Origin: Ruminococcus flavefaciens MA2007
Lineage (GTDB): Bacteria; Bacillota; Clostridia; Oscillospirales; Ruminococcaceae
Length of the DNA stretch: 64,000 nucleotides
Direction of reading: 5' to 3'
NCBI RefSeq assembly: GCF_000621845.1
Contig: NZ_JHXF01000006.1
Location: forward strand, 1-64,000
Shown: piece after piece, positions 1 through 64,000 of the stretch
How the letters are laid out: every line of letters begins with the position of its first letter
Position numbering within the stretch: position 1 is the stretch's first letter
Program-made: the position numbers and the translations under genes
Notes under the pieces: generated by a model
The model's input: the letters and a program-made list of their open reading frames with translations, nothing else
What the model was told of the DNA's origin: nothing
Database searches by the model: none

Positions 1-2
1 AA

Positions 3-212
3 GTCTTCGACATGACAGGCGGTATCATCTCGGTATTCAAATGGTTCCCGTCAACGGAATGCACCCTTGTGGCAAACGGTATGCTCGACAGCGACCTGAT
101 AATAAAGGCGCTCATCGGCTTTGTCATCGAAGCGGCGCTGATGTACTGGCTCGCCTATACATCATATAAGAAAAAGTGGTACGTAAGGACTACCATCGGC
201 GGTCACGTATAA
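3..212 (+). CDS. ABC-2 type permease, C-terminal fragment (5' end outside window)
   Basis: The reading frame is open from the window edge, so the true start lies upstream. The visible ~70 residues contain a hydrophobic segment (LIIKALIGFVIEAALMYWLA) followed by a basic end, as in the last transmembrane helix of ABC-2 permeases of lantibiotic-type immunity or export systems. The stop is 29 bp before the start of a sensor kinase, with AAGGAGG between them, so the two are probably cotranscribed. The family assignment is inferred from the short tail plus context, and only a membrane protein end is directly visible. Confidence 0.55.
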   Translation, partial: VFDMTGGIISVFKWFPSTECTLVANGMLDSDLIIKALIGFVIEAALMYWLAYTSYKKKWYVRTTIGGHV

Positions 213-241
213 TAATATGAACTAAAAAGGAGGTACACGCT

Positions 242-1138
242 ATGAAAATTCTGCTCGGAACAATCTGTGTGTGCCTTCTTGTCATTTTGTGTGTCCTGTT
301 ATGGAAATATATCTCGCTGAAACGCAATATCCGTCACTTTTCACAGGAACTTGACAAGCTGAAAAGCACCGATTACAGACAGCCTATGAAAGTAACTGAT
401 TTTGATAAGGATTTAGTTGAACTTGCAGTCAAGGTCAACGAGCATACCGACATACAGCGGCAGCTCGGCGTGGAATATGAGCAGCGTAAACAGCAGCTCG
501 GTACGGTCATTTCGGGCATCTCCCACGATTTTCGTACACCGCTGACGGCTTCACTCGGCTATCTTCAAATGATAGAGAAAAGCGGAGAATTATCTGACAA
601 AAGTGTAGAATACCTTGCTGTCGCTATGCAGAAAAACAAATACCTGAAAGAGCTTTCAGACGAGTTTTTTGAGGTCACTAAGACCGAAAACAGTAATGAA
701 AATCTCAGCCTTGAAGACATCAATCTCAGCAATGTTCTCACAGAAGCATTGCTTGAACAGCATGGCTGGATATCCGAAAGGAACATCACCGCGAACTTTG
801 ATGTTCCCGATGGTATCATAGTGCAGGCTGACGTGCACTGCCTGACAAGGATACTCAGCAATCTCATGTCCAATGCGCAAAAGTACACCGCGGACAGCTT
901 CGGAGTTTCGCTGAAGCGCGATGATAAACGAATTACATTATCCGTATCCAACACTCTTGCAGACAGCTCAAATGTAGATGTCAGCAGAGTTTTCGAGCCA
1001 TTCTACCGCATGGATTCAAGAACGGCAGGCGGCTCGGGACTTGGTCTGTACGTGATAAAGCTTCTGTGTAGCAGAATGAATTGGAATGTTATTGCAAAAC
1101 TTGACAGCGGCATATTCACTGTTGAGATATGCTTTTAA
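242..1138 (+). CDS. Sensor histidine kinase, lantibiotic/bacitracin-resistance type
   Basis: 298-aa membrane-anchored histidine kinase. A single N-terminal transmembrane helix (residues ~3-23) is followed by a linker, an H-box with the phosphorylated histidine (SHDFRTPL, His95), an N-box (NLMSNAQKYTAD, ~207-218) and a G-box (GGSGLGLYV, ~263-271). There is no sizeable extracellular sensor loop, as in intramembrane-sensing kinases that work with ABC transporters. It starts at ATG 242 behind AAAGGAGG. It lies directly after an ABC-2 permease gene. The cognate response regulator is not in the window and probably lies upstream. The likely role is control of peptide-antibiotic immunity or export, inferred from architecture and neighbour. 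Confidence 0.9.
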   Translation: MKILLGTICVCLLVILCVLLWKYISLKRNIRHFSQELDKLKSTDYRQPMKVTDFDKDLVELAVKVNEHTDIQRQLGVEYEQRKQQLGTVISGISHDFRTPLTASLGYLQMIEKSGELSDKSVEYLAVAMQKNKYLKELSDEFFEVTKTENSNENLSLEDINLSNVLTEALLEQHGWISERNITANFDVPDGIIVQADVHCLTRILSNLMSNAQKYTADSFGVSLKRDDKRITLSVSNTLADSSNVDVSRVFEPFYRMDSRTAGGSGLGLYVIKLLCSRMNWNVIAKLDSGIFTVEICF

Positions 1139-1233
1139 ATAATAATTATGGGTACAAAATGCCCGATATCAGATGTATTGACTGATTGGCTTCTCCGCAC
1201 GGTTTCTCAATACCTTTTGGGCTGAATCTCGCA

Positions 1234-1920
1234 TTATACACATAAAAATAGTCGCAGGATCTTTTGTGCTCCTGTGACTATTTTTTGTTTTCTGCTTATG
1301 CCCTGAATGAACTCGATAACAGCGGCTACAACGTCTCTGTTGGCTTTCTGCTGTATAGGAGCGCCCCTGCGAGTCTTTTTCTGCATAGCCGCATTGACGA
1401 GCGCATAAACAGCAATGCCTGTTGTGAGGAGAAGTCCTATGCGCCAGTCAAAGATGAAAACGAAAGCTGTGATGACAAAAGTAGTAAGTATGCCCTGTGT
1501 AGTGAGCATTACAACTCTTGTTGCAACGTCCGCCAGATTTTCCATTGTGTTGGTCGTAACGCTGGTGATATGTCCGAGACTGTTGTCGTTGAAATAGCCC
1601 ATAGGCAGATAGCGCAGGTGCTCCGCGATTTCGATTCGCTTGTGGGAGCAGGAATTGTAGCCTGCTTCTGTCTGGAGCATGGTAGTTTTCAGATTGATAA
1701 GAAGCTGTCCCAGCACCGAAGCCGCAAGTATGGCAATGGCTGTCCATATATGCTTATCTGACATATTATCATCGAGTATGCCCATGATAACAACGCCTAT
1801 CGCCGAAATTCGCAGAGCCGCGAATATCGCCCTTACAACGCCGAGACCTATTGCAGTGTACAGCTTTTTCCTGTCCTCAACGTTGCAGAAATCAAAGAAT
1901 TTTTTGAGTGTAGTAAACAT
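1234..1920 (-). pseudogene. Truncated ABC exporter half-transporter (membrane domain only)
   Basis: Starts at the ATG whose A is the last base of the upstream stop (TAATG overlap with the complete half-transporter gene), which indicates translational coupling. The ~228 residues match the transmembrane domain of an exporter of the MdlB/BmrA type, with TM helices and an EAGYNSCSHKR intracellular loop. After VIEFIQGI the family pattern (next residues usually a short linker and then the nucleotide-binding domain) breaks off. The frame then reads about 20 unrelated residues through a terminator-like hairpin to a stop. No Walker A, signature or Walker B motif remains. An internal deletion has probably removed the ATPase half, leaving a likely non-functional gene. 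Codon use resembles the partner gene. Confidence 0.75.
1244..1286 (-). terminator. Hairpin terminator inside the 3' end of the truncated ABC gene
   Basis: Near-perfect inverted repeat AAAAATAGTCGCAGGA / TCCTGTGACTATTTTT (1244-1259 and 1270-1285, one G-T pair) with A/T runs on both sides, so it could stop transcription from either strand. The truncated ABC reading frame runs into it. Confidence 0.75.
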
Positions 1921-3683
1921 TATGCTCCCTCCCTTACTGCCATGTGAGCGTTCCACATCTGCGTGTACAGCGGCGATTTATTCAGAAGCTCCTGCTGTGT
2001 TCCAACAGCTTCCACCTTGCCGTCGTTTATCAGTATTATCTGGTCGGCAGAAGCGATAGTTGACAGTCTGTGCGCGATAACGAGCAGAGTTTTTCCCTGT
2101 ACCAGCTTCGCAACAGAGGACTGCACAAGAGCCTCGTTCTCGGGATCAGTGTAAGCAGTTGCCTCGTCAAGGATAACGACGGGAGCGTTTTTCAGCATGG
2201 CTCTTGCAATAGAGATACGCTGCCTTTCGCCGCCCGAAAGATGTCCGCCTGCACCGCCGACAACTGTATTATAACCGTGTTCGAGCTGTATGATGAAGTC
2301 GTGACAGCCGCAGGCTTTTGCCGCGTTGATAACGTCATCATCGCTTGCATTCGGACTGCCCATACGGATATTGTCCATTATGGTCTCATCAAAGAGGTAG
2401 TTATCCTGCGAAACATAGGCGATATTGCGGTTGTACTCGGTAAGGGGTATCTTGCGGATATCAACTCCGCCGAAGGTGATACTGCCGCTGTCAACGTCCC
2501 AGAATGAAGCAATAAGCTTTGCAATAGTGGACTTACCCGAGCCCGAAGGACCAACAAGTGCATTGACCGTTCCCTGTCTGATGTTCAGATCAATACCGTG
2601 GAGTATCTCCTCATCCTTATAGCCGAAATGAACATCTTTGAGAACGATATCCGTACCGCTTGGCTTTTCTGTCATAGTATCGGGACGGATAAGCTCCTCA
2701 CGCTCAAGAATTTCCGTAGCTTCACCGATAACAGTTCCCATTTTTGCAATGCCGTCCCAGTAAGAGGCGATAGTCATAAACGGCGATACCAAGCCGAGAG
2801 AAAGGATAATCAGCATTAGCAGGTCGGAGCCGGAAATGCTGCCTTTCATATAGAACATAGCGCCGAATGGCAGCAGTCCCAGCAGAAAATAGGGCATTAT
2901 CAGCAGGGAGATATTCTGCCACAGATTACATCTTCTCATCCAGTCGATGAAGCAGTCAGCGCCTTCCTTTGCGGCAATGACGAATTTTTCATAGGAAGTT
3001 TTGGATTTGCCGAAAGCCTTGATGACTTCGATACCGTTGATGTACTCGACAGCGGTATCATTCAGGCGTTTTGTCTTGGTAACGCAGTTGTTGTAGCTCT
3101 CCTGACCGCCTACCATCATCAGCATGAAGAATGCCGCTCCAACGGGTACGCATACCAGAGAAATGAGCGTCAGCTTCCAGTTTATGGTCATCATATATAT
3201 TATGAGCGCCACAGGCACAAAAGCATTGGACAGCACCTCGGGAATGATGTGGGCAAGGGTAGTTTCAATGGAGTCCACGCGCTCGCAGATGATGTTCTTG
3301 TATGTACCGCTGGACTGGGAAAGCACCGAGCCGAGGGGCAGCTTTGACAGCTTTTCGGTGAGCTGACGGCGTATATTTGCGAGGACTTCAAAGGTCGCCG
3401 CATGAGAAAGGGTTGTGGATATCGCATGACATATGCGGCAGATAAGCCAGAACACAGCCATTTTCACAATGCTTGCGGTCAGCAGGCTCATATCCTTTTC
3501 CAGAGCACCGCTGTGCATTTTCAGAAGCTTATCCACGATGTCCGCCATATACACATATGGCATGATACCGCAGACGACCTTTATCATCGCAAGCAGGACG
3601 CTTAGTATATAATTCGGTCTCTTTTGCCCTGCAAATTCAGCCACCCAACTGAGAGTGGAGCGTTTCCGCTGTTGTTTTTCCAT
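1920..3683 (-). CDS. ABC exporter, fused membrane and ATPase domains
   Basis: 587-aa half-transporter of the multidrug/peptide exporter type. The N-terminal ~320 residues form a six-helix membrane domain. The C-terminal ATPase carries Walker A (GPSGSGKST), Q-loop (YVSQDNYLF), signature (LSGGERQRISIARA), Walker B (VVILDEAT) and H-switch (IAHRLST). All catalytic motifs are intact. It starts behind TAGGAGG. Such proteins work as heterodimers when two genes are adjacent, and the partner gene downstream is translationally coupled but has lost its ATPase half, so this subunit may now act alone or be idle. A TetR regulator gene lies immediately upstream on the same strand. The substrate is unknown. 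Confidence 0.92.
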   Translation of the reverse strand: MEKQQRKRSTLSWVAEFAGQKRPNYILSVLLAMIKVVCGIMPYVYMADIVDKLLKMHSGALEKDMSLLTASIVKMAVFWLICRICHAISTTLSHAATFEVLANIRRQLTEKLSKLPLGSVLSQSSGTYKNIICERVDSIETTLAHIIPEVLSNAFVPVALIIYMMTINWKLTLISLVCVPVGAAFFMLMMVGGQESYNNCVTKTKRLNDTAVEYINGIEVIKAFGKSKTSYEKFVIAAKEGADCFIDWMRRCNLWQNISLLIMPYFLLGLLPFGAMFYMKGSISGSDLLMLIILSLGLVSPFMTIASYWDGIAKMGTVIGEATEILEREELIRPDTMTEKPSGTDIVLKDVHFGYKDEEILHGIDLNIRQGTVNALVGPSGSGKSTIAKLIASFWDVDSGSITFGGVDIRKIPLTEYNRNIAYVSQDNYLFDETIMDNIRMGSPNASDDDVINAAKACGCHDFIIQLEHGYNTVVGGAGGHLSGGERQRISIARAMLKNAPVVILDEATAYTDPENEALVQSSVAKLVQGKTLLVIAHRLSTIASADQIILINDGKVEAVGTQQELLNKSPLYTQMWNAHMAVREGA

Positions 3684-3702
3684 AAATTATCCTCCTAAAA
3701 TA

Positions 3703-3716
3703 TTAGTATAAACTAA
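3703..3716. promoter_or_regulatory. Palindrome over the candidate -10 of the ABC exporter genes
   Basis: TTAGT-ATAA-ACTAA lies 20 bp upstream of the exporter start. On the minus strand it contains TATACT, a plausible -10. It differs from the palindrome in front of the TetR gene, so whether TetR binds here is open. Confidence 0.4.
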
Positions 3717-3723
3717 CAGTATG

Positions 3724-3761
3724 CTAAAAAATATTCGGCGTTATATGCCGAGTATTTTTTT
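3724..3761 (-). terminator. Bidirectional terminator at the end of the TetR gene
   Basis: Stem AAATATTCGGC / GCCGAGTATTT with A/T runs on both sides overlaps the TetR stop codon. It separates the regulator from the exporter genes, which implies a separate exporter promoter or read-through. Confidence 0.75.
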
Positions 3762-4358
3762 CCAGCCTGCCGAAAAAAAAGCGTCGAGAGTCTCAGCGTA
3801 ATGCATTGCTTCTTCACGGCTGAAACCGTGTATCACCGCCTCGAACAGTGCCGAGACATTAGCTGTCACCAGCATATGGAACTCCTGCTTTGAAAGCTCG
3901 TTGACGGTCATATCGTACTGCTTCATGCGCTCGAAGTAGTCAAGGGTAGAGCGTTCCTCCAGCAGCGCCATATCGTGAACAAAGCTCTCAAATCTTGTTC
4001 CCTGAGAACGGCAGACCAGCAGTCTGAAAATATCAAAATGGTCGTAAATAAAGCTCATCAGCCATTTTGTCTCGCTTTCGCTCTCGTTCCAGAGCTGCTG
4101 AACATCGCCGCATTTCATGACCTCATAGCCCTGTTCGCAGAACTCCTGATACTTTGCCATAAGCTTGTTTATCGTTGGTTCTACAAGCGCCGCAAACATC
4201 TCCTCTTTGTTTGGAAAATGCCTGTAAAGCGCTCCCACAGTCAGCCCGACTTCTGAAGCAATCCTGCGCATAGATGCATTTTCAAAGCCGTACTCCATAA
4301 ATTCACTGACTGCCGCCGCTATGATTTTTTCATGTGCTTCGGTTTTGTTTCTCGGCAT
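3741..4358 (-). CDS. TetR/AcrR-family transcriptional regulator
   Basis: 205-aa repressor-type protein. The N-terminal TetR helix-turn-helix (residues ~10-55; MRRIASEVGLTVGALYRHFPNKEEMF) is well conserved. The C-terminal ~150 residues form the variable ligand-binding and dimerisation domain and give no ligand clue. It starts at ATG 4358 behind AAAAGGAGG. A perfect TTGACA-17-TATAAT promoter lies upstream, with a 7+7 palindrome just downstream of it that is a natural autoregulation site. It precedes an exporter gene pair on the same strand, the usual arrangement for a local efflux regulator. Confidence 0.92.
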   Translation of the reverse strand: MPRNKTEAHEKIIAAAVSEFMEYGFENASMRRIASEVGLTVGALYRHFPNKEEMFAALVEPTINKLMAKYQEFCEQGYEVMKCGDVQQLWNESESETKWLMSFIYDHFDIFRLLVCRSQGTRFESFVHDMALLEERSTLDYFERMKQYDMTVNELSKQEFHMLVTANVSALFEAVIHGFSREEAMHYAETLDAFFSAGWKKILGI

Positions 4359-4373
4359 TTTGCACCTCCTTTT

Positions 4374-4429
4374 AGTGAACGATGTTCACTTACAATTAGC
4401 ATTATATAACATGATTTTCCATTTGTCAA
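4374..4429 (-). promoter_or_regulatory. TetR gene promoter with operator palindrome
   Basis: Minus-strand -35 TTGACA (4424-4429), 17-bp spacer, -10 TATAAT (4401-4406). A perfect inverted repeat AGTGAAC-GAT-GTTCACT (4374-4390) lies between the expected transcription start and the ribosome binding site, typical of TetR autorepression. Confidence 0.8.
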
Positions 4430-5216
4430 TAGCTTTTTCAAAAAATCATGTGCGCATTAAAACAACTATATAAGGCATTGCAATTTTGATGTCAGCATTA
4501 ATGTTAATATATATGACAAGTAGAAGGCGATTTTTGGCTTGTGCCGTGACTGACAACTCTAATGTTAAATCAATTATAATATAGAGCTTGATAACTTATG
4601 AGAAAAATATTATCAATGATATCATTTTTGCCGATACAGTGGATATCTTTGCATTTCCCGTGAAGTTGTGATGCATAGCATCATTGTTGAATGACTTGTT
4701 ATGTAATTCATGATTTGTTCACAAACTGTTTTTCATATAATTATACAAAAGATAAGTCATTGTGCATTCCGTTAAAAAATAGGTTTTTTTGTTTATGTAA
4801 AACACCAAATTTTTATAAAGTTTATTGCGTTTTTTAATCATTTTTGATATAGTTAATACTGTAAGAAAAACTTCATAAAGATCATGGTGTTAGGAACCGA
4901 AAAATATTTCCAATGTATCAAGCAATTCCGACATAAGCACTGATCGGAACGAGGAAAGGTCGATACTGCTGATCTGAAGGAGTAAGATCGAGACCGTGAA
5001 AAATATGTGTTTTTTTCTGTAAAAGACAAACTATAGTCAGCCTATATTATTAAGATAAAATACCGACATCTGATTACTGCCTGAACATATATATAACGGA
5101 GAAAAAACAAAAAAAGACAACATGAAAAAAGTGTGATGCATAGCCCGAATTATTCCGCGTTCGTTATGGAAGGTTCGGAAGTATTGTATTGCATAAGCAG
5201 AGGGAGGTGCCGTGAT
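4391..5216. other. 826-bp AT-rich gap with a long leader for the HTH gene
   Basis: No open frame with coding character was found. It holds the TetR promoter at its left end and a plausible plus-strand promoter TTGCGT-17-TATAGT (4825-4830, 4848-4853). About 350 nt follow before the next start codon. Within that leader, 4940-5000 is less AT-rich than its surroundings and can fold, with GGTC..GAT pairing to ATC..GAGACC. Function is unknown; a cis-acting RNA is possible. Confidence 0.4.
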
Positions 5217-6023
5217 ATGATAGATGATTACGGTATGAACAATTCAAATCAACAGAATAAAAACGGTGTTCATAGGATCTGTTATTATGATCAGGAAACA
5301 GGCGAGTATTATGTAATTTCAGGAGCAGAAAAGGCAGCTCTTGAAATGAAAGCGGCAGAATTTGAACGGGCACATGATATGTCCCGCTGGACACGTCTGC
5401 CCAACATCTGGCACGGTCTGGATCTGCCAAGTGTTCGTGGACATATTGAACCATGCCCTGACGAGGACGAGGTGCTGTTATGCTGCAACTATCCGTTCCC
5501 TGATGATTCTATCAGACATTTCAAGGGAAGATCGGTGAGCGAAGTCCGTTTTAAGATCATCAAGGAGCTTTATAAGTATTATTCCGCACAGCCGCGTTCT
5601 ATGCTTTATAACTCTTTGCTGGAACTTGGTGCGAATGATCTGGAAAAGTTCTGCATAAGCGAAGAAGAGCCGCAGTTCCCGTTGAATAAGTATACCGTTA
5701 CCAATTACATGAACAGGTATATCGACGAACTGAAGGTCGTAACGGAAGAAAAGCTTGCCCGATTATCGGATTGCTCCAAATCGACGATATGCCGCATCAA
5801 GGTTGGTGAGACAACTACGTATAAAAGAAACCGTATGCTGATAATCAGCTTTGGTCTTGAACTTCCAAGGGCTGATCTGTACCAGTTTATACGTGCTGTG
5901 GCTGCTGATTTCCCGAGCACTCCTATTGAACGCAAGATCAAGGAACAAATAGACATTGGTAATATCAATTACAAAAGATTCATCAACTGGATAAAATACT
6001 CTGATCACGATAAGTGTATCTGA
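5217..6023 (+). CDS. Helix-turn-helix protein of unknown role
   Basis: 268 aa from ATG 5217, chosen because AGGGAGG lies 9 bp upstream; an in-frame ATG at 5133 lacks a site. The N-terminal half is acidic and has no recognised domain. The C-terminal part (roughly residues 165-225 from this start; VTEEKLARLSDCSKSTICRIKVGETTTYKR) looks like a Cro/XRE-type helix-turn-helix followed by a helical segment (SFGLELPRADLYQFIRA). No signal peptide or transmembrane segment is seen. It precedes a ClpP-like gene and a conjugation ATPase gene on the same strand, and a strong terminator follows it directly. A regulator role is inferred only from the HTH. Confidence 0.7.
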   Translation: MIDDYGMNNSNQQNKNGVHRICYYDQETGEYYVISGAEKAALEMKAAEFERAHDMSRWTRLPNIWHGLDLPSVRGHIEPCPDEDEVLLCCNYPFPDDSIRHFKGRSVSEVRFKIIKELYKYYSAQPRSMLYNSLLELGANDLEKFCISEEEPQFPLNKYTVTNYMNRYIDELKVVTEEKLARLSDCSKSTICRIKVGETTTYKRNRMLIISFGLELPRADLYQFIRAVAADFPSTPIERKIKEQIDIGNINYKRFINWIKYSDHDKCI

Positions 6024-6024
6024 T

Positions 6025-6057
6025 AAAAAACCGCTGCTTTTTAGCAGCGGTTTTTTG
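6025..6057 (+). terminator. Rho-independent terminator after the HTH gene
   Basis: AAAAAACCGCTGC-TTTTTA-GCAGCGGTTTTTT starts two bases after the stop codon. The perfect 13-bp stem and T-tract make it a strong terminator. Confidence 0.92.
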
Positions 6058-6341
6058 TTCCATATAGTTGCAGATTATGGAATCAAATGTATAAATGGGT
6101 ATGGTATAATAAAAATACAGAAAAAACGGTCTTAATACTTACAGGTTCAGTGTTTAGTAAAAGCGGAGTGAGTAAAGCAATGAATAAGTCGGTATTATTC
6201 ATTCTGTTTTTATCAGCAGAGGAGGGCGATATAACGAACTAAAGCTATTGATTTCTCTTAACAGGTGCAGGGATCATCTCCGACCTTGTTACAAAAATCC
6301 ATTCGCAAAAACAAACGGATAAGAAAGGAAAAGGTATCACT
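6058..6341. other. Gap upstream of the ClpP-like gene
   Basis: Contains a -10-like TATAAT at 6105-6110 without a good -35 at 17 bp. A 20-codon frame at 6180-6242 has only a distant GGAG. AAAGGAAAAGG at 6325-6335 is the ribosome binding site of the ClpP-like gene. Nothing else is visible. Confidence 0.4.
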
Positions 6342-6947
6342 ATGGCAGATACATACAATTCAAACAATATGCTTCCCAAAAGTGTAATAGTCGAAGAATG
6401 CAGAGGAAGCAGAGACACAGATATTATAACACAGCAATTCAAAAATGGAAGGCTGTTTCTTGTAGGACCGATAGACCACAGAATGGCTGTTGATTTCATA
6501 TCGGCAATGCTTGTGCTCGCGGAAGAAAAGAAAGATGCAGAAATTATCATCGACAGCCCCGGCGGAGAGGTTTCTGCCGGACTAATGATATACGATGTCC
6601 TGAGGTCCTATAAATACAAGATAACTATGTACTGTACAGGGCTTGCTGCAAGCATGGCGGCGTTCATTCTTGCGGCAGGACAAAAGGGCAGGCGTTTTAT
6701 TCTTCCGCATTCGCAGGTAATGATACATGAACCTCTTATAAGCAGCGGCTTTGGCGGTTCTGCTACATCTATCGAAAAAACAGCTCAAGGTATTCTTGAA
6801 ACGAAGGCTGTGCTCAATAAAATTCTGGCTGAGCATACAGGCAGAAGCGTTAACGAGATAAACAAGGCAACTCTTGAAGACAACTTCATGACATCGGAAG
6901 AAGCTGTCAAATTCGGGATTTGCGACGAAATAAGAAGTATATTCTGA
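6342..6947 (+). CDS. ClpP-like serine protease
   Basis: 201-aa member of the ClpP peptidase family. The catalytic triad is visible: Ser104 in GLAASMAAF, His129 in VMIHEPL and Asp180 in LEDNFMTSEEA. The substrate/oxyanion segment DSPGGEVSAG is also present. No transmembrane or signal segment is seen. It diverges from housekeeping ClpP at the N-terminus (VIVEECRGSRDTD) and in the handle region. It is followed after 14 bp by a VirD4-like coupling ATPase gene, and no clpX lies nearby. It is therefore probably an accessory, mobile-element-associated ClpP rather than the cell's main one. A partner AAA+ unfoldase would come from elsewhere. Confidence 0.88.
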   Translation: MADTYNSNNMLPKSVIVEECRGSRDTDIITQQFKNGRLFLVGPIDHRMAVDFISAMLVLAEEKKDAEIIIDSPGGEVSAGLMIYDVLRSYKYKITMYCTGLAASMAAFILAAGQKGRRFILPHSQVMIHEPLISSGFGGSATSIEKTAQGILETKAVLNKILAEHTGRSVNEINKATLEDNFMTSEEAVKFGICDEIRSIF

Positions 6948-6961
6948 TGGAGGCATGAGAA

Positions 6962-8260
6962 ATGGCGAACAATTCAAATAAAAATAAGCTATTTGCAGCA
7001 CATTGTCATGGATATGGCATTCTTCCAAATGGTGAACTGTTTGATATGAACAGCATAAAAACCAGACGGAACAACAACATATCCATATTCGGAGCTTCGG
7101 GTGCAGGCAAGACGCGAAGCTTCGTTATCCCGAATATCCTGTCTGCCGTAAACAGCTATATCGTTTCCGATCCTAAGGGCAATCTGTATACCAGATATGC
7201 AGACCTCATGAGAAAAAACGGATATAAGGTAATACATATAGACCTTATCCGCCCCGAATGCTCGGACAGATATAATCCGCTGTGCTATGTACATAATTCA
7301 GATGATGCCTGCAAACTGGCAACACAAATAGTTAACCTCGGATACGGCGGGGTTATGAATTCAAAGGATCCTTTCTGGGACAGAGCAGCGGAACTGCTGC
7401 TGAAATCTCTCATAGGGCTTGTAATGGAAAATTGCTATGAGGTTTTGAGCTCCATTAACAGTATTTCCGAACTGCTTACAAAAATCGATTTTGAAGATGA
7501 GGATACTTTCGCCCTTAATAATTCAGAACTCAACAAGATATTTGTGCGCCATGCAGCAAGGTATCAAAGAATGTTCGAGAATAGTTGGGCGTATGACCAG
7601 TATCTTAAGTTCAAGGCAACACCTCCGCGTACTCTGGCTTGTATAATTATAACTATACAGGCAATGCTCGGACCTTTTGCTTCAAAGGGACTCAAATCAA
7701 TGACTTCCGGTTTTAATACCATTGATTTCAAAACTATTGGACAGGAAAAAACGATAGTATTTCTTGGTATCAGCGATACCGATCGTTCAAAGGATCTTCT
7801 TGCAAATATTTTCTACAGTCAGGCAATGAATGAGCTTTGTAATTATGCAGATTATGAGTGTAAAGACAGCCGCCTGCCTGTACCCGTCAGGTTTATACTT
7901 GACGATTTTGGCACTAACTGCCGTATCCACGGCTTCGAGAACATGATATCAAATATCCGTTCAAGGGATATATCGGCAACGCTCATATTGCAGTCCGAAG
8001 CGCAGCTGAAACAGGGCTACGGCGAAAGCTCCCATACTATTATTGACAATTGCGATACCATAGTCTATATGGGCGGAAATGACGTCGAAACAGCCAGAAT
8101 GATTTCCGAAAGATGCAACCAGCCGCTGCAAAAGATACTGAATATGCCTATTGGGACCAACTGGATATTCAGGCGCGGCGAACAGCCGAAGCATTCGGAA
8201 ACAGTCGATCTCTCCGCGTACCGCATTATGGAAAAAGGCTACAGGGAAAAGACAGGATAA
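6962..8260 (+). CDS. VirD4/TraG-like type IV coupling ATPase, lacking the membrane domain
   Basis: 432-aa P-loop ATPase of the conjugation coupling-protein family. Walker A is GASGAGKT (44-51). Other motifs are the SDPKGNLY strand, Walker B FILDDFG (~300) and QSEAQL, followed by the NCDTIVYMGG strand typical of TraG. Coupling proteins normally carry two N-terminal transmembrane helices and reach ~600 aa; here the ATPase begins within 40 residues and no helix is seen, so the protein should be cytosolic. It starts behind GGAGG. Relaxase and type IV secretion genes are absent from the window. It is either a decayed conjugative element remnant or a repurposed ATPase paired with the upstream ClpP-like protease. 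Confidence 0.88.
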   Translation: MANNSNKNKLFAAHCHGYGILPNGELFDMNSIKTRRNNNISIFGASGAGKTRSFVIPNILSAVNSYIVSDPKGNLYTRYADLMRKNGYKVIHIDLIRPECSDRYNPLCYVHNSDDACKLATQIVNLGYGGVMNSKDPFWDRAAELLLKSLIGLVMENCYEVLSSINSISELLTKIDFEDEDTFALNNSELNKIFVRHAARYQRMFENSWAYDQYLKFKATPPRTLACIIITIQAMLGPFASKGLKSMTSGFNTIDFKTIGQEKTIVFLGISDTDRSKDLLANIFYSQAMNELCNYADYECKDSRLPVPVRFILDDFGTNCRIHGFENMISNIRSRDISATLILQSEAQLKQGYGESSHTIIDNCDTIVYMGGNDVETARMISERCNQPLQKILNMPIGTNWIFRRGEQPKHSETVDLSAYRIMEKGYREKTG

Positions 8261-8724
8261 AAATGTCTGTACGGTAATGAGCTCTGTATTGCAGCGCATA
8301 TATACAAAAACAGCCACACGGTTTAACCGCAACACTTGTATAGAAGCTTATAGTTAATTATGGGGGAAACCTTTCTGAGGAAAGGTTCCTCTGACGGAGG
8401 CGCGCCCCTCTGTCCTGCGGACATCTCCCCGCACTGCGGGGAGTCACCCCCATACCCCTTTCCAAAGACTTTTATCTGGTTTTTTCTCAGATAGGGCGCT
8501 TCATAAAATAAAAAAGTCCTGCAAAATGCAGGAGCGCCCTATCTGAGAAAAAACAAAACGAAAGTTTTAGGGAGAGAGTTTGAGAGAAGCCCCTTTTTCA
8601 AAAGGGGTTCTCTCAATAATAATTATAAAACTTCTATATGAGTATCATGGTTATGGACTGCGCGGCTGTTTTTTGTGTTTATTATATCAAATGAAGCGCT
8701 TCTGTTCGGTTTCCGCAATTCTTA
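8261..8724. other. Gap holding repeat copy A
   Basis: No gene is seen. Almost all of it is the MITE-like repeat copy A (listed separately), flanked by ~65 bp after the coupling ATPase and ~70 bp before the flavoprotein stop. Confidence 0.7.
8325..8656. repeat. MITE-like inverted-repeat element, copy A
   Basis: About 330 bp with imperfect terminal inverted repeats (AACCGCAAC..TATAGAAGCTTATA at the left; the right end reads as its complement, TATAAAACTTCTATATGAG). Inside are an arm hairpin AACCTTTCTGAGGAAAGGTT (8369-8388), a 50-nt hairpin module (8394-8447), a core flanked by a perfect 20-bp inverted repeat (TTTTTTCTCAGATAGGGCGC, 8480-8499, and its complement 8533-8552) and a second arm hairpin (GCCCCTTTTTCAAAAGGGG). 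It carries no coding sequence. A second copy lies inverted at 10487-10823. Confidence 0.8.
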
Positions 8725-10380
8725 TCAGCGCAGCATACCCAAAGCGTGCTTGGCGGCTATCATGCCGAATGTATAGCAGCGTCCGAGGGAAAGACCTGTC
8801 TGGTGGAATGGATAATCGGCTCCGCCGTAGAAGGGACCGCCCAGATTTCCTGCACAGTAAAGTCCCTCGATAGGCTTGCCGTCGGAGTCAAGAGCCTGAG
8901 CGTTCTCGTTGGTGATGACTCCCGAGACCTCAGCAGATACGCGGATATGCTTTCTTGCGCCCCAGAAAGGAGCCTTTTCTATCTTGTGCATATACTTCGC
9001 AGGCTTGCCGAAGTCCGTATCCACGCCCTTTTCGCAGAGCTCATTGTAGCGGTCAATGGAAGCTTTCATCTTGTCGTAGGGGATACCCAGTTCCTTTGCC
9101 AGTTCCTCAAGAGTATCGCACCTGTGGAGGTCGATGAGGTTCTTGAAAACGCCCTGTGGCTCCTCTACAGCTCCGGGAATGAACTTCTCCATAACAAAGG
9201 GCGGAACACAGCCGTCCACAAAGCTGTCCTTATCCCAGTTCACGTAATCGCTGTCGTATATCGTGCAGTACCAGCCCTTTGAGCCGTCCTTGTGGTCGGC
9301 GTCCAGCATAGAGCCCTTGAATTTCGGCTGATATTTCAGCAGGTTGCCCATGTACACAAAGCCCGTGTACTCGTTGGTGAAGCGCTCTCCGTTCATATTC
9401 AGATAGAGGAAGGGCTCCTCGAACATGAGAGCGGAATCGAAATCATGCATCATCTTTGTGTGGCCGAGGTTTTCCATTTTCGCACCTGCGCTTATGGCAA
9501 GGATATGACCGTCGCCTGTCTTGCCGAACTGCTTTTTGTCAAATTCCGCGATGTCGGGACACCAGCGCTTTACCATAGCGGCGTTGTTGGTGTAGTCTCC
9601 CGTAGCGAGAATGACCGCCTTTGAAGCGTTGAACTGTATATACTTGCCGTCCTTGTCCTTGGCGATAACGCCTGTTACACGCTTGTCGTTCATGATAAGC
9701 TTTACCGCAGGAGTTGAGAAATATGCGTGGAGATCACTGTGCTTTTCCATGATGTTATTGAGGGCGTTGTGGAGAGCATTTCCCACGTTGAGAGGCTTCG
9801 GACCTATCCACGGAGCCCAGAAATAGCAGTGGTCGTCGCCGTAATCGTAGCTGTTCATGCGGTCCTTCCATACGCCTGTGAAGTCGCCGCTGGTGCTTCT
9901 GAAAGCGCAGAGCTTGTCCCCGTCGTTGAGGAGCTTTGCGCTCTCGGCGTTGTTGTCAACCCTGCTGCCGTCGCCGTACTCAGTCTCCTTTGTGAGACCT
10001 GCACGGTTGAGGAACCACATCATAGCCTCTTCGGAATACTCGGCGTATGCGCGGAGCTGTTTTGTATCGGCTCTCCAGTCGCATAGACTGTTGGTGTGGT
10101 GTATCCACTTGGCAATGCCTGCTTCGGTGGAGCGTGACTTTATTATGGCAGAGCCGCAGTTGCCCTGAGAAATTACAGTTGATTCCTTTTGCAGCAGGGC
10201 AGTCTTTGCTCCAAGCTCAGCCGCCCAGCCTGCCGCAGGGACTCCCGAAGCTCCTGCGCCTACGACTACTATATCATAATCCTCTGTACGGTCGGGAACT
10301 ATATTCCCAAGCTCGCAGACGGAATCGCCGACTTCTGCCGCTGTTATTCCGTCGGGTACTGCGTTTATTGTTTTATCCAT
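8725..10380 (-). CDS. FAD-dependent oxidoreductase, fumarate-reductase flavoprotein family
   Basis: 551-aa flavoprotein. The N-terminal Rossmann motif (DIVVVGAGASGVPAA, GxGxxG at 41-46) is followed by an acidic strand end (LLQKE). The C-terminal FAD-contacting segment (GLYCAGNLGGPFYGGADYPFHQTGLSLG) is typical of the family that includes fumarate, urocanate and ketosteroid reductases/dehydrogenases. There is no FMN-binding domain, heme motif, signal peptide or transmembrane segment, so it is probably a cytosolic enzyme reducing an enoyl-type substrate; the substrate cannot be read from sequence. It has its own promoter (TTGACT-16-TATAAT). It is the only gene between two inverted MITE-like repeats. 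Confidence 0.85.
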   Translation of the reverse strand: MDKTINAVPDGITAAEVGDSVCELGNIVPDRTEDYDIVVVGAGASGVPAAGWAAELGAKTALLQKESTVISQGNCGSAIIKSRSTEAGIAKWIHHTNSLCDWRADTKQLRAYAEYSEEAMMWFLNRAGLTKETEYGDGSRVDNNAESAKLLNDGDKLCAFRSTSGDFTGVWKDRMNSYDYGDDHCYFWAPWIGPKPLNVGNALHNALNNIMEKHSDLHAYFSTPAVKLIMNDKRVTGVIAKDKDGKYIQFNASKAVILATGDYTNNAAMVKRWCPDIAEFDKKQFGKTGDGHILAISAGAKMENLGHTKMMHDFDSALMFEEPFLYLNMNGERFTNEYTGFVYMGNLLKYQPKFKGSMLDADHKDGSKGWYCTIYDSDYVNWDKDSFVDGCVPPFVMEKFIPGAVEEPQGVFKNLIDLHRCDTLEELAKELGIPYDKMKASIDRYNELCEKGVDTDFGKPAKYMHKIEKAPFWGARKHIRVSAEVSGVITNENAQALDSDGKPIEGLYCAGNLGGPFYGGADYPFHQTGLSLGRCYTFGMIAAKHALGMLR

Positions 10381-10420
10381 GATGTATCATTCCTTCCGTT
10401 AAAAATAACTGTCTGTTTCA

Positions 10421-10448
10421 ATTATAGCACTTCTGCAAGAAAAGTCAA
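10421..10448 (-). promoter_or_regulatory. Promoter of the flavoprotein gene
   Basis: Minus-strand TTGACT (10443-10448), 16-bp spacer, TATAAT (10421-10426), 40 bp upstream of the start codon. Confidence 0.75.
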
Positions 10449-10486
10449 TTCATTTATGCAAAAAACAAAAGGCTGGAAGTATTAAC

Positions 10487-10823
10487 CGTAGTACGTATAA
10501 AGAAGTTTTATGCTTATTATTGAGAGAACCCCTTTTGAAAAAGGGGCTTCTCTTACGGAGGACGTCCCCTCTGTCACTGCGTGACATCTCCCCGCACTGC
10601 GGGGAGTCACTCTCAAACTCTCTCCCTAAAACTTTCGTTTTGTTTTTTCTCAGATAGAGCGCTTTATAAAATAAAAAAGTCCTGCAAAATGCAGGAGCGC
10701 CCTATCTGAGAAAAAACCAGATAAAAGTCTTTGGAAAGGGGGATGGGGGAGAACCTTTCCTCAGAAAGGTTTCCCCCATAATTAACTATAAGCTTCTATA
10801 TGAGTATTACGGTTATAGTTCCA
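10487..10823. repeat. MITE-like inverted-repeat element, copy B
   Basis: Inverted relative to copy A: its arms and ends match the reverse complement of copy A, with a run of about 49 identical bases at the outer end. The hairpin core (34-bp centre) and the 50-nt module (10555-10610) keep the same plus-strand direction as in copy A, so within each copy the arms have changed places around the core and module. No coding sequence. Together the copies bracket the flavoprotein gene and fill most of the 460-bp gap upstream of it. Confidence 0.8.
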
Positions 10824-10840
10824 GCCTTTTTATATCAATA

Positions 10841-11020
10841 CTATTTATTATCATCATCTTCCGTCCACGGAGATGTATAGTGAAACTTGCCTGAATTCAT
10901 ATCAAGGGCAACATAATCATCTAATCGGCGCATTAAGTTGCCTTTGGAGTCAACGCCCATTTTACCGTCGAACGTTGTTATAAAATCATTGTCATTATAA
11001 TCAAAAACAGCTGCACACAT
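10841..11020 (-). CDS. 59-aa orphan protein
   Basis: Small frame of 59 codons. It starts at ATG 11020, seven bases after a perfect AAGGAGG, and ends at TAG 10841. The product begins MCAAVFDYND and is acidic at the C-terminus (WTEDDDNK), with a central KGNLMRRLDDYVALDM stretch. It has no transmembrane segment, signal or recognised domain. A consensus promoter (TTGACA-17-TATAAT at 11152-11180) lies ~125 bp upstream on the same strand. The strong ribosome site, strong promoter and absence of competing frames support a real gene. Function is unknown. It lies downstream of the mcrBC pair and just outside repeat copy B. Confidence 0.75.
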   Translation of the reverse strand: MCAAVFDYNDNDFITTFDGKMGVDSKGNLMRRLDDYVALDMNSGKFHYTSPWTEDDDNK

Positions 11021-11151
11021 AACGGATCCTCCTTCTTATAGGCTTGAAATAGCCATGTTCGGGGAGTTTGTACACTAATATCGGGATATGTTATCCAATG
11101 AACATCTGAATCACCTCATCTAAGCTGAAAAGCCTTGTTTACTATGTATTT

Positions 11152-11218
11152 ATTATATCATATTTCAACAGATTTGTCAACATATAGTTGAAAATATACA
11201 AAAGAAATGTTGAAATGT
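11152..11218 (-). promoter_or_regulatory. Consensus promoter with GTTGAAA repeats for the 59-aa gene
   Basis: Minus-strand TTGACA (11175-11180), 17-bp spacer, TATAAT (11152-11157). The heptamer GTTGAAA or its complement occurs three times around the -35 (11163-11169, 11188-11194, 11210-11216). TCAAC-ATATA-GTTGA (11178-11192) forms a palindrome overlapping the -35, suggesting a repressor site. Confidence 0.75.
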
Positions 11219-11226
11219 TCACGCAG

Positions 11227-11256
11227 CAAAAAAGCCGCAGTATATCTGCGGCTTTG
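11227..11256 (-). terminator. Terminator after mcrC
   Basis: Minus strand AAGCCGCAG-ATATA-CTGCGGCTTTTTT, 9-bp stem and T-tract, starting just after the mcrC stop. Confidence 0.88.
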
Positions 11257-11262
11257 AATGTT

Positions 11263-12183
11263 TTATTTTCTTCTCCTTGTTGTTTTAGTTTTCTTTTTCT
11301 GGGGAGCAGGCTTCGGAGCTGTTTTTTCAGCGGCTTCGGGTGCTTCTGCTGACTTTTGCTCGGACACCGCCGCTTCTGCCTCCTCCATTTGGTAAAGCTG
11401 AGCGCAGAGCACATATTTTCCCGAAAAGGCAGTACCCTCTTTTTTATCAAAGAGCATTCTGCAAATATCGAGTACCGTGTTGTACTTCTTGGTATTTCTG
11501 GTATTGATGCATTTGCTGAACTCCGCGGCTATATTGAGGGGAGTACGGGCTTCTTCGAGATAGGAAAGCGACTCCTTGAGAATATGGGAGCTGTTTGGGT
11601 TTGCGGTGAGCTTTATGAGCTTTGCCGCCGCCGCTTTTATAATGCGGTTTTCGGCGCGGTCGGGAGTAAACACTTCATGCCGCACGAAAACGCGCTCGCG
11701 GTGAACGAGATTTCTGCGTATATTCTCGGAAAACAGGATAGTGCCCTGAACAGAGTTCAGATTTTCCTCGCGGCTGGCATAGGCGGAGAGAACGCCGCTT
11801 TTGATTATCTTCATTGTCTCTCCTGCAAACACGGAAACGAAGTACTCAAAAAAGTTCATATCGGGATCGAAGCTCATGGGACGGAATTCGTATCCGCACC
11901 TGTCGCAGAACTCCTCGCAGAGTGCTTTTCTTGCGCTTTCAGTGCCGCCCTCGGAATGGGGGAGTATCTCGATTAGAGTCCCGTCGGCAAGGCAGATAAA
12001 GCCGCAGTAGGAGCCTGCTGTGATATATTTATTTCCGTTTTTTTCAGCCGCAGAGACAGCTTTTCTGCTGTCAGCCCTGCAGACCTCCGCAAACTCGCCG
12101 AGCATCATGCCCAGCTCGCCGTTTTTTGCTGAAATGTCCGCTATCTTTTCGTTGGCTGATACGCAAATATGTCTGGTATACAT
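11263..12183 (-). CDS. mcrC: McrC-family restriction subunit lacking the nuclease domain
   Basis: 306 aa. The N-terminal beta-rich part and the family hallmark TPDRAENRIIKAAAAKLIKL (~170-190) identify the McrC family, which couples a PD-(D/E)xK nuclease to the McrB GTPase for cleavage of modified DNA. The match continues to VLDICRMLFDKKEGTAFSGKYVLCAQLYQM, where other family members continue into the nuclease domain. Here it instead runs into EEAEAAVSEQ and an Ala/Pro/Lys-rich tail ending KKKTKTTRRRK. No PD..(D/E)xK residues are seen. It follows mcrB by 15 bp and shares its promoter. It may be a cleavage-dead or repurposed variant. A frameshift was sought in the other minus-strand frames and not found. 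Confidence 0.8.
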   Translation of the reverse strand: MYTRHICVSANEKIADISAKNGELGMMLGEFAEVCRADSRKAVSAAEKNGNKYITAGSYCGFICLADGTLIEILPHSEGGTESARKALCEEFCDRCGYEFRPMSFDPDMNFFEYFVSVFAGETMKIIKSGVLSAYASREENLNSVQGTILFSENIRRNLVHRERVFVRHEVFTPDRAENRIIKAAAAKLIKLTANPNSSHILKESLSYLEEARTPLNIAAEFSKCINTRNTKKYNTVLDICRMLFDKKEGTAFSGKYVLCAQLYQMEEAEAAVSEQKSAEAPEAAEKTAPKPAPQKKKTKTTRRRK

Positions 12184-12198
12184 TATGTTCTCCGTTCA

Positions 12199-13959
12199 TC
12201 ATGAAATATCCTTGTATATCCTTATGAAGTGCTCCTTGCTCCAGTTTTCGGGCTTGCCGAGGCGGTAAAGTTTCTGTCCCGAATCGAATTTCTTGATGTA
12301 TTTCGGAGTAATGCATTCGATGAAGGTATTGTCATCGTTGAGCACCAGCTTTATTCTTTCATAGTCATCGAAGAAGTACTCCTGAAGCAGGGGGATTATC
12401 TTTGTAGCAAAGACCTCTTTCAGCTCGTCGAGAGTCTTTATACAGCCGTCGGCGTTCATGAAATAAGCATGACCGATAGCGTGTTCACGGTCGTAGTAAT
12501 ACTCGATACGCTCATTCAGCGCAGTGAGAAGCTCGCACAGGTCAACACCGCCGCATTCGCCCAGCAGTGAGGGCATAGGCATCATCTCAACGAAGTCAAA
12601 ACGTCTTCTCAGAGCGGTGTCCAGCATAGCGATAGAACGGTCGGCAGTATTCATAGTGCCCAGTATATACACATTTGACGGCACGAAGAAATCTGACTGC
12701 GAATAGGGCAGGATTACCGAGCTTCCGCGCTTTGTGTTCTCGATAAGGGTGATGAGCTCACCGAATATCCTTGAGATATTGCCTCGGTTTATCTCGTCTA
12801 TGATAGAAACGAACTTCATATGAGGGCTCTTTGAAGCCTTTTCGCAGAGAGACTTGAAAACGCCGTTGAACGGTCTGTAGATAACTGTGGTATCCTCATG
12901 CGCAACAGAGGTATCGTTGCCGTATCTGTCAACTACAACAGGGCGGATACCTTCAACAAATTCCTCATAGCTGTAAGCCTGATGGAAAGTAGTGAACTTT
13001 ATCTGACCTGAACTGGCATACTTTTCGTATCTTTCCTTTATAGCGGAATAAGGCTCGTCGTCGTTCTTTTTGCCCTCTATGAGCTGTACTGCGTACTTGA
13101 CAACATTATATGTCTTACCTGTGCCCGGAGGTCCGTACAGTATCTGATTCAGCGAAACTTCGGACTTTGAATGCTGACGGCGTGTAAGGTCAGTATCGGA
13201 CTTGTTTTCAGTCTCGGTTTTGAACTCAGCCAGCAGCTTCCATGACATGACATCGAATATCCTCATATTCTTGAACTTGAAATGAGAATTGCGATAATCT
13301 ATTATCTTTCGGCAGTTGAAGATATAATGGGAAATATCGTCAACATTCTTTATTCCTACACCTATCTCCCTGAAAACCATAGAATTGGTCAGGCTTTCGC
13401 CGAGTATCGGGAAAGTAGCAGGTTTAAGGCAGTGAAGTATCCTCGAAAAAGCGAAAACAGGCATTCCCGATTCCTTTATCAGGGGATTGAGCATTTTATG
13501 TGCAGTATCAAGAACCTTGCCGTCGTTTTCCAGTCCTGATATGTTTATGCACATCTTGAAAAAGAACTGTATCGCTTCGGGCTTTTCGGCAATAAGCGAG
13601 TTCTTGAACGTAACGGGTTTTGTAAGGAAGCTCATCTCGTTTTGGTCCACAAGGTGAGTGAACAGCATTCTTGCGCCCTTGTTCCATATTTTTTCGACAG
13701 TCTCATAAAGCATATGCTTGTCTATGTGGAGCAGGTGGCTGTTCTGGATATGCTGTTTCAGCTCGTTTTTATCGCCTGTCCAGAATCCCAGCGAGAGATA
13801 GTACAGCAGGTCGAGGTCCTTATAGTCTATGAGAGCGGTTTTTTTCAGCTTTGCGTAGCACTCTACGGCTTCGTACACCGAGCTGTAAGTTCCGTCAAAT
13901 TCTGTAGGTTGTATCTCGTTTTTTTGCTTGAGTTCTTCAATAATTTTTGTTTTCTCCAT
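12199..13959 (-). CDS. mcrB: McrB-family AAA+ GTPase
   Basis: 586-aa motor subunit of a McrBC-type modification-dependent restriction system. The C-terminal half carries Walker A GPPGTGKT (276-283), Walker [13 protein letters not shown] (383-394) and the McrB signature MNTADRS (436-442), followed by [11 protein letters not shown]. The N-terminal ~260 residues are the variable DNA-recognition part; no SRA, YTH or EVE signature was recognised, so the modified base it reads is unknown. It has its own promoter (TTGACA-17-TACAAT). mcrC follows after 15 bp. No methyltransferase gene lies nearby, as expected for a modification-dependent enzyme. Confidence 0.92.
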
Positions 13960-13995
13960 ATTTTATTACAACCTTTCCAATAATATCCTACTGTA

Positions 13996-14024
13996 ATTGT
14001 ACCATGGTGACAAACAAATGTCAA
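13996..14024 (-). promoter_or_regulatory. Promoter of mcrBC
   Basis: Minus-strand TTGACA (14019-14024), 17-bp spacer, TACAAT (13996-14001), 37 bp upstream of mcrB. Confidence 0.85.
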
Positions 14025-14088
14025 CGGAATCAAAAATTTTTACACATTATTCACAAAACAATAAGCTTTTTGTAATATCACAGAAGTA

Positions 14089-14117
14089 TTGAAATTTTAT
14101 CCATGGCGGAGTATAAT
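14089..14117 (+). promoter_or_regulatory. Promoter of the 144-aa gene
   Basis: TTGAAA (14089-14094), 17-bp spacer, TATAAT (14112-14117). Confidence 0.8.
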
Positions 14118-14154
14118 GTTATAAGTGAAAAAGCGCAGGAAAAGGAGTGCAAAA

Positions 14155-14589
14155 ATGAATATATATCCGCTTATTGAAGAGCTTCTGAATAAAAAACCAC
14201 ACCTTATAGATATCTTCCCGAGGAGAGTTCCGCAGAAAGCTGATGACCGATATTTCGCCGCAGAGAAATACTTTCAGCAAAACAGGGCTGACCTTGACCG
14301 CAAGCTCACAAATATAATTTTAAAGCTTTACTGTTATTACGACATGACCGCAGTTACAGCGGATAATTCCGTGAAAGATCCTGATGTATCGGAGTTTGTC
14401 ACGCTTCTGTACAGCTGTTTCAGCGGCGGTGTCGACTATGTGAACATACTTCTTCCCGAGCATGAGATACTGCTTACGCTCAACAGCGATGACCTGTATA
14501 TGGCGGTTTACAATGCACAGGGCGAAGCCGCGGAGCTTATCTCACAGCTTGTCAGCGCCGAGGGACTTTTCTTCCGCGAAGCTGAATAA
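14155..14589 (+). CDS. Conserved-looking protein of unknown function, 144 aa
   Basis: Begins MNIYPLIEELLNKKPHLIDIFP. The ATG at 14155 is chosen because AAAAGGAG ends 7 bases before it; an in-frame GTG at 14125 would place the ribosome site inside the gene. Acidic, soluble, mixed alpha/beta by eye, with no transmembrane segment and no motif recognised. It has its own promoter and a terminator (14694-14722), so it is a single-gene unit between mcrBC (divergent) and an XRE regulator. Function is unknown. Confidence 0.8.
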   Translation: MNIYPLIEELLNKKPHLIDIFPRRVPQKADDRYFAAEKYFQQNRADLDRKLTNIILKLYCYYDMTAVTADNSVKDPDVSEFVTLLYSCFSGGVDYVNILLPEHEILLTLNSDDLYMAVYNAQGEAAELISQLVSAEGLFFREAE

Positions 14590-14666
14590 TTATGCGTATA
14601 AAAGCCGAGAGTTTATGTGTTCGCTCTGCTCACAATATAATGCCGCCGCAGGCGGCTCCATAACTT

Positions 14667-14694
14667 TCAACTCTCAATTCTCAACTCTCAACTA
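14667..14694. repeat. AACTCTCAA-type tandem repeat
   Basis: Three near-identical units built on CAACTCTCAA / CAATTCTCAA in tandem after the 144-aa gene. Similar tracts occur near 30130, 47530, 47630 and 53575. Confidence 0.6.
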
Positions 14695-14722
14695 AGGCGG
14701 TGAAATATCACCGCCTTGTTTT
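14694..14722 (+). terminator. Terminator after the 144-aa gene
   Basis: AAGGCGGTGA-AATA-TCACCGCCTT followed by GTTTT, a perfect 10-bp stem. Confidence 0.85.
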
Positions 14723-14723
14723 A

Positions 14724-14767
14724 TCTACGGAGCGTAGATTGACTTTTTCCCGCTGTCACGCTACAAT
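14724..14767 (+). promoter_or_regulatory. Promoter and perfect palindromic operator of the XRE-SOR gene
   Basis: TTGACT (14739-14744), 17-bp spacer, TACAAT (14762-14767). The 15-bp palindrome TCTACG-GAG-CGTAGA (14724-14738) abuts the -35. The same palindrome with a different centre lies upstream of the second XRE gene (53541-53555). Confidence 0.82.
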
Positions 14768-14803
14768 TAAAGCATAGAACAGACTACGGCAGAGGTGATT
14801 ATC

Positions 14804-15403
14804 ATGGATCAGATAAAAACAGGAGCCCTTATCAGACAGCTTCGACTGGATTCGGGAATGACGCAGAAGCAGCTTGCTGAGACACTATGCGTCAGCGACA
14901 AGGCGGTATCAAAATGGGAATGCGGCAACGGCTGTCCCGACGTATCCCTGCTTGCAGAGCTATCCGCTGTATTCGGTACGGACGTGCAGACTTTGCTGTC
15001 GGGCAGCATAAATAAAAATGAAAGCGAGAAAGGAAATATGAAAAAGCTGAAATTTTATGTGTGTAAGGAGTGCGGTAACATCATCACGGCAACCTCCGAG
15101 GCGGCTGTGACCTGCTGCGGAAACAAGCTCACTGCCCTTGAGCCTGTAAAAGCTGAGGGAGCTGATATGCTGAAAACCGAGGATTTAGGCGGCGAGTGGT
15201 TCATATCTTCGGACCATGAAATGAAAAAGGAGCACTATATCTCCTTTGTGGCGTATGTGACGGACAGCTCCGCCATGATGTTCAAGCAGTATCCCGAGTG
15301 GAATTTGCAGGTAACACTGCCCTTTTACCGTTCGGGAAGATTGATATGGTACTGCACACAGCACGGACTTTTCTATCAGGATATCAGGAGAACTAAGAAC
15401 TAA
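14804..15403 (+). CDS. XRE regulator fused to a superoxide-reductase-like domain
   Basis: 199 aa from ATG 14804 (AGAGGTG upstream; an in-frame GTG at 14795 overlaps that site). Residues ~5-60 are a Cro/C1-type helix-turn-helix (QKQLAETLCVSDKAVSKWECG). Residues 83-110 match the desulforedoxin-type metal knuckle (YVCKECGN..CCGNKL; Cys87, 90, 104, 105). The rest follows superoxide reductase: HEMKKEHYI (His138, His144) and CTQHGLF (Cys184, His187) correspond to iron ligands of its active centre. The usual EKHVP ligand segment is missing, so catalysis is doubtful and redox or metal sensing is more likely. It is preceded by its own promoter with a palindrome. Confidence 0.85.
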   Translation: MDQIKTGALIRQLRLDSGMTQKQLAETLCVSDKAVSKWECGNGCPDVSLLAELSAVFGTDVQTLLSGSINKNESEKGNMKKLKFYVCKECGNIITATSEAAVTCCGNKLTALEPVKAEGADMLKTEDLGGEWFISSDHEMKKEHYISFVAYVTDSSAMMFKQYPEWNLQVTLPFYRSGRLIWYCTQHGLFYQDIRRTKN

Positions 15404-15476
15404 GCTTGCAGGGGCTGGCGTCCTCGGCAGTACGTCGGTTCCGTCGAATTAATGGGACGCCGTTCCCTACATATGT

Positions 15477-15511
15477 AAAAGGCATAAAGACGCGCTCTTT
15501 ATGCCTTTTTT
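15477..15511 (+). terminator. Terminator downstream of the XRE-SOR gene
   Basis: GGCATAAAGA-CGCGC-TCTTTATGCC followed by TTTTTT, a perfect 10-bp stem. Confidence 0.85.
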
Positions 15512-15734
15512 ACTTAATGAAATTGCCTGTTCGGTGCGGCTTCTTTTTGTGTATTTCAGAGAACATCGAAAAAACTTTTTTGAAATTCAACCTGTCCGTG
15601 TTGAAAAAAGCCGCGTTCCGAGGTATATATGAAAGGAGCTTTTTGTGCTCGTTTTTTCAAGTTGTATTGTTCCGCAGAAGAAGTTGTATTCTTATAGTTG
15701 TCGTGTTGCACAAAGAGGGAAAGACTGTTTTGTC

Positions 15735-15802
15735 TGTACATACAAAATTGTGAACAGATTTTGAAAGTTGTATTTACAAATCTGTACAATTGTGTTATTA
15801 TG
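15735..15802 (+). promoter_or_regulatory. Promoter with two AraR-type boxes, repressor gene
   Basis: TGTACATACAA (15735-15745) and TGTATTTACAA (15769-15779) fit TGTANNTACAA, the core of the Bacillus AraR box (ATTTGTACGTACAAAT). The second box overlaps the -35 of TTTACA-17-TATTAT. This suggests autorepression of the araR-like gene. Confidence 0.7.
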
Positions 15803-15843
15803 AAGAAAAATCCGATATTATCGGAATCCCTTCGGAGGAATCT

Positions 15844-16926
15844 ATGGAAGACTATAAATATATGACGATAGTGGAGTGGTCCAAGAACTTCATAAGCTCT
15901 CATAAATTGAAGCCCAAGGACCGTTTCCTCACCGAAAAGGAGCTCTGCGAGATACACGGCGTCAGCCGACAGACCGTCAGACAGGCGCTTATGTGCCTCG
16001 AAAACGAGAACGTCATCAGCCGTGTAAGAGGCAGCGGAGCCTTTGTATCATCGGGCTATGCACAGGGCGACGCAGTCGGTCAGATAAGGAATATCGGCGT
16101 AATATCCACATATTTCACCGATTACATCTTTCCCCATATTGTAACGGGTATCGAAAGCGTCCTCAACGATTCGGGCTTTTCCATGCAGCTCGCCATTACT
16201 CATAATAAGGTAGCTGAGGAGCAGCAGGCTCTCCAGAGCATGATATCGGGCGGAGTTCAGGGACTTATCGTCGAGCCCTCAAAGAGCGCCCTGCCGAATC
16301 CAAATACAGCACTGTATGAGGAGCTAAGACGAAAGAATATCCCCGTGGTGTTCTTCAACGCCAAGTACCCGTGGTCGGACTATCCCTGCGTTGCAATGGA
16401 CGACGAAGCCGCAGGCAGGATAGCTACTGATTATCTTTTTTCTCAGGGACACAGGCGTGTTGCGGGTATTTTCGCCCTTGACGATATACAGGGACATAAG
16501 CGCTACAGCGGCTTCACAAAGAGCTGTATCGCCCACGGACAGAGAAACGCAGAGGACAACGTTCTGTGGTTTGCAACCTCGGATAAAAGCTCTGTTTTCA
16601 CATCGGGCAGCAACAGACTGCTGGAGCTTATCAGCGAATCTACAGCGTTTGTCTGCTACAATGACAACATAGCTATCAAGCTGCTCCAATTCTGCAAGGA
16701 GCGCGACATAAGCGTCCCCGACGACCTCTCAGTCGTGGGCATAGACGATTCAAAATACGCTTCCATATGCGATGTGCCGCTGACCTCAGTGGCTCACCCT
16801 CAGCGCAGACTTGGCGAAGCGGCTGCGGAAAAGCTCATAGATATGATAAACTCCTATCCTTCGGACAACGGAGACATCATATTTACTCCCGAGCTGAAGC
16901 TCCGCGACTCTGTAAAAGGCATTTGA
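15844..16926 (+). CDS. araR: AraR-type arabinose repressor (GntR HTH plus LacI-type sensor)
   Basis: 360 aa from ATG 15844 behind TCGGAGGA. Residues ~5-70 are a GntR winged helix (TEKELCEIHGVSRQTVRQALMCLENENVISRVRGSGAF). Residues ~80-355 are a LacI/periplasmic-binding-like effector domain (IGVISTYFTDYIFPHIVTGI; FVCYNDNIAIKLL; DDLSVVGIDDSKYAS; LTSVAHPQRRLGEAA). This fused architecture and length are those of AraR, which represses arabinose genes until L-arabinose binds. Its position at the head of the arabinose locus and the TGTANNTACAA boxes at its own and the transporter promoter support the call. Confidence 0.88.
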   Translation: MEDYKYMTIVEWSKNFISSHKLKPKDRFLTEKELCEIHGVSRQTVRQALMCLENENVISRVRGSGAFVSSGYAQGDAVGQIRNIGVISTYFTDYIFPHIVTGIESVLNDSGFSMQLAITHNKVAEEQQALQSMISGGVQGLIVEPSKSALPNPNTALYEELRRKNIPVVFFNAKYPWSDYPCVAMDDEAAGRIATDYLFSQGHRRVAGIFALDDIQGHKRYSGFTKSCIAHGQRNAEDNVLWFATSDKSSVFTSGSNRLLELISESTAFVCYNDNIAIKLLQFCKERDISVPDDLSVVGIDDSKYASICDVPLTSVAHPQRRLGEAAAEKLIDMINSYPSDNGDIIFTPELKLRDSVKGI

Positions 16927-16960
16927 TACGTTTTTTTTGAGAACATAGTGGGGTATTGAA

Positions 16961-17653
16961 ATGAATAAAGAGTCGAAGATAATGCAGGACGTCAAACGTC
17001 TTGACATCAAGAAAACAGAAGAGCTGTTACAGAGCGGAAGCCTCGAAAACTGCGGCGCTATGCTGGATTCTGTACTCGACGAGGTGGGGTTCACTGAGAT
17101 ACAGTCTCTTATGCTGAGGCTTTACGTCTGTATGGACATCTATGTGGCAGCCCACGCCTTTGCTCAGAAAATAGGCGTAAGCAGCGAGAAGTTCTTTGAG
17201 TGCTTCGGAACTGCCGACGAGATAGGCGCGGAGCTGATGACAACAGAGGACACACGGAAATTTCTCCACGACCTTGTACGCGGCTGTATCAAATGGCGCA
17301 TAGAATCGGCAAAGGAAAGCGGCAGGAGCATAATCGCCAAGGCAAAGGACTATATCGACAAAAACTACATGAACGACGAGCTTTCGCTCCTTGTAGTTGC
17401 CGACGCTGTGGGGCTCAGTCCCTCTTACCTGAGCACACAGTTCAAAAAGGAGTACGGACAGAACCTGTTCGAGTATCTTGCAGTAGCGCGTATTTCCCAC
17501 GCAAGGGAGCTTCTTTGCTGTACGTCCAAAATGGTCTATGAGGTCGCCTACGATGTAGGATTCAGGGATTATCGGTATTTCAGCCAGATCTTCAAGAAAT
17601 ATACAGGACAGACACCCAGACAATTCCAGAACAGCGCAAATATTTGTCCGTAA
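16961..17653 (+). CDS. AraC-family transcriptional regulator
   Basis: 230 aa. The C-terminal ~100 residues are a double helix-turn-helix of the AraC/XylS type (LSLLVVADAVGLSPSYLSTQFKKEYGQNLFEYLAVARI; VYEVAYDVGFRDYRYFSQIFKKYTGQTPRQF). The N-terminal ~125 residues have no AraC sugar-binding cupin, no receiver domain and no membrane segment; they resemble the helical region that precedes the HTH in YesN-type regulators. It lies 34 bp after the AraR-type gene and upstream of the transporter genes. A likely role is activation of the arabinose genes alongside AraR, inferred from position. Weak GTGGGGT ribosome site. Confidence 0.85.
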   Translation: MNKESKIMQDVKRLDIKKTEELLQSGSLENCGAMLDSVLDEVGFTEIQSLMLRLYVCMDIYVAAHAFAQKIGVSSEKFFECFGTADEIGAELMTTEDTRKFLHDLVRGCIKWRIESAKESGRSIIAKAKDYIDKNYMNDELSLLVVADAVGLSPSYLSTQFKKEYGQNLFEYLAVARISHARELLCCTSKMVYEVAYDVGFRDYRYFSQIFKKYTGQTPRQFQNSANICP

Positions 17654-17727
17654 AATTGTATACTGTAATATACTGGAAATAATATTCAAAATATAATAAA
17701 CATTTTGTGAAATAATTTCGGTAGCAA

Positions 17728-17760
17728 TGTATGTACAAATTGATTATAATGTAAATACAA
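17728..17760 (+). promoter_or_regulatory. Two AraR-type boxes around the -10 of the transport operon
   Basis: TGTATGTACAA (17728-17738) and TGTAAATACAA (17750-17760) flank the -10 TATAAT (17745-17750). The -35 is poor (TAGCAA at 17 bp), consistent with a regulated promoter. The 11-mers fit the same pattern as the boxes upstream of the repressor gene. Confidence 0.75.
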
Positions 17761-17815
17761 GTTAACGGCTCAGACGTTAATGGGATAAGTAAATTTGGAT
17801 GGAGGAAATTTAATT

Positions 17816-18859
17816 ATGAGAATCAAAAAGGTCTTAGCAATGGCAGCAAGCACAGTACTCTGCGGCGCAATGTTCGTTGGCTGCGGAGCTTCGGGCTCAT
17901 CATCATCAAACAACGAAGCAAATAAGCCTGACGCAACTTCAAAGGCTGATACAGCTAACAACGACAACAGCTCATCGGGCTCACTTATCAAGGTAGGAAT
18001 CATCAACAACGATCCTAACGAGTCGGGCTACCGTACAGCGAACGTAAACGACCTCAAGGCTACATTCACAAAGGAAAACGGCTTCGATGCTTCCTTTGCA
18101 TACAGCCTTAAAAACGAAGAGCAGATCAACTACGCTCAGAAGTTCATTCAGGACGAGGTCGACTACCTTCTCCTCTCTGCTGCTGATACAGCAGGCTGGG
18201 ATTCAGTTCTCAAGGACGCTAAGGACGCAGGCGTAAGAGTTATCCTCTTTGACCGTACTATCGACGCAGACGAGAGCCTTTACGATGCTTCTATCGTTTC
18301 CGATATGGACAAGGAAGGCGAGCAGGCTGTTGAGTGGCTCAAGAGTCAGGATCTCAAGGCTTATGATATTATCCACCTTCAGGGCGTAATGGGCACAGCA
18401 GCTCAGAAGGGACGTTCAGGAGCTCTCGACAAGACCGCAAAGGAGCTTGGCTGGAATATCGTTACACAGCAGACAGCTGAGTGGAATGCTGAAAAGGCAC
18501 AGCAGATCGTTCAGTCAGCTATCGACGCTAACAAGAAGTTCAATGTTATCTATGCAGAGAACGACGATATGGCAAAGGGCGCAGTTGCTGCTCTCGACAG
18601 AGCAAACATCTCACACGGCGTTGACAAGGATGTAGTCGTTATAGGCTTCGACTGCAACAAGTGGGCGCTTGAAGAGCTCAAGAAGGGCAACTGGAACTAC
18701 GACGGACAGTGCAATCCTTTCCAGTCAACTTACATCAAGGACATCATCGACAAGCTCGAAAAGGGTGAGACTCTCCCCGAGAAGAAGATCATCATGGACG
18801 AAAAGGGCTTTGACGCAAAGACGATCACTGACGCTGACGTTGAGCAGTACGGTATCTGA
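17816..18859 (+). CDS. Sugar ABC transporter substrate-binding lipoprotein
   Basis: 347 aa from ATG 17816, eight bases after TGGAGGAAA. A lipoprotein signal peptide (basic MRIKKV, hydrophobic stretch, MFVGC lipobox with Cys at ~22) is followed by a Ser/Asn/Asp-rich tether and a type I periplasmic-binding fold related to ribose and galactofuranose binders (LIKVGIINNDPNESGYR; DYLLLSAADTAGWD; VVVIGFDCNKWALEELKKG). It opens an operon with one ATPase and two different permeases, as in the E. coli YtfQ-YtfR-YtfT-YjfF system. Given the arabinose catabolic genes downstream, the ligand is probably L-arabinose, perhaps as furanose, or an arabino-oligosaccharide; this is inference. Confidence 0.9.
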   Translation: MRIKKVLAMAASTVLCGAMFVGCGASGSSSSNNEANKPDATSKADTANNDNSSSGSLIKVGIINNDPNESGYRTANVNDLKATFTKENGFDASFAYSLKNEEQINYAQKFIQDEVDYLLLSAADTAGWDSVLKDAKDAGVRVILFDRTIDADESLYDASIVSDMDKEGEQAVEWLKSQDLKAYDIIHLQGVMGTAAQKGRSGALDKTAKELGWNIVTQQTAEWNAEKAQQIVQSAIDANKKFNVIYAENDDMAKGAVAALDRANISHGVDKDVVVIGFDCNKWALEELKKGNWNYDGQCNPFQSTYIKDIIDKLEKGETLPEKKIIMDEKGFDAKTITDADVEQYGI

Positions 18860-18897
18860 TAGTTAGTATACAGGACACTAAACTATAAAGATTAAAT

Positions 18898-18940
18898 AAG
18901 TGCGGTGACGCATTCGTGAATGATCTGTGTCACCGCATAA
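18898..18940 (+). promoter_or_regulatory. Intercistronic hairpin after the binding-protein gene
   Basis: TGCGGTGAC ... GTCACCGCA (9-bp stem) without a proper T-tract. Such structures after binding-protein genes commonly protect the 3' end and let the lipoprotein be made in excess of the ATPase and permeases. Confidence 0.65.
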
Positions 18941-19016
18941 ATTTTAAGAAAATATTGGGGTTTCCAACGGAAAACAGGGAGATTCCCTACATATAACTCA
19001 CTTAGGAGGAAAAGCA

Positions 19017-20531
19017 ATGCAGGAAAGATCATTGCTGGAAATGCGTGGGATATATAAATCCTTTCCCGGAGTTAAGGCGCTCAGGAATGTTGATTTTACG
19101 CTTTGTGAAGGAGAGATACACGCGCTCATGGGCGAAAACGGCGCGGGCAAATCTACTCTTATCAAGGTCCTCACAGGTGTGCATATCAAGGACGAGGGAA
19201 ATATATACATAAAAGGACATTCAGGTCCCGTACAGATACATTCCCCTCAGGAGGCACAGAATTTAGGCATCAGTACGGTTTATCAGGAGATATCCCTTTG
19301 CCCCAACCTCTCAGTGGCAGAGAATATCTTCCTCGGCAGAGGCAAAAGTGCATTGGTCAACTGGCGTACCATGAACAAAAAGGCAGGAGAGCTCCTCGAT
19401 TCTCTCGGTATAGCTGTAAAGCCCACACAGCAGCTTGCAAGCTGCTCTATCGCTGTACAGCAGATGGTAGCTATAGCAAGAGCCGTTGACATGGACTGCA
19501 GCGTGCTCATTCTCGATGAGCCCACCTCGTCTCTCGATGAATCAGAGGTAGCAAAGCTCTTTGACCTTATGCGCCAGCTAAAGTCAAGAGGCGTTGGTAT
19601 AATCTTCGTTACCCACTTCCTCGATCAGGTATACGAGGTCTGCGATAAGATAACCGTTCTCCGTGACGGACAGCTTGTGGGAGAGTATGAGATCGAAAAT
19701 CTCCCCAGAGTTCAGCTGGTATCGAAAATGCTCGGCAAGGAGCTTGACGATATGGCTGATATCAAGAACGATATCCCCGTATTCAACGACAAAAACAAAG
19801 AATACGTTTATGAAGCCTCACAGCTTTGCAGCTCTGAAGGCATCAAGCCCTTCAATTTCTATATCCGCAAGGGCGAGGTAAACGGTTTCACAGGACTTCT
19901 CGGCTCAGGACGAAGCGAGTGCGTAAGAGCTATCTTCGGCGCCGATAAGGTAACAGGCGGAATCGTAAGAGTAGAAGGCAAGGAAGTCAAGATAAACAAG
20001 CCGATGGACGCAATGAAGAACGGTATTGCTTATCTTCCTGAGGACAGAAAGCGCGACGGAATCGTCGGCGACCTTTCCGTAAAGGACAATATCATCCTTG
20101 CATTACAGGTAAAGAAGGGCTTTTTCAAGCCGTTCTCAAAGGCAGAGGCTAATAAGTTCGCAGAGGAGTACATCAAGCTCCTCGATATCAAGACAGCCTC
20201 TGTAAATACGCCCATAAAGTCACTTTCGGGCGGAAACCAGCAGAAGGTAATTCTTGGACGCTGGCTCCTTACTCACCCGAAATATCTCATTCTCGACGAG
20301 CCCACCCGCGGTATCGACGTAGGTACAAAGGTGGACATCCAGAAGCTGGTTCTCAAGCTTGCTTCCGAGGGTATGAGCATTACCTTCATATCATCGGAAA
20401 CAGACGAGATGCTCCGTACCTGTTCAAGACTTCTTGTTATGCGTGACAGAAAGCTTGTAGGAGAGCTTAAGGGCGATGAGCTCACGCAGAATAACATCAT
20501 GAACACTATAGCAGGAGGTGAGCGGGAATGA
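19017..20531 (+). CDS. Sugar ABC transporter ATPase with two nucleotide-binding domains
   Basis: 504 aa, two tandem ATPase halves as in RbsA/MglA/YtfR. The first half has Walker A GENGAGKST (residues ~39-47) and Walker B LILDEPTSSLD. The second half has a modified Walker A (GLLGSGRSE), signature LSGGNQQKVILGRWL and Walker B LILDEPTRGID. The degenerate second P-loop is normal for this family. ATG 19017 follows AGGAGGAAAAGC. The stop overlaps the next permease start by ATGA. It energises sugar import by the two permeases downstream. RbsA-type ATPases form one chain per transporter. Confidence 0.95.
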   Translation: MQERSLLEMRGIYKSFPGVKALRNVDFTLCEGEIHALMGENGAGKSTLIKVLTGVHIKDEGNIYIKGHSGPVQIHSPQEAQNLGISTVYQEISLCPNLSVAENIFLGRGKSALVNWRTMNKKAGELLDSLGIAVKPTQQLASCSIAVQQMVAIARAVDMDCSVLILDEPTSSLDESEVAKLFDLMRQLKSRGVGIIFVTHFLDQVYEVCDKITVLRDGQLVGEYEIENLPRVQLVSKMLGKELDDMADIKNDIPVFNDKNKEYVYEASQLCSSEGIKPFNFYIRKGEVNGFTGLLGSGRSECVRAIFGADKVTGGIVRVEGKEVKINKPMDAMKNGIAYLPEDRKRDGIVGDLSVKDNIILALQVKKGFFKPFSKAEANKFAEEYIKLLDIKTASVNTPIKSLSGGNQQKVILGRWLLTHPKYLILDEPTRGIDVGTKVDIQKLVLKLASEGMSITFISSETDEMLRTCSRLLVMRDRKLVGELKGDELTQNNIMNTIAGGERE

Positions 20532-21625
20532 AAGTACAGACTCAGACTGCACAGAAAAGCTCGTTTCTTGCAAGCATAGTCAGAAGACAGATATTCATAC
20601 CGATAGCTGCGCTGCTCATTCTTGCAATATTCAACTTTATCGTGGATCCGTCCTTCTTTAAGGTAACGCTGGGACACAACAGCGAGGGTGATCCTATCCT
20701 TTCGGGAAATATCATATCTATCATCGACTACGGCTCAGAGCTTGCTATCCTTGCTATCGGAATGACGCTGGTAACAGCGGCTTCACGAGGACAGGATATC
20801 AGCGTGGGAGCTGCCATAGCTATCAGCGGAAGCGTGGTCCTCAGAGTTCTCTGCGGAACAAACTCCCGCCCCGATACATTGCAGGCTCCTATAATAGTTG
20901 CATTCCTTATCAGCTGTCTCGTTGCAATGGCGTTCGGCGCCTTTAACGGAACCCTCGTTTCCGTATTCAAGATACAGCCAATGGTAGCAACTCTCATACT
21001 CTTCACAGCGGGACGTTCTATCGCCGCTTGGATAAACAACAATGAGCTGCCTGTTGTTAGTGACAGGACATTCACATATTTCGGGGGATATATACCAGGC
21101 ATACCGATACCGACGCCGTTTTTCATTGCCATAGCCTGCTTCATTCTGACATGGCTGGCACTGAAGTTCACCAACCTCGGGTTGTATGTTCAGTCCGTCG
21201 GTATCAACGAAAAGACTTCGCGTCTGAATGGTCTTAATCCTGCGCTCATCAAGTTCGTTACATACGTTATACTTGGTCTGTGCGTAGCTATCGCAGGATT
21301 CATCAAGGTCAGCCGACTGTCCACCATCAACTACTCTGTAGTTGCAAAGGACATCGAAATGGACGCTATTTTAGCAGTCGCTCTCGGAGGAAACTCTCTC
21401 AGCGGCGGTAAATTCAACATATCTGCTTCCATTCTCGGAGCATATGTTATCCAGTTCCTTACCACAACGCTTTACAAGTTTCAGGTACAATCGGACGCTC
21501 TGCCTGCATACAAGGCTGTAGTAGTTATCGCTCTGGTAATACTGAGCGCACCGATAGTAAGAGAAAAACTTGCAGCTCTCTTCAAGAAACTGAGTTCTCC
21601 TGCAAAAGCAGAGAGTAAAAGCTGA
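20528..21625 (+). CDS. Sugar ABC transporter permease 1 (YtfT-like)
   Basis: 365-aa integral membrane protein of the RbsC family, with about ten hydrophobic helices. It carries the family signature GMTLVTAASRGQDISVGA and, near the C-terminus, AILAVALGGNSLSGGKFNI. The start overlaps the ATPase stop (ATGA). It forms a heterodimeric channel with the second permease; one ATPase with two distinct permeases is the YtfT/YjfF arrangement rather than the single-permease ribose type. Confidence 0.93.
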   Translation: MKVQTQTAQKSSFLASIVRRQIFIPIAALLILAIFNFIVDPSFFKVTLGHNSEGDPILSGNIISIIDYGSELAILAIGMTLVTAASRGQDISVGAAIAISGSVVLRVLCGTNSRPDTLQAPIIVAFLISCLVAMAFGAFNGTLVSVFKIQPMVATLILFTAGRSIAAWINNNELPVVSDRTFTYFGGYIPGIPIPTPFFIAIACFILTWLALKFTNLGLYVQSVGINEKTSRLNGLNPALIKFVTYVILGLCVAIAGFIKVSRLSTINYSVVAKDIEMDAILAVALGGNSLSGGKFNISASILGAYVIQFLTTTLYKFQVQSDALPAYKAVVVIALVILSAPIVREKLAALFKKLSSPAKAESKS

Positions 21626-21654
21626 AGACAAAAGCGTGGAATGGAGGAATAAAT

Positions 21655-22746
21655 ATGCCGAAAACAGATATGGCTGTCGGCAGACCGCGCCGACATCTGT
21701 TAAAGGGTATCTCTGATACCAATTTACTGATGTCCATAACCATAGTAGTGTTCATACTTATGTATGTATTCGCTATCTTCGGTCTTGGACAGGGATTTCT
21801 AAAGGCACAGACATTTTTCAATATGCTGAATGCAAATGCCGCGCTCATAATACTTGCCTGCGGAATGACACTTGTTATGATAACAGGCGGTATCGACATC
21901 TCGCTGGGCGGTATGGCGGCTCTCGTAAGCATGAGCTCAGCCGTTTACCTTGATATGCACAGCGGCAGCGTGTTCGGCGCGATAATGATATCACTGGGTA
22001 TCGGACTTGCATTCGGACTTATACAGGGCTTTCTTGTAGCCTACCTTGACATACAGCCCTTTATCGTAACGCTGGCGGGTATGTTCTTTGCAAGAGGTAT
22101 GACCACCATTGTAAACACAAACCCCTTCAACGTACAGAACGAGGCTTTCGTAAAGCTCAAGGAAACAAGAATAATCATACCCGGAATGGGCTCTATCAAC
22201 AAAAGAGGCGATTATATCGACGCTTATATAGAAATCGGCGTTGTTATCGCACTTATCTGTGTTGCCGCGCTCTTCGTTTTCCTCAAATGGACCAAGACAG
22301 GACGCAGCTTCTATGCAGTAGGCGGCAATAAGCAGAGCGCACTTATGCTTGGAGTAAACGTAAAGAGAACTACATTCCTTGCATATCTCATGTGCGGAAT
22401 CTTAGGCGGAATTGGCGGATTTGTTTATTTTATGCACGTTGGCTCGGGTTCAGCTTCTCACGCAACAGGCGCTGAGATGAACGCCATAGCTTCGTCTATC
22501 ATCGGCGGAACTATGCTGACGGGCGGCGTTGGAAATATCATCGGAACATTTTTCGGCGTACTTTCACTTGCTCTTATTCAGAATATCGTATCATCGGTAG
22601 GACTTGACCAGGCATGGTGGACAGGAATCACAAACGCTTCTATGCTTTGCATATTCCTTATCGTTCAGAGTATCATCATCGCCCGCCGCAAGAAGGCTAA
22701 TCTTGCAGCAACAAAGCCTACAGCAGCAAAAGGAGTTAAGACATGA
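21655..22746 (+). CDS. Sugar ABC transporter permease 2 (YjfF-like)
   Basis: 363-aa RbsC-family membrane protein paralogous to the gene before it. It has ACGMTLVMITGGIDISLGG in the first half and IASSIIGGTMLTGGVGNIIGT near the end, both family hallmarks. The C-terminus is basic and cytoplasmic (RRKKANLAATKP). ATG 21655 lies behind TGGAGGAA. Its stop overlaps the kinase start (ATGA), tying transport to catabolism in one transcript. Confidence 0.93.
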   Translation: MPKTDMAVGRPRRHLLKGISDTNLLMSITIVVFILMYVFAIFGLGQGFLKAQTFFNMLNANAALIILACGMTLVMITGGIDISLGGMAALVSMSSAVYLDMHSGSVFGAIMISLGIGLAFGLIQGFLVAYLDIQPFIVTLAGMFFARGMTTIVNTNPFNVQNEAFVKLKETRIIIPGMGSINKRGDYIDAYIEIGVVIALICVAALFVFLKWTKTGRSFYAVGGNKQSALMLGVNVKRTTFLAYLMCGILGGIGGFVYFMHVGSGSASHATGAEMNAIASSIIGGTMLTGGVGNIIGTFFGVLSLALIQNIVSSVGLDQAWWTGITNASMLCIFLIVQSIIIARRKKANLAATKPTAAKGVKT

Positions 22747-24332
22747 GCAGTGCAGATGAAATAAAGAACGGCAAAGCGGTCATAGGTATCGAATTCGGCT
22801 CAACACGTATCAAAGCGGTCCTCATAGGAGAGGACCACTCACCGCTGGCATCGGGCGTTCACGACTGGCAGAACGAAATGCTTGACGGAGTATGGACATA
22901 TTCTCTTGATAACGTCAGAAAAGGACTTCAGGAATGCTTTGCCGACCTTATGAAAAATGTTGAGGAAGCATACGGAATAAAGCTGGAGACAGCCGCTGCA
23001 ATAGGCATATCGGCTATGATGCACGGCTATCTGGCATTTGACGAAAAGGATAAGCAGCTTGTACCTTTCAGGACATGGCGCAATACCATGACCGAGGAGG
23101 CTGCCGACAAGCTTACAGAGGAGTTCAGCTTCAATATACCACAGCGCTGGAGCATAGCTCACCTCTATCAGGCAATGCTCAATAAGGAGCCTCATGTAGG
23201 CGATATCGCATTTATGACTACCCTTGCAGGATATGTTCACTATATCCTCACAGGTGAAAAGGTCATCGGCGCAGGCGACGCTTCGGGAATCTTCCCAATA
23301 GACTCAAAGACCTGTGACTACAACAGCGCAATGATGTCGAAGTTCGACAAGCTTGCGGAGGGCACTGCTCTCAACAGGAAGCTTGCTGATATACTTCCCC
23401 GTATAGTCCCCGCAGGCGAGTGCGCAGGCAGACTTACGGCTGAGGGAGCAAAGCTCCTTGATCCTACGGGAACATTCGGCGGCGATATTCCTTTCTGTCC
23501 CCCTGAGGGCGACGCACAGACAGGTATGGCTGCCACAAACAGCATAACTCCAAGGACAGGAAATGTGTCCGCAGGTACGTCCATATTCTCCATGATAGTT
23601 CTGGAGAAGGACCTCTCGGCGGTACACCGCGAAATAGATATCGTTACAACTCCCTGCGGCGATCCCGTGGCTATGGTACACTGCAACAGCTGTACCTCAG
23701 ACCTTGACGCATGGTTCGGTATCTTCGGCGGATTCCTCAAGGAGATAGGCGTGGATATGCCAAAGGGACAGCTCTACGACAAGCTCTACAGCCTTGCAGC
23801 AGAGGGCGCTCCCGACTGCAATGGCGTAATATCCTACAATTACTATGCAGGCGAGCCCGTTACAGGCGTGAAAAACGGACTTCCTCTGCTTATGCGCAGC
23901 CCTGATACTGCATTCAATATCAGAGACTTTATGCGCAGTCTTGTATATTCATGCGTTGCCGCATTAAAGGCAGGCAATGATATACTCACCGAACAGGAGC
24001 ACGTAAGCCTTGAAAGGATATATGCTCACGGCGGTTTCTTCAAGACGCCTGTACCTACGCAGAAATTCCTTGCAGCTGCACTGGGAGCAGATGTTACTCT
24101 CATGCAGACAGCAGGCGAGGGCGGAGCGTGGGGAATAGCGCTTCTTGCTTCATATATGGCTAACAGGAGCAGCGGCGAAAAGCTGACCGACTATCTCAGC
24201 GGCAGAGTATTTGCGGATATGAAGGGCAGCACGGTTTCTCCTGACAAGGAGGACGTTGACGGTCTCAATGCTTATATGAAGAAATACCTCTCGGGACTTT
24301 CAGCTGTAAGAGCGGCAGCCTCCGAGGATTGA
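22743..24332 (+). CDS. araB: L-ribulokinase, FGGY family
   Basis: 529-aa FGGY carbohydrate kinase. The N-terminal phosphate loop is GIEFGSTRIKAVLIG and the second ATPase lobe contains EGDAQTGMAATNSI and GNVSAGTSIFSM. The protein differs from E. coli AraB and resembles the second, Bacteroides/Clostridia-type ribulokinase group. It overlaps the permease gene by 4 bp and is followed 16 bp later by araA, so it most likely phosphorylates L-ribulose to L-ribulose 5-phosphate. A xylulokinase activity cannot be excluded from sequence alone, but context favours ribulokinase. Confidence 0.88.
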   Translation: MSSADEIKNGKAVIGIEFGSTRIKAVLIGEDHSPLASGVHDWQNEMLDGVWTYSLDNVRKGLQECFADLMKNVEEAYGIKLETAAAIGISAMMHGYLAFDEKDKQLVPFRTWRNTMTEEAADKLTEEFSFNIPQRWSIAHLYQAMLNKEPHVGDIAFMTTLAGYVHYILTGEKVIGAGDASGIFPIDSKTCDYNSAMMSKFDKLAEGTALNRKLADILPRIVPAGECAGRLTAEGAKLLDPTGTFGGDIPFCPPEGDAQTGMAATNSITPRTGNVSAGTSIFSMIVLEKDLSAVHREIDIVTTPCGDPVAMVHCNSCTSDLDAWFGIFGGFLKEIGVDMPKGQLYDKLYSLAAEGAPDCNGVISYNYYAGEPVTGVKNGLPLLMRSPDTAFNIRDFMRSLVYSCVAALKAGNDILTEQEHVSLERIYAHGGFFKTPVPTQKFLAAALGADVTLMQTAGEGGAWGIALLASYMANRSSGEKLTDYLSGRVFADMKGSTVSPDKEDVDGLNAYMKKYLSGLSAVRAAASED

Positions 24333-24347
24333 AAGGATTGATAAAGG

Positions 24348-25781
24348 ATGAAATTTTGGTTTATTACAGGCTCCCAGTTCTTATACGGCGAGGAGACTCT
24401 CAGACAGGTAGACGAGGATTCAAAGAAGATAGTTGCAGGACTGAAGCTGCCTTTCCCTGTTGAGTACAAGAGTACGGTAAAGACAGAAAGAGAGATCGAG
24501 CGTATCATCAAGGAAGCCAACTATGATGACGAGTGCGCAGGAATCATCACTTTCTGCCATACATTCTCGCCCTCTAAGATGTGGATAAACGGACTTGCAC
24601 TTCTCCAGAAGCCATGGCTCCACTTCCACACACAGTTCAATGAGACTATCCCAAATGAAGCTATAGATATGGACTACATGAACCTCCACCAGTCCGCTCA
24701 CGGCGACAGAGAGCACGGCTTTATCGGAGCAAGACTCCGTATGCCGAGAGCTGTCGTTGCAGGTCACTGGCAGGATCCCGAGGTACAGGCTAAGATAGCA
24801 GAGTGGCAGCGTGCCGCTGTAGGCGTTATGTTCAGCAAGAGCCTGAAGATAGTTCGTTTCGGCGACAATATGCGCGAGGTAGCTGTTACCGAAGGCGACA
24901 AGGTAGAGGCACAGCTGAAGCTCGGCTGGCAGGTTAATACCTTTGCAGTAGGCGACCTTGTTGAGATAATGAACGCTGTTACAAACACAGAGATAGACGC
25001 TCTCATGAAGGAGTACGCTGAGCTCTACGACTACAAGAAGGAAGACGAAGAGACTATCAGATATCAGGCTCGTGAGGAGATAGCTATCGAGAAGATACTT
25101 GTTCGCGAGGGCGCAAAGGCATTCTCCAATACCTTTGAGGACCTTCACGGCATGAAGCAGCTCCCGGGACTTGCTACACAGCACCTTATGCACAAGGGCT
25201 ACGGCTTCGGCGCAGAGGGTGACTGGAAAACAGCAGGCATGACAGCTATTGTCAAGGCAATGTATCCCGACGGAAATACTTCATTCATGGAGGACTATAC
25301 ATACGATTACAAGCAGCAGCTCATTCTGGGCTCACATATGCTGGAGGTTTGCCCCTCTATCGCAGCTGACAAGCCTCGCATAGAGGTTCACAAGCTGGGT
25401 ATCGGCGGCAAGGAGCCCCCTGCAAGAATAGTATTCGAGGGCAAGGCAGGCTCTGCAAAGGCTCTCTCCCTTATCGATATCGGCGGAAGATTAAGACTTA
25501 TCTCACAGGACGTTGAGTGCGTAAAGCCATTCCAGTCCATGCCGAATCTCCCTGTTGCAAGAACTATGTGGAGACCTGCGCCTTCATTCCTTGAAGGTCT
25601 CGAATGCTGGATAGTTGCAGGCGGAGCTCATCATACAGTGCTCTCCTACGACATATCAGACGAAGCTGTAAGAAGCTTTGCACGTATCATGGGCATCGAG
25701 CTTGTTGTTATCAACAAGGATACAACAGTGAACGGTCTCGAGCGCGATATCATGATCGGAGATGTTATCTATGGACGTTAA
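24348..25781 (+). CDS. araA: L-arabinose isomerase
   Basis: 477 aa. Begins FWFITGSQFLYGEETLRQV, the family N-terminus. It shows CAGIITFCHTFSPSKMWINGL and PWLHFHTQFNETIPNEAIDMDYMNLHQSAHGDRE regions typical of AraA, with manganese-site Glu and His residues in the central and C-terminal parts. The length is slightly under the ~500 aa of E. coli AraA, as in Clostridia. It converts L-arabinose to L-ribulose in the cytoplasm. Fourth catabolic-operon step in gene order; its 3' end overlaps the araD start by 11 bp. Confidence 0.96.
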   Translation: MKFWFITGSQFLYGEETLRQVDEDSKKIVAGLKLPFPVEYKSTVKTEREIERIIKEANYDDECAGIITFCHTFSPSKMWINGLALLQKPWLHFHTQFNETIPNEAIDMDYMNLHQSAHGDREHGFIGARLRMPRAVVAGHWQDPEVQAKIAEWQRAAVGVMFSKSLKIVRFGDNMREVAVTEGDKVEAQLKLGWQVNTFAVGDLVEIMNAVTNTEIDALMKEYAELYDYKKEDEETIRYQAREEIAIEKILVREGAKAFSNTFEDLHGMKQLPGLATQHLMHKGYGFGAEGDWKTAGMTAIVKAMYPDGNTSFMEDYTYDYKQQLILGSHMLEVCPSIAADKPRIEVHKLGIGGKEPPARIVFEGKAGSAKALSLIDIGGRLRLISQDVECVKPFQSMPNLPVARTMWRPAPSFLEGLECWIVAGGAHHTVLSYDISDEAVRSFARIMGIELVVINKDTTVNGLERDIMIGDVIYGR

Positions 25782-26457
25782 GGAGCTGAAAGAACGTGTC
25801 CTGAAAGCAAACCTGCTTCTCCCGAAGTACGGTCTTGTTACCTTTACATGGGGCAACGTCAGCGAATACGACAGAGAATCGGGACTTATCGCCATTAAGC
25901 CCAGCGGCGTCGAGTACGACACCATGACGGCTGACGATATAGTTGTCCTGACGCTTGACGGCAAAAAGGTAGAGGGTAAGCTCTCTCCGTCAAGTGATAC
26001 ACCTACACATCTTGAAATTTACAGGAACTTCAACGGCATCTGCGGAGTAGTCCACACCCACAGCCGCTATGCAACATCATTTGCGCAGGCTTGCATGGGC
26101 ATACCGCCCCTCGGTACTACTCACGGCGACTACTTCTACGGCGAGATACCCTGTACACGCGAGATGACAGACGCAGAAGTAAACGGTGAATACGAGCTTG
26201 AAACAGGCAAGGTCATCGTTGAGTGCTGCAAGAACTATGAAAATATCCCTGCGGCTCTTGTTGCCAATCACGGTCCATTCGTGTGGGGCAAGGACTGCAT
26301 GGAGGCTGTGCACAATTCAGTGGTGCTGGAGGAGCTTTCCGCTATGGCGTGGATAACAAAGACTCTCCGCAGCGACACTCCGAATATGCCGCAGCGACTG
26401 CTTGATAAGCATTTTTTCCGTAAACATGGTGATAATGCCTATTACGGACAAAAATAA
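25771..26457 (+). CDS. araD: L-ribulose-5-phosphate 4-epimerase
   Basis: 228 aa from ATG 25771, inside the end of araA; CGGAG lies about 9 bp upstream (an in-frame ATG at 25762 is less well placed). Class II aldolase/epimerase family: VTFTWGNVSEYDRESGLIAIKPSGV near the start, and zinc-binding histidines in VVHTHSRYATSFAQA. It converts L-ribulose 5-phosphate to D-xylulose 5-phosphate, feeding the pentose phosphate pathway. Last gene of the arabinose operon; a terminator follows. Confidence 0.95.
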   Translation: MDVKELKERVLKANLLLPKYGLVTFTWGNVSEYDRESGLIAIKPSGVEYDTMTADDIVVLTLDGKKVEGKLSPSSDTPTHLEIYRNFNGICGVVHTHSRYATSFAQACMGIPPLGTTHGDYFYGEIPCTREMTDAEVNGEYELETGKVIVECCKNYENIPAALVANHGPFVWGKDCMEAVHNSVVLEELSAMAWITKTLRSDTPNMPQRLLDKHFFRKHGDNAYYGQK

Positions 26458-26504
26458 ATTTTAAAGACCTCACTTTTAAAAAGGATTTTTCTCTCCAATT
26501 ACCG

Positions 26505-26542
26505 AAAAAAGCTCTGTTTTGTAATGAAACAGAGCTTTTCTC
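26505..26542 (+). terminator. Terminator of the arabinose operon
   Basis: AAAAGCTCTGTTT-TGTAATG-AAACAGAGCTTTT then CTCGTT, a 13-bp perfect stem. The T-tract is short and the A-tract on the other side makes it potentially bidirectional. Confidence 0.85.
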
Positions 26543-26574
26543 GTTGTAGTATGTATAAAAGGCTGCCTTACCAA

Positions 26575-26802
26575 AGAAAGGGATTCCAAAGGGACTGTGT
26601 TCCTTTGGCAGAGTGACTCCCCATAAGATGGGGAGATGTCCGAAGGACAGAGGGGACGTACCGGTAAGGTCAGAGGCGGCGCCTCTGGTGGGGTGTGGGG
26701 CAAAGCCCCGCAGTTACAAAGCGCTCCGCAAGGGTGAATTTCAAAAACAGTCCGGTGGACTGTTTTTGAAAGAGGGACGCCCTGCAAGAGAGGGCGTCCC
26801 TT
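26575..26802. repeat. Chain of six consecutive hairpins
   Basis: Fills the rest of the 361-bp gap. In order: CCAAAGG..CCTTTGG (26586-26608); the 50-nt module in inverse orientation (26612-26658); CAGAGGC-GGC-GCCTCTG (26671-26687); GGGGCAAAGCCCC (26697-26709); TTTCAAAAACAGTCC-GGT-GGACTGTTTTTGAAA (26739-26771, perfect 15-bp arms); and GGGACGCCCT..AGGGCGTCCC (26774-26800). The last can terminate coaX on the minus strand. No gene. Confidence 0.75.
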
Positions 26803-26818
26803 AAATACTATAAGCTTT

Positions 26819-27589
26819 TTATTTCTTATTCTTCTTGTAAATAATAGCAAGTCCCTTGATAAGAAGATTATTGTCAAGGATAATTTTTCTCTTGCACAGC
26901 GGTACTACCAGCTCGGAGAGACCTCCTGTAGCAACGGCGGTGCATTTCTCGCCAAGCTCCTCCTCGATACGGTCAATGATACCGTCAAGTGCGCTTGCAT
27001 TTGAATAAAGGATACCGCTCTTTAAGCAGTCGATAGTGTTTGTGCCGATAACGTGTGCAGGCACCTCAAAATTTACCTTGGGGAGCTGTGCAGTACGGGC
27101 TGTAAGAGCGTCGGCAGCTACCTTCATGCCTGTGAGGATAAGTCCGCCGCGGTAATTTTTCTTGCTGTCAACAACTGAAAGAGTTGTAGCAGTTCCCATG
27201 TCGATGATGATAAGAGGCACAGGGTACTGATTTATAGCTGCAACAGCGTCTACTGCCTGGTCGCTTCCCAGCTGTGCAGGGTTGTCGATAAGGATATTGA
27301 GTCCTGTCTTTACTCCCGGACCTGCTATCATTACGTCAACGTCAAAGAGCTTGCGTATCGCTTCTTTTACAGTGTTTGTCACCGAGGGAACAACAGACGA
27401 CATGATAGCGTCATGGATATCCGAGGTATTGAAGCTGTTCATCTCCAGTATCGTCCTGATAAGTACAGCGTATTCTGCGGCAGTCGCATTGTGGTTGGTG
27501 CTTATGCGCTCAAAGAGCACTACCTCGTCATTGTCGTCAACACAGCCGAAAACGATATTGGTATTTCCGATGTCTACTGCTAAAAGCAT
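26819..27589 (-). CDS. coaX: Type III pantothenate kinase
   Basis: 256 aa. Begins MLLAVDIGNTNIVFGCVDD, the CoaX phosphate-binding loop. It shows PGVKTGLNILIDNPAQLGSDQAVDAVAA with the catalytic Asp, and IIIDMGTATTLSVVD. Length and motifs are standard. It phosphorylates pantothenate as the first step of coenzyme A synthesis; type III enzymes need a monovalent cation and are not feedback-inhibited by CoA. Last gene of a three-gene minus-strand run after the esterase gene (18-bp gap). Confidence 0.95.
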   Translation of the reverse strand: MLLAVDIGNTNIVFGCVDDNDEVVLFERISTNHNATAAEYAVLIRTILEMNSFNTSDIHDAIMSSVVPSVTNTVKEAIRKLFDVDVMIAGPGVKTGLNILIDNPAQLGSDQAVDAVAAINQYPVPLIIIDMGTATTLSVVDSKKNYRGGLILTGMKVAADALTARTAQLPKVNFEVPAHVIGTNTIDCLKSGILYSNASALDGIIDRIEEELGEKCTAVATGGLSELVVPLCKRKIILDNNLLIKGLAIIYKKNKK

Positions 27590-27607
27590 ATTGTATCTCC
27601 TTTGAAA

Positions 27608-29125
27608 TTAGTATTTGTCCGTGCGGAAAGGCGGCAGGGGCAGGTCGTTTATGCCGAAAAGTCCCACATCTGCGTAATTTGTCCACTTGTATCGTGCGGC
27701 GGCAGGCATTTTCACCTTGTCGCTGCGAAGCTCGATATAGGGCAGTCTCACCGTTGCCTTTGCAGGGTAATAAACGCCGTCCTCGCCTGCTATCTCGAAG
27801 CCGTCGAGACAGTGCTCGTCCTTGCCGCCAAGTCCCATTTCGCAGTTGGTCAGGTGTATCAGCATGGCGTTTCCGATGACCTCGAAGTTATCGTACATAG
27901 GCGGCAGGGAATCGCGGCGTGTGATGACCTCATAGACCTCGCTCATAGCTTGCAGATAGAGCCTGTGAGCTACCTGAGACTTGTCTGTGGGGTGGATATT
28001 GTTCAGCTCTCCGCAGTCAAGACAGACTGCAAGACCTGTGTTTTTCACGCTCTTGAAAACGTTCTCCTGAGCCTCGCGTATCAGCGCCCAGCTCTTTGTG
28101 TCGGGATCGTCTATATATCTGAACATGGGCAGCTGCACTATCATAAAGGGCAGCTCCTTGTCTTTCCAGAGGTCGCGCCAGTTCTCAATAAGGAGCTTCA
28201 GAAGAACTTCGTAAGTGTTTGGACGGTGGTCGTCGGATTCGCCCTGATACCACAGCACGCCTGCAAGAGTATAGGGAGCGATACGCTTCACCATAGTCTC
28301 ATGGAGACCGCAGGGGCGCATGGGGTTCTTTATGCTGTGAGGACCGGGGTAGCGGTTCTCGCCGCAGTTTTTCAGCACCTCGTCCCACTTTGCTTCTGGA
28401 TTCTCGGCGCAGAATTTTATCATGCGCTGCTCCCAAGCCCACTGATATGTGCTGTACTCGTCGTACTCGGCTATCATTTCCTCGTCGGACTTGCCCTTGA
28501 TAGCTTCGTCGTATTCGTCAAGATATGGGCTAAGGCGCTTGTCGCAGCTGAGATAATCGCGGCTTATCCACGCAGAAGCCGAGGAGCCGCCCCAGTTGCA
28601 GCCGATAATGCCTACGGTAACGCCCAGCCTGCGGCTCAGCTCCCTTGCAAAGTAGTAGCCTACAGCCGACCATGCTTTTGCGTTATCGGGAGAGGGAGTG
28701 CGCCAGCAGCTCTCCTTTTCGGCTTGTTCAAGCTCATCACCGAGCATTGAGCACTTGGGAGTATAATAGAATCTGACGTTCTCGCTGTAGCAGCTCGCCA
28801 GCGCCGCAGCGCCCTTGCGCTCGTGCTGGAGCTCGAACTCCATATTGGATTGTCCGCCTGCCAGCCATACCTCGCCTATGGCAACGTTGTGGAATACCTT
28901 TTTCACAGCGCCGCAGGATATTTCCAGAGTACATGAACTGTACTCCTTTCGCGGCGGCAGGACAGCCTCCCATCTGCCGTCCTTGACAACGGCGCGGGCA
29001 AAGCTTTCAAGCTCGGGTATGCGGACGGTTATTATCTTTTCGTTTTTGCTGCAAGTGCCGAAAACTCGGATATTTCTGTTCCTTTGCAGCACCATGTTAT
29101 CGCTGAAAACAGCAGCAGCCTTCAT
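27608..29125 (-). CDS. Sialate O-acetylesterase-family carbohydrate esterase
   Basis: 505 aa. N-terminal beta domain (MKAAAVFSDNMVLQRNRNIRVFG) precedes an SGNH-hydrolase core: nucleophile in VWLAGGQSNMEFE (Ser ~93), VGIIGCNWGGSSASAWI, GVLWYQGESD and, near the C-terminus, a catalytic Asp/His segment NIHPTDKSQVAHRL. This is the SASA/DUF303 family, active on O-acetyl groups of sialic acids or plant polysaccharides such as xylan. No signal peptide, so the enzyme is cytosolic and would act on imported acetylated oligosaccharides. That fits a plant-fibre or gut bacterium but the substrate is inferred. Confidence 0.88.
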   Translation of the reverse strand: MKAAAVFSDNMVLQRNRNIRVFGTCSKNEKIITVRIPELESFARAVVKDGRWEAVLPPRKEYSSCTLEISCGAVKKVFHNVAIGEVWLAGGQSNMEFELQHERKGAAALASCYSENVRFYYTPKCSMLGDELEQAEKESCWRTPSPDNAKAWSAVGYYFARELSRRLGVTVGIIGCNWGGSSASAWISRDYLSCDKRLSPYLDEYDEAIKGKSDEEMIAEYDEYSTYQWAWEQRMIKFCAENPEAKWDEVLKNCGENRYPGPHSIKNPMRPCGLHETMVKRIAPYTLAGVLWYQGESDDHRPNTYEVLLKLLIENWRDLWKDKELPFMIVQLPMFRYIDDPDTKSWALIREAQENVFKSVKNTGLAVCLDCGELNNIHPTDKSQVAHRLYLQAMSEVYEVITRRDSLPPMYDNFEVIGNAMLIHLTNCEMGLGGKDEHCLDGFEIAGEDGVYYPAKATVRLPYIELRSDKVKMPAAARYKWTNYADVGLFGINDLPLPPFRTDKY

Positions 29126-29161
29126 GGTGATTCACCTCAGTTCATTGAAAGTCGTGGTGGT

Positions 29162-30106
29162 TTATTTGAATGAGAGCGCGCCCGAATTCTCCATAGCCTT
29201 GAGGAGCATGAAGCGCGTTTCGTCGCGGCATTCGGGCTTAGCCATGTAATACATATATGTTTCGAGGACGTTCAGCGGACTTGCTGTTCGTCCCTCTATC
29301 TTGAACTGCTCAAAGCCCATAGGCACGTATTTCTCCCAGATATCGTCGGGAGAAATATGAGTGCGGAGTTTTTTTATCTCAAAGAGACCTCTCTGTGAAT
29401 AAGGACAGTCGCGGAAGTTATCGGGATCGTATTTTGATGAGTCAAAGGGGAGATTCGGGTATTTCTTGATGTGCTCGTTGTAGGCTATCTGCTGAACGCC
29501 GATAGAGTGGTAATGAGCAGAACGGCGCGGACAATTCGGCTCACAGCAGGCATTTGACAGGAACTCGATACGCGGTCTGTCCGCCATAGGTATCTGCTCC
29601 AGCAGGTCGAATCTGTTGTTGAGGTCGTAGTCCATAACGACTATGTGGTAGTCCTTTTTCAGCTCGTCGAGAAGTCCCTCTATTGTATTCAGGCGCTTGC
29701 AGGTGGAGCTTGTCAGCTTGTATTTCGGGAAATTCCTGCGGATATAGTCCTCCAGTATGGGAGACATAACGATAGCCTCGTTGAGTCCGTTATTGGCTAA
29801 ATTCAGCACCATATTGCAGAACTGGTCGCTGAGGTGCTTTTTTTCCAGTGCAGGATTTGTGAAGGTGAATCTCAGGGGAATGCTCTTTTCGTTGAAGGTC
29901 TTGATGACGCTTTTCACGAAGGTCTTGTCACAGACGCCGCCCTGAGTTCTGCCGCCGTTCCAGATAGACGGCGGAAATACGCCGTAGAACGAAGCTATCT
30001 CAACGCCCTCGCGGAAGAGGTCGGGACGGCGCTCCAGAAGCTCTGCAAAGAGCAGGTTAAGCTTGAAATTTCCCGAAAAGTCGGGCAGATGAAAACGTAC
30101 TCGCAT
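29162..30106 (-). CDS. U32-peptidase-like TIM-barrel protein
   Basis: 314 aa, cytosolic. The overall pattern resembles U32-family proteins (collagenase-like; RNA or quinone hydroxylation enzymes with an Fe-S cluster): LRFTFTNPALEKKHLSDQFCN, then IEFLSNACCEPNCPRRSAHY with three close cysteines, and FEQFKIEGRT, a typical C-terminal U32 strand. A cysteine-bound cluster is possible. It starts at ATG 30106 behind AAGGAG. It lies 36 bp upstream of the esterase gene, so it is probably cotranscribed with esterase and coaX. The precise function is not known. Confidence 0.6.
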   Translation of the reverse strand: MRVRFHLPDFSGNFKLNLLFAELLERRPDLFREGVEIASFYGVFPPSIWNGGRTQGGVCDKTFVKSVIKTFNEKSIPLRFTFTNPALEKKHLSDQFCNMVLNLANNGLNEAIVMSPILEDYIRRNFPKYKLTSSTCKRLNTIEGLLDELKKDYHIVVMDYDLNNRFDLLEQIPMADRPRIEFLSNACCEPNCPRRSAHYHSIGVQQIAYNEHIKKYPNLPFDSSKYDPDNFRDCPYSQRGLFEIKKLRTHISPDDIWEKYVPMGFEQFKIEGRTASPLNVLETYMYYMAKPECRDETRFMLLKAMENSGALSFK

Positions 30107-30124
30107 AGTATTCTCCTTAAATTA

Positions 30125-30330
30125 TGATAAGTTGAAAGTTTATAGTGTAGAGTTGAGAGTTATGGTGTCGCCTGCGGCGACGGATTCAAATTGTAGGGGC
30201 TGATGCCTAACAGGCACCCATACCCTCTGTCGCTTTGCGACATCTCCCTACACTGTAGGGAGTCACCCACATCAGCCCGTGATTTATTAAACGGGGCGAT
30301 GTAGGCATCGCCCACTACAGGCTAATGGCT
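30125..30330. repeat. Repeat cluster: AACTCTCAA tract, GTAG hairpins and 50-nt module
   Basis: GTTGAAAG..GAGTTGAGAG (30131-30160) is followed by a GTAG-headed hairpin unit (GTAGGGGCTGATG ... CATCAGCCCG, 30193-30279) whose loop contains the 50-nt module (30221-30267). A second unit follows (GGGGCGATG..CATCGCCC-ACTAC, 30293-30318). Fills the 257-bp gap between U32-like and hydE genes; no gene seen. Confidence 0.75.
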
Positions 30331-30363
30331 AACGGCTTCAAATTTTGCCTTGCAAAATTTGAT

Positions 30364-31401
30364 TTAATCTATGCAGTCTCCGCGCTCCTGCGCTATCTCG
30401 TAGCCTGCGGACTCTATTCTCCTTTGCAGACAGAATCGGCACTCTGCGGCTTCTTCGCCTGTGCAGATCTTATTGTCGTAGAGGTCGTACTTCTTGCGCA
30501 CCATAACAGGCGAAAGATTGGGCATTACAACGTTACAGCCCGTTTGCAGACCAAGCTCCCTGCCGTTGGGAGCGATAGTTCCGAGAGCTGTCGTGGCAGG
30601 CAGTAGAACTTTCGGGAACATCAGTCTCAGTATGCCTAAAAGTCTCAGCGTGAGCTCAAGTGTGCCGCCTTTTTCCTCGGCAAATGGGGTTTTATGATGT
30701 GGGACGAATGGTCCTATGCCTATCATCTGGGGCTGGAGCTCCTGCAAGAATCGCAGGTCGGTTATGATGTGCTCTGTGGTCTGGAATGGAGCTCCCACCA
30801 TGAAGCCTGCGCCCACCTGATAGCCCAGCTCTTTCAGCTGAAACAGGCAGTCCTTGCGGTTTTCAAGGCTCATTTCCTCGGGGTGGAGCTTTGAGTAAAG
30901 CTCCTGCGAAGCCGCTTCGTGACGGAGCAGATATCTGTCCGCCCCTGCTTCTTTCAGACGCTTGTAGCTCTCATAGGAGCGCTCACCGAGGGACAGCGTC
31001 ACCGCGCAGTCGGGGTACTTTTCCTTTATCTCGGATATAAGGGGACAGAGGAAATCATCGGTGAAAAATGCGTCCTCGCCGCCCTGCATTACGAATGTGC
31101 GGAAGCCCAGTTCATAGCCGTTTTCACAGCATTTCAGTATGTCCTCACGGGACAGGCGGTAGCGGTCGGCTTCATTATTTCCGCGGCGGATACCGCAGTA
31201 AAGGCAGTTGTTCTTGCAGTAGCTGGAGACCTCGATAAGTCCGCGGAGAAAGACCTTTTTCCCGTAGCTTTTCTGCCTTGTCTCGTCGGCATATCGGCGG
31301 AGAAGCTCCGCTGTCTTCTTATCGTCGGTCTCGATGAGTTTTTTGAGCTCCCCGTCGGACAGGTCGCCAGTTTGGTACAGCTTTTCGACTAATTCCGTCA
31401 T
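30364..31401 (-). CDS. hydE: [FeFe]-hydrogenase maturase HydE, radical SAM
   Basis: 345 aa. The radical-SAM cluster motif CKNNCLYC (Cys62, 66, 69) is followed by GIRRGNNEADRYRLS, the HydE pattern. Further motifs are FRTFVMQGGED, ERSYESYKRLKEAGADRYLLRHEA and GIGPFVPHHKTPF. BioB-like barrel. It contributes to building the dithiomethylamine ligand of the H-cluster, so the organism probably makes hydrogen by [FeFe] hydrogenase. HydF and HydG genes are not in the window. It starts one base after the nadA stop, so it is coupled to nadA; both encode Fe-S proteins. Confidence 0.92.
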   Translation of the reverse strand: MTELVEKLYQTGDLSDGELKKLIETDDKKTAELLRRYADETRQKSYGKKVFLRGLIEVSSYCKNNCLYCGIRRGNNEADRYRLSREDILKCCENGYELGFRTFVMQGGEDAFFTDDFLCPLISEIKEKYPDCAVTLSLGERSYESYKRLKEAGADRYLLRHEAASQELYSKLHPEEMSLENRKDCLFQLKELGYQVGAGFMVGAPFQTTEHIITDLRFLQELQPQMIGIGPFVPHHKTPFAEEKGGTLELTLRLLGILRLMFPKVLLPATTALGTIAPNGRELGLQTGCNVVMPNLSPVMVRKKYDLYDNKICTGEEAAECRFCLQRRIESAGYEIAQERGDCID

Positions 31402-31402
31402 G

Positions 31403-32335
31403 TCAGCCGCCCAGCCTTATCATTTCGTCTATGCACTTTCTCGCCTGTGCGATAAGCTCGTCGTCCATGAGTATCTCAAAGGCTTCGCCGCCCTTGCCGC
31501 TGATTGCGAGGAGAGTGTTGTAAATATCGGGCAGAGTGGTCAGCTTCATATTGTGACAGACAAGGTCACGGCTCACGGGATAGAACTTCTTCTCGGGGCA
31601 GTCATACTGCAAGTGCTCCACGATAGAATTTTCAGTACCGATAATGAACTCGGTCTTGTCGGACTTCTTTGCAAAGTCCATGATACCTGTGGTAGAGCCC
31701 ACGTAGTCCGCAAGCTCAACTACCTTTGGAGTACACTCGGGGTGTACGAGGAAGAGAGCGTCGGGGTGCTCCTCCTTAGCGGCGAGGACTTCCTTTGCGG
31801 TTATCCTTGCGTGTGTGGGACAGCCGCCGTTAAGGAGCTTTATGTCCTTTTCGGGGCACTGCTTCTTTATGTAGTCGCCGAGATTGCAGTCTGGGATAAA
31901 GAGTATCTTGTCGTTGTCGAGCGCCTTGACGATACGCAGAGCGCTTGACGATGTAACGCAGACGTCGCAGACGGTCTTGAGAGCCGCAGTTGTATTAACA
32001 TAGGCAACAACGGTGCGGTCGGGTTCCTGTGCGCGGATAGCGCTGATGAGCTCCTTGTCCATCTGCTCAGCCATAGGACAGCCTGCGTGCTTGTTGGAGA
32101 GGTAAACGCGCTTCTGAGGAGAGAGCATTTTTGCAGTCTCAGCCATGAAATGAACTCCGCAGAAGAGGATATTCTCCTGTGATACGCCCTTTGCGTCAAC
32201 GCTGAGCTTATAGCTGTCGCCTACGAAATCGGCAACCTCGCATATCTCGCGAGCCTGATAGCAGTGTGCGAGAACTGCGGTGTTTGTTTCCTTTTTGAGC
32301 TGGATTATCTTATCCTGTAATTCACGAACAGTCAT
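31403..32335 (-). CDS. nadA: Quinolinate synthase A
   Basis: 310 aa. The triplicated NadA fold is visible in AVLAHCYQAREICEVADFVGDS, ILFCGVHFMAETAKMLSP and VTSSSALRIVKAL, with cluster cysteines in FCGVHF, the GGCPTH segment and further C-terminally. It makes quinolinate from iminoaspartate and DHAP for NAD synthesis, using a [4Fe-4S] cluster. NadB and NadC genes are not adjacent; the L-aspartate oxidase partner must lie elsewhere. RBS GAAAGGAAAA upstream. Confidence 0.95.
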   Translation of the reverse strand: MTVRELQDKIIQLKKETNTAVLAHCYQAREICEVADFVGDSYKLSVDAKGVSQENILFCGVHFMAETAKMLSPQKRVYLSNKHAGCPMAEQMDKELISAIRAQEPDRTVVAYVNTTAALKTVCDVCVTSSSALRIVKALDNDKILFIPDCNLGDYIKKQCPEKDIKLLNGGCPTHARITAKEVLAAKEEHPDALFLVHPECTPKVVELADYVGSTTGIMDFAKKSDKTEFIIGTENSIVEHLQYDCPEKKFYPVSRDLVCHNMKLTTLPDIYNTLLAISGKGGEAFEILMDDELIAQARKCIDEMIRLGG

Positions 32336-32355
32336 AGTTTTTTCCTTTCATTTAT

Positions 32356-32490
32356 CTTGTAGGGAGCGATGCCCACATCGCCCCGTTAAATTCCAAATCC
32401 AATCGGGCTGATGTAGGCATCAGCCCCTACAGCTAACGGCTTCTGATGTTGCTGTATTCTCGGACGCACAATGTGCGCCCCTACATTAAA
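32356..32490. repeat. Three GTAG-type hairpin repeats upstream of nadA
   Basis: GTAGGGAGCGATG..CATCGCCCCG (32359-32384), CGGGCTGATG..CATCAGCCCCTAC (32404-32430) and CGGACGCACAATGTGCGCCCCTAC (32460-32484). They fill the gap between tsaD and nadA. The first two face each other as an inverted pair. Confidence 0.75.
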
Positions 32491-33496
32491 TGTCTTCCAT
32501 TGATAATGTCGCAATTGCATTCAGGCTCTCGTCGGCGGTTATGCCTGCGAGGAGATTATAGCTGCCCTGACAGGCTATCATGGCGCCGTTGTCGCCGCAG
32601 AGCTTCTTCAAGGGCATATAGAACTCAAAGCCGCGCTTTCTGCAAGCCTCGGACAAGGTCTCGCGGACTCCCGTATTTGCGGAAACTCCGCCTGCAAGAG
32701 CTACCTTTTTGTAGCCGAGAGCCTCGGCGGCACGGATAGTCTTATCCGTGAGTATCTCCGCGATAGTTGCTTGGAGACTTGCCGCAAGGTCGTTCCTGTT
32801 GATATCTATGCCTTTCTGCTCGGCGTTGTGGAGCAGATTTATCACGTTGGTCTTCAGTCCCGAGAAGCTGAAATCGAACTCGCTGCCTGCAACGGCAGGG
32901 TGTGGGAGCTTGAATGCGTTCCTGTCGCCTGTTTGTGCGGCGTTGTCGATGTGGACTCCGCCGGGGTAGGGGAATCCCATAGCTCTTGCGCACTTGTCGA
33001 AACATTCGCCTGCCGCGTCGTCGTGGGTTCTTCCCACTACGCGGAACTTGCTATAGCTGAGCACCTCGATTATATGGCTGTGACCGCCGCTTGCCACAAG
33101 GCAGAGGTAAGGCGGTTCAAGGTCGGGGAAGGTCAGATAATTGGTAGCGATATGACCTGCGATATGATGAACGGGTATCAGTGGCTTTCCCGAGGACATG
33201 GCAAGCGCCTTTGCGAAGCTTACTCCCACAAGGAGAGCGCCTATAAGTCCCGGGGCGTATGTAACGGCGATACCGTCAAGGTCTGAGAGCTTCACCTGCG
33301 CTTCGTCGAGAGCCTGACGGACAACTCCGAGGATATTCTCGCAGTGTCGGCGCGAGGCTATCTCGGGGACAACTCCGCCGTATTTCTTGTGCTCCTCTAT
33401 CTGCGTGGATATCACCGACGAGAGTATCTCTCGCTGGTCGCGCACCACGCTTGCGGCGGTCTCGTCGCAGGAGCTTTCTATTCCGAGTATAAGCAT
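32486..33496 (-). CDS. tsaD: tRNA N6-adenosine threonylcarbamoyltransferase TsaD
   Basis: 336 aa. Begins MLILGIESSCDETAASVV; metal site PVHHIAGHIATN; LCLVASGGHSHI; VALAGGVSANTGVRE. Complete. It transfers threonylcarbamoyl to A37 of ANN-decoding tRNAs, with TsaB and TsaE encoded elsewhere. It lies 20 bp downstream of rimI, a common tsaD neighbour. Confidence 0.96.
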   Translation of the reverse strand: MLILGIESSCDETAASVVRDQREILSSVISTQIEEHKKYGGVVPEIASRRHCENILGVVRQALDEAQVKLSDLDGIAVTYAPGLIGALLVGVSFAKALAMSSGKPLIPVHHIAGHIATNYLTFPDLEPPYLCLVASGGHSHIIEVLSYSKFRVVGRTHDDAAGECFDKCARAMGFPYPGGVHIDNAAQTGDRNAFKLPHPAVAGSEFDFSFSGLKTNVINLLHNAEQKGIDINRNDLAASLQATIAEILTDKTIRAAEALGYKKVALAGGVSANTGVRETLSEACRKRGFEFYMPLKKLCGDNGAMIACQGSYNLLAGITADESLNAIATLSMEDI

Positions 33497-33516
33497 ACTA
33501 TATCTTCTTTCGTTAT

Positions 33517-33966
33517 TTATTTCAGCTTGCAGACCATAACGTCTGCGTCTTCGGCAGGATTCTGGTAGAACCGCTTCCGCACGCCTGCCTTTTCAAAGCC
33601 GAAGCTCTTGTACAGCTCGATTGCGGCGGTATTGGACTGCCGAACTTCAAGGGCTATACTTTCAACACTGTCGGGGACAGATGTTAAAAAAGTCTCCATA
33701 AGCATTCTTGCAACACCCTGCCTGCGGTACTGGGGAGCGGTACAAACAGTGAGTATCTCTCCCGTATCGGCGGCAGTGAAGCCTGCTATCATGCCTGCAA
33801 GGGTGTCACCGTCGTAGGCGGTGAGGATAATGCTCTCGGGACGCTGTGACTCCTCGCGGAAGGAATCCGCCGACCAGCCGTCCGCGCCTACGCAGAGCTT
33901 ATCCAGTTCGGACAATTTATCGTAATCAAATTTTGAATCAAGAATTGAGAATTGAGAAATATTCAT
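33517..33966 (-). CDS. rimI: Ribosomal-protein-alanine N-acetyltransferase, GNAT family
   Basis: 149 aa. GNAT core with acetyl-CoA loop VCTAPQYRRQGVARMLM and ALEVRQSNTAAIELYKSFGFEKAGVRKRFY, the RimI pattern. RimI acetylates the N-terminus of ribosomal protein S18. Its place immediately upstream of tsaD is the usual one in Firmicutes (tsaE-tsaB-rimI-tsaD order); tsaE and tsaB are not next to it here. RBS AAGGAAG. Confidence 0.9.
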   Translation of the reverse strand: MNISQFSILDSKFDYDKLSELDKLCVGADGWSADSFREESQRPESIILTAYDGDTLAGMIAGFTAADTGEILTVCTAPQYRRQGVARMLMETFLTSVPDSVESIALEVRQSNTAAIELYKSFGFEKAGVRKRFYQNPAEDADVMVCKLK

Positions 33967-33989
33967 TTTTCTTCCTTTTTATGCTTGAT

Positions 33990-34080
33990 TTGCGGACGAC
34001 CTGTGGCCGTCCCTACAAATAAACCGTAAGCGATGTACAAGTAACGGTTTTTATAAAAGTGAGCGCGTGAAACAAGCGAC
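33990..34080. repeat. GTAG-type hairpin and small inverted repeats before rimI
   Basis: GCGGACGACCTGTGGCCGTCC-CTAC (33991-34015) is one repeat unit. AACCGT..ACGGTTTTTAT (34021-34054) is terminator-like on the plus strand. It lies in the 143-bp gap after polA. Confidence 0.55.
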
Positions 34081-34109
34081 AACGTGGCAAGGGTGCAGCG
34101 TCACGCTGC

Positions 34110-36647
34110 TCAGCCTTTAGCGTCATACCATGAGTGTCCTGTGTGAACGTCCACAGCAAGGGGCACACGCATATCGTAAACGCCCTGCATTTCCTCCTTG
34201 AGAAGCTCAGCGCATTTTTCTGCACAGGCGATATCCGACTCGATAATGAGTTCGTCGTGAACCTGCAATATGAGCTTAGCGTTGAGCTTTTCAGCCTTTA
34301 AGCGGTTGTAGACGTTTATCATGGCTATCTTGATAAGGTCGGCGGCTGTTCCCTGCACGGGAGTATTCATGGCTATGCGCTTGCCTGCCGCCTGTAACAT
34401 CTTGTTGGACGATGAAAGCTCGGGGATACGGCGCTTTCTGCCGAACATGGTGGTAACATAGCCCTCCTTGAAGGCATTGTCCACGGTGGTCTCCATGAAC
34501 TCGTTTACCTTGGGGTATTTCGCAAGGTAGTCCGCGATGTACTTCTTTGCCTTTGCCACGGAAGTACCGATATCCTTTGCAAGGGAGAATGCTCCGATAC
34601 CGTAGATTATACCGAAGTTTACCGCCTTTGCGGCGCTTCTCATTTCGGGAGTCACCATAAATATGGGCATATCGAATACCTGTGCCGCAGTTGAGGTGTG
34701 GATATCCTCGCCCGATGTGAAAGCCTCGGTCATGTTCTCGTCGCCGCAGAGGTGAGCCATAACTCTCAGTTCTATCTGGCTGTAGTCGGCGTCGATAAGA
34801 GTTTTTCCCTCGTCGGCGGTGAAGAACTTCCTCATCTGTGCGCCAAGCTCCGTGCGGACGGGGATATTCTGCATATTTGGCTCTGTGGAGCTTATACGTC
34901 CCGTTCTGGTCTCGGTCTGTCTGAACCATGTGTGGATACGTCCGTCGGGAGCGATTTTATCAAGAAGTCCCACAACATAGGTGGAATTGAGCTTTGTGTA
35001 CTGGCGGTATTTCAGCACGTTGTCAACGATTGGAGCATAATTGCGGAGCTCTTCAAGCACCTCCGCATTGGTGGAGTAGCCGCTTTTTGTTTTCTTTTTG
35101 GCTGGCAGTCCCATTTCCTCGAAAAGGACGGTGCCGAGCTGTTTCGGCGAGGAGATATTGAACTCGTGACCTGCCTCGTCGTATATCATCTGCTGAGTTT
35201 CCTCTATCATTTCCGACAGGTACACGCCGAAGTCCTCAACGCCCTTTTTGTCGATGAGAACGCCTGTGTCCTCCATTGAAGCGAGGACTTCCGTCAGGGG
35301 CATTTCCACTGTTTCAAGGAGCTTCGTCATGCCCTCGGATTCTATCTCAGCGCGGAGCTTTGCAATGAGCCCTTTAAGTGAAAGGAGCTCCGCCAAATCG
35401 CCGTTTTCGCTGTAGAAATGCACTCCGTACTCGGCGCAGAGCTTATCCACTGCGTAGTCCGAAGCGGAGGTATTCAGCAGATAGCCGCATATCGCCGCGT
35501 CGCTTTTCAGATTTTTCAGCTCGCCGCCGTGAGCCATTGCCCAGCGGTAGTGCGCCTTGCCGTCGTCGGTGGACTTAGCGCATTCAGAGCCGAAAAACGC
35601 CTTTATAATATCTTCATTGTCAGTCGTGTAAACTTTGTCTCCGTCCCGTACAGAGAGCTTATCCTCGCGGAAAAGGTACTCGCATTCGCTGAGCTTTCCG
35701 ATGATATCAGCCGTAAGCTCGCTGACCTTCGCCTCGATAACAGGGACTTCCTCAGCCTTGACCTCGGGGGCGGAATTTGTGCTCTCAGCCGCGCTGATAC
35801 CCAGCTTGTCAAGGAGCTTGAACATCTCCAGCTCGCTGAGCATACGTCCGATAGCGCCGTTGTCGGGAGCTTTCGGCTTATAGCTGTCAAGGTCTGTATC
35901 TATAGGAGCGTTGCGGACGATAGTTGCCAGCCATTTGCTCTCCCTGGCGGCTTCTGCGCCTGCGGCAAGCTTAGCCTTAACGCCCTTGGTGAGGGTGGAA
36001 TCCTCGTAATTCTCGTAAAGATTTTCGATACTTCCGTATTCCTTGATAAGAGCGGAAGCAGTTTTTTCACCGATGCCTGCAACTCCGCTGATATTGTCGG
36101 AGCTGTCGCCCATGAGGGCTTTCAGGTCGATGAGCTTTATGGGCTCGAAGCCGTAATCATCGGTAAATCGCTCAGGAGTGTAGTATATATTCTCCTTGTT
36201 TGTGGCAAGGATAACAGTGACCTTGTCGTCGATGAGCTGCAAGCTGTCACGGTCTCCTGTCAGCACGAAGCACTCGTTGCCGCTGTCGGAGCAGAGCTTT
36301 GAGAGGGTGCCAAGTACGTCGTCAGCCTCGAAGCCCTCGCATTCCACGACTTTAACGCCCATAAGGGTGAGGAGCTCCTTGACACGGGGGAGCTGCTCTG
36401 CAAGCTCGGGAGGCATACCCTTGCGGTTAGCCTTGTAGGTCGCCACAGCCTTGTGACGGAAGGTAGGAGAGCGCAGGTCAAAGGCTACAGCCACAGCGTC
36501 GGGCTTTACGTCGCTGATATTGCGGAGATATATATTCATAAAGCCGAAAATGGCGTTGGTGAACTGTCCTTTTTTATTTGAAAGCAGCTTTATGCCGTAA
36601 AAAGCGCGGTTAAGTATGCTGTTTCCGTCGATTGCGAGAAGTTTCAT
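34110..36647 (-). CDS. polA: DNA polymerase I
   Basis: 845 aa. N-terminal 5'-3' exonuclease (LLAIDGNSILNRAFYG; FEADDVLGTLS; DLKALMGDSSDNISGVAGIGEKTA). The middle region has the length of a 3'-5' exonuclease but no DxE motif (EYLFREDKLSVRDG), so proofreading is probably absent, as in many Firmicutes. The C-terminal polymerase has motif A (DADYSQIELR), motif B (RSAAKAVNFGIIYG) and motif C (QVHDEL). It acts in Okazaki fragment processing and repair. It has its own promoter (TTGAAA-17-TATAAT). Confidence 0.96.
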   Translation of the reverse strand: MKLLAIDGNSILNRAFYGIKLLSNKKGQFTNAIFGFMNIYLRNISDVKPDAVAVAFDLRSPTFRHKAVATYKANRKGMPPELAEQLPRVKELLTLMGVKVVECEGFEADDVLGTLSKLCSDSGNECFVLTGDRDSLQLIDDKVTVILATNKENIYYTPERFTDDYGFEPIKLIDLKALMGDSSDNISGVAGIGEKTASALIKEYGSIENLYENYEDSTLTKGVKAKLAAGAEAARESKWLATIVRNAPIDTDLDSYKPKAPDNGAIGRMLSELEMFKLLDKLGISAAESTNSAPEVKAEEVPVIEAKVSELTADIIGKLSECEYLFREDKLSVRDGDKVYTTDNEDIIKAFFGSECAKSTDDGKAHYRWAMAHGGELKNLKSDAAICGYLLNTSASDYAVDKLCAEYGVHFYSENGDLAELLSLKGLIAKLRAEIESEGMTKLLETVEMPLTEVLASMEDTGVLIDKKGVEDFGVYLSEMIEETQQMIYDEAGHEFNISSPKQLGTVLFEEMGLPAKKKTKSGYSTNAEVLEELRNYAPIVDNVLKYRQYTKLNSTYVVGLLDKIAPDGRIHTWFRQTETRTGRISSTEPNMQNIPVRTELGAQMRKFFTADEGKTLIDADYSQIELRVMAHLCGDENMTEAFTSGEDIHTSTAAQVFDMPIFMVTPEMRSAAKAVNFGIIYGIGAFSLAKDIGTSVAKAKKYIADYLAKYPKVNEFMETTVDNAFKEGYVTTMFGRKRRIPELSSSNKMLQAAGKRIAMNTPVQGTAADLIKIAMINVYNRLKAEKLNAKLILQVHDELIIESDIACAEKCAELLKEEMQGVYDMRVPLAVDVHTGHSWYDAKG

Positions 36648-36701
36648 AGCGGTCTCCTTGTTGTAAAATTTATATCAATATACAATTTGCCCATTTTATT
36701 G

Positions 36702-36730
36702 ATTATAACACAAAAGGGATAAAATTTCAA
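36702..36730 (-). promoter_or_regulatory. Promoter of polA
   Basis: Minus-strand TTGAAA (36725-36730), 17-bp spacer, TATAAT (36702-36707). Confidence 0.82.
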
Positions 36731-36782
36731 GCCTTTAGCCGTTAGCTTGCAGGGGCGAACAGTGTGCGCCCGAAATCGCAGC

Positions 36783-36808
36783 AAAAAAGGGCGGATAGTA
36801 TCCGCCCA
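36783..36808 (-). terminator. Terminator after ridA, built from a repeat hairpin
   Basis: Minus-strand GGGCGGATAC-TATCCGCCC followed by TTTTTTGC. The stem is of the same kind as the dispersed GTAG hairpins, here followed by a T-tract so that it can end the leu/ilv transcript. Confidence 0.8.
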
Positions 36809-36820
36809 TGTAATTATGCA

Positions 36821-37198
36821 TTATAGATTGCTCTCTGCAATTACCTCTACCTCGGCAAGAACGCCCTTGGGGAGAGTCTTTACCGCAACACAGCTTCTTG
36901 CAGGCAGAGATGTGAAATATTTGCCGTAAATCTCGTTGAATGCGGCAAAATCGTTCATATCTGCCAGAAAACAGGTAGTTTTCACAGCCTTGTCAAAGCC
37001 TGAGCCTGCCGTAGCAAGAACAGCTCCCAAGTTGCGCATTATCTGCTCGGTCTGCTCCTCAATAGTAGTGCCCTTTACCGTGTTTGTAACGGGATCAATG
37101 GCTATCTGACCGCTGGTGTAGACCATTCCGTTTGAAACTATAGCCTGTGAGTAAGGTCCTACTGCCGCAGGCGCCTTTTCTGTGTGGATCTTTATCAT
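36821..37198 (-). CDS. ridA: RidA family enamine/imine deaminase
   Basis: 125 aa. Begins MIKIHTEKAPAAVGPYSQAIVSNGMVYTSGQI; the C-terminal motif RSCVAVKTLPKGVLAEVEVIA contains the conserved Arg and Glu. RidA hydrolyses reactive 2-aminoacrylate-type enamines that form during threonine and serine dehydration and damage PLP enzymes such as IlvE. It sits 13 bp after leuB at the end of the branched-chain run, a sensible metabolic partner. RBS AGGAGG. Confidence 0.94.
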   Translation of the reverse strand: MIKIHTEKAPAAVGPYSQAIVSNGMVYTSGQIAIDPVTNTVKGTTIEEQTEQIMRNLGAVLATAGSGFDKAVKTTCFLADMNDFAAFNEIYGKYFTSLPARSCVAVKTLPKGVLAEVEVIAESNL

Positions 37199-37210
37199 GA
37201 TAGATTCCTC

Positions 37211-38284
37211 CTAAATATTTTTCAGTATTATTTCTGTCATTTCCGTACAGGTCAGGGGCGTACCCTTGTCAGTGCCCATGAGGTCGGCGGTTCTGTGACC
37301 GTCGTTGAGAGCCTTGTCAACTGCGGCTTCTATGGTATCGGCTTCTTTTGCAAGTCCGAATGAATACCGAAGCATCATAGCTCCCGAAAGTATAGTAGCT
37401 ATGGGGTTTGCGGCGTTTGTGCCTGCGATGTCTGGGGCTGAGCCGTGTATGGGCTCGTAGAGTCCGCGCTTTGAAGCTCCCAGTGAAGCCGAAGCCAGCA
37501 TACCTATGGAGCCCGTTATCTGTGAAGCTTCATCTGACAGTATATCGCCGAACATATTGGACGTAACGATGACGTCGAACTGCTTGGGATCGCGTACAAG
37601 CTGCATAGCGGCGTTGTCCACGAACATATCCCTGTATTCCACCTCGGGGTACTCCTCTGCAAGCTCGTGCATGGTCTTGCGCCAGAGCCGTGAGGACTCC
37701 AGAACATTAGCCTTATCCACGCTGCAAAGCCGCTTGCCGCGCTTCATTGCAGCTTCAAAGGCAGCCTTGCCTATGCGCTGTATCTCGGTTACGCTGTAAG
37801 CCTCGGTGTCGAAAGCTTCTGTGCCGTATTTACCCTCGCGGTAGCCGCGGTCACCGAAGTATATACCGCCTGTTAATTCCCTTACTATGAGTATATCGAA
37901 GCCGCCGCCCACTATCTCGTCTTTCAGGGGAGAAGCTCCTCTCAGGGCAGGATAGAGCTTTGCAGGGCGGAGATTGGTATACAGTCCCATAGCCGAGCGT
38001 ATGCCCAGCAGGGCTTTTTCGGGGCGGATATCTCCTGCGAGACCGTCCCATTTCGGACCGCCTACAGCTCCGAGGAGCACACTATCGGAGGCTAAACAGC
38101 CGTCCACGGTCTCCTGCGGCAGGGGCAGACCTGTTTCGTCGACAGCACAGCCGCCGATAAGATACGGTGTGAAATTGAATTTATGTCCGAACTTTGATGC
38201 GGTTTTTTCCAGTACGGCAACGGCGCTGTCCACAATTTCGGGACCTATGCCGTCGCCCTTGAGAAGTGCGATATTAAGCTCCAT
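37211..38284 (-). CDS. leuB: 3-isopropylmalate dehydrogenase
   Basis: 357 aa from ATG 38284 (GGGAGG 7 bases upstream; six extra in-frame residues are unlikely). Begins [18 protein letters not shown]. It has [23 protein letters not shown], the metal site [35 protein letters not shown] and [15 protein letters not shown]. It performs the oxidative decarboxylation step of leucine synthesis. It follows ilvN and precedes ridA. leuA, leuC and leuD lie 3 kb upstream on the same strand. Confidence 0.96.
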
Positions 38285-38374
38285 ACAAATCCTCCCTTGC
38301 ATGAATTTAGAATTGAGAATGAATGTGTCCGATTTGCGGACAGATTTATCGCGTCAGCGATACCATGATCTCAA

Positions 38375-38878
38375 TTATTTGACCGTTTTCAGACAGTTCT
38401 CGCCGCGCTCGATAGCTACGATACCCGTGCGGCACATCTCCATGATTCCGAATGGCTTCAAAAGCTCTATAAATGCGTCTATTTTCGAGGTCTCTCCCGT
38501 AAGCTCGCAGGTGAGGGAGGTAGGGGAGTAGTCCACTATCTTTGAGCGGAATATCTCAACTGCTGTCATTATATCCTGACGTATCTCGGCTTTGTTGCGT
38601 ACCTTTATGAGCAGGAGCTCGCGGATAACGCTGTCCTTGGTGTCAAGCACCTCGACTTCTCTGACATCATGGAGCTTTTGCAGCTGCTGCAATATGCGCT
38701 CTTTCATGTCATCATCGCCGTGAAAGGCGATAGTTATTCTTGAAAAGCCGCTGGACTCGGTCTCGCCCACGGTAAGGCTGTCGATGTTGAAGCCGCGGCG
38801 TGTGAACATTCCAGAAACTCTTGAAAGAACGCCCGAAACATTGGCAACTATAACTCCTATTACATACTGCTGTCCCAT
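38375..38878 (-). CDS. ilvN: Acetolactate synthase small (regulatory) subunit
   Basis: 167 aa from ATG 38878 (GAGGTG upstream, overlapping the ilvB stop region; a GTG at 38887 is less likely). N-terminal ACT domain VIGVIVANVSGVLSRVSGMFTRRGFNIDSLTVG, where valine binds in homologues, and a C-terminal regulatory domain. It activates and gives feedback control to IlvB. It lies 10 bp after ilvB. Confidence 0.95.
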   Translation of the reverse strand: MGQQYVIGVIVANVSGVLSRVSGMFTRRGFNIDSLTVGETESSGFSRITIAFHGDDDMKERILQQLQKLHDVREVEVLDTKDSVIRELLLIKVRNKAEIRQDIMTAVEIFRSKIVDYSPTSLTCELTGETSKIDAFIELLKPFGIMEMCRTGIVAIERGENCLKTVK

Positions 38879-38888
38879 AAATGTCACC

Positions 38889-40598
38889 TCACTTTACAGC
38901 TGTGATTATATCGTCTGCCGTGCCGCCTGTGGGGAGTATTGGCAGGACTAATTCGTCGCAGTCCACCGCGCAGTCGATAACGAATGGCGATTTACTGCCG
39001 AATGCTTCATCAGCTAAAGCTTTCAGTTCCTCGGCTGTTGAAGCGTGACCGCCCTTTGCGCCGAATGACTCGGCTACCTTTGCGAAGTCGGTCCTGCGGT
39101 CAAGAGTGGTATTGGAGTAGTGCTTGTCGTAGAAAAGCGTCTGCTGCTGACGAACCATTCCAAGTACGCCGTTGTTCATAACGACGATGACCACGGGGAT
39201 ATCCTGAGATACCGCAGTTGCCAGCTCGCCTAAGTTCATGCCGAAGCTGCCGTCGCCTGTGAACAGAACAACGCGCTTGCCCGTAGCTGTTGAAGCTCCG
39301 ATAGCTGCGCCAAGTCCGTACCCCATAGCTCCGAGACCGCCGCTGGAAAGGAATGTGCGGGGCTTTTTGAGGGGATAGCGCTGAGCCGTCCACATCTGGT
39401 GCTGTCCAACGTCTGTGGCGATGATAACGTCATCGCCTGCACGGGCGCTGATGATATCGATTATCTCATAGGGGCTGAGCTTCGGAGAGCCGCCCTTTGC
39501 CGCTGTTTTCTCCCTTGCTGAAGCCATTGCAGACTCGGTGCGCGTTTTCTCCTCGGCTCTAAGCTCCGCTATGCGCTTCTCCCATTCGGGGTGCTTTTTC
39601 TCCTCTACCATGGCGATAAGGCGCTCCACGGAGTCGCGGAGGTCTCCGCGTATGGAGAGGTCGGCAGGGATATTCTTGTTGAGCTCCGCGCCGTCGATAT
39701 CTATGTGTATGATACTGAAGCTCTTGGTGAATCGGCTGTTTTCGCTTGTAGACCTGTTGCTGAAGCGAACTCCCAGAGCGATAACAAGGTCGGCTTCGTA
39801 TTCGGCAACAGTTGAAGCAAAATGACCGTGCATACCCTGCATACCGAGAAATCTCGGGTGGTCGTGAGGTACTGCGGAAAGTCCCATTAGAGAGCTGCTC
39901 ATAGGCGCGTCTATCTTATCCGCAAGAGCTGTGACCTGCTGTGAAGCCTTGCCGCTGATGACTCCGCCGCCGAAGTAGATATACGGTCTCTGGGCGCTGT
40001 TTATGAGCTCCGCCGCTTTCTGAAGCTTTTCTTCCGAAGCAAAGGTCAGGGGATAGGGGATAACGGGCTGTGCGTTGGACTCGTACTCGCAGAGCGCCGT
40101 CTGTACGTCCTTGGGGATATCCACAAGAACAGGTCCCTGTCTGCCCGATTTGGCTATTTTAAAGGCTGTGCGGAGAGTGTCCGCAAGCTCGTTTATGTCC
40201 TTGACAATGAAATTATGCTTGGTGATAGGCATGGTCACGCCGACTATATCGACCTCCTGAAAGCTGTCACGACCTATCTGGTCGCAGGAGACATTTCCCG
40301 TGATGGCAACCATGGGTACGGAGTCCAGATATGCCGTAGCTATGCCTGTTACAAGGTTCGTAGCTCCGGGACCTGATGTAGCTATTACAACTCCCACCTT
40401 GCCTGTTGAACGGGCGTAGCCGTCCGCAGCATGAGCGGCTCCCTGCTCGTGGGCGGTGAGTATGTGCTTTATGCGGTCACGGGCGTTGTAGAGCTCGTCA
40501 AAGAGGTCGATGACCTGACCTCCGGGGTAGCCGAATATAGTGTCGCAGCCCTGCTCGATGAGGGTCTCAACGACGATTTTTGCACCTGATATTTTCAT
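38889..40598 (-). CDS. ilvB: Acetolactate synthase large subunit
   Basis: 569 aa from ATG 40598 (AAAGGAC upstream; the longer frame adds 36 unrelated residues over a repeat). Thiamine-diphosphate enzyme: VVETLIEQGCDTIFGYPGG, catalytic Glu in LTAHEQGAAHAADGYAR, central FAD domain, and cofactor motif GDGSFGMNLGELATA..MNNG. It condenses two pyruvates, or pyruvate and 2-oxobutyrate, at the entry to valine, leucine and isoleucine synthesis. Standard length. Confidence 0.96.
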   Translation of the reverse strand: MKISGAKIVVETLIEQGCDTIFGYPGGQVIDLFDELYNARDRIKHILTAHEQGAAHAADGYARSTGKVGVVIATSGPGATNLVTGIATAYLDSVPMVAITGNVSCDQIGRDSFQEVDIVGVTMPITKHNFIVKDINELADTLRTAFKIAKSGRQGPVLVDIPKDVQTALCEYESNAQPVIPYPLTFASEEKLQKAAELINSAQRPYIYFGGGVISGKASQQVTALADKIDAPMSSSLMGLSAVPHDHPRFLGMQGMHGHFASTVAEYEADLVIALGVRFSNRSTSENSRFTKSFSIIHIDIDGAELNKNIPADLSIRGDLRDSVERLIAMVEEKKHPEWEKRIAELRAEEKTRTESAMASAREKTAAKGGSPKLSPYEIIDIISARAGDDVIIATDVGQHQMWTAQRYPLKKPRTFLSSGGLGAMGYGLGAAIGASTATGKRVVLFTGDGSFGMNLGELATAVSQDIPVVIVVMNNGVLGMVRQQQTLFYDKHYSNTTLDRRTDFAKVAESFGAKGGHASTAEELKALADEAFGSKSPFVIDCAVDCDELVLPILPTGGTADDIITAVK

Positions 40599-40668
40599 AT
40601 TAAAACGTCCTTTACTTTGGTGTAAATAAGGATTTTTGCAGGGAACGCCGTTCTCGGCGTCGGATATG

Positions 40669-41079
40669 CTATTGCCGCAGGATATCAAATACATTGTTCT
40701 TTTCAAAATCGCGGATTATGGCGTCGGGAAGAAGAGTCCTGCATTGCTGTTCGTCCGCCCATGTATAGTCCTGATGTTCAAAGCTCAGCTTTACGGCTTC
40801 TGTCGATGTTTCACAGAGATATACTATGAGCAGGTCGGGGATCTCCCGTTCCAGAACGGCAACATAAGCGATATTTCCTATCCTGATATCCGTAATGCCT
40901 GTTTCTTCCTGTATCTCGCGCATAACAGCGTCCTCGGGAGTTTCGCCGCTTTCGATGTTTCCGCCTGCATTCTCCCATGAACCGGCGCCGATATCGTCAT
41001 TTTCACATCGCTTTATCAGAAGAAATCTGTTGAGCTTGGGGTTGTATATTATACATTTTACGATTATTTTTGCTATCAT
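40669..41079 (-). CDS. NUDIX hydrolase
   Basis: 136 aa. Complete Nudix box GGNIESGETPEDAVMREIQEETGI (GX5EX7REUXEEXGU), residues ~39-61. The rest is variable, so the nucleotide substrate is unknown. Between leuD and ilvB in the branched-chain run but separated from leuD by 233 bp of repeats, so cotranscription is uncertain. RBS AAAGGAGATAAA. Confidence 0.88.
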   Translation of the reverse strand: MIAKIIVKCIIYNPKLNRFLLIKRCENDDIGAGSWENAGGNIESGETPEDAVMREIQEETGITDIRIGNIAYVAVLEREIPDLLIVYLCETSTEAVKLSFEHQDYTWADEQQCRTLLPDAIIRDFEKNNVFDILRQ

Positions 41080-41109
41080 TTTATCTCCTTTGGGGAGTGT
41101 TGGAAATCC

Positions 41110-41290
41110 TGATACGGGCGGCGGAACGCCGCCCCTACAAACTATTCGATTTATATTTGCGGGCTGATGTAGGCATCAGCCCCTACAATGATGTCATTTA
41201 TACTTGTTTCGAGACTTGCGGACTGCCAAAGGCAGCCCCTGCAAAATAATTTTTACCGTGCGGACGGTCAATGGTCGTCCCTACTAAGCA
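41110..41290. repeat. Cluster of four GTAG-type hairpin repeats
   Basis: CGGGCGGCGGAACGCCGCCCCTAC (41115-41138), CGGGCTGATGTAGGCATCAGCCCCTAC (41160-41186), a GGCAGCCCCTGC half-unit (~41231-41243) and GCGGACGGTCAATGGTCGTCCCTAC (41258-41283). All have the CTAC/CTGC end on the same side. They fill the 233-bp gap after leuD; no gene. Confidence 0.8.
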
Positions 41291-41312
41291 TTAATCACTA
41301 ACAACTAATCAC

Positions 41313-41804
41313 TCAAATAACGCCGTTGGCGATAGCCTGCATAAGTCCGCCGTTTTCGATTATTTTCTGGACAAATTCGGGGAAAGGAGCGGTTTTGTAC
41401 TCTTTGCCCGTGGTGATATTGCGGATAATGCCGTTATCGAGGTCAGCTTCCACATTATCTCCCTCGGAGATACCCTCGGCAGCTTCGGGACATTCCACGA
41501 TAGCAAGTCCGATATTGATAGCGTTGCGGTAGAAGATACGGGCGAAGCTCTTGGCGATGACAACGGAGATTCCGCTTGCCTTTATGGCTATGGGAGCGTG
41601 TTCACGGGACGAGCCGCAGCCGAAATTCTGTCCTGCTACCATAATATCGCCCTGCTTTACGCGGCTCACGAAGGTCTTGTCGATATCCTCCATACAGTGG
41701 CTCGCAAGCTCCCTGTGGTCGCTTGTATTGAGGTAACGTGCAGGGATAATAACGTCTGTATCCACGTTGTCGCCGTATTTTATAGCGTTTCCTGTGTATT
41801 TCAT
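41313..41804 (-). CDS. leuD: 3-isopropylmalate dehydratase small subunit
   Basis: 163 aa from ATG 41804, which overlaps the leuC stop (ATGA); the 60 residues upstream in frame belong to a shadow of leuC. Shows [34 protein letters not shown] and [13 protein letters not shown], the small swivel domain of the aconitase family. It joins LeuC to isomerise 2- to 3-isopropylmalate. Confidence 0.95.
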
Positions 41805-43069
41805 AGCTCCATTACCTCCCACGGACTTGTTATCCTGCCTGTTACGGCGCTTGCCGCCGCAGTTGCAGGGCTTGCAAGGTATACCTCGGACTCGGGGTGT
41901 CCCATACGTCCCACGAAGTTGCGGTTCGTAGTCGTTATGGCTCTCTCGCCTGCGGCAAGAATGCCCATATATCCGCCAAGGCACGGTCCGCAGGTAGGAG
42001 TTGACACCACTGCGCCGAACTCGATAAATGTGCGGATAAGCCCCATTTCCATAGCGTCAAGGTAAATCTGCTGAGTTGCAGGTATCACGATAACGCGGAC
42101 GTGCTTTGCGGCTTTGCGCCCTTTCATTATCTCAGCGGCGGCGATGAGGTCCTCAAGCCTGCCGTTGGTACATGAGCCGATGACTGCCTGATCTATCTTT
42201 ACATCGCCAATTTCAGCGAAGGTACGTGCGTTTTCGGGAAGATGAGGAAAAGCCACGGTAGGCTCTATCTCCGACAGGTCAACGGTGAGTACCTCGTCGT
42301 AGTCTGCGTCCTCGTCAGCTTTGTATATAACGGGCTCTGCGCCGCCGTGTGTGCGGATATAGTCGAGAGTTATACCGTCCACCTCGAAGATACCGTTCTT
42401 TGCACCTGCTTCGATAGCCATGTTCGCCATGCAAAGGCGGTCAGCCATAGTCAGTGAGGCAAGCCCCTCGCCTGTGAACTCCATAGAGCGGTAAAGGGCT
42501 CCGTCCACGCCTATCTCGCCGATAATGTGGAGGATAACGTCCTTGCCCGACACGAATCTGCGGAGCTTTCCTGTGAGGACTACCTTTATAGCCTCGGGCA
42601 CCTTGAACCACGCCTTGCCTGTAGCCATTCCGCAAGCCATATCCGTTGAGCCCACGCCTGTTGAGAAAGCTCCCAAAGCTCCGTAGGTGCAGGTGTGGGA
42701 ATCAGCGCCGATGACCACATTTCCTGCGGTAACAAGACCTTTTTCGGGGAGCAGGGCGTGTTCGATGCCCATTTCTCCCACGTCGTAGAAGTGTGTTATA
42801 TCCTTTTCCGTGCAGAAATCGCGGCACATCTTGCACTGCTCTGCCGCCTTTATGTCCTTGTTGGGAGCGAAGTGGTCCATGACCATGGTGACCTTGTTTC
42901 TGTCGAACACGCTGTCCTTACCCAGCTTTGCGAACTCCTTGATAGCGACGGGAGAGGTTATATCGTTGCCGAGAACGAGGTCAAGGTCTGTCAGGATAAG
43001 CTCCCCTGAACAGACTGACTCTCTGCCCGAATGAGCCGCAAGTATCTTCTGAGTCATTGTCATTGCCAT
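41801..43069 (-). CDS. leuC: 3-isopropylmalate dehydratase large subunit
   Basis: 422 aa. Aconitase-type Fe-S enzyme: [39 protein letters not shown], cluster cysteines in GSCTNGR and [12 protein letters not shown]. Length is that of the LeuC2/archaeal-Clostridial group, with a separate LeuD. It lies 20 bp after leuA. Confidence 0.95.
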
Positions 43070-43089
43070 ATTTCCACACTTCCTTTACA

Positions 43090-44754
43090 TTACTGCTTGT
43101 TGAGCATATTATTTACCGCGCTGACAAGAGCCTTGACTGAAGAAGTGATGATATCGTTGTCGATACCAGTTCCCCAGAAGCTTTTGCCCTCCTTTGTGAC
43201 TATCTCAACATAGGATACAGCCTTTGAAGCCGAGCCTACTTCCAGAGCGTGCTCGGTATAGCTGTTGAGACTGTAGTCTGCGCCTGTATATGAGCGTATA
43301 GCGTTGCTGACGGCGTCAAGACGTCCGTTACCTGTATCGGTTACAGTAACTCGTCTGCCGCTGTAATCGAAGCTTACAGTTGCTTCGATACCGTTGCGCT
43401 GTACGAAGTGAGTTTCCGTGATGTTTATAGGCGAGGTTATATCCACATAGTTGCTCTTGAATATTGAGTAGACCTCGTCGGGGAGGAGCTCCTTGTGCTT
43501 TTTGTCGGATATGCCCTTGACAAGGTAGCCCACGCTCTCGCGCATTTTCTTTGGCAGGTCGTAGCCGAAGCGAGTCTCCAGTATGTAGCCGATTCCGCCC
43601 TTGCCAGACTGGCTGTTGATGCGGATAACGTCTGATTCGTACTCTCTGCCGATATCAGTAGGATCAAGAGGCAGATAGGGCACGTTCCAGACAGTATCGC
43701 CGTGTTCCTCGCGCCATTTCATGCCCTTGGCGATAGCGTCCTGATGAGAGCCGCTGAACGCCGCGAATACCAGCTTTCCCGAATAGGGCTGGCGCTCGTA
43801 GATACCCATTCTCGTCAGACGGGAGAAGTCCTCGGACAGCGACGGTATATCGCTGAAATCCAGTTCGGGATCAACGCCCTGCGAGTACATATTCATAGCA
43901 AGGGTGATGATGTCCACGTTGCCTGTGCGCTCGCCGTTGCCGAAGAGAGTTCCCTCAACGCGCTCTGCACCTGCAAGGAGTCCCATTTCCGTGTCAGCTA
44001 CCGCACAGCCGCGGTCGTTGTGGGGGTGGAGAGAGACTATGACGTTTTCGCGGTATTTCAGGTTCTCGCACATATACTCTATCTGATTTGCGTAAACATG
44101 GGGCATTGAGAGCTGTACCGTTACGGGGAGATTGATTATGACCTTGTCCTCGGGTGTGGGCTGCCACACGTCAAGAACGGCGTTGCATATCTCCAGCGCA
44201 AATTCGGGCTCTGTGCCCGTGAAGCTCTCGGGGGAGTACTCAAAGCGGAAATTGCCCTCGTATTTCTCGCGGTACTCTTTAAGGAGCTTTGCTCCGCTGA
44301 CCGCGATATCTATTATCTCCTCCCTGCTTTTGCGGAAGACCTGCTCTCGCTGAGCAACGGAGGTGGAGTTGTAAAGGTGAACTATGGCGTTCTTGCAGCC
44401 CTTGAGGGCTTCAAACGTCTTTTCGATGATGTGTTCACGGGACTGGGTGAGAACCTGTATCGCCACATCGTCGGGAATGAGATCCTGCTCGATAAGAGTG
44501 CGGCAGAAGTCGTACTCGGTCTCGGAAGCGGCAGGAAAGCCGATCTCTATCTCCTTGAAGCCGATATCAACCAGTCTGCGGAAGAATTCCAGCTTTTCAC
44601 CGAGACTCATGGGTATGATAAGAGCCTGATTTCCGTCGCGGAGATCCACGCTGCACCACTGGGGAGCCTTGTCGATATAGGACTTTTCCGTCCATTTCAT
44701 GGCAGTTTTCGGCGCTTCAAAGAATTGTCTTGTGTACTTTTTTACGTTATTCAT
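43090..44754 (-). CDS. leuA: 2-isopropylmalate synthase
   Basis: 554 aa from ATG 44754 (GGAGG 8 bases upstream). Catalytic motif WCSVDLRDGNQALIIPMS and metal site LHPHNDRGCAVADTEMGLLAG belong to the DRE-TIM family. The C-terminal domain (residues ~420-554) is the leucine-binding allosteric part. The length and WTEKSYIDKAPQW start are those of the long LeuA2 type. First committed enzyme of leucine synthesis, and first gene after a T-box leader. Confidence 0.95.
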   Translation of the reverse strand: MNNVKKYTRQFFEAPKTAMKWTEKSYIDKAPQWCSVDLRDGNQALIIPMSLGEKLEFFRRLVDIGFKEIEIGFPAASETEYDFCRTLIEQDLIPDDVAIQVLTQSREHIIEKTFEALKGCKNAIVHLYNSTSVAQREQVFRKSREEIIDIAVSGAKLLKEYREKYEGNFRFEYSPESFTGTEPEFALEICNAVLDVWQPTPEDKVIINLPVTVQLSMPHVYANQIEYMCENLKYRENVIVSLHPHNDRGCAVADTEMGLLAGAERVEGTLFGNGERTGNVDIITLAMNMYSQGVDPELDFSDIPSLSEDFSRLTRMGIYERQPYSGKLVFAAFSGSHQDAIAKGMKWREEHGDTVWNVPYLPLDPTDIGREYESDVIRINSQSGKGGIGYILETRFGYDLPKKMRESVGYLVKGISDKKHKELLPDEVYSIFKSNYVDITSPINITETHFVQRNGIEATVSFDYSGRRVTVTDTGNGRLDAVSNAIRSYTGADYSLNSYTEHALEVGSASKAVSYVEIVTKEGKSFWGTGIDNDIITSSVKALVSAVNNMLNKQ

Positions 44755-44797
44755 GTCAAAACCTCCATTCCGATCCGTTTGCCTCGCAGGAGGGTAA

Positions 44798-45078
44798 TAA
44801 AAAATCTCCTCCATGCACGGCATGGAAGAGACGAAGCTGCAATATACTCCGTGGTACCACTCTTCTTGATGTAAGAATACACCCACTCATCTGCGTCGGA
44901 TCAACGCATATCTCTGTAACGGGAGAGCCCGTCCGTGCCTACTTGACGCGGTCTGCGCCTTTGGGACGGCTGCTCGGGGAGGAGTTATGACCTGCATTTG
45001 TCTGCCGACTTTCACCAGCCGTCGGCTCTCTGTGAAAACTCACACAAGCTTTGTTTCCCTTCATAGCATTTTCAATTT
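44798..45078 (-). promoter_or_regulatory. T-box riboswitch leader, leucine type
   Basis: Minus-strand leader of ~325 nt between promoter and leuA. It contains AGAGAGCC.. and CTGGTGAAAG (Stem I hallmarks), AAGAGTGGTACCACGG (T-box bulge TGGTACCACG, 44849-44866) and a terminator CTCTTCCATG-CCGTG-CATGGAGGAG-ATTTTTT (44799-44830). The T-box base next to ACC is T, pairing with a discriminator A as in leucine tRNA. A CTC leucine codon (44982-44984 on the complement) stands at a plausible specifier position. Uncharged tRNA-Leu would open the terminator and switch on leuA and following genes. Confidence 0.88.
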
Positions 45079-45087
45079 ATTAACTGT

Positions 45088-45116
45088 ATTATACAATGAA
45101 AAACAGCGTTTGTCAA
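45088..45116 (-). promoter_or_regulatory. Promoter of the T-box/leuA transcript
   Basis: Minus-strand TTGACA (45111-45116), 17-bp spacer, TATAAT (45088-45093): perfect consensus. Confidence 0.9.
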
Positions 45117-45144
45117 GCATTTGCATAAATTTTGCAAATTGAAA

Positions 45145-45222
45145 TTGCAGGGGAGGGCGCCTAACAGGCGCCCGTAAGTATTTGTGTCATTTTATTCGGG
45201 CGAGCGGAACCCGCCCCTACAG
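45145..45222. repeat. Pair of GTAG-type hairpins
   Basis: GCAGGGGAGGGCGCCTAACAGGCGCCCG (45147-45174) and CGGGCGAGCGGAACCCGCCCCTAC (45197-45220) face each other as an inverted pair between the leuA promoter and the zinc-ribbon gene. Confidence 0.75.
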
Positions 45223-45223
45223 C

Positions 45224-45478
45224 TCAAGGAGCTTTACTTCCGCAGTCAGGGCAGAAATTGCTGGTGCACTCCCTGCCGCAGCTGCATTTCCACGGCTTTA
45301 CGGGCGCTTTCATGCCGCATTCGGGACAGAAATTGGTACTGTTTTCCGTTCCGCATACACAGCGCCATTTCTCGCCGTTCCACACGGGAGCAGCCTTGTT
45401 CTCCGCAGCCATGCGGAAAAGCGCTTCGCCGTTGGTCATATACTGCAAGCCCACAACGGGAAAACCGAATATAAACAT
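45224..45478 (-). CDS. Small double zinc-ribbon protein
   Basis: 84 aa. Two CxC/CxxC ribbons: CVCGTENSTNFCPECG and CSCGRECTSNFCPDCG, so two zinc ions are likely. The first ~30 residues are partly hydrophobic (MFIFGFPVVGLQYM) and may touch the membrane. RBS GAGGTAAC. Third gene of a tight minus-strand set with the 47-aa membrane protein and the AIM24-type protein. Function is not known. Confidence 0.85.
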   Translation of the reverse strand: MFIFGFPVVGLQYMTNGEALFRMAAENKAAPVWNGEKWRCVCGTENSTNFCPECGMKAPVKPWKCSCGRECTSNFCPDCGSKAP

Positions 45479-45494
45479 AAACGTTACCTCATTG

Positions 45495-45638
45495 CTATTG
45501 CTGCGACTTTATATAGTCAGCTATCCTGTATATTCCGTAGAATACCCATATTATCCATGATATCGCCCAGAGTCCTGTGAATACGCTGAATAATAGGTAT
45601 ACTGCCGCAACAGCGGCAGCGATGAGCCAGTGCTTCAT
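45495..45638 (-). CDS. 47-aa membrane protein
   Basis: Frame of 47 codons from ATG 45638 to TAG 45495, between the AIM24-like and zinc-ribbon genes with gaps of 3 and 16 bp. RBS AAAGAAG. The product starts MKHWLIAAAV and contains two hydrophobic helices rich in Trp and aromatic residues (WAISWIIWVFYGIY), ending DYIKSQQ. The tight spacing on both sides supports a real gene. Function unknown; it may anchor its neighbours at the membrane. Confidence 0.75.
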   Translation of the reverse strand: MKHWLIAAAVAAVYLLFSVFTGLWAISWIIWVFYGIYRIADYIKSQQ

Positions 45639-45641
45639 GAT

Positions 45642-46316
45642 TTACTTCTTTACGCCGAGAGAAAGTATCCTGCCTGCAAAGTCGTTGAAGTTCTGTGTCT
45701 GGAGTATTACCTTACCCGGACCTACCAGCTTTGTGAGGAAAAGTCCCTCGCCGCCGAGGAATATATTTCCCAGTCCCTTTACAGTCTCTATCTCGTACTG
45801 TACAGTGGGCTCGAATGCAACTACGTTGCCTGTGTCTACTTTGAGTATCTCGCCTGGAGCGAGGTTTTTCTCTACCATATCTCCGTCAACTTCGAGGAAA
45901 GCCATGCCGTTTCCGAAGAGCTGCTGGAGAATGAATCCCTCACCGCCGAAGAATCCCGAGAGTATCTTCTTTGTGAAAACTGCCTTGAGGTCTACGGTCT
46001 GCTCAGCGCAGAGAAAAGCGCCCTTCTGGCAGATAAGACCGCCGTTGGATATATTTACAGGAACGAGAGAACCGGGGACTGTAGCGCCGAAAGCTATCTT
46101 TGCGCCCTGAACTTCTGCTGTGTAATTAGCCATGAATATGGATTCGCCTGTGAACATTCTTCCGAGGCTTCTTCCGAGACCGCCTCTTGCATTTGTGCTC
46201 ATCTTGATGCCCTGTGACTGCCAGATCATTCCGCCTGACTGTGTGAACATTGATTCTCCTGCATTAAGCTCGCATTCTACTGCCGGTACTGTTTGACCAA
46301 TAATCGTATATCTCAT
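45642..46316 (-). CDS. AIM24 / TIGR00266-family protein
   Basis: 224 aa. Beta-rich with repeated glycine motifs: ELNAGESMFTQSGGMIWQSQGI, LGRMFTGESIFMANYTA, FFGGEGFILQQLFGNG and IFLGGEGLFLTKLVGPG. This is the AIM24 family, whose bacterial members have no settled role. The homology is to a mitochondrial protein shaping inner-membrane complexes. First gene of a three-gene set with a tiny membrane protein and a zinc ribbon. RBS GGAGGG. Confidence 0.9.
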   Translation of the reverse strand: MRYTIIGQTVPAVECELNAGESMFTQSGGMIWQSQGIKMSTNARGGLGRSLGRMFTGESIFMANYTAEVQGAKIAFGATVPGSLVPVNISNGGLICQKGAFLCAEQTVDLKAVFTKKILSGFFGGEGFILQQLFGNGMAFLEVDGDMVEKNLAPGEILKVDTGNVVAFEPTVQYEIETVKGLGNIFLGGEGLFLTKLVGPGKVILQTQNFNDFAGRILSLGVKK

Positions 46317-46367
46317 ACAGACATACCCTCCTTAACATTTTATTATATTTCAGCGGAATTACCGCTT

Positions 46368-47354
46368 TTAAACATTTTTTATCCTGCAAAGATTAGCCTC
46401 TCCCGAGTTGAGATGGATAGTCTCTCCCGACTGAAGCTGAACTATGAGGTTGGCGTTATCGTCTATGCCCATAGCTTCGCCGATTATCTGCTTATTTCCC
46501 ACATTTGCGGTTATTATATTTCCTGTGAGAAGCTCGCGCTCCCTGTAGGCTGAAAGGAAGCTGCGGTTCTCTATTTTATGCATATATATTTCAAGGCGGT
46601 TGAGCACCTCTGCGCACAGTCTGTTCCTGTTTACGGCAACTCCCGTCTCGTCCTCGATAGATGTAGCCTTTTTGCGGAGCTCCTCATCGAAGCTGTCGCC
46701 TATACTGCGGACGTTTATGCCGATACCGATAACGGCGCAGTCAAGAGTGCGCATTTCAAGTCCGAATGAAGCCTCTGTCAGTATGCCACATATTTTTTTA
46801 CCGTTCATGTAGAGGTCGTTCACCCATTTTATCATGACGGGCTGACCGCAGCAGTATTCGATAGCTTCCGCAACTGCGCAGGCTGCCGCTCCTGTTATCA
46901 TGGGAGCGTATTCAAGGCTGAATTCGGGGCGCACAAGAGTGCTCATATATAGTCCCTTGCCCGCAGGGGAAACGAAGCTCCTGCCTATACGTCCTCTGCC
47001 TGCGGTCTGACGGTCAGCAACGGAGGTAGTACCGTTGGGAACGTTGTTTGAATCCTGTTCCTTGGTGATATTATTGGTGGACTCAACTGTATCATACACG
47101 CTGAGGTTGCGTCCCAGCTCTTTTGTTTTCAGAAACGGAGTGATAAGGTCTTCCGAAAGTCTGTTGTTGTCATCGTTGAGCTTGTAGCCCTTTGAGGTCA
47201 CTGAGCTGATAGAAAAGCCCTCGGTCTCAAGCGCTTTTACAGCTTTCCACACAGCATTGCGGCTCACGCCGAGCTTGTCTGCAAGGGCGGCTCCCGAGAT
47301 ATAATCGCCCTCTGCGCCTGCAAGAGAAGCGAGCAATTCGGATTTTACGTTCAT
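46368..47354 (-). CDS. birA: Biotin-[acetyl-CoA-carboxylase] ligase and repressor BirA
   Basis: 328 aa from ATG 47354 (GAAAGGAA upstream). Residues ~1-60 are a winged helix (SGAALADKLGVSRNAVWKAVKALE), so it is the bifunctional type. The ligase has TESTNN-like VESTNNITKE, the biotinyl-AMP loop GRGRIGRSFVSP, and KWVNDLYMNGKKICGILTE with the catalytic lysine. C-terminal SH3-like domain present. No biotin synthesis genes are nearby. Confidence 0.95.
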   Translation of the reverse strand: MNVKSELLASLAGAEGDYISGAALADKLGVSRNAVWKAVKALETEGFSISSVTSKGYKLNDDNNRLSEDLITPFLKTKELGRNLSVYDTVESTNNITKEQDSNNVPNGTTSVADRQTAGRGRIGRSFVSPAGKGLYMSTLVRPEFSLEYAPMITGAAACAVAEAIEYCCGQPVMIKWVNDLYMNGKKICGILTEASFGLEMRTLDCAVIGIGINVRSIGDSFDEELRKKATSIEDETGVAVNRNRLCAEVLNRLEIYMHKIENRSFLSAYRERELLTGNIITANVGNKQIIGEAMGIDDNANLIVQLQSGETIHLNSGEANLCRIKNV

Positions 47355-47386
47355 AGTTGAGTGTTCCTTTCGGTAATATTGATAAC

Positions 47387-47415
47387 ATTGTATCACAAAA
47401 AAATAGTTTTTGCAA
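47387..47415 (-). promoter_or_regulatory. Promoter of birA
   Basis: Minus-strand TTGCAA (47410-47415), 17-bp spacer, TACAAT (47387-47392). Confidence 0.75.
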
Positions 47416-47531
47416 GAGAAATCACGGAAAATTAGTGAAAATGACGTTCGGAGATATCATAATTTTAGCTGAACGCAAAAAAGGACGGGTTTCGAGACCG
47501 ACCTTGTTGTATAATCTTATTTTGCACGGGC

Positions 47532-47655
47532 AAAAAGTTGAGAGTTGAGAATTTAGAGTTGAAAGTTATGGAGTCGCCGTTGGCGACAAGATTTTAATAA
47601 AATTAGCGAATAAAACACATTAACTCTCAACTCTGCACTCTCAACTCTCAACTGC
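47532..47655. repeat. AACTCTCAA-type repeats in opposed orientation
   Basis: AAGTTGAGAGTTGAGAATTTAGAGTTGAAAG (two tracts, 47533-47563) and, after a GTCGCC..GGCGAC hairpin (47572-47588), the inverse tract AACTCTCAACTCTGCACTCTCAACTCTCAAC (47624-47653). Together they could form a long stem. They lie at the 3' end of the 156-aa membrane protein gene. Confidence 0.6.
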
Positions 47656-48111
47656 GCCAAAGTGCTTCAGCTGTACTGCGGCTATGGCTGCCGTAAGCAC
47701 ACAGGGCGCTATACTTGGCAGAATTCTCCGCATATACATATCGCTGACGGGCAGCAAGGTGTATTTATCCGTCCAGCCGCTTGAATCGGCGTGGTCTGTG
47801 AGCTGCTTCAGCATCACCAGACACAGGACAAGTCCGCCCAGAGCAAGAATAATTGCCAGAATATTCGGCGTTTTTTTTCTGAAAAGGCACAGAAAAGCTC
47901 CCGAAACCATAAGAACTGCGGATATTATTAGAAAAACTCCCGTATTTTTCAGCTCTGCGCCGTAGCTTTCTCCGTTATATATGAGACCTGCCCCCGAAAG
48001 TGCGGTCATAGCTCCCGAAAACCATAAGCTCAGCAGCAGGGTAATGACCTTGCATACCGTCATCAGGGGCGACCGCCTTTCAGGAAGCTTTTTTGTGTTT
48101 TTTTTGCTCAT
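47641..48111 (-). CDS. Small integral membrane protein, unknown
   Basis: 156 aa. Basic N-terminus (MSKKNTKKLPERRSP) then four hydrophobic helices (~18-42, 58-78, 83-103, 130-150). No motif recognised. AGGGAGTAAAAA precedes ATG 48111. It is divergent from spoIVB and its 3' end lies in an AACTCTCAA repeat, so the last residues (LKHFGAVES) partly derive from the repeat. Function unknown. Confidence 0.7.
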   Translation of the reverse strand: MSKKNTKKLPERRSPLMTVCKVITLLLSLWFSGAMTALSGAGLIYNGESYGAELKNTGVFLIISAVLMVSGAFLCLFRKKTPNILAIILALGGLVLCLVMLKQLTDHADSSGWTDKYTLLPVSDMYMRRILPSIAPCVLTAAIAAVQLKHFGAVES

Positions 48112-48153
48112 TTTTTACTCCCTATGTAGTTTTCGGCTGTGTGTAATTCACAT

Positions 48154-48182
48154 CTATAAAAGCACTCAGCCGAAGCATAATA
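48154..48182 (+). promoter_or_regulatory. Candidate sporulation promoter of spoIVB
   Basis: CTATA (48154-48158), 17-bp spacer, CATAATA (48176-48182), resembling sigma-G/sigma-F promoters. An inverted repeat TTCGGCTG..CAGCCGAA (48131-48174) brackets the -35. Inferred from the gene's known regulon in Bacillus. Confidence 0.45.
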
Positions 48183-48240
48183 TAAACAGCTCCCTTTTTT
48201 CGGAGCAATATGTTCCCGAGGAACAGGAAAGGATAACAAA

Positions 48241-49464
48241 ATGTTTTTTAAAAGAAAAATCGTAAGATCTGCTGCAACGCTATTATTTGCAGCTTTTGTG
48301 GGATTATTCGGGACAGCAGGCTATTATTCCGCACATTTGCCTGCGGTGATAAGCGCTTCGTCGGCAGATGACCTGAAAATAGCGGCTTTTCCGCAGCTCA
48401 GCTGCTCTGCTGCGCCTGAGCTCGCCGTACCTGCCGCAGGTACCTGCTCAGACGGGGAGCAGGTGACTTTTTCGCTTTTCGGAGCTATCCCCGTCAAAAA
48501 TGTTGAAGTCCGAAAAACAGAAGCTCCCGTTTTAGCTGTGGGAGGTCGTCCCTTCGGAATAAAGCTGCTCATGGAGGGCGTCATGGTCACGGGACTTGGC
48601 GACGTGGAATGTCAGGACGGCTCGCTGACCTGTCCTGCCGAGGACGCAGGCTTGCAGAAGGGTGATATAATACGTCTTGCAGACGGCGAGATACTCACCT
48701 CAAACGACCAGTTACAGCAGAAAATAGCCGATTCGGGCGGAAACGTCCTTGAACTTTCGGTGCGCCGCGGCGATGAGGATATAGATATGGAGCTCCAGCC
48801 CGTGTTCTCGCGCAGAAGCGGCGGCTTGAAAGGCGGTATGTGGGTTCGTGACAGCATAGCTGGCATAGGTACTATGTCGTTTTTTGACACGAAAACAGGC
48901 TGTTTTGCAGGACTTGGACACCCTATCTGTGATTCCGATACGTGCGGGATAGTCCCTGTTCACAGCGGCGAGGCTGTGCCTGTGGAGATCACCGATGTAA
49001 AGCGGGGCGCCCGTGGCTTGGCAGGGGAGCTTCGGGGCAAATTCGCCATGTCTGACAGCTTCGGCATTCTTGAACGGAACAAGCCCAGCGGTATCTACGG
49101 GCGGCTAAATGGCGAGGCTCTTGCGGAGATGACCGCAGACTGTCAGGAGTTCCCCATGGCTTTCCGTCAGGAGATAACCGAGGGCGAAGCCGAGATATAC
49201 ACCACAGTTTCGGGAGATACTCCTGAGAGGTATTCCGCTGAGATAGTCAGTGTTGACTACAGCAGCGGCACAAGCTCGAAAAACATGGTGATACGCATAA
49301 CCGACAAGCGGCTTCTTGATGCGGCAGGAGGCATAGTTCAGGGCATGAGCGGCAGTCCTATAATCCAGAACGGCAAGCTCATAGGCGCGGTAACTCATGT
49401 TTTTGTGGGCGATCCTGCTAAGGGATACGGTATTTTTGCGGAAAATATGGCTTCTGAGCTGTAA
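48241..49464 (+). CDS. spoIVB: SpoIVB-type serine peptidase (S55)
   Basis: 407 aa. One N-terminal membrane helix (~10-35), a PDZ domain (~100-190; DAGLQKGDIIRLADGEI), then the S55 peptidase with GLGHPICDSDT (catalytic His region) and GMSGSPIIQNGKLIGAVTHVFV (serine motif, 368-374). In Bacillus, SpoIVB is secreted by the forespore and starts pro-sigma-K processing. The gene suggests at least remnants of sporulation. RBS AGGAAAGGA. Confidence 0.93.
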   Translation: MFFKRKIVRSAATLLFAAFVGLFGTAGYYSAHLPAVISASSADDLKIAAFPQLSCSAAPELAVPAAGTCSDGEQVTFSLFGAIPVKNVEVRKTEAPVLAVGGRPFGIKLLMEGVMVTGLGDVECQDGSLTCPAEDAGLQKGDIIRLADGEILTSNDQLQQKIADSGGNVLELSVRRGDEDIDMELQPVFSRRSGGLKGGMWVRDSIAGIGTMSFFDTKTGCFAGLGHPICDSDTCGIVPVHSGEAVPVEITDVKRGARGLAGELRGKFAMSDSFGILERNKPSGIYGRLNGEALAEMTADCQEFPMAFRQEITEGEAEIYTTVSGDTPERYSAEIVSVDYSSGTSSKNMVIRITDKRLLDAAGGIVQGMSGSPIIQNGKLIGAVTHVFVGDPAKGYGIFAENMASEL

Positions 49465-49508
49465 AAAAATAAATGGGCGTTACTTTTGGTAACGCCCCAA
49501 GTTTTTTG
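49463..49508. terminator. Bidirectional terminator between spoIVB and ptsH
   Basis: TGGGCGTTAC-TTTTG-GTAACGCCCCA (9-10 bp stem) with AAAAAAAT on the left and GTTTTTTG on the right, serving both convergent genes. Confidence 0.9.
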
Positions 49509-49513
49509 TCTGA

Positions 49514-49786
49514 TTATCTGTTTTCCTCGCTGAAACCGCTGTCAACAAGCTCGATAAGAGCGTCAACTGCAGCCTTTTCATCAGCGCCGTCAGCGATTAC
49601 CTTTACGTTTGTACCGCCAACAATACCGAGCGAAAGAATGCCAAGCAGACTCTTTGCATTTACTCTGCGCTCTTCCTTTTCGATCCAGATCGATGACTTG
49701 AACTCGTTAGCCTTCTGAATAAAGAAGGTTGCGGGTCTTGCGTGAAGTCCAACCTGATTCTTTACCATTACTTCTCTGACAAACAT
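49514..49786 (-). CDS. ptsH: Phosphocarrier protein HPr
   Basis: 90 aa from ATG 49786 (TAGGAGAG upstream). Phosphorylatable His in VGLHARPATFF and the regulatory serine in KSLLGILSLGI, so both PTS transfer and HPr kinase control sites are kept. ptsI does not follow. With the serine site it can act as a carbon catabolite co-repressor. Confidence 0.95.
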   Translation of the reverse strand: MFVREVMVKNQVGLHARPATFFIQKANEFKSSIWIEKEERRVNAKSLLGILSLGIVGGTNVKVIADGADEKAAVDALIELVDSGFSEENR

Positions 49787-50166
49787 AAACAACTCTCCTA
49801 TTCTCGTAAGTTACAGTCTCTCTAATTCTTTTTAAGGACTGTGTTGCCGTTTGCAAATTTGTTTCACTTGCTGATTTTATTATACAGTCTATTTTTTGCT
49901 TAGTCAACGGATTTTTATGATTAAAAGTCATGTTTCCGCTAAATTCTACATTTAGATTAAATGTGAATGAAATTTTATCAACTTGCTTGTTTATTATCAC
50001 TACAAAAAATTGTTGATAGTGATTGTTGAAAGTGCATATTTATCAACATGATATTATGGTATTTTTTTCTAAAGGGAGAATGCTTTTTTGTCTATACAGC
50101 CAGTTATGTGTGGAACACTTTGTGGAACAATGGCTTTTTTTGTGGAACAAATTTCTGAGGAATTGG
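49787..50166. other. Gap between trmD and ptsH
   Basis: Holds the ptsH promoter (49879-49907), an inverted repeat ATCACTA..TAGTGAT (49996-50023) and three copies of TGTGGAACA within 45 bp (50108-50150). TTATCAAC-type 9-mers are also present. No gene seen; the plus-strand frame here has no ribosome site and runs into trmD on the other strand. Confidence 0.5.
49879..49907 (-). promoter_or_regulatory. Promoter of ptsH
   Basis: Minus-strand TTGACT (49902-49907), 17-bp spacer, TATAAT (49879-49884). Confidence 0.85.
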
Positions 50167-50865
50167 TCAGCAAATTTTTCCGTTATATTTTTCCAGAAGG
50201 TCAGGTCGGCGCTCCTCTGTGAGCTTCAGGCTCTGCTCGTGACGCCATGTTTCGATGTTCTTGTGATGTCCTGTAAGGAGCACGGGCGGAACCGCCTCGC
50301 CCTCCCATATTTCGGGGCGTGTGTACTGCGGATACTCTAAAAGTCCGCTGTAAATGCTCTCGTCGGTGAAGCAGACCTCGTCGGAGAGGACTCCCTCGCA
50401 CATACGGGCAACAGTATCGGCAACTACCATTGCAGGGAGCTCGCCTCCTGTGAGTACATAATCGCCAATGGATATCTCCTCGTCTACGATCTTGTCGATA
50501 ACACGCTGGTCTACGCCCTCATAGTGACCGCAGAGAATGAGGATATTGTCCATTTTTGACAGCTCGATGGCTTTCTGCTGGTCAAATATCCTGCCCTTGG
50601 GGGACATATATATAGTATGGGGCTTTGCGCCGAGGTCCTCGCAGACCGCCTTGTAGCAGTTGTAAATGGGCTCGCACTGCATTACCATGCCCATTCCGCC
50701 GCCGTAGGGCGTATCGTCAACGCGGCGGTGCTTATCCTGAGTGTATTCCCGTATCTGACGGCAGTGCAGGCTTATTTTTCCTGCCTTGCGGGCTCTGCCG
50801 ATAATGCTCTCGCCGAGGACGGCTTCGCACATTTCGGGGAACAGTGTGGCTATTTCAATATGCAT
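50167..50865 (-). CDS. trmD: tRNA (guanine-N1-)-methyltransferase TrmD
   Basis: 232 aa. HIEIATLFPEMCEAVLGESIIGRA, DDTPYGGGMGMVMQ, LCGHYEGVDQRVID, ISIGDYVLTGGELPAMVV (trefoil knot) and YPQYTRPEIWEG. Methylates G37 of tRNAs read at CNN codons to prevent frameshifting. In most Firmicutes it follows rimM directly; here two membrane-protein genes lie between. Confidence 0.96.
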   Translation of the reverse strand: MHIEIATLFPEMCEAVLGESIIGRARKAGKISLHCRQIREYTQDKHRRVDDTPYGGGMGMVMQCEPIYNCYKAVCEDLGAKPHTIYMSPKGRIFDQQKAIELSKMDNILILCGHYEGVDQRVIDKIVDEEISIGDYVLTGGELPAMVVADTVARMCEGVLSDEVCFTDESIYSGLLEYPQYTRPEIWEGEAVPPVLLTGHHKNIETWRHEQSLKLTEERRPDLLEKYNGKIC

Positions 50866-50915
50866 ATTTATGCTCCTTTATGATTTGAGACCGCATGAAG
50901 CGGTCTCGGATATTA

Positions 50916-51635
50916 TTATGTAAGCTTGATACTGTTTGCGATCGCCAGTGTCTCGTTTGTATCTGTGACCTTTATGCCGATGCGGTATTTGGTCTTTTTG
51001 TCACGCTCGGGGTAGATGTCGATGTATGCCATGTTGTAGTCTGACACCTTTTCGATGTGGAGACAGCCGCGGAAGCCTACTCCGTCAACGGAATAGTATA
51101 CTTTCGGATTGTTTTCGCCGAAATACGCTTCGTTTTTCTCCTTCATCATCAGATAAAAGGTCTTGGAGTTCTTGAAGTCATGGATATCGAAATCCTCCAT
51201 AGTAAGGGACATTTTCAGCTTTGTGAACTCATAGCCGTTCTCGGGAGTGGTCTTTTCCACAGCCTTGCAGTAGCGGTCGAGAGCTTCCTTGGAAATGCCC
51301 GTTCTGTCGAGAAAATCGTCGCTTTCGCTTATATTCAGCTCGTTTATGATGATATAGTGGGTATCGTCGCCGTTTTGCCATTTTGCCTCGGATTTGTCGT
51401 CGGTGCGCATGGGCTTCATGTCGTCCCATGCAGTCAGGCGCAGACCAAAGCTTGAATAGTCGGTATAGTCCGCAGGAAGAGGCGGCAGATTATCGGGAAT
51501 GGTCTCCCATATACTGTCTGTGAGCTGTAATTCGTGGGTGCATTTGTATTTGTACGGTATGCCGGGGAAGAAGTAGGCGCAGACGCCTGCTGCGACGATT
51601 ACGAGCAAAAACAGTATGCCGAAGAATTTTTTCAT
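50916..51635 (-). CDS. Membrane-anchored protein of unknown function
   Basis: 239 aa. One N-terminal hydrophobic helix (FFGILFLLVIVAAGVCAYFFPG, ~4-24) acts as signal anchor, and the remaining ~210 residues should be outside the membrane. That part has alternating polar/aromatic strands (YSVDGVGFRGCLHIEK; YNMAYIDIYPERDKKTKYRIGIKV) with no known motif. RBS AGGAGGCACCCAAC. Between rimM and trmD on the same strand. Not recognised. Confidence 0.8.
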   Translation of the reverse strand: MKKFFGILFLLVIVAAGVCAYFFPGIPYKYKCTHELQLTDSIWETIPDNLPPLPADYTDYSSFGLRLTAWDDMKPMRTDDKSEAKWQNGDDTHYIIINELNISESDDFLDRTGISKEALDRYCKAVEKTTPENGYEFTKLKMSLTMEDFDIHDFKNSKTFYLMMKEKNEAYFGENNPKVYYSVDGVGFRGCLHIEKVSDYNMAYIDIYPERDKKTKYRIGIKVTDTNETLAIANSIKLT

Positions 51636-51686
51636 TGTTGGGTGCCTCCTTTTGGCGTATTCACGCCGAATTTTCTTTTGTTCTTT

Positions 51687-52295
51687 TTATTTTTCTATCT
51701 CTTTTTTATGCATAAGGTGTATGCCTATGTGTCCGATCCCAAGTATTATTGACGCCGCAGTAAGAAAAGCATTGCAGGCGAATACTCCGAGGAGAAATAC
51801 CGCAAATACAGGCAGTGAAGCGCCTGCCAGCGGAAAGCCGCAGTAATCCGCGTACATATCTCCGAGAGTGCGGCTGCTTCGGAAATACTTTATCCAGTAG
51901 AGCTCATACATTATCATAAGTATGAGGGCGAGTACAAGATAGCCGAGCCGCGGGGATATTACAGGTCCCGAAGCTGAGCTGAGCCACAGACGGTCAAGTC
52001 GTCGGTCTGTAATAACCAGGATCGATACAAGGACTTCGCCTGCACGTTCAAGTGCGAGGAGAAGCTTGCTTTCGCGCTTTGTGGACTCCTCATAGCCTGC
52101 GGGCTGGTTTTTGCTCCATATGATATTGGGGATAAACAGCATGAGCAGGAAGACTATTCCCGTCACTGATATGCCCCATTTCGAGAGCTGTAGCCAGCCT
52201 TTCAGCGGTTCTATGCTGGTCATTGCCGACCATGCGGAAATTGCCGCAAAAGCCGCAGTAAGAGCTCCGACAGCTATTATATTGCTCTTTTTCAT
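51687..52295 (-). CDS. Integral membrane protein of unknown function
   Basis: 202 aa from ATG 52295, immediately after the rimM stop. About five hydrophobic segments (residues ~5-25, 38-58, ~115-132, ~155-180) and a basic C-terminus (LMHKKEIEK). The start has only a weak ribosome site (GGAC), so translation may be coupled to rimM. No motif recognised. It separates rimM from trmD together with the anchored protein downstream. Confidence 0.75.
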   Translation of the reverse strand: MKKSNIIAVGALTAAFAAISAWSAMTSIEPLKGWLQLSKWGISVTGIVFLLMLFIPNIIWSKNQPAGYEESTKRESKLLLALERAGEVLVSILVITDRRLDRLWLSSASGPVISPRLGYLVLALILMIMYELYWIKYFRSSRTLGDMYADYCGFPLAGASLPVFAVFLLGVFACNAFLTAASIILGIGHIGIHLMHKKEIEK

Positions 52296-52296
52296 T

Positions 52297-52800
52297 TCAG
52301 TCGAAAAGTCCGTCAAGAGGACGGATAGTCATGATACCGCCGTCAATGTCCGTAGAGATCACAACGTCTGCGATAGCAGGGATGAGATATTCCTTGTCGT
52401 CGCCCTTTATTACGTAAACGTCGTTTGCGCCTGTCTGCATAACGTCGGCTATCTTGCCGTAAACGGTATCGTTGTCGGCGTCGCGGACTTCAAGACCTAT
52501 GAGGTCCTGTATGAAGTAGGTATCCTCATCAAGCTCCAGATCGTCGCGGTGCATATAGAGCACCTTGTTGCGGAGCTTCTCAGCCGCTTCGGGAGTGTCG
52601 ATCCCCTCTATCTTTGCAATAACTGTATTCTTGAACACTCGGGAGCGCTCGATGAACACTTCCTCGTGGTTTTTTCCTATGAAAAGCCTGTCGAACTCCG
52701 CAAGAAGCTCGGGGCTGTCAGTGTAAGGCATTATCTTCACCTCGCCGCGTATGCCGTGGGTAGTGACTATCTTGCCTGCTTCGAGATATTTTTTTTTCAT
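52297..52800 (-). CDS. rimM: Ribosome maturation factor RimM
   Basis: 167 aa. MKKKYLEAGKIVTTHGIRGEVKIMPYTDSPE is the family N-terminus. The PRC-barrel half contains DLIGLEVRDADNDTVYGKIADVMQTGANDVYVIK. Needed for 30S assembly at the S13/S19 head region. Upstream neighbour is a GTAG repeat and the second XRE gene; the usual rpsP partner is not present in the window. Confidence 0.95.
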   Translation of the reverse strand: MKKKYLEAGKIVTTHGIRGEVKIMPYTDSPELLAEFDRLFIGKNHEEVFIERSRVFKNTVIAKIEGIDTPEAAEKLRNKVLYMHRDDLELDEDTYFIQDLIGLEVRDADNDTVYGKIADVMQTGANDVYVIKGDDKEYLIPAIADVVISTDIDGGIMTIRPLDGLFD

Positions 52801-52816
52801 TGTGTTTCCTTATATT

Positions 52817-52845
52817 CTGTAGGGGCGGATACTATCCGCCCGATA
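52817..52845. repeat. Single GTAG-type hairpin repeat
   Basis: GTAGGGGCGGATACTATCCGCCCG (52819-52842), in the 47-bp gap between rimM and the second XRE gene. Confidence 0.8.
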
Positions 52846-52847
52846 AT

Positions 52848-53453
52848 TCAGTGAGTAAGTCTGCGCCTGCAGTATAAACGTTTGCCGCACTTGGGGCAGG
52901 TGAGCTTTCTCTTTGTGAGAGTATGAATGCCGAAAACATAGCTCTTTGCAGACGGTACGAAGCGTGTTCCGCAGTGCCTGCACTCATAAGTGCCTGCGCT
53001 CAGATCCGCCATGCAGGCAACAGCGATACCGCCTGCCATAACGATCACGGCTATTGCGATAAGCAGAATCCTCTGCCATGTTTCCATTTTCAGTGTGCCT
53101 GCCACTAATATGATCGTAACGCTTGCAAGTACTGCGATAGCGGCTGAAATAGCCGAAATGATTATTTTTCTTATGCTTTCCTCTTTTTCACGCATGATAT
53201 TCATAATATTTTCCTCCGCTTTCTTCTTGTAGTCCTCGTCGGGGATACGCTCGCCCGTGAGGAGCTCGTTTACATTGATACCTAACTTTTCACAGAGGGG
53301 GAGCATAAGGGACACCTCGGGCATACCCTTGCCTGTCTCCCACTTGGAAACTGTCTTATCACTGATAAGGAGTTCTTCGCCAAGCTGTTTCTGTGTAAGT
53401 CCTTTTTCTTTTCTCATCTGAGAGATGAATTTGCCGATCTTTACCTGATCCAT
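52848..53453 (-). CDS. XRE regulator with two membrane helices and a zinc ribbon
   Basis: 201 aa from ATG 53453 (AAAGGAGG). Residues ~5-65 are a Cro/C1 helix-turn-helix (GLTQKQLGEELLISDKTVSKWETGKGMPEVSLMLPL) clearly paralogous to that of the XRE-SOR gene at 14804. Then a charged linker, two transmembrane helices (~93-115, ~125-147) and a C-terminal zinc ribbon (YECRHCGTRF..LTCPKCGKRLYC). A membrane-tethered regulator that might sense metal, redox or envelope state. Upstream lies a 15-bp palindrome identical in its arms to the one at 14724. Confidence 0.88.
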   Translation of the reverse strand: MDQVKIGKFISQMRKEKGLTQKQLGEELLISDKTVSKWETGKGMPEVSLMLPLCEKLGINVNELLTGERIPDEDYKKKAEENIMNIMREKEESIRKIIISAISAAIAVLASVTIILVAGTLKMETWQRILLIAIAVIVMAGGIAVACMADLSAGTYECRHCGTRFVPSAKSYVFGIHTLTKRKLTCPKCGKRLYCRRRLTH

Positions 53454-53483
53454 TCATGTGTCCTCCTTTCTGAGAAAAGTGTA

Positions 53484-53555
53484 TCATGCCGCGGAGAAAA
53501 AGTACACCCATGGGGCGTAGAATTACGGTATCAAGCGGAGTCTACGCTTCGTAGA
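53484..53555 (-). promoter_or_regulatory. Promoter region and palindromic operator of the second XRE gene
   Basis: Perfect palindrome TCTACG-CTT-CGTAGA (53541-53555). A related imperfect site GCGTAGAATTACGG lies at 53515-53528. A minus-strand promoter TGTACT-17-TACACT fits just downstream; its spacer begins TTTTCTCC, close to the TTTTCCC of the XRE-SOR promoter. Confidence 0.7.
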
Positions 53556-53571
53556 GTGCGGAATATCGCAA

Positions 53572-53645
53572 AAAGTTGAGAGTTTAGAGTTGAGAGTTGA
53601 AAAAACTGCTCTTGACAGCGGAGGGTATCAAAAACTCTCAACTGA
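53572..53645. repeat. AACTCTCAA-type repeat
   Basis: AAAGTTGAGAGTTTAGAGTTGAGAGTTGAAAA (53573-53604) and a short inverse copy AACTCTCAACTGAGC (53632-53646), so the two could pair. Between the XRE promoter and the purB stop. Confidence 0.6.
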
Positions 53646-53662
53646 GCAGCCGAAGGCTGCGT

Positions 53663-55102
53663 TTAGTTCTTCATTTCAAAGCTTTCGCCGAGGATATCCT
53701 TGTTAGCTTCGAGGATAGGCTTTATGCATTCAGCAAGGAACTCGTCAACCTGCTGTGAGCTTCTGCCTGTGTAGTTCTCGGGCTTGAGAACAGCGTCCAG
53801 CTCCTCCTTTGTTACCATGAACATCGGATCAGCTTCGATGAGCTCGCAGAGATTGTTGTCCAGACCGCGGACCTTAACGTTTGCGCCTGCCTCCATGGAG
53901 TAGTCCATGATACGGTCGTGGAGCTCCTGACGATTTCCGCCCTTCTTGACAGCGTCCATCATGATGTTTTCGCTTGCCATGAATGGGAGCTCTGCCATAA
54001 CGCGGCGGCGTATCATTTCGGGATATACCACGATGCCGTTTGTAACGTTCATCATGATGTTGAGTATAGCGTCAACGCCGAGGAATGCCTCTGCTACGCT
54101 GATACGCTTGTTTGCAGAGTCGTCCAGAGTTCTCTCGAACCACTGTGTGCCTGCTGTGAATGCAGGGTTAAGACTGTCTATCATTACGTAACGTGCGAGG
54201 GAAGTTATCCTCTCACAGCGCATAGGATTGCGCTTGTAAGCCATTGCAGAAGAGCCTATCTGCTTCTTCTCTCTTGGCTCCTCCATTTCCTTGAAGGACT
54301 GGAGAATACGCATATCGTTGGAGAATTTGCTTGCGGACTGTGCGATATCGCTGAGGAGCTCCAGCACCTTTGAGTCGACCTTACGTGAGTAGGTCTGACC
54401 TGATACGGGAACTACGGCGTCAAAGCCCATTTCCTCGGCTATCATCTGCTCAAGCTTCTTTATCTTGTCTGTGTCGCCCTCGAAAAGCTCCATGAATGAA
54501 GCCTGTGTGCCTGTTGTGCCCTTGGAGCCAAGGAGCTTCAGTGTGGACATACGGTATTCAAGGTCGTTGAAGTCCATGAGGAGCTCGTTGAGCCAGAGAG
54601 TAGCTCTCTTGCCCACAGTTGTGAGCTGTGCAGGCTGAAGATGTGTATAAGCAAGGCAGGGGAGGTTCTTGTACTCGTCTGCGAACTTTGCAAGGTTGTT
54701 CATGACGTTTATGAGCTTTCTGCGGACTATTTTAAGAGCGTCGCGCATGATGATAACGTCTGTATTATCGCCTACATAGCAGGAAGTAGCTCCGAGATGG
54801 ATTATTCCTGCGGCGTCGGGACAAGCCTGTCCGTATGTGAAAACGTGAGCCATAACATCGTGACGGGTTATCTTTTCGCGCTCTGTTGCCATTTCATAGT
54901 CAACGTCGTTTATGTGCTCCTCCAGCTGCTTCACCTGTGCCTCTGTAATAGGGAGACCGAGCTTCATTTCGGCTCTTGCGAGAGCTACCCAGAGCTTTCT
55001 CCATGTAGTGAACTTTTTATCCGCAGAGAAAATATACTGCATTTCCTCGCTTGCATAACGTGTGCAGAATGGGCTTTCATAGCTGTTGATATTACCGCTC
55101 AT
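53663..55102 (-). CDS. purB: Adenylosuccinate lyase
   Basis: 479 aa. Fumarase/aspartase superfamily: HDVMAHVFTYGQACPDAAGIIHLGATSCYVGDN and the signature IGSSAMAYKRNPMRCERIT. Longer than the ~430-aa Bacillus enzyme and like the ~475-aa type found in Clostridia. Splits adenylosuccinate and SAICAR in purine synthesis. Perfect promoter upstream. RBS AAAAGGAGTAAAA. Confidence 0.95.
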   Translation of the reverse strand: MSGNINSYESPFCTRYASEEMQYIFSADKKFTTWRKLWVALARAEMKLGLPITEAQVKQLEEHINDVDYEMATEREKITRHDVMAHVFTYGQACPDAAGIIHLGATSCYVGDNTDVIIMRDALKIVRRKLINVMNNLAKFADEYKNLPCLAYTHLQPAQLTTVGKRATLWLNELLMDFNDLEYRMSTLKLLGSKGTTGTQASFMELFEGDTDKIKKLEQMIAEEMGFDAVVPVSGQTYSRKVDSKVLELLSDIAQSASKFSNDMRILQSFKEMEEPREKKQIGSSAMAYKRNPMRCERITSLARYVMIDSLNPAFTAGTQWFERTLDDSANKRISVAEAFLGVDAILNIMMNVTNGIVVYPEMIRRRVMAELPFMASENIMMDAVKKGGNRQELHDRIMDYSMEAGANVKVRGLDNNLCELIEADPMFMVTKEELDAVLKPENYTGRSSQQVDEFLAECIKPILEANKDILGESFEMKN

Positions 55103-55156
55103 GTTGATTTTACTCCTTTTACATCAATTGTCGTACTTCGACAGTACATCAATTCA

Positions 55157-55185
55157 ATTATATCATCATAAGCCTGTCATGTCAA
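55157..55185 (-). promoter_or_regulatory. Promoter of purB
   Basis: Minus-strand TTGACA (55180-55185), 17-bp spacer, TATAAT (55157-55162): perfect consensus. A TGTCG..CGACA inverted repeat (55128-55142) lies in the untranslated leader. Confidence 0.9.
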
Positions 55186-55212
55186 TAAAAAAGGCGGCAC
55201 GGAGCCGCCTTA
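55186..55212 (-). terminator. Terminator of the FHA/PP2C operon
   Basis: Minus-strand AAGGCGGC-TCCGT-GCCGCCTTTTTT. Confidence 0.85.
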
Positions 55213-55259
55213 GTTTTGATGAAATTTTGCTTTATTTCTGTGTAAATTACCCATTGACA

Positions 55260-55922
55260 TCACAGCTCGTCCATAGAGTCCTGCTTTGTTTCCCCGATAT
55301 GGTCGTCAGGGCTGTTCTGAGGAATCGTCACATCTGACATGGAGTCTGAGGCAGTTCTTTTGCGGTCGTCTATCATCTGCTGATAGGGATTCTTTATGCC
55401 GTACTGCCTGATGTCCATTTCCTGGTCGAAAAAGCGCTCGTTGAACTGCGGAAAGCCGTCGGCTTCTTCGAGCTTGTGGTAGGTCACGTTTATTTTAAGG
55501 TTGATGACTGCCGCTGTGCCCACTATTGCCAGCAGTACCAGATGTATCATCGAGAATTTGCCGAAGATGTTGAAATCGTAGAACAGCTTGTTCTCATACG
55601 GGCTGAGGAACATCAGGAGCAGCTGATTCATCACCAGTACACCTATGAGTGCCATGAGTGAGAAGTCGTGATATCTGTAGCAGCCCTTCCACGCTAAATA
55701 GGCTGCAATGGGTACCACTATCAGTGCGTCAAGTGCGCCTGCGACTACATATGAGATAAGTCCCATAAATATCGCTGCGGGCAGATATACTGCAAGAGGC
55801 GCTATATAGAAGAATATCAGCTTTGAGCGGATACTCTGTACTCTGTTGTAAAGGGTTCTGTTGTGTGCAAATTCCTGTGACCTAACGTTTCGGTTATGGC
55901 CTAATTCGTCGATTTGTGCCAT
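55260..55922 (-). CDS. Membrane protein of the FHA/PP2C operon, 220 aa
   Basis: Four hydrophobic helices between residues ~35 and 145 (FFYIAPLAVYLPAAIFMGLI; ALDALIVVPIAAYLAW; LMALIGVLVMNQLLLMF; IHLVLLAIVGTAAVI). A ~75-residue polar C-terminal tail follows, rich in Asp, Ser and Thr (RKRTASDSMSD..TKQDSMDEL), which should be cytoplasmic and could be a phosphorylation or FHA-docking target. Family not recognised. Last gene of a five-gene minus-strand set. Confidence 0.75.
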   Translation of the reverse strand: MAQIDELGHNRNVRSQEFAHNRTLYNRVQSIRSKLIFFYIAPLAVYLPAAIFMGLISYVVAGALDALIVVPIAAYLAWKGCYRYHDFSLMALIGVLVMNQLLLMFLSPYENKLFYDFNIFGKFSMIHLVLLAIVGTAAVINLKINVTYHKLEEADGFPQFNERFFDQEMDIRQYGIKNPYQQMIDDRKRTASDSMSDVTIPQNSPDDHIGETKQDSMDEL

Positions 55923-55958
55923 ATATGCTGCGCCTCCTTATGTACAGTGGGTTATTGC

Positions 55959-56330
55959 TTAGTATGCGCCGTCGTCCAGCTTTTTAGCCATGAAGCAGTA
56001 AGCGATAGAGAAAACGAGTCCTAAAACAGCGGAGCTCTTGTTGTCCGAGCCGATGAATGATATGATGTTGAGCACCATAAGTATCGCCGCCAGCTTGAAG
56101 CACATATTGTAGTTCTCCTTTACGCCGTAGAAAGCCATAAACAGAGCTATTGCAGTCGGTATGAGAGCCAGCAGGATAGCGAGTATAGCTACACCGCCGA
56201 AGGCAGCTTCTCCGCCTGTTTTTCCTGCGGTAGCAGCGCCGACGCCTGCTATGCCCAGTATGCCGATAATGGCGATAATGCCGTAATAAACGAGCAGTAA
56301 TATGCTCATGACCTTGAATGCTATTTTCAT
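55959..56330 (-). CDS. Small membrane protein of the FHA/PP2C operon, 123 aa
   Basis: Four hydrophobic helices separated by short loops, with a glycine/alanine-rich stretch (GVGAATAGKTGGEAAFGG) between the first two. No motif known. RBS AGGAGGAAAATC. Spaced 36 bp before the next gene and 65 bp after the 78-aa gene, so it is probably in the same transcript. Confidence 0.75.
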   Translation of the reverse strand: MKIAFKVMSILLLVYYGIIAIIGILGIAGVGAATAGKTGGEAAFGGVAILAILLALIPTAIALFMAFYGVKENYNMCFKLAAILMVLNIISFIGSDNKSSAVLGLVFSIAYCFMAKKLDDGAY

Positions 56331-56395
56331 TTTGATTTTCCTCCTATATCATGTACAAAAATATATTAAACCGAAGCCTGCGTGGGAGCTCGGGC

Positions 56396-56632
56396 TTAAT
56401 CGCTTATAACATCGTCTGTGTGGACTATGACAGTATTTTCCATGAGCTCAAAGCCTGCTGCGGCAGCTGCCGCGGATACCTCGCTGAGCGGAACAGATGT
56501 CATTTTGCTTCGTGAAGCGCCGCTTCCGTTGGTTTTTCGCTCTTTTTTAGCGATAATGCTCCACATTATGATGTTTATTATGATGAATACCGCAGCCGCA
56601 GCTGCGATAACAAGTACCTCTCCTGTAGTCAT
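56396..56632 (-). CDS. Single-helix membrane protein of the FHA/PP2C operon, 78 aa
   Basis: One transmembrane helix (VLVIAAAAAVFIIINIIMWS, ~6-25) and a ~50-residue cytoplasmic tail with a basic, Ser-rich piece (KKERKTNGSGASRSK) and an acidic end (HTDDVISD). RBS AAAGGAGAT. It starts 16 bp after the PP2C stop. Unknown function; possibly a phosphoprotein target of the module. Confidence 0.7.
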   Translation of the reverse strand: MTTGEVLVIAAAAAVFIIINIIMWSIIAKKERKTNGSGASRSKMTSVPLSEVSAAAAAAGFELMENTVIVHTDDVISD

Positions 56633-56648
56633 ATGTATCTCCTTTGCA

Positions 56649-57416
56649 TTACAGCTCGGGACGGAACAGTGCGGCGGTGATGTTGTCGGTCTCGTCTCTG
56701 TCCTTGACGGTGTCGATGAGCTGTCGGAGCTGCTTCTGCATATCAGCCTTTGTGGTCAGCTTTTTAGGCGAAAGCTCCTCGAAAAGCTCCTTTTCCGTGA
56801 GAACATGGCGGAAACCGTCGGAACATATCATGTAGTTGACGCCGTTTTCGAGGTCGCCAAGCTTTACCTCGGGGAAAACATCGTCGGTAACGCCGATACA
56901 CTGCACAAGAGCGTTCCTGAGGGGATCGATGCGAGCCTCCTCGGGAGTCATATTTCCCAGCTTTACCTCGCGGTTGACAAAAGTGTGGTCGTCGGTGAGC
57001 TGGCTCAGCTTATCCGACACCTTGTATATACGGGTATCGCCTACGTGGAAGGTCATGAACTGCGAATCCACGGCGATAATGCCTGTTGCGGTAGTGCCCA
57101 GCTGCATACACTCGCGCCTGCCGTAGGCAACAAGCTTTGCGTTAAGGCGGCGGAGCCTGCTTATTACGTTATGGGCGGCAGTATGCCAGTCCCACTCGGG
57201 CAGCTCAAAGGGCAGCTCCCTGTCGAACCATTCGGCGAAGCTGCGGACTACCTCGGCGCTGGCAAGCTCTCCCCGTGAGAGTCCTCCCATGCCGTCGCAT
57301 ACCAGTATCAGCGCGGCTCTGCCTGTATTTGTTTTAGCAGTCTTTATGCATACGCTGTCCTGATTTATCTTTTTGGCGATACCCACATCGGTATCACAGG
57401 CTGCAATATATTCCAT
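56649..57416 (-). CDS. PP2C-type protein serine/threonine phosphatase
   Basis: 255 aa. All metal-site motifs are present: DVGIAKKINQDSV, LVCDGMGGLSRGELAS, HVGDTRIYKV, MICSDGF and ETDNITAALF. Cytosolic, no transmembrane helix. It dephosphorylates Ser/Thr residues set by Hanks-type kinases; no kinase gene lies in the operon or window. It follows the FHA gene by 21 bp. Confidence 0.93.
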   Translation of the reverse strand: MEYIAACDTDVGIAKKINQDSVCIKTAKTNTGRAALILVCDGMGGLSRGELASAEVVRSFAEWFDRELPFELPEWDWHTAAHNVISRLRRLNAKLVAYGRRECMQLGTTATGIIAVDSQFMTFHVGDTRIYKVSDKLSQLTDDHTFVNREVKLGNMTPEEARIDPLRNALVQCIGVTDDVFPEVKLGDLENGVNYMICSDGFRHVLTEKELFEELSPKKLTTKADMQKQLRQLIDTVKDRDETDNITAALFRPEL

Positions 57417-57437
57417 AATTTCCCCTTGTGACGCACA

Positions 57438-58532
57438 TCATACGTCTGTGAAATCGAATTCTTCGTTTGAAAGTGTGAGCACGTCGCCGCTTTTCAGCTT
57501 TATCTCCCTTTCGGGGAGCAGGGGCGTGCCGTTTATATAGGTCTTGTTGGTGGAGTTGTTGTCCTCGATGAAGCATGAGCCGTCACGGGTGTAGATAGTG
57601 GCGTGAACTCGGCTGACGGTCCTGTTTTCGGTAACGCAGAAGTCAACGCGGTCGCGTTCCTTGCCTATCCTGAACACAGGCTTGCTGATATTCACGGTAA
57701 CTCCCGTAGAGCGCCTTGTGAGGGTAGGATATCTCACTTCAACATGAGGTCTTTCCTGCTTTATGAGCTCGGGGAGGGGCTGACGCTTTTCCTCGTTTAT
57801 AGAGGGCAGCACCTTTGGCTCGGGCTTCTGCACCGCAGGCACGGGTGCCTTTACGGGCTTTGGTATATTGAACTGGTGAGTGTCGCCGCTCTGCTGAACA
57901 GGCGGTATAACTCTCGGTGTGCGGACGGGCTGCTCCTGAGAAGCAGGTCTGCTGAACTGTCTGTGGTCGTAGGACTGACCGAATATCTCGGGACAGGTCT
58001 CGCGGATATACTCCTTGGTCTGGTATATGCTGAAAACCCGCATACCGATGACGTAATTCATGAAGCTGTCTATGTTGGCGTAGGTGTTCTGGTCTGCGTA
58101 TTTAGCGTAAGTGGAGATCTTGCGCAGGCAGTTCACTATGCCGTCGTTGAAGCTCTCGTTGTACCAAAGCGGCAGATAAAACAGGTGGATATCGCAGTTT
58201 TCGGGAGAAACCGTGACGAAATCAAGGTCAAGTACGATATTCTGCATATTAAATCCGCAGTTTTCAGCCACTTCAAGTATATCGAGAAGATTTGAAACTA
58301 TTCGGAAATATTTTTTTGTGTCGACGCCGCTTTTCAGGAGGTGCATGAGGGGGATACCCCTTGCGCCTGTGAATTCAAGCTTGTCTGCGGCTGTGGAGCG
58401 CGGTACGAGCCAGCCCTTTATGCGATTGTCTATGAAATAGTTGTATTCGGCTTCGTTGAGCATTTCGCTGCCCATGAATCTGCAGTGTATGCACACCTCG
58501 CCGTTTTTTTCGGAAAATCTAAGCTTTGCCAC
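57438..58532 (-). CDS. FHA-domain protein with N-terminal regulatory domain
   Basis: 364 aa from GTG 58532, chosen because GAAAGGAGCGG stands 4-10 bases upstream; the longer frame lacks a site. Residues ~1-175 form a conserved-looking helical domain (MHLLKSGVDTKKYFRIVSNLLDIL; DLDFVTVSPENCDIHLFYLPL) resembling the DUF6382 type. Then a Pro/Gln-rich linker (~185-265). The C-terminal FHA domain has GKERDRVDF, SRVHATI and NSTNKTYINGTPL, with the Arg, Ser and Asn residues for phosphothreonine binding. First gene of the operon with PP2C and three membrane proteins. Confidence 0.88.
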   Translation of the reverse strand: MAKLRFSEKNGEVCIHCRFMGSEMLNEAEYNYFIDNRIKGWLVPRSTAADKLEFTGARGIPLMHLLKSGVDTKKYFRIVSNLLDILEVAENCGFNMQNIVLDLDFVTVSPENCDIHLFYLPLWYNESFNDGIVNCLRKISTYAKYADQNTYANIDSFMNYVIGMRVFSIYQTKEYIRETCPEIFGQSYDHRQFSRPASQEQPVRTPRVIPPVQQSGDTHQFNIPKPVKAPVPAVQKPEPKVLPSINEEKRQPLPELIKQERPHVEVRYPTLTRRSTGVTVNISKPVFRIGKERDRVDFCVTENRTVSRVHATIYTRDGSCFIEDNNSTNKTYINGTPLLPEREIKLKSGDVLTLSNEEFDFTDV

Positions 58533-58562
58533 GTTACCGCTCCTTTCGGTTTGCTGTTTAAT

Positions 58563-58591
58563 ATTATACAATATTATGTATGCAAAGTCAA
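58563..58591 (-). promoter_or_regulatory. Promoter of the FHA/PP2C operon
   Basis: Minus-strand TTGACT (58586-58591), 17-bp spacer, TATAAT (58563-58568). Confidence 0.85.
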
Positions 58592-58598
58592 GATTTTA

Positions 58599-58697
58599 CT
58601 GTAGGGGACGACGTTCACCCGTTACGTATTATCGGGCGGATAATATCCGCCCCTGCAAGCTAAAGACTCGGAACGCCGAAGACGGCGTTCCCTACAG
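58599..58697. repeat. Three GTAG-type hairpin repeats
   Basis: GTAGGGGACGACGTTCACCC (58601-58620), CGGGCGGATAATATCCGCCCCTGC (58633-58656) and GGAACGCCGAAGACGGCGTTCCCTAC (58670-58695). The first faces the other two. Confidence 0.78.
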
Positions 58698-58776
58698 GTA
58701 ATTTGTTCATAATTCCAAATTTGAGCCGCTGTAATTGTGCATATTTTTGAAATGGGAATATTTTCAGCTCATATGC

Positions 58777-58805
58777 TTGACTTTTTTATAAAAATATAGT
58801 ACAAT
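58777..58805 (+). promoter_or_regulatory. Promoter of secDF
   Basis: TTGACT (58777-58782), 17-bp spacer, TACAAT (58800-58805). Confidence 0.8.
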
Positions 58806-58900
58806 AATTGTAATTGTCATAGAGACAGGAAATATGAGCTTAAAGGCTTATCTGCGCACTGGCAGACCTGAAAAAAAGCTCAAAAACAGGAGGCATGACT

Positions 58901-60325
58901 GTGAAAAAGACAGGCAAAAAAACTTTCTTCATTGTCGTTGCTTTTATCGCTATTTTCGCCGTAACATCAGTTCTTGGCATTGATAAGCTCTACGGCGACA
59001 ACAGGACCACCTACGTCAAGGGCGTTGACGATATCCGTCTTGGTATCGATATCAAGGGCGGTGTTGACGTTACCTTCGGTCCCGCAGGCGACTTCGACGC
59101 TGACGAAGCTCAGCTGGATTCCGCTACCGAGGTCATCAAGACAAGACTTTCTTCACTCGGTATCACGGATAACGAGGTCTACAGCGATACAAAGAGCGAC
59201 AGAATTATCGTTCGCTTTCCTTGGAAGGTCGGCGAATCAAACTTCGATCCCGAATCTGCCGTTAAGGAGCTCGGCGAAATGGCTGAGCTGACATTCCGTA
59301 AGGGCACTGATACAACTACTGACGCAGAGGGAAATACCATTCCTTCAGGTGAGATCGTCCTCACAGGTGACGATATCGCTTCTGCAAAGAGCCAGTACTT
59401 ACCTACAGACGACGGCAAGGATCTGGAATATGTTGTTTCACTTGAGCTCAAGTCAGACGGTGAAAACTCAGGTAAAGAGAAGTTCGCTGCTGCTACAGGC
59501 GAGCTCATGGGTACTGAAACACCTATCTCTATCTGGATGGATAACACTATGATATCTGCTCCGAGAGTAAACAGCACTATCACAGACGGCAGAGCTCAGA
59601 TCTCAGGCAGCTTTGACGCTGATTCTTCAAAGAAGCTTGCTGACCAGATAAATTCAGGTGCTCTTCCGTTCAAAATGGAGACAAAGAGCTTCAGGACCAT
59701 TTCTCCTACAATGGGTGAAGGCTCACTGGACGCTATACTCCTTGCAGCTCTCATCGCATTCGTCGGAATAGCTGTATACATGATATTCCTCTACAGACTT
59801 CCCGGTTTTGTTGCTGTTATCGCACTCTGCGGACAGGTAGCAGGTTCTATCGCAGCTATCACAGGCTGGTTCGGCTTCATGAACGGCTCGACTCTTACCA
59901 TACCCGGTATCGCAGGTATCATACTTGCAGTAGGTATGGGAGTTGACGCAAACATCATCACAGGCGAGCGTATCAAGGAAGAGCTCAGAACAGGCAAGTC
60001 ACTTGACGCTGCTATAAAGATAGCTTACAAGAGAGCATTCTCCGCTATCCTCGATGGTAACATCACAAACGTTATCATCGCAGTTATCCTTATGGGCGCT
60101 TTCGGTGTTCCCGACAGCTTCTTCTCAAAGATACTCAACAAGACTATTTTCTTCGCATTCGGCGCTACAGCTGAGGGCGTTGTTTACTCCTTCGGATTTA
60201 CCCTGCTCGCAGGCGTTATCTGCAACTTCATCTTCGGAGTATTTGCTTCAAGACTTATGGTAACATCACTCTCCAAGTTCAAGTGCTTCAAAAACAGAAA
60301 GCTTTACGGAGGTGATACGAAATGA
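58901..60325 (+). CDS. secD: Protein translocase subunit SecD
   Basis: 474 aa from GTG 58901, seven bases after AGGAGG; the ATG at 58895 is only one base from it. First transmembrane helix (TFFIVVAFIAIFAVTSVLGI), periplasmic P1 domain with RLGIDIKGGVDVTFGPAG and ISIWMDNTMISAPRVNSTITDG, then five C-terminal helices with GIAGIILAVGMGVDANIITGERIKEEL, where the conserved Asp for proton use lies. Works with SecF to pull secreted proteins through SecYEG. Confidence 0.95.
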   Translation: MKKTGKKTFFIVVAFIAIFAVTSVLGIDKLYGDNRTTYVKGVDDIRLGIDIKGGVDVTFGPAGDFDADEAQLDSATEVIKTRLSSLGITDNEVYSDTKSDRIIVRFPWKVGESNFDPESAVKELGEMAELTFRKGTDTTTDAEGNTIPSGEIVLTGDDIASAKSQYLPTDDGKDLEYVVSLELKSDGENSGKEKFAAATGELMGTETPISIWMDNTMISAPRVNSTITDGRAQISGSFDADSSKKLADQINSGALPFKMETKSFRTISPTMGEGSLDAILLAALIAFVGIAVYMIFLYRLPGFVAVIALCGQVAGSIAAITGWFGFMNGSTLTIPGIAGIILAVGMGVDANIITGERIKEELRTGKSLDAAIKIAYKRAFSAILDGNITNVIIAVILMGAFGVPDSFFSKILNKTIFFAFGATAEGVVYSFGFTLLAGVICNFIFGVFASRLMVTSLSKFKCFKNRKLYGGDTK

Positions 60326-61293
60326 GCAAGAAAGATACTCAGAAAGAAGTCGTATTAACTCCCAAGAAGGTATATAACTTCTGTTCAAAGAAAAAGCTCA
60401 TACTCGGCGTTGTTATCGGCGTTCTGCTCGTATTCATCGCAGGAGCTATTATAAGAGGCATTCATCTCGCTATCGAATTCAAGGGCGGTACTCTTATCAC
60501 CTACACTTATCAGGGCGAGATCAATACAAACGATGTTGCTTCCGCAGTAAAGGACGTCGTTGGTTCAACTGTTGTAGTAAGAACAGGTGAGAGCCTTGAC
60601 TCAGGCGGAAAGCAGGTAACTATCTCGTTTACCTCTGATCAGGGACTTACTGTTGACAGACAGACAGAGCTCACTACAGCTCTGAGAGAAAAGTTTGCCG
60701 AAAACGACCTTGAGATATACGATTCAAACGACGTTAATCCTACATCGGGACGTGAGTTCCTGCTCAAGTGTCTGGTAGCAGTCGTTTTCGCTGCTATCGT
60801 CGTTATCATCTATATCGCTATCCGATTCAAAAATATCGGCGGCTGGTCAGCAGGTGTGTGCTCAATATTCGCTCTCTGCCTCGACCTTCTCGTTGCGTTT
60901 ACAGCTACAGTAGTATGCAAATTCAACATCGATTCAAATATCGTTGCTGTATTCCTTACTATCCTCGGTTACTCTATCAACAACACTATCGTTATCTACG
61001 ACAGAATCAGAGAGAACCGCAAGCTTATGCCAAAGGCTTCTCTTAACGAGCTTATCAATGTAAGCTGCACACAGTCGCTTACACGTTCTATCAGAACATC
61101 TATCACAACTATCGGCACAATGCTCATAGTTACAATAGTTGTTATGGTAACAGGCTATGATTCGCTCCTCAGCTTCTCTGTTCCGCTTATGATGGGACTT
61201 ATCTCAGGTACGTTCTCATCACTCTTCGTTGCACCTGTAACATGGTCATGGTGGATGAACAAGAGAGCTGCAAAGGGAAAGACTTCCAAGTAA
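60322..61293 (+). CDS. secF: Protein translocase subunit SecF
   Basis: 323 aa, overlapping secD by ATGA. First helix (ILGVVIGVLLVFIAGAIIRG), small periplasmic domain starting AIEFKGGTLITY, then five helices with GYSINNTIVIYDRIRENRK and TSITTIGTMLIVTIVVMVTG. Basic C-terminus. Separate SecD and SecF genes, unlike the Bacillus SecDF fusion. Confidence 0.95.
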   Translation: MSKKDTQKEVVLTPKKVYNFCSKKKLILGVVIGVLLVFIAGAIIRGIHLAIEFKGGTLITYTYQGEINTNDVASAVKDVVGSTVVVRTGESLDSGGKQVTISFTSDQGLTVDRQTELTTALREKFAENDLEIYDSNDVNPTSGREFLLKCLVAVVFAAIVVIIYIAIRFKNIGGWSAGVCSIFALCLDLLVAFTATVVCKFNIDSNIVAVFLTILGYSINNTIVIYDRIRENRKLMPKASLNELINVSCTQSLTRSIRTSITTIGTMLIVTIVVMVTGYDSLLSFSVPLMMGLISGTFSSLFVAPVTWSWWMNKRAAKGKTSK

Positions 61294-61297
61294 AATC

Positions 61298-61328
61298 AAA
61301 ACCGTCCGCAAAAAGCGGACGGTTTTTT
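61298..61328 (+). terminator. Terminator of secDF
   Basis: AACCGTCCGC-AAAAA-GCGGACGGTTTTTT. Confidence 0.92.
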
Positions 61329-61341
61329 GTATGTTGTTTGT

Positions 61342-61416
61342 ATGTAGGGGCGGCGTTTCGCCGCCCGTGTGATACGTGGTTCTGGTTTGGCGGGCGACGG
61401 GACGTCGCCCCTACAA
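61342..61416. repeat. Inverted pair of GTAG-type hairpins
   Basis: GTAGGGGCGGCGTTTCGCCGCCCG (61344-61367) and CGGGCGACGGGACGTCGCCCCTAC (61391-61414), a clear head-outward pair between the convergent secF and atpC terminators. Confidence 0.85.
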
Positions 61417-61439
61417 CTAATCACTAATCACTAATTACT

Positions 61440-61470
61440 AAAAATGCGCTCCGTCGGAGCGCATTTTTTA
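61440..61470 (-). terminator. Terminator of the atp operon
   Basis: Minus-strand AAATGCGCTCC-GAC-GGAGCGCATTTTT, overlapping the atpC stop codon. Confidence 0.88.
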
Positions 61471-61878
61471 CTTGAAATGTTTCTGTGATATTTTCAGACG
61501 GTTCATAGCGCGGTTGAGAGCAGCCTGAGTCTCATAGTACTCCTTGATGCTCTGCTTCTGCCTGAGGCGTTCCTCGGCGCGTTCACGGGCTTCCTGAGCG
61601 CGTTTGATGTCTATTTCCTCGGGAAGCTCACAGGTCTCCGCAAGGATAATGGAAGAATCGGGCATTACCTGTATGAAGCCCTCGGAAATGGCGGCATACT
61701 TCCATTCGCCGTCCACAAGGTACTTCAGCTCGCCTGTGGGGAGACAGGTTACAAGAGGCTCATGTCCTGCCATTATACCGAGAAGTCCGTCTATAGCGGT
61801 TATAACGAGGTGCTCCACCTCGCCGCTGAAAAACACACGGTCTGTAGCGATTATTTCAAGGTGAAAGGTCTTAGCCAT
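61468..61878 (-). CDS. atpC: F1 ATP synthase epsilon subunit
   Basis: 136 aa. N-terminal beta-sandwich (FHLEIIATDRVFFSGEVEHLVITAIDGLLGIMAGHEPLVT) and C-terminal helical hairpin (RAQEARERAEERLRQKQSIKEYYETQAALNRAMNRL) that can inhibit rotation. Last gene of the atp operon, 15 bp after atpD. Confidence 0.95.
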   Translation of the reverse strand: MAKTFHLEIIATDRVFFSGEVEHLVITAIDGLLGIMAGHEPLVTCLPTGELKYLVDGEWKYAAISEGFIQVMPDSSIILAETCELPEEIDIKRAQEARERAEERLRQKQSIKEYYETQAALNRAMNRLKISQKHFK

Positions 61879-61893
61879 TGTTAAGCCTCCCTA

Positions 61894-63300
<1,407 letters not shown>

Positions 63301-63324
63301 TTAAGAGAATTTGGGATAAACCAA

Positions 63325-63448
63325 TTGTAGGGAACGCCGTCTCGGCGTTCCACATAATTTATGTAACATTATGTAGGGGAGGGCGCCCTCGCCCTCCCGC
63401 GATAGACGTATAATTTCGATCGGGAGCCCGAGGGCGGCGTTCCCTACG
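63325..63448. repeat. Three GTAG-type hairpins inside the atp operon
   Basis: GTAGGGAACGCCGTCTCGGCGTTCC (63327-63351), GTAGGGGAGGGCGCCCTCGCCCTCCCG (63373-63399) and CGGGAGCCCGAGGGCGGCGTTCCCTAC (63421-63447), filling the atpG-atpD gap. Confidence 0.82.
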
Positions 63449-63449
63449 A

Positions 63450-63998
63450 TTATTCAACGAGAGACTGTGCTCCGCCGCATACCTCGGTTATCTCCTGAGT
63501 GATAGCCGCCTGTCTTGCACGGTTGTACAGCAGGGACAGGTCTTTTATCATGTCCTTTGCGCTGGTAGTAGCCGCGTCCATAGCGGTCATACGGGACTGC
63601 TGCTCACAGCAGAACGCCTCTACCATAGCTCCGTAGATGATACCCTTTGCGTACTGTGGGATAAGGTAGTTCATTACCTCCTCGGGAGAGGGCATGAACG
63701 AAGCCTTTGGCAGCTTCTTCATAGTACCGTCAGCCGCCTTGCCGAAGTGCTTTCGCTCAAAGGGCAGCAGCCGCAGGGTTCTTGTCTCCTGTAGGCTCGA
63801 ATTGACCATATCCGTATAGATGAGATATACCTCGTCCAGCTCGCGGTTCTCGAACTTTTCCAGAACTATCTCCGCCACTTCCTTTGCTCTGTAGAGCGTT
63901 GGATTTTGGGTGGTATAGAGGAACTCGCCGTCAACGGAAGCCTTTTTGCCGCTGTTGATACGCCTCTGGTAGTACATTCTGCCTACCTGTCCCATAAC
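63450..63998 (-). CDS. atpG: F1 ATP synthase gamma subunit, C-terminal part (5' end outside window)
   Basis: The frame stays open to the window edge, so the gene start lies beyond it. The visible ~182 residues show VYLIYTDMVNSSLQETRTLRLLPF and the C-terminal helix FCCEQQSRMTAMDAATTSAKDMIKDLSLLYNRARQAAITQEITEVCGGAQSL, the gamma-subunit shaft hallmark. The sequence begins at roughly residue 115 of a normal ~290-aa gamma. Upstream of atpD in the usual order. Confidence 0.95.
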   Translation of the reverse strand, partial: VMGQVGRMYYQRRINSGKKASVDGEFLYTTQNPTLYRAKEVAEIVLEKFENRELDEVYLIYTDMVNSSLQETRTLRLLPFERKHFGKAADGTMKKLPKASFMPSPEEVMNYLIPQYAKGIIYGAMVEAFCCEQQSRMTAMDAATTSAKDMIKDLSLLYNRARQAAITQEITEVCGGAQSLVE

Positions 63999-64000
63999 GA

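Follow-up and report, generated by a model that had tools for sequence, protein, structure and literature searches.

SoxR, a member of the MerR family, controls a regulon of redox/xenobiotic type with flavin reductases and exporters, and PerR belongs to the Fur family. Part of a published account places OseR, an oxidative-stress regulator of C. difficile, in the Spx family, and describes the centres of superoxide reductases (SORs) as four equatorial histidines with an axial cysteine, a Cys4 site being the second centre (PMC11980386). TrtA of T. denticola is, in the section of its report covered here, an XRE protein of 104 residues, the rest of which was left unmatched by its authors (PMC12724145). 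The HTH-Dx-SOR class was named in 2011 in SORGOdb, where it made up 19 of 325 proteins, and the parts of that account covered here give no operator, target or function for it (PMC3116461). Among the matches listed, no functional study of HTH-Dx-SOR was found in the open-access literature.

We describe here a protein of this kind encoded in the window, that is, in the whole analysed stretch of 64,000 nucleotides from Ruminococcus flavefaciens MA2007. Like the HTH-Dx-SOR proteins, as these are presented in the covered parts of SORGOdb, it joins an HTH, a desulforedoxin module and an SOR module in one chain (PMC3116461), the N-terminal HTH standing ahead of the Dx-SOR module. Unlike the SORGOdb class, the clade of the window protein has Asp or Glu in place of the first SOR histidine and often Cys in place of the last. 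The architecture was known already; what is added here is a ligand-poor clade, a candidate operator and a candidate set of target genes. The reading frame begins with ATG at 14804, its stop codon ends at 15403, and 199 residues are encoded. The features of the gene and its product are as follows.

14791-14798, plus strand: ribosome-binding site AGAGGTGA (sequence)
14804-15403, plus strand: gene of the HTH-Dx-SOR regulator, 199 residues (open reading frame, Pfam, AlphaFold2, structure match)
14831-14989, plus strand: HTH_3 domain, residues 10-62 (Pfam)
15062-15118, plus strand: desulforedoxin-like Cys4 site, C87, C90, C104 and C105 (alignment)
15164-15166, plus strand: Asp121, in the place of the first SOR histidine (hhalign, alignment)
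15215-15235, plus strand: His138 to His144 (HEMKKEH) of the SOR-like centre (H138 in 81 of 81 near-relative rows, H144 in 79 of 81)
15353-15364, plus strand: Cys184-x2-His187 of the SOR-like centre (alignment)

The N-terminal part matches HTH_3 of Pfam with 45.2 bits against a cut-off of 23, which places it among XRE/Cro-C1 domains, while no MerR model is present among the 11 Pfam matches of the protein up to E=1. In the AlphaFold2 model (mean pLDDT 88.7, pTM 0.59, built on an alignment of 80 sequences) residues 1-70 resemble Cro/C1-type DNA-binding domains in the structure match; the VIA-align result covers the families listed. The C-terminal part scores below the cut-offs of the Pfam models Desulfoferrod_N (15.8 bits, residues 80-109) and Desulfoferrodox (14.6 bits, residues 137-190), and its 21.3 bits for the NCBIfam desulfoferrodoxin model TIGR00320 fall short of that model's cut-off, 146.9. 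Still, a sequence search of the PDB returned desulfoferrodoxins (1dfx, E=0.0022), residues 78-193 of the model superimpose on 1y07, the Dx-SOR of Treponema pallidum (Z=13.9, rmsd 2.1 over 114 residues), and the model matches 1dfx with Z=13.2. Moreover, a profile of 29 family members (A3) aligned by hhalign with a profile of 19 canonical Dx-SORs (A4) gave a probability of 99.7% and E=4.6e-27. As the PDB sequence search, the model and the profile comparison all point the same way, we consider the homology to Dx-SOR to be beyond chance despite the sub-cut-off Pfam scores. The initial annotation, made from the sequence alone, had seen here a transcription regulator fused to a degenerate SOR; this is confirmed, the protein consisting of an HTH, a desulforedoxin-like Cys4 site and an SOR fold.

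The hhalign alignment pairs the four desulforedoxin cysteines with C87, C90, C104 and C105, the last three SOR histidines with H138, H144 and H187, and the axial cysteine with C184, so that the desulforedoxin-type Cys4 site and the SOR motifs noticed earlier fall on canonical ligands. The segment of the first histidine (EKHVP), reported to be absent, is indeed missing: the canonical E-K-H, present together with a complete ligand set in 21 of 21 canonical rows, aligns with G119-A120-D121. The four histidines and one cysteine that define SOR centre II are therefore incomplete, Asp121 replacing the first histidine, and Gly119-Ala120 stand where the EKH loop has its Glu-Lys pair. With the Dx-SORs of known structure (1dfx, 1y07, 2ji1) the window protein shares the fold, the Cys4 site and the HxxxxxH and CxxH motifs; it differs from them in its additional HTH, in G-A-D for E-K-H, and in the loop of its otherwise intact CxxC...CC site, which spans x13 instead of the published x15. 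Because none of the canonical residues His121, Glu119 and Lys120 is present, the defining ligands support the earlier view that the protein is probably not a standard superoxide reductase enzyme.

Upstream of the gene the following elements can be recognised.

14723-14739, palindrome without assigned strand: ATCTACG-GAG-CGTAGAT, proposed operator, centre at 14731 (upstream conservation)
14739-14744, plus strand: -35 box TTGACT, sharing one base with the operator (sequence)
14762-14767, plus strand: -10 box TACAAT (full-pattern match 14724-14767)

The two boxes are separated by 17 bases. Across the family, TCTACG-N3-CGTNG abutting the -35 box emerges as a conserved candidate operator, new in this work. 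A relaxed operator-promoter pattern precedes 98 of 140 family genes and TCTACG-N3-CGT occurs in 78 of the 140 upstream regions, each against 0 in 20 shuffled sets, although these counts are not independent, since the regions are related to one another. Not included in them are L071, loci whose upstream sequence is too short, and seven genes in which no HTH stands in frame (L128, L139, L107, L146, L113, L114 and L118). The spacer measures 17 bases in 95 of the 98 promoters, and the -10 box is exactly TATAAT in 50. Of the 42 regions in which the relaxed pattern is missing, 32 miss the operator part, and some of the 42 genes sit inside operons. The motif reaches from Ruminococcus to Propionispora, and Clostridium asparagiforme has it in a diverged form.

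How specific the motif is can be judged from genome scans with a strict pattern, TCTACGNNNCGTNNNTTGN{19,21}TANNNT, in sets of 398 (phylum), 148 (family) and 394 (order) genomes. It was found in 13 of the 398 phylum genomes, all 13 being among the 31 that carry an HTH-Dx-SOR gene, and in 19 of the 148 family genomes, 18 of them among the 40 carriers. The co-occurrence of site and gene is significant (Fisher p 2.5e-16 for the phylum, 2.9e-11 for the family), but it chiefly reflects the rarity of the motif elsewhere, because most sites are the regulator gene's own promoter. Presence of the gene was defined as an HTH-type match above 70 bits, a line separating HTH-type from canonical matches and placed where no match fell, from 63 to 77 bits; the match of G151, at 77.6 bits, is partial, and the weak matches are those among the matches listed. 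In the single exception, G415, what follows the site is an HTH frame cut short close to a contig end, much like the interrupted copies described below. The reversed control pattern occurred in 2 phylum, 0 family and 3 of 394 order genomes, against 13, 19 and 33 for the real one. When 3 mismatches were allowed, background became evident: the motif was found in 50 of 148 genomes, compared to about 27 in the reversed control. CRISPR-like repeats resembling the motif in G452 and G520 were discounted.

Taken together, the family, phylum and order searches yielded 67 distinct sites, 65 of them with sequence (those without a locus lie on G873:C14 and G681:C12). The HTH-Dx-SOR gene follows 39 of the 65 sites, and an interrupted copy of it 8. 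Other genes recur: an FMN-reductase-fold flavoprotein (5 sites), an MFS transporter (2), a GIY/MoxR-like operon (4) and a CatA-like gene (2). One further site precedes a paralogue composed of an HTH, a membrane part and a zinc ribbon, one an ORF followed by the regulator at 1.2 kb, and 3 have no assigned gene, one of these lying at a contig end. The order-set genomes with FMN-reductase or CatA-like sites are G703, G873, G884, G829 and G894. In this tally L233, whose second gene is an FMN reductase, and L239, whose HTH is out of frame, are self sites, and G542 enters with a single site. The gene second to the regulator is an FMN reductase in L212, L233 and L235 and CatA-like in L259, and in L254 the FMN reductase has another CatA-like gene behind it. 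For the flavoproteins the matching models are FMN_red and Flavodoxin_2; the transporter matches MFS_1, with Mef models below cut-off, and the acetyltransferase matches PF00302 above and the CatA model below cut-off, the transporter and acetyltransferase sequences being partial. The AAA protein of the GIY/MoxR-like operon matches AAA_5, and the small protein, for which Pfam gave no match, resembles a model of group I intron endonucleases weakly and below its cut-off. "GIY" for the small protein and "MoxR" for the AAA protein are therefore tentative names.

Six genomes (G054, G352, G386, G368, G003 and G542) have MFS and/or GIY/MoxR-like genes behind a strict site, with the regulator downstream on the same strand; a PhzF-family gene follows the regulator in G386 and a small ORF in G542. 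A run of GIY-like, uncharacterised and AAA ATPase genes, sometimes led by an MFS gene, stands ahead of the regulator in L284-L288 and L138. Within the window's clade, FMNa forms an operon with the regulator in G509 (L212) and lies behind its own near-consensus site in G467 (L196); an FMN-reductase gene in G525 (L197) has a good operator half and a -10 box that is not clear, and was left uncounted. A conserved candidate operator at the protein's own promoter, recurring before other genes, makes the regulator function assumed in the initial annotation well supported, as far as sequence comparison can tell.

Gene neighbourhood as a guide to function was considered and rejected. Regulon-type genes adjoin the regulator in 13 of 143 loci, no neighbour family occurs in more than 16 of the 105 anchored loci (121 sequences given), and the most recurrent one, found in those 16, is a broad paralogous family that includes a window gene. 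A general link to canonical SOR was likewise dropped, being limited to one genome, G271. There (L283), the HTH-Dx-SOR gene shares its strand with rubrerythrin, canonical SOR and hemerythrin genes ahead of it and with two more genes.

The regulator gene is broken after its SKWE[RT] codons in 8 of the 65 operator loci (L204, L205, L245, L246, L247, L248, L251 and L257). In the long stretches L290, L292 and L293 the remaining part of the gene follows after a gap of 7 to 14 kb; a large serine recombinase with Resolvase and Recombinase domains stands immediately ahead of it in L290 and L293. In L289 it was not found within 19.8 kb. The regulator gene has the look of a site at which integrative elements attach. 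A group II intron as the cause of the interruptions was rejected, there being no Rfam match at the gathering score. Plasmid-collection records H1 and H2 encode the whole protein (48.7% and 43.9% identical), and two unannotated records of a phage collection, H3 (MT835563.1) and H4 (MT839617.1), contain its Dx-SOR part with 40.5% and 33.6% identity. In the window itself, two adjoining genes appear to form a modification-dependent restriction pair.

11266-12183, minus strand: McrBC-component gene (PF10117, 133.6 bits)
12199-13956, minus strand: AAA_5 ATPase gene (Pfam)

In the window's own genome, only the regulator's own promoter matches the full operator-promoter pattern and a second such site was not found; therefore, only autoregulation is predicted there. 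With at most 1 mismatch, a looser pattern gave 13 sites, exact ones included, a modest excess over the 5 of the reversed control. Two sites with 3 mismatches (L181, L182) were examined as extra operators and set aside. Further perfect palindromes occur upstream of a paralogue and, three times, in a repeat. The latter, of about 110 bases with CTACGAAGCGTAG, is found at C1:43953, C4:162370 and C4:173986 of G000 (L277, L280 and L281), and its three perfect palindromes were rejected as extra sites, all lying within the shared repeated sequence. The paralogue, at 52848-53453 on the minus strand, combines an HTH with a probable membrane segment and a C-terminus resembling a zinc ribbon, and has CTACG-N3-CGTAG upstream at 53542-53554. 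Since it has the same palindrome, and its homologue L268 the full operator-promoter pattern, some of the sites may belong to paralogues. The best FMNa homologue in this genome is 35% identical over residues 3-125. With neither a canonical SOR nor a second Dx-SOR returned by profile and Pfam searches of this genome, the regulator does not seem to be accessory to a canonical SOR here.

The conservation of the two metal sites was assessed in an alignment of 81 near-relative rows (the window and 80 kept of 109 relatives from the contig scan), ranging from Ruminococcus and other Oscillospiraceae to Propionispora and other Negativicutes. The Cys4 cysteines are invariant in all 81 rows. H138 (81 of 81), H144 (79 of 81) and C184 (80 of 81) are nearly so, position 187 is Cys in 41, His in 37 and Arg, Glu or a gap in one each, and position 121 is Glu in 58, Asp in 14, His in 5 (L080, L084, L085, L087 and L088), Ala in 3 and Gln in 1. 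A broader set of 150 HTH-type rows combines the 81 with 70 rows from the genome search, the window's own row being merged and some species appearing twice. Here Cys4 reads CCCC in 145 rows and CCCH in 4, one row being a fragment; in the CCCH members (L114, L115, L116 and L156) a histidine replaces the fourth desulforedoxin cysteine. A complete SOR ligand set of four histidines and a cysteine is found in 40 of the 150, and His121 in 47, of which 22 have Glu119 and 1 has Lys120. Cys184 is lost in 7 (L053, L129, L131, L132, L133, L136 and L151), and all 7 also lack His144 and His121 and retain Cys4; an independent-pairs test of the joint loss at 184 and 144 gave 4 pairs in the same direction, too few for significance. 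In a tree of 168 rows, from which L071, L060 and L118 are omitted, canonical and HTH types split with full SH-aLRT support and the window falls in the starred 66-row clade without His121, although many other forks are poorly supported. Parsimony places 6 changes at His121, 21 at position 187 and 5 at Cys184. On these alignments, Cys4 is the constant part of the family and the SOR-like site a variable second one, apparently ligand-capable in most members and lost several times. As SOR ligands vary or vanish while Cys4 persists in 145 of 150 rows, the SOR-like iron site does not seem indispensable, which corrects the weight given to it in the initial annotation.

We thus lean, by a modest degree, towards the following scenario. 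The protein would be an autorepressor whose HTH binds the palindrome CTACG-GAG-CGTAG beside the -35 box and shuts its own promoter, until a redox or xenobiotic signal, read by the C-terminal metal-binding part, releases it from the operator. Because the operator contacts the -35 box and the promoters are near consensus, binding would probably result in repression. In view of the ligands and the kind of targets, we infer iron as the metal, and the signal would most likely act by oxidising the Cys4 iron or removing it, the response being adjusted by the SOR-like site. As the operator precedes FMN-reductase, Mef-like and CatA-like genes in relatives, a compound that is redox-active or toxic, or the oxidative stress arising from it, is the probable signal. 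Speaking against this scenario are the 42 upstream regions without the relaxed pattern, the sites that may belong to paralogues, the single full site and modest excess of near-sites in the window's own genome, and the low number of loci (13 of 143) in which regulon-type genes adjoin the regulator.

Rather unlikely, to our judgement, is a structural zinc in Cys4 with a drug or metabolite bound by the SOR-like fold, so that sensing would need no redox metal. The constancy of Cys4, as expected of a structural site, the dispensable SOR centre and the CatA-like and Mef-like genes among the targets would all suit such a protein. However, an adjacent CysCys pair, as present here, is a hallmark of desulforedoxin, and the FMN-reductase targets and the 40 complete SOR ligand sets favour redox chemistry.

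The initial annotation had favoured the SOR-like centre itself as a direct superoxide, oxygen or iron switch, and had asked for conservation of the remaining ligands, Cys184 and His187 in particular. Among near relatives this holds for H138, H144 and C184 and fails for H187; 77 of the 81 rows carry His, Glu or Asp at position 121 and 78 carry His or Cys at position 187, and the loss of H144 in all 7 rows without C184 is what a single site predicts. On the other hand, the 7 members that lost both residues keep Cys4, four of them (L053, L132, L136 and L151) with a clear operator, and the regulon links occur across different ligand sets. The claim is therefore weakened and we now regard it as improbable.

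Activation instead of repression is more doubtful still: the operator centre at about -43 and its fixed position relative to the promoter fit a class II-like activator bound beside the -35 box, but many of the promoters are near consensus (TTGAC, 17 bases, TATAAT), and such promoters seldom require an activator. Finally, a self-regulated enzyme, which would still reduce superoxide or another oxidant in an amount set by its HTH, is very improbable, for although the window's genome (98% complete) gave no canonical SOR or second Dx-SOR in profile and Pfam searches and has only the self-operator, and although 47 of 150 members keep His121, the window protein lacks all three E-K-H residues, Glu119 and Lys120 are found in 22 and 1 of those 47, and relatives have separate targets.

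Returning to the autorepressor, a broader reading is possible rather than probable: HTH-Dx-SOR might be a widespread clostridial counterpart of SoxR, with a mononuclear Cys4-iron switch and an assisting, SOR-derived second site open to remodelling or loss; acting at CTACG-N3-CGTAG, it would repress its own gene as well as flavin-reductase, CatA-like and Mef-like efflux genes. If the mechanism is right, an antioxidant enzyme would have become a sensor, and clostridia of the gut and rumen might in many cases have a regulator family of their own for sensing compounds that are redox-active or toxic. In any case, the HTH-Dx-SOR class gains candidates for its operator and its targets, together with a mechanism that can be tested. 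The likeness to SoxR would lie in the kind of targets, flavin reductases and exporters, and concerns the way of working only, as the window protein has neither a MerR-type HTH nor a cysteine-bound [2Fe-2S] cluster; it has an XRE-type HTH, a mononuclear Cys4 site with an SOR fold instead of [2Fe-2S], and a promoter whose spacer is 17 bases and not of the long MerR type. PerR and OseR of C. difficile, as far as the covered part of their description goes (PMC11980386), are clostridial oxidative-stress regulators too, with domains unrelated to those of HTH-Dx-SOR.
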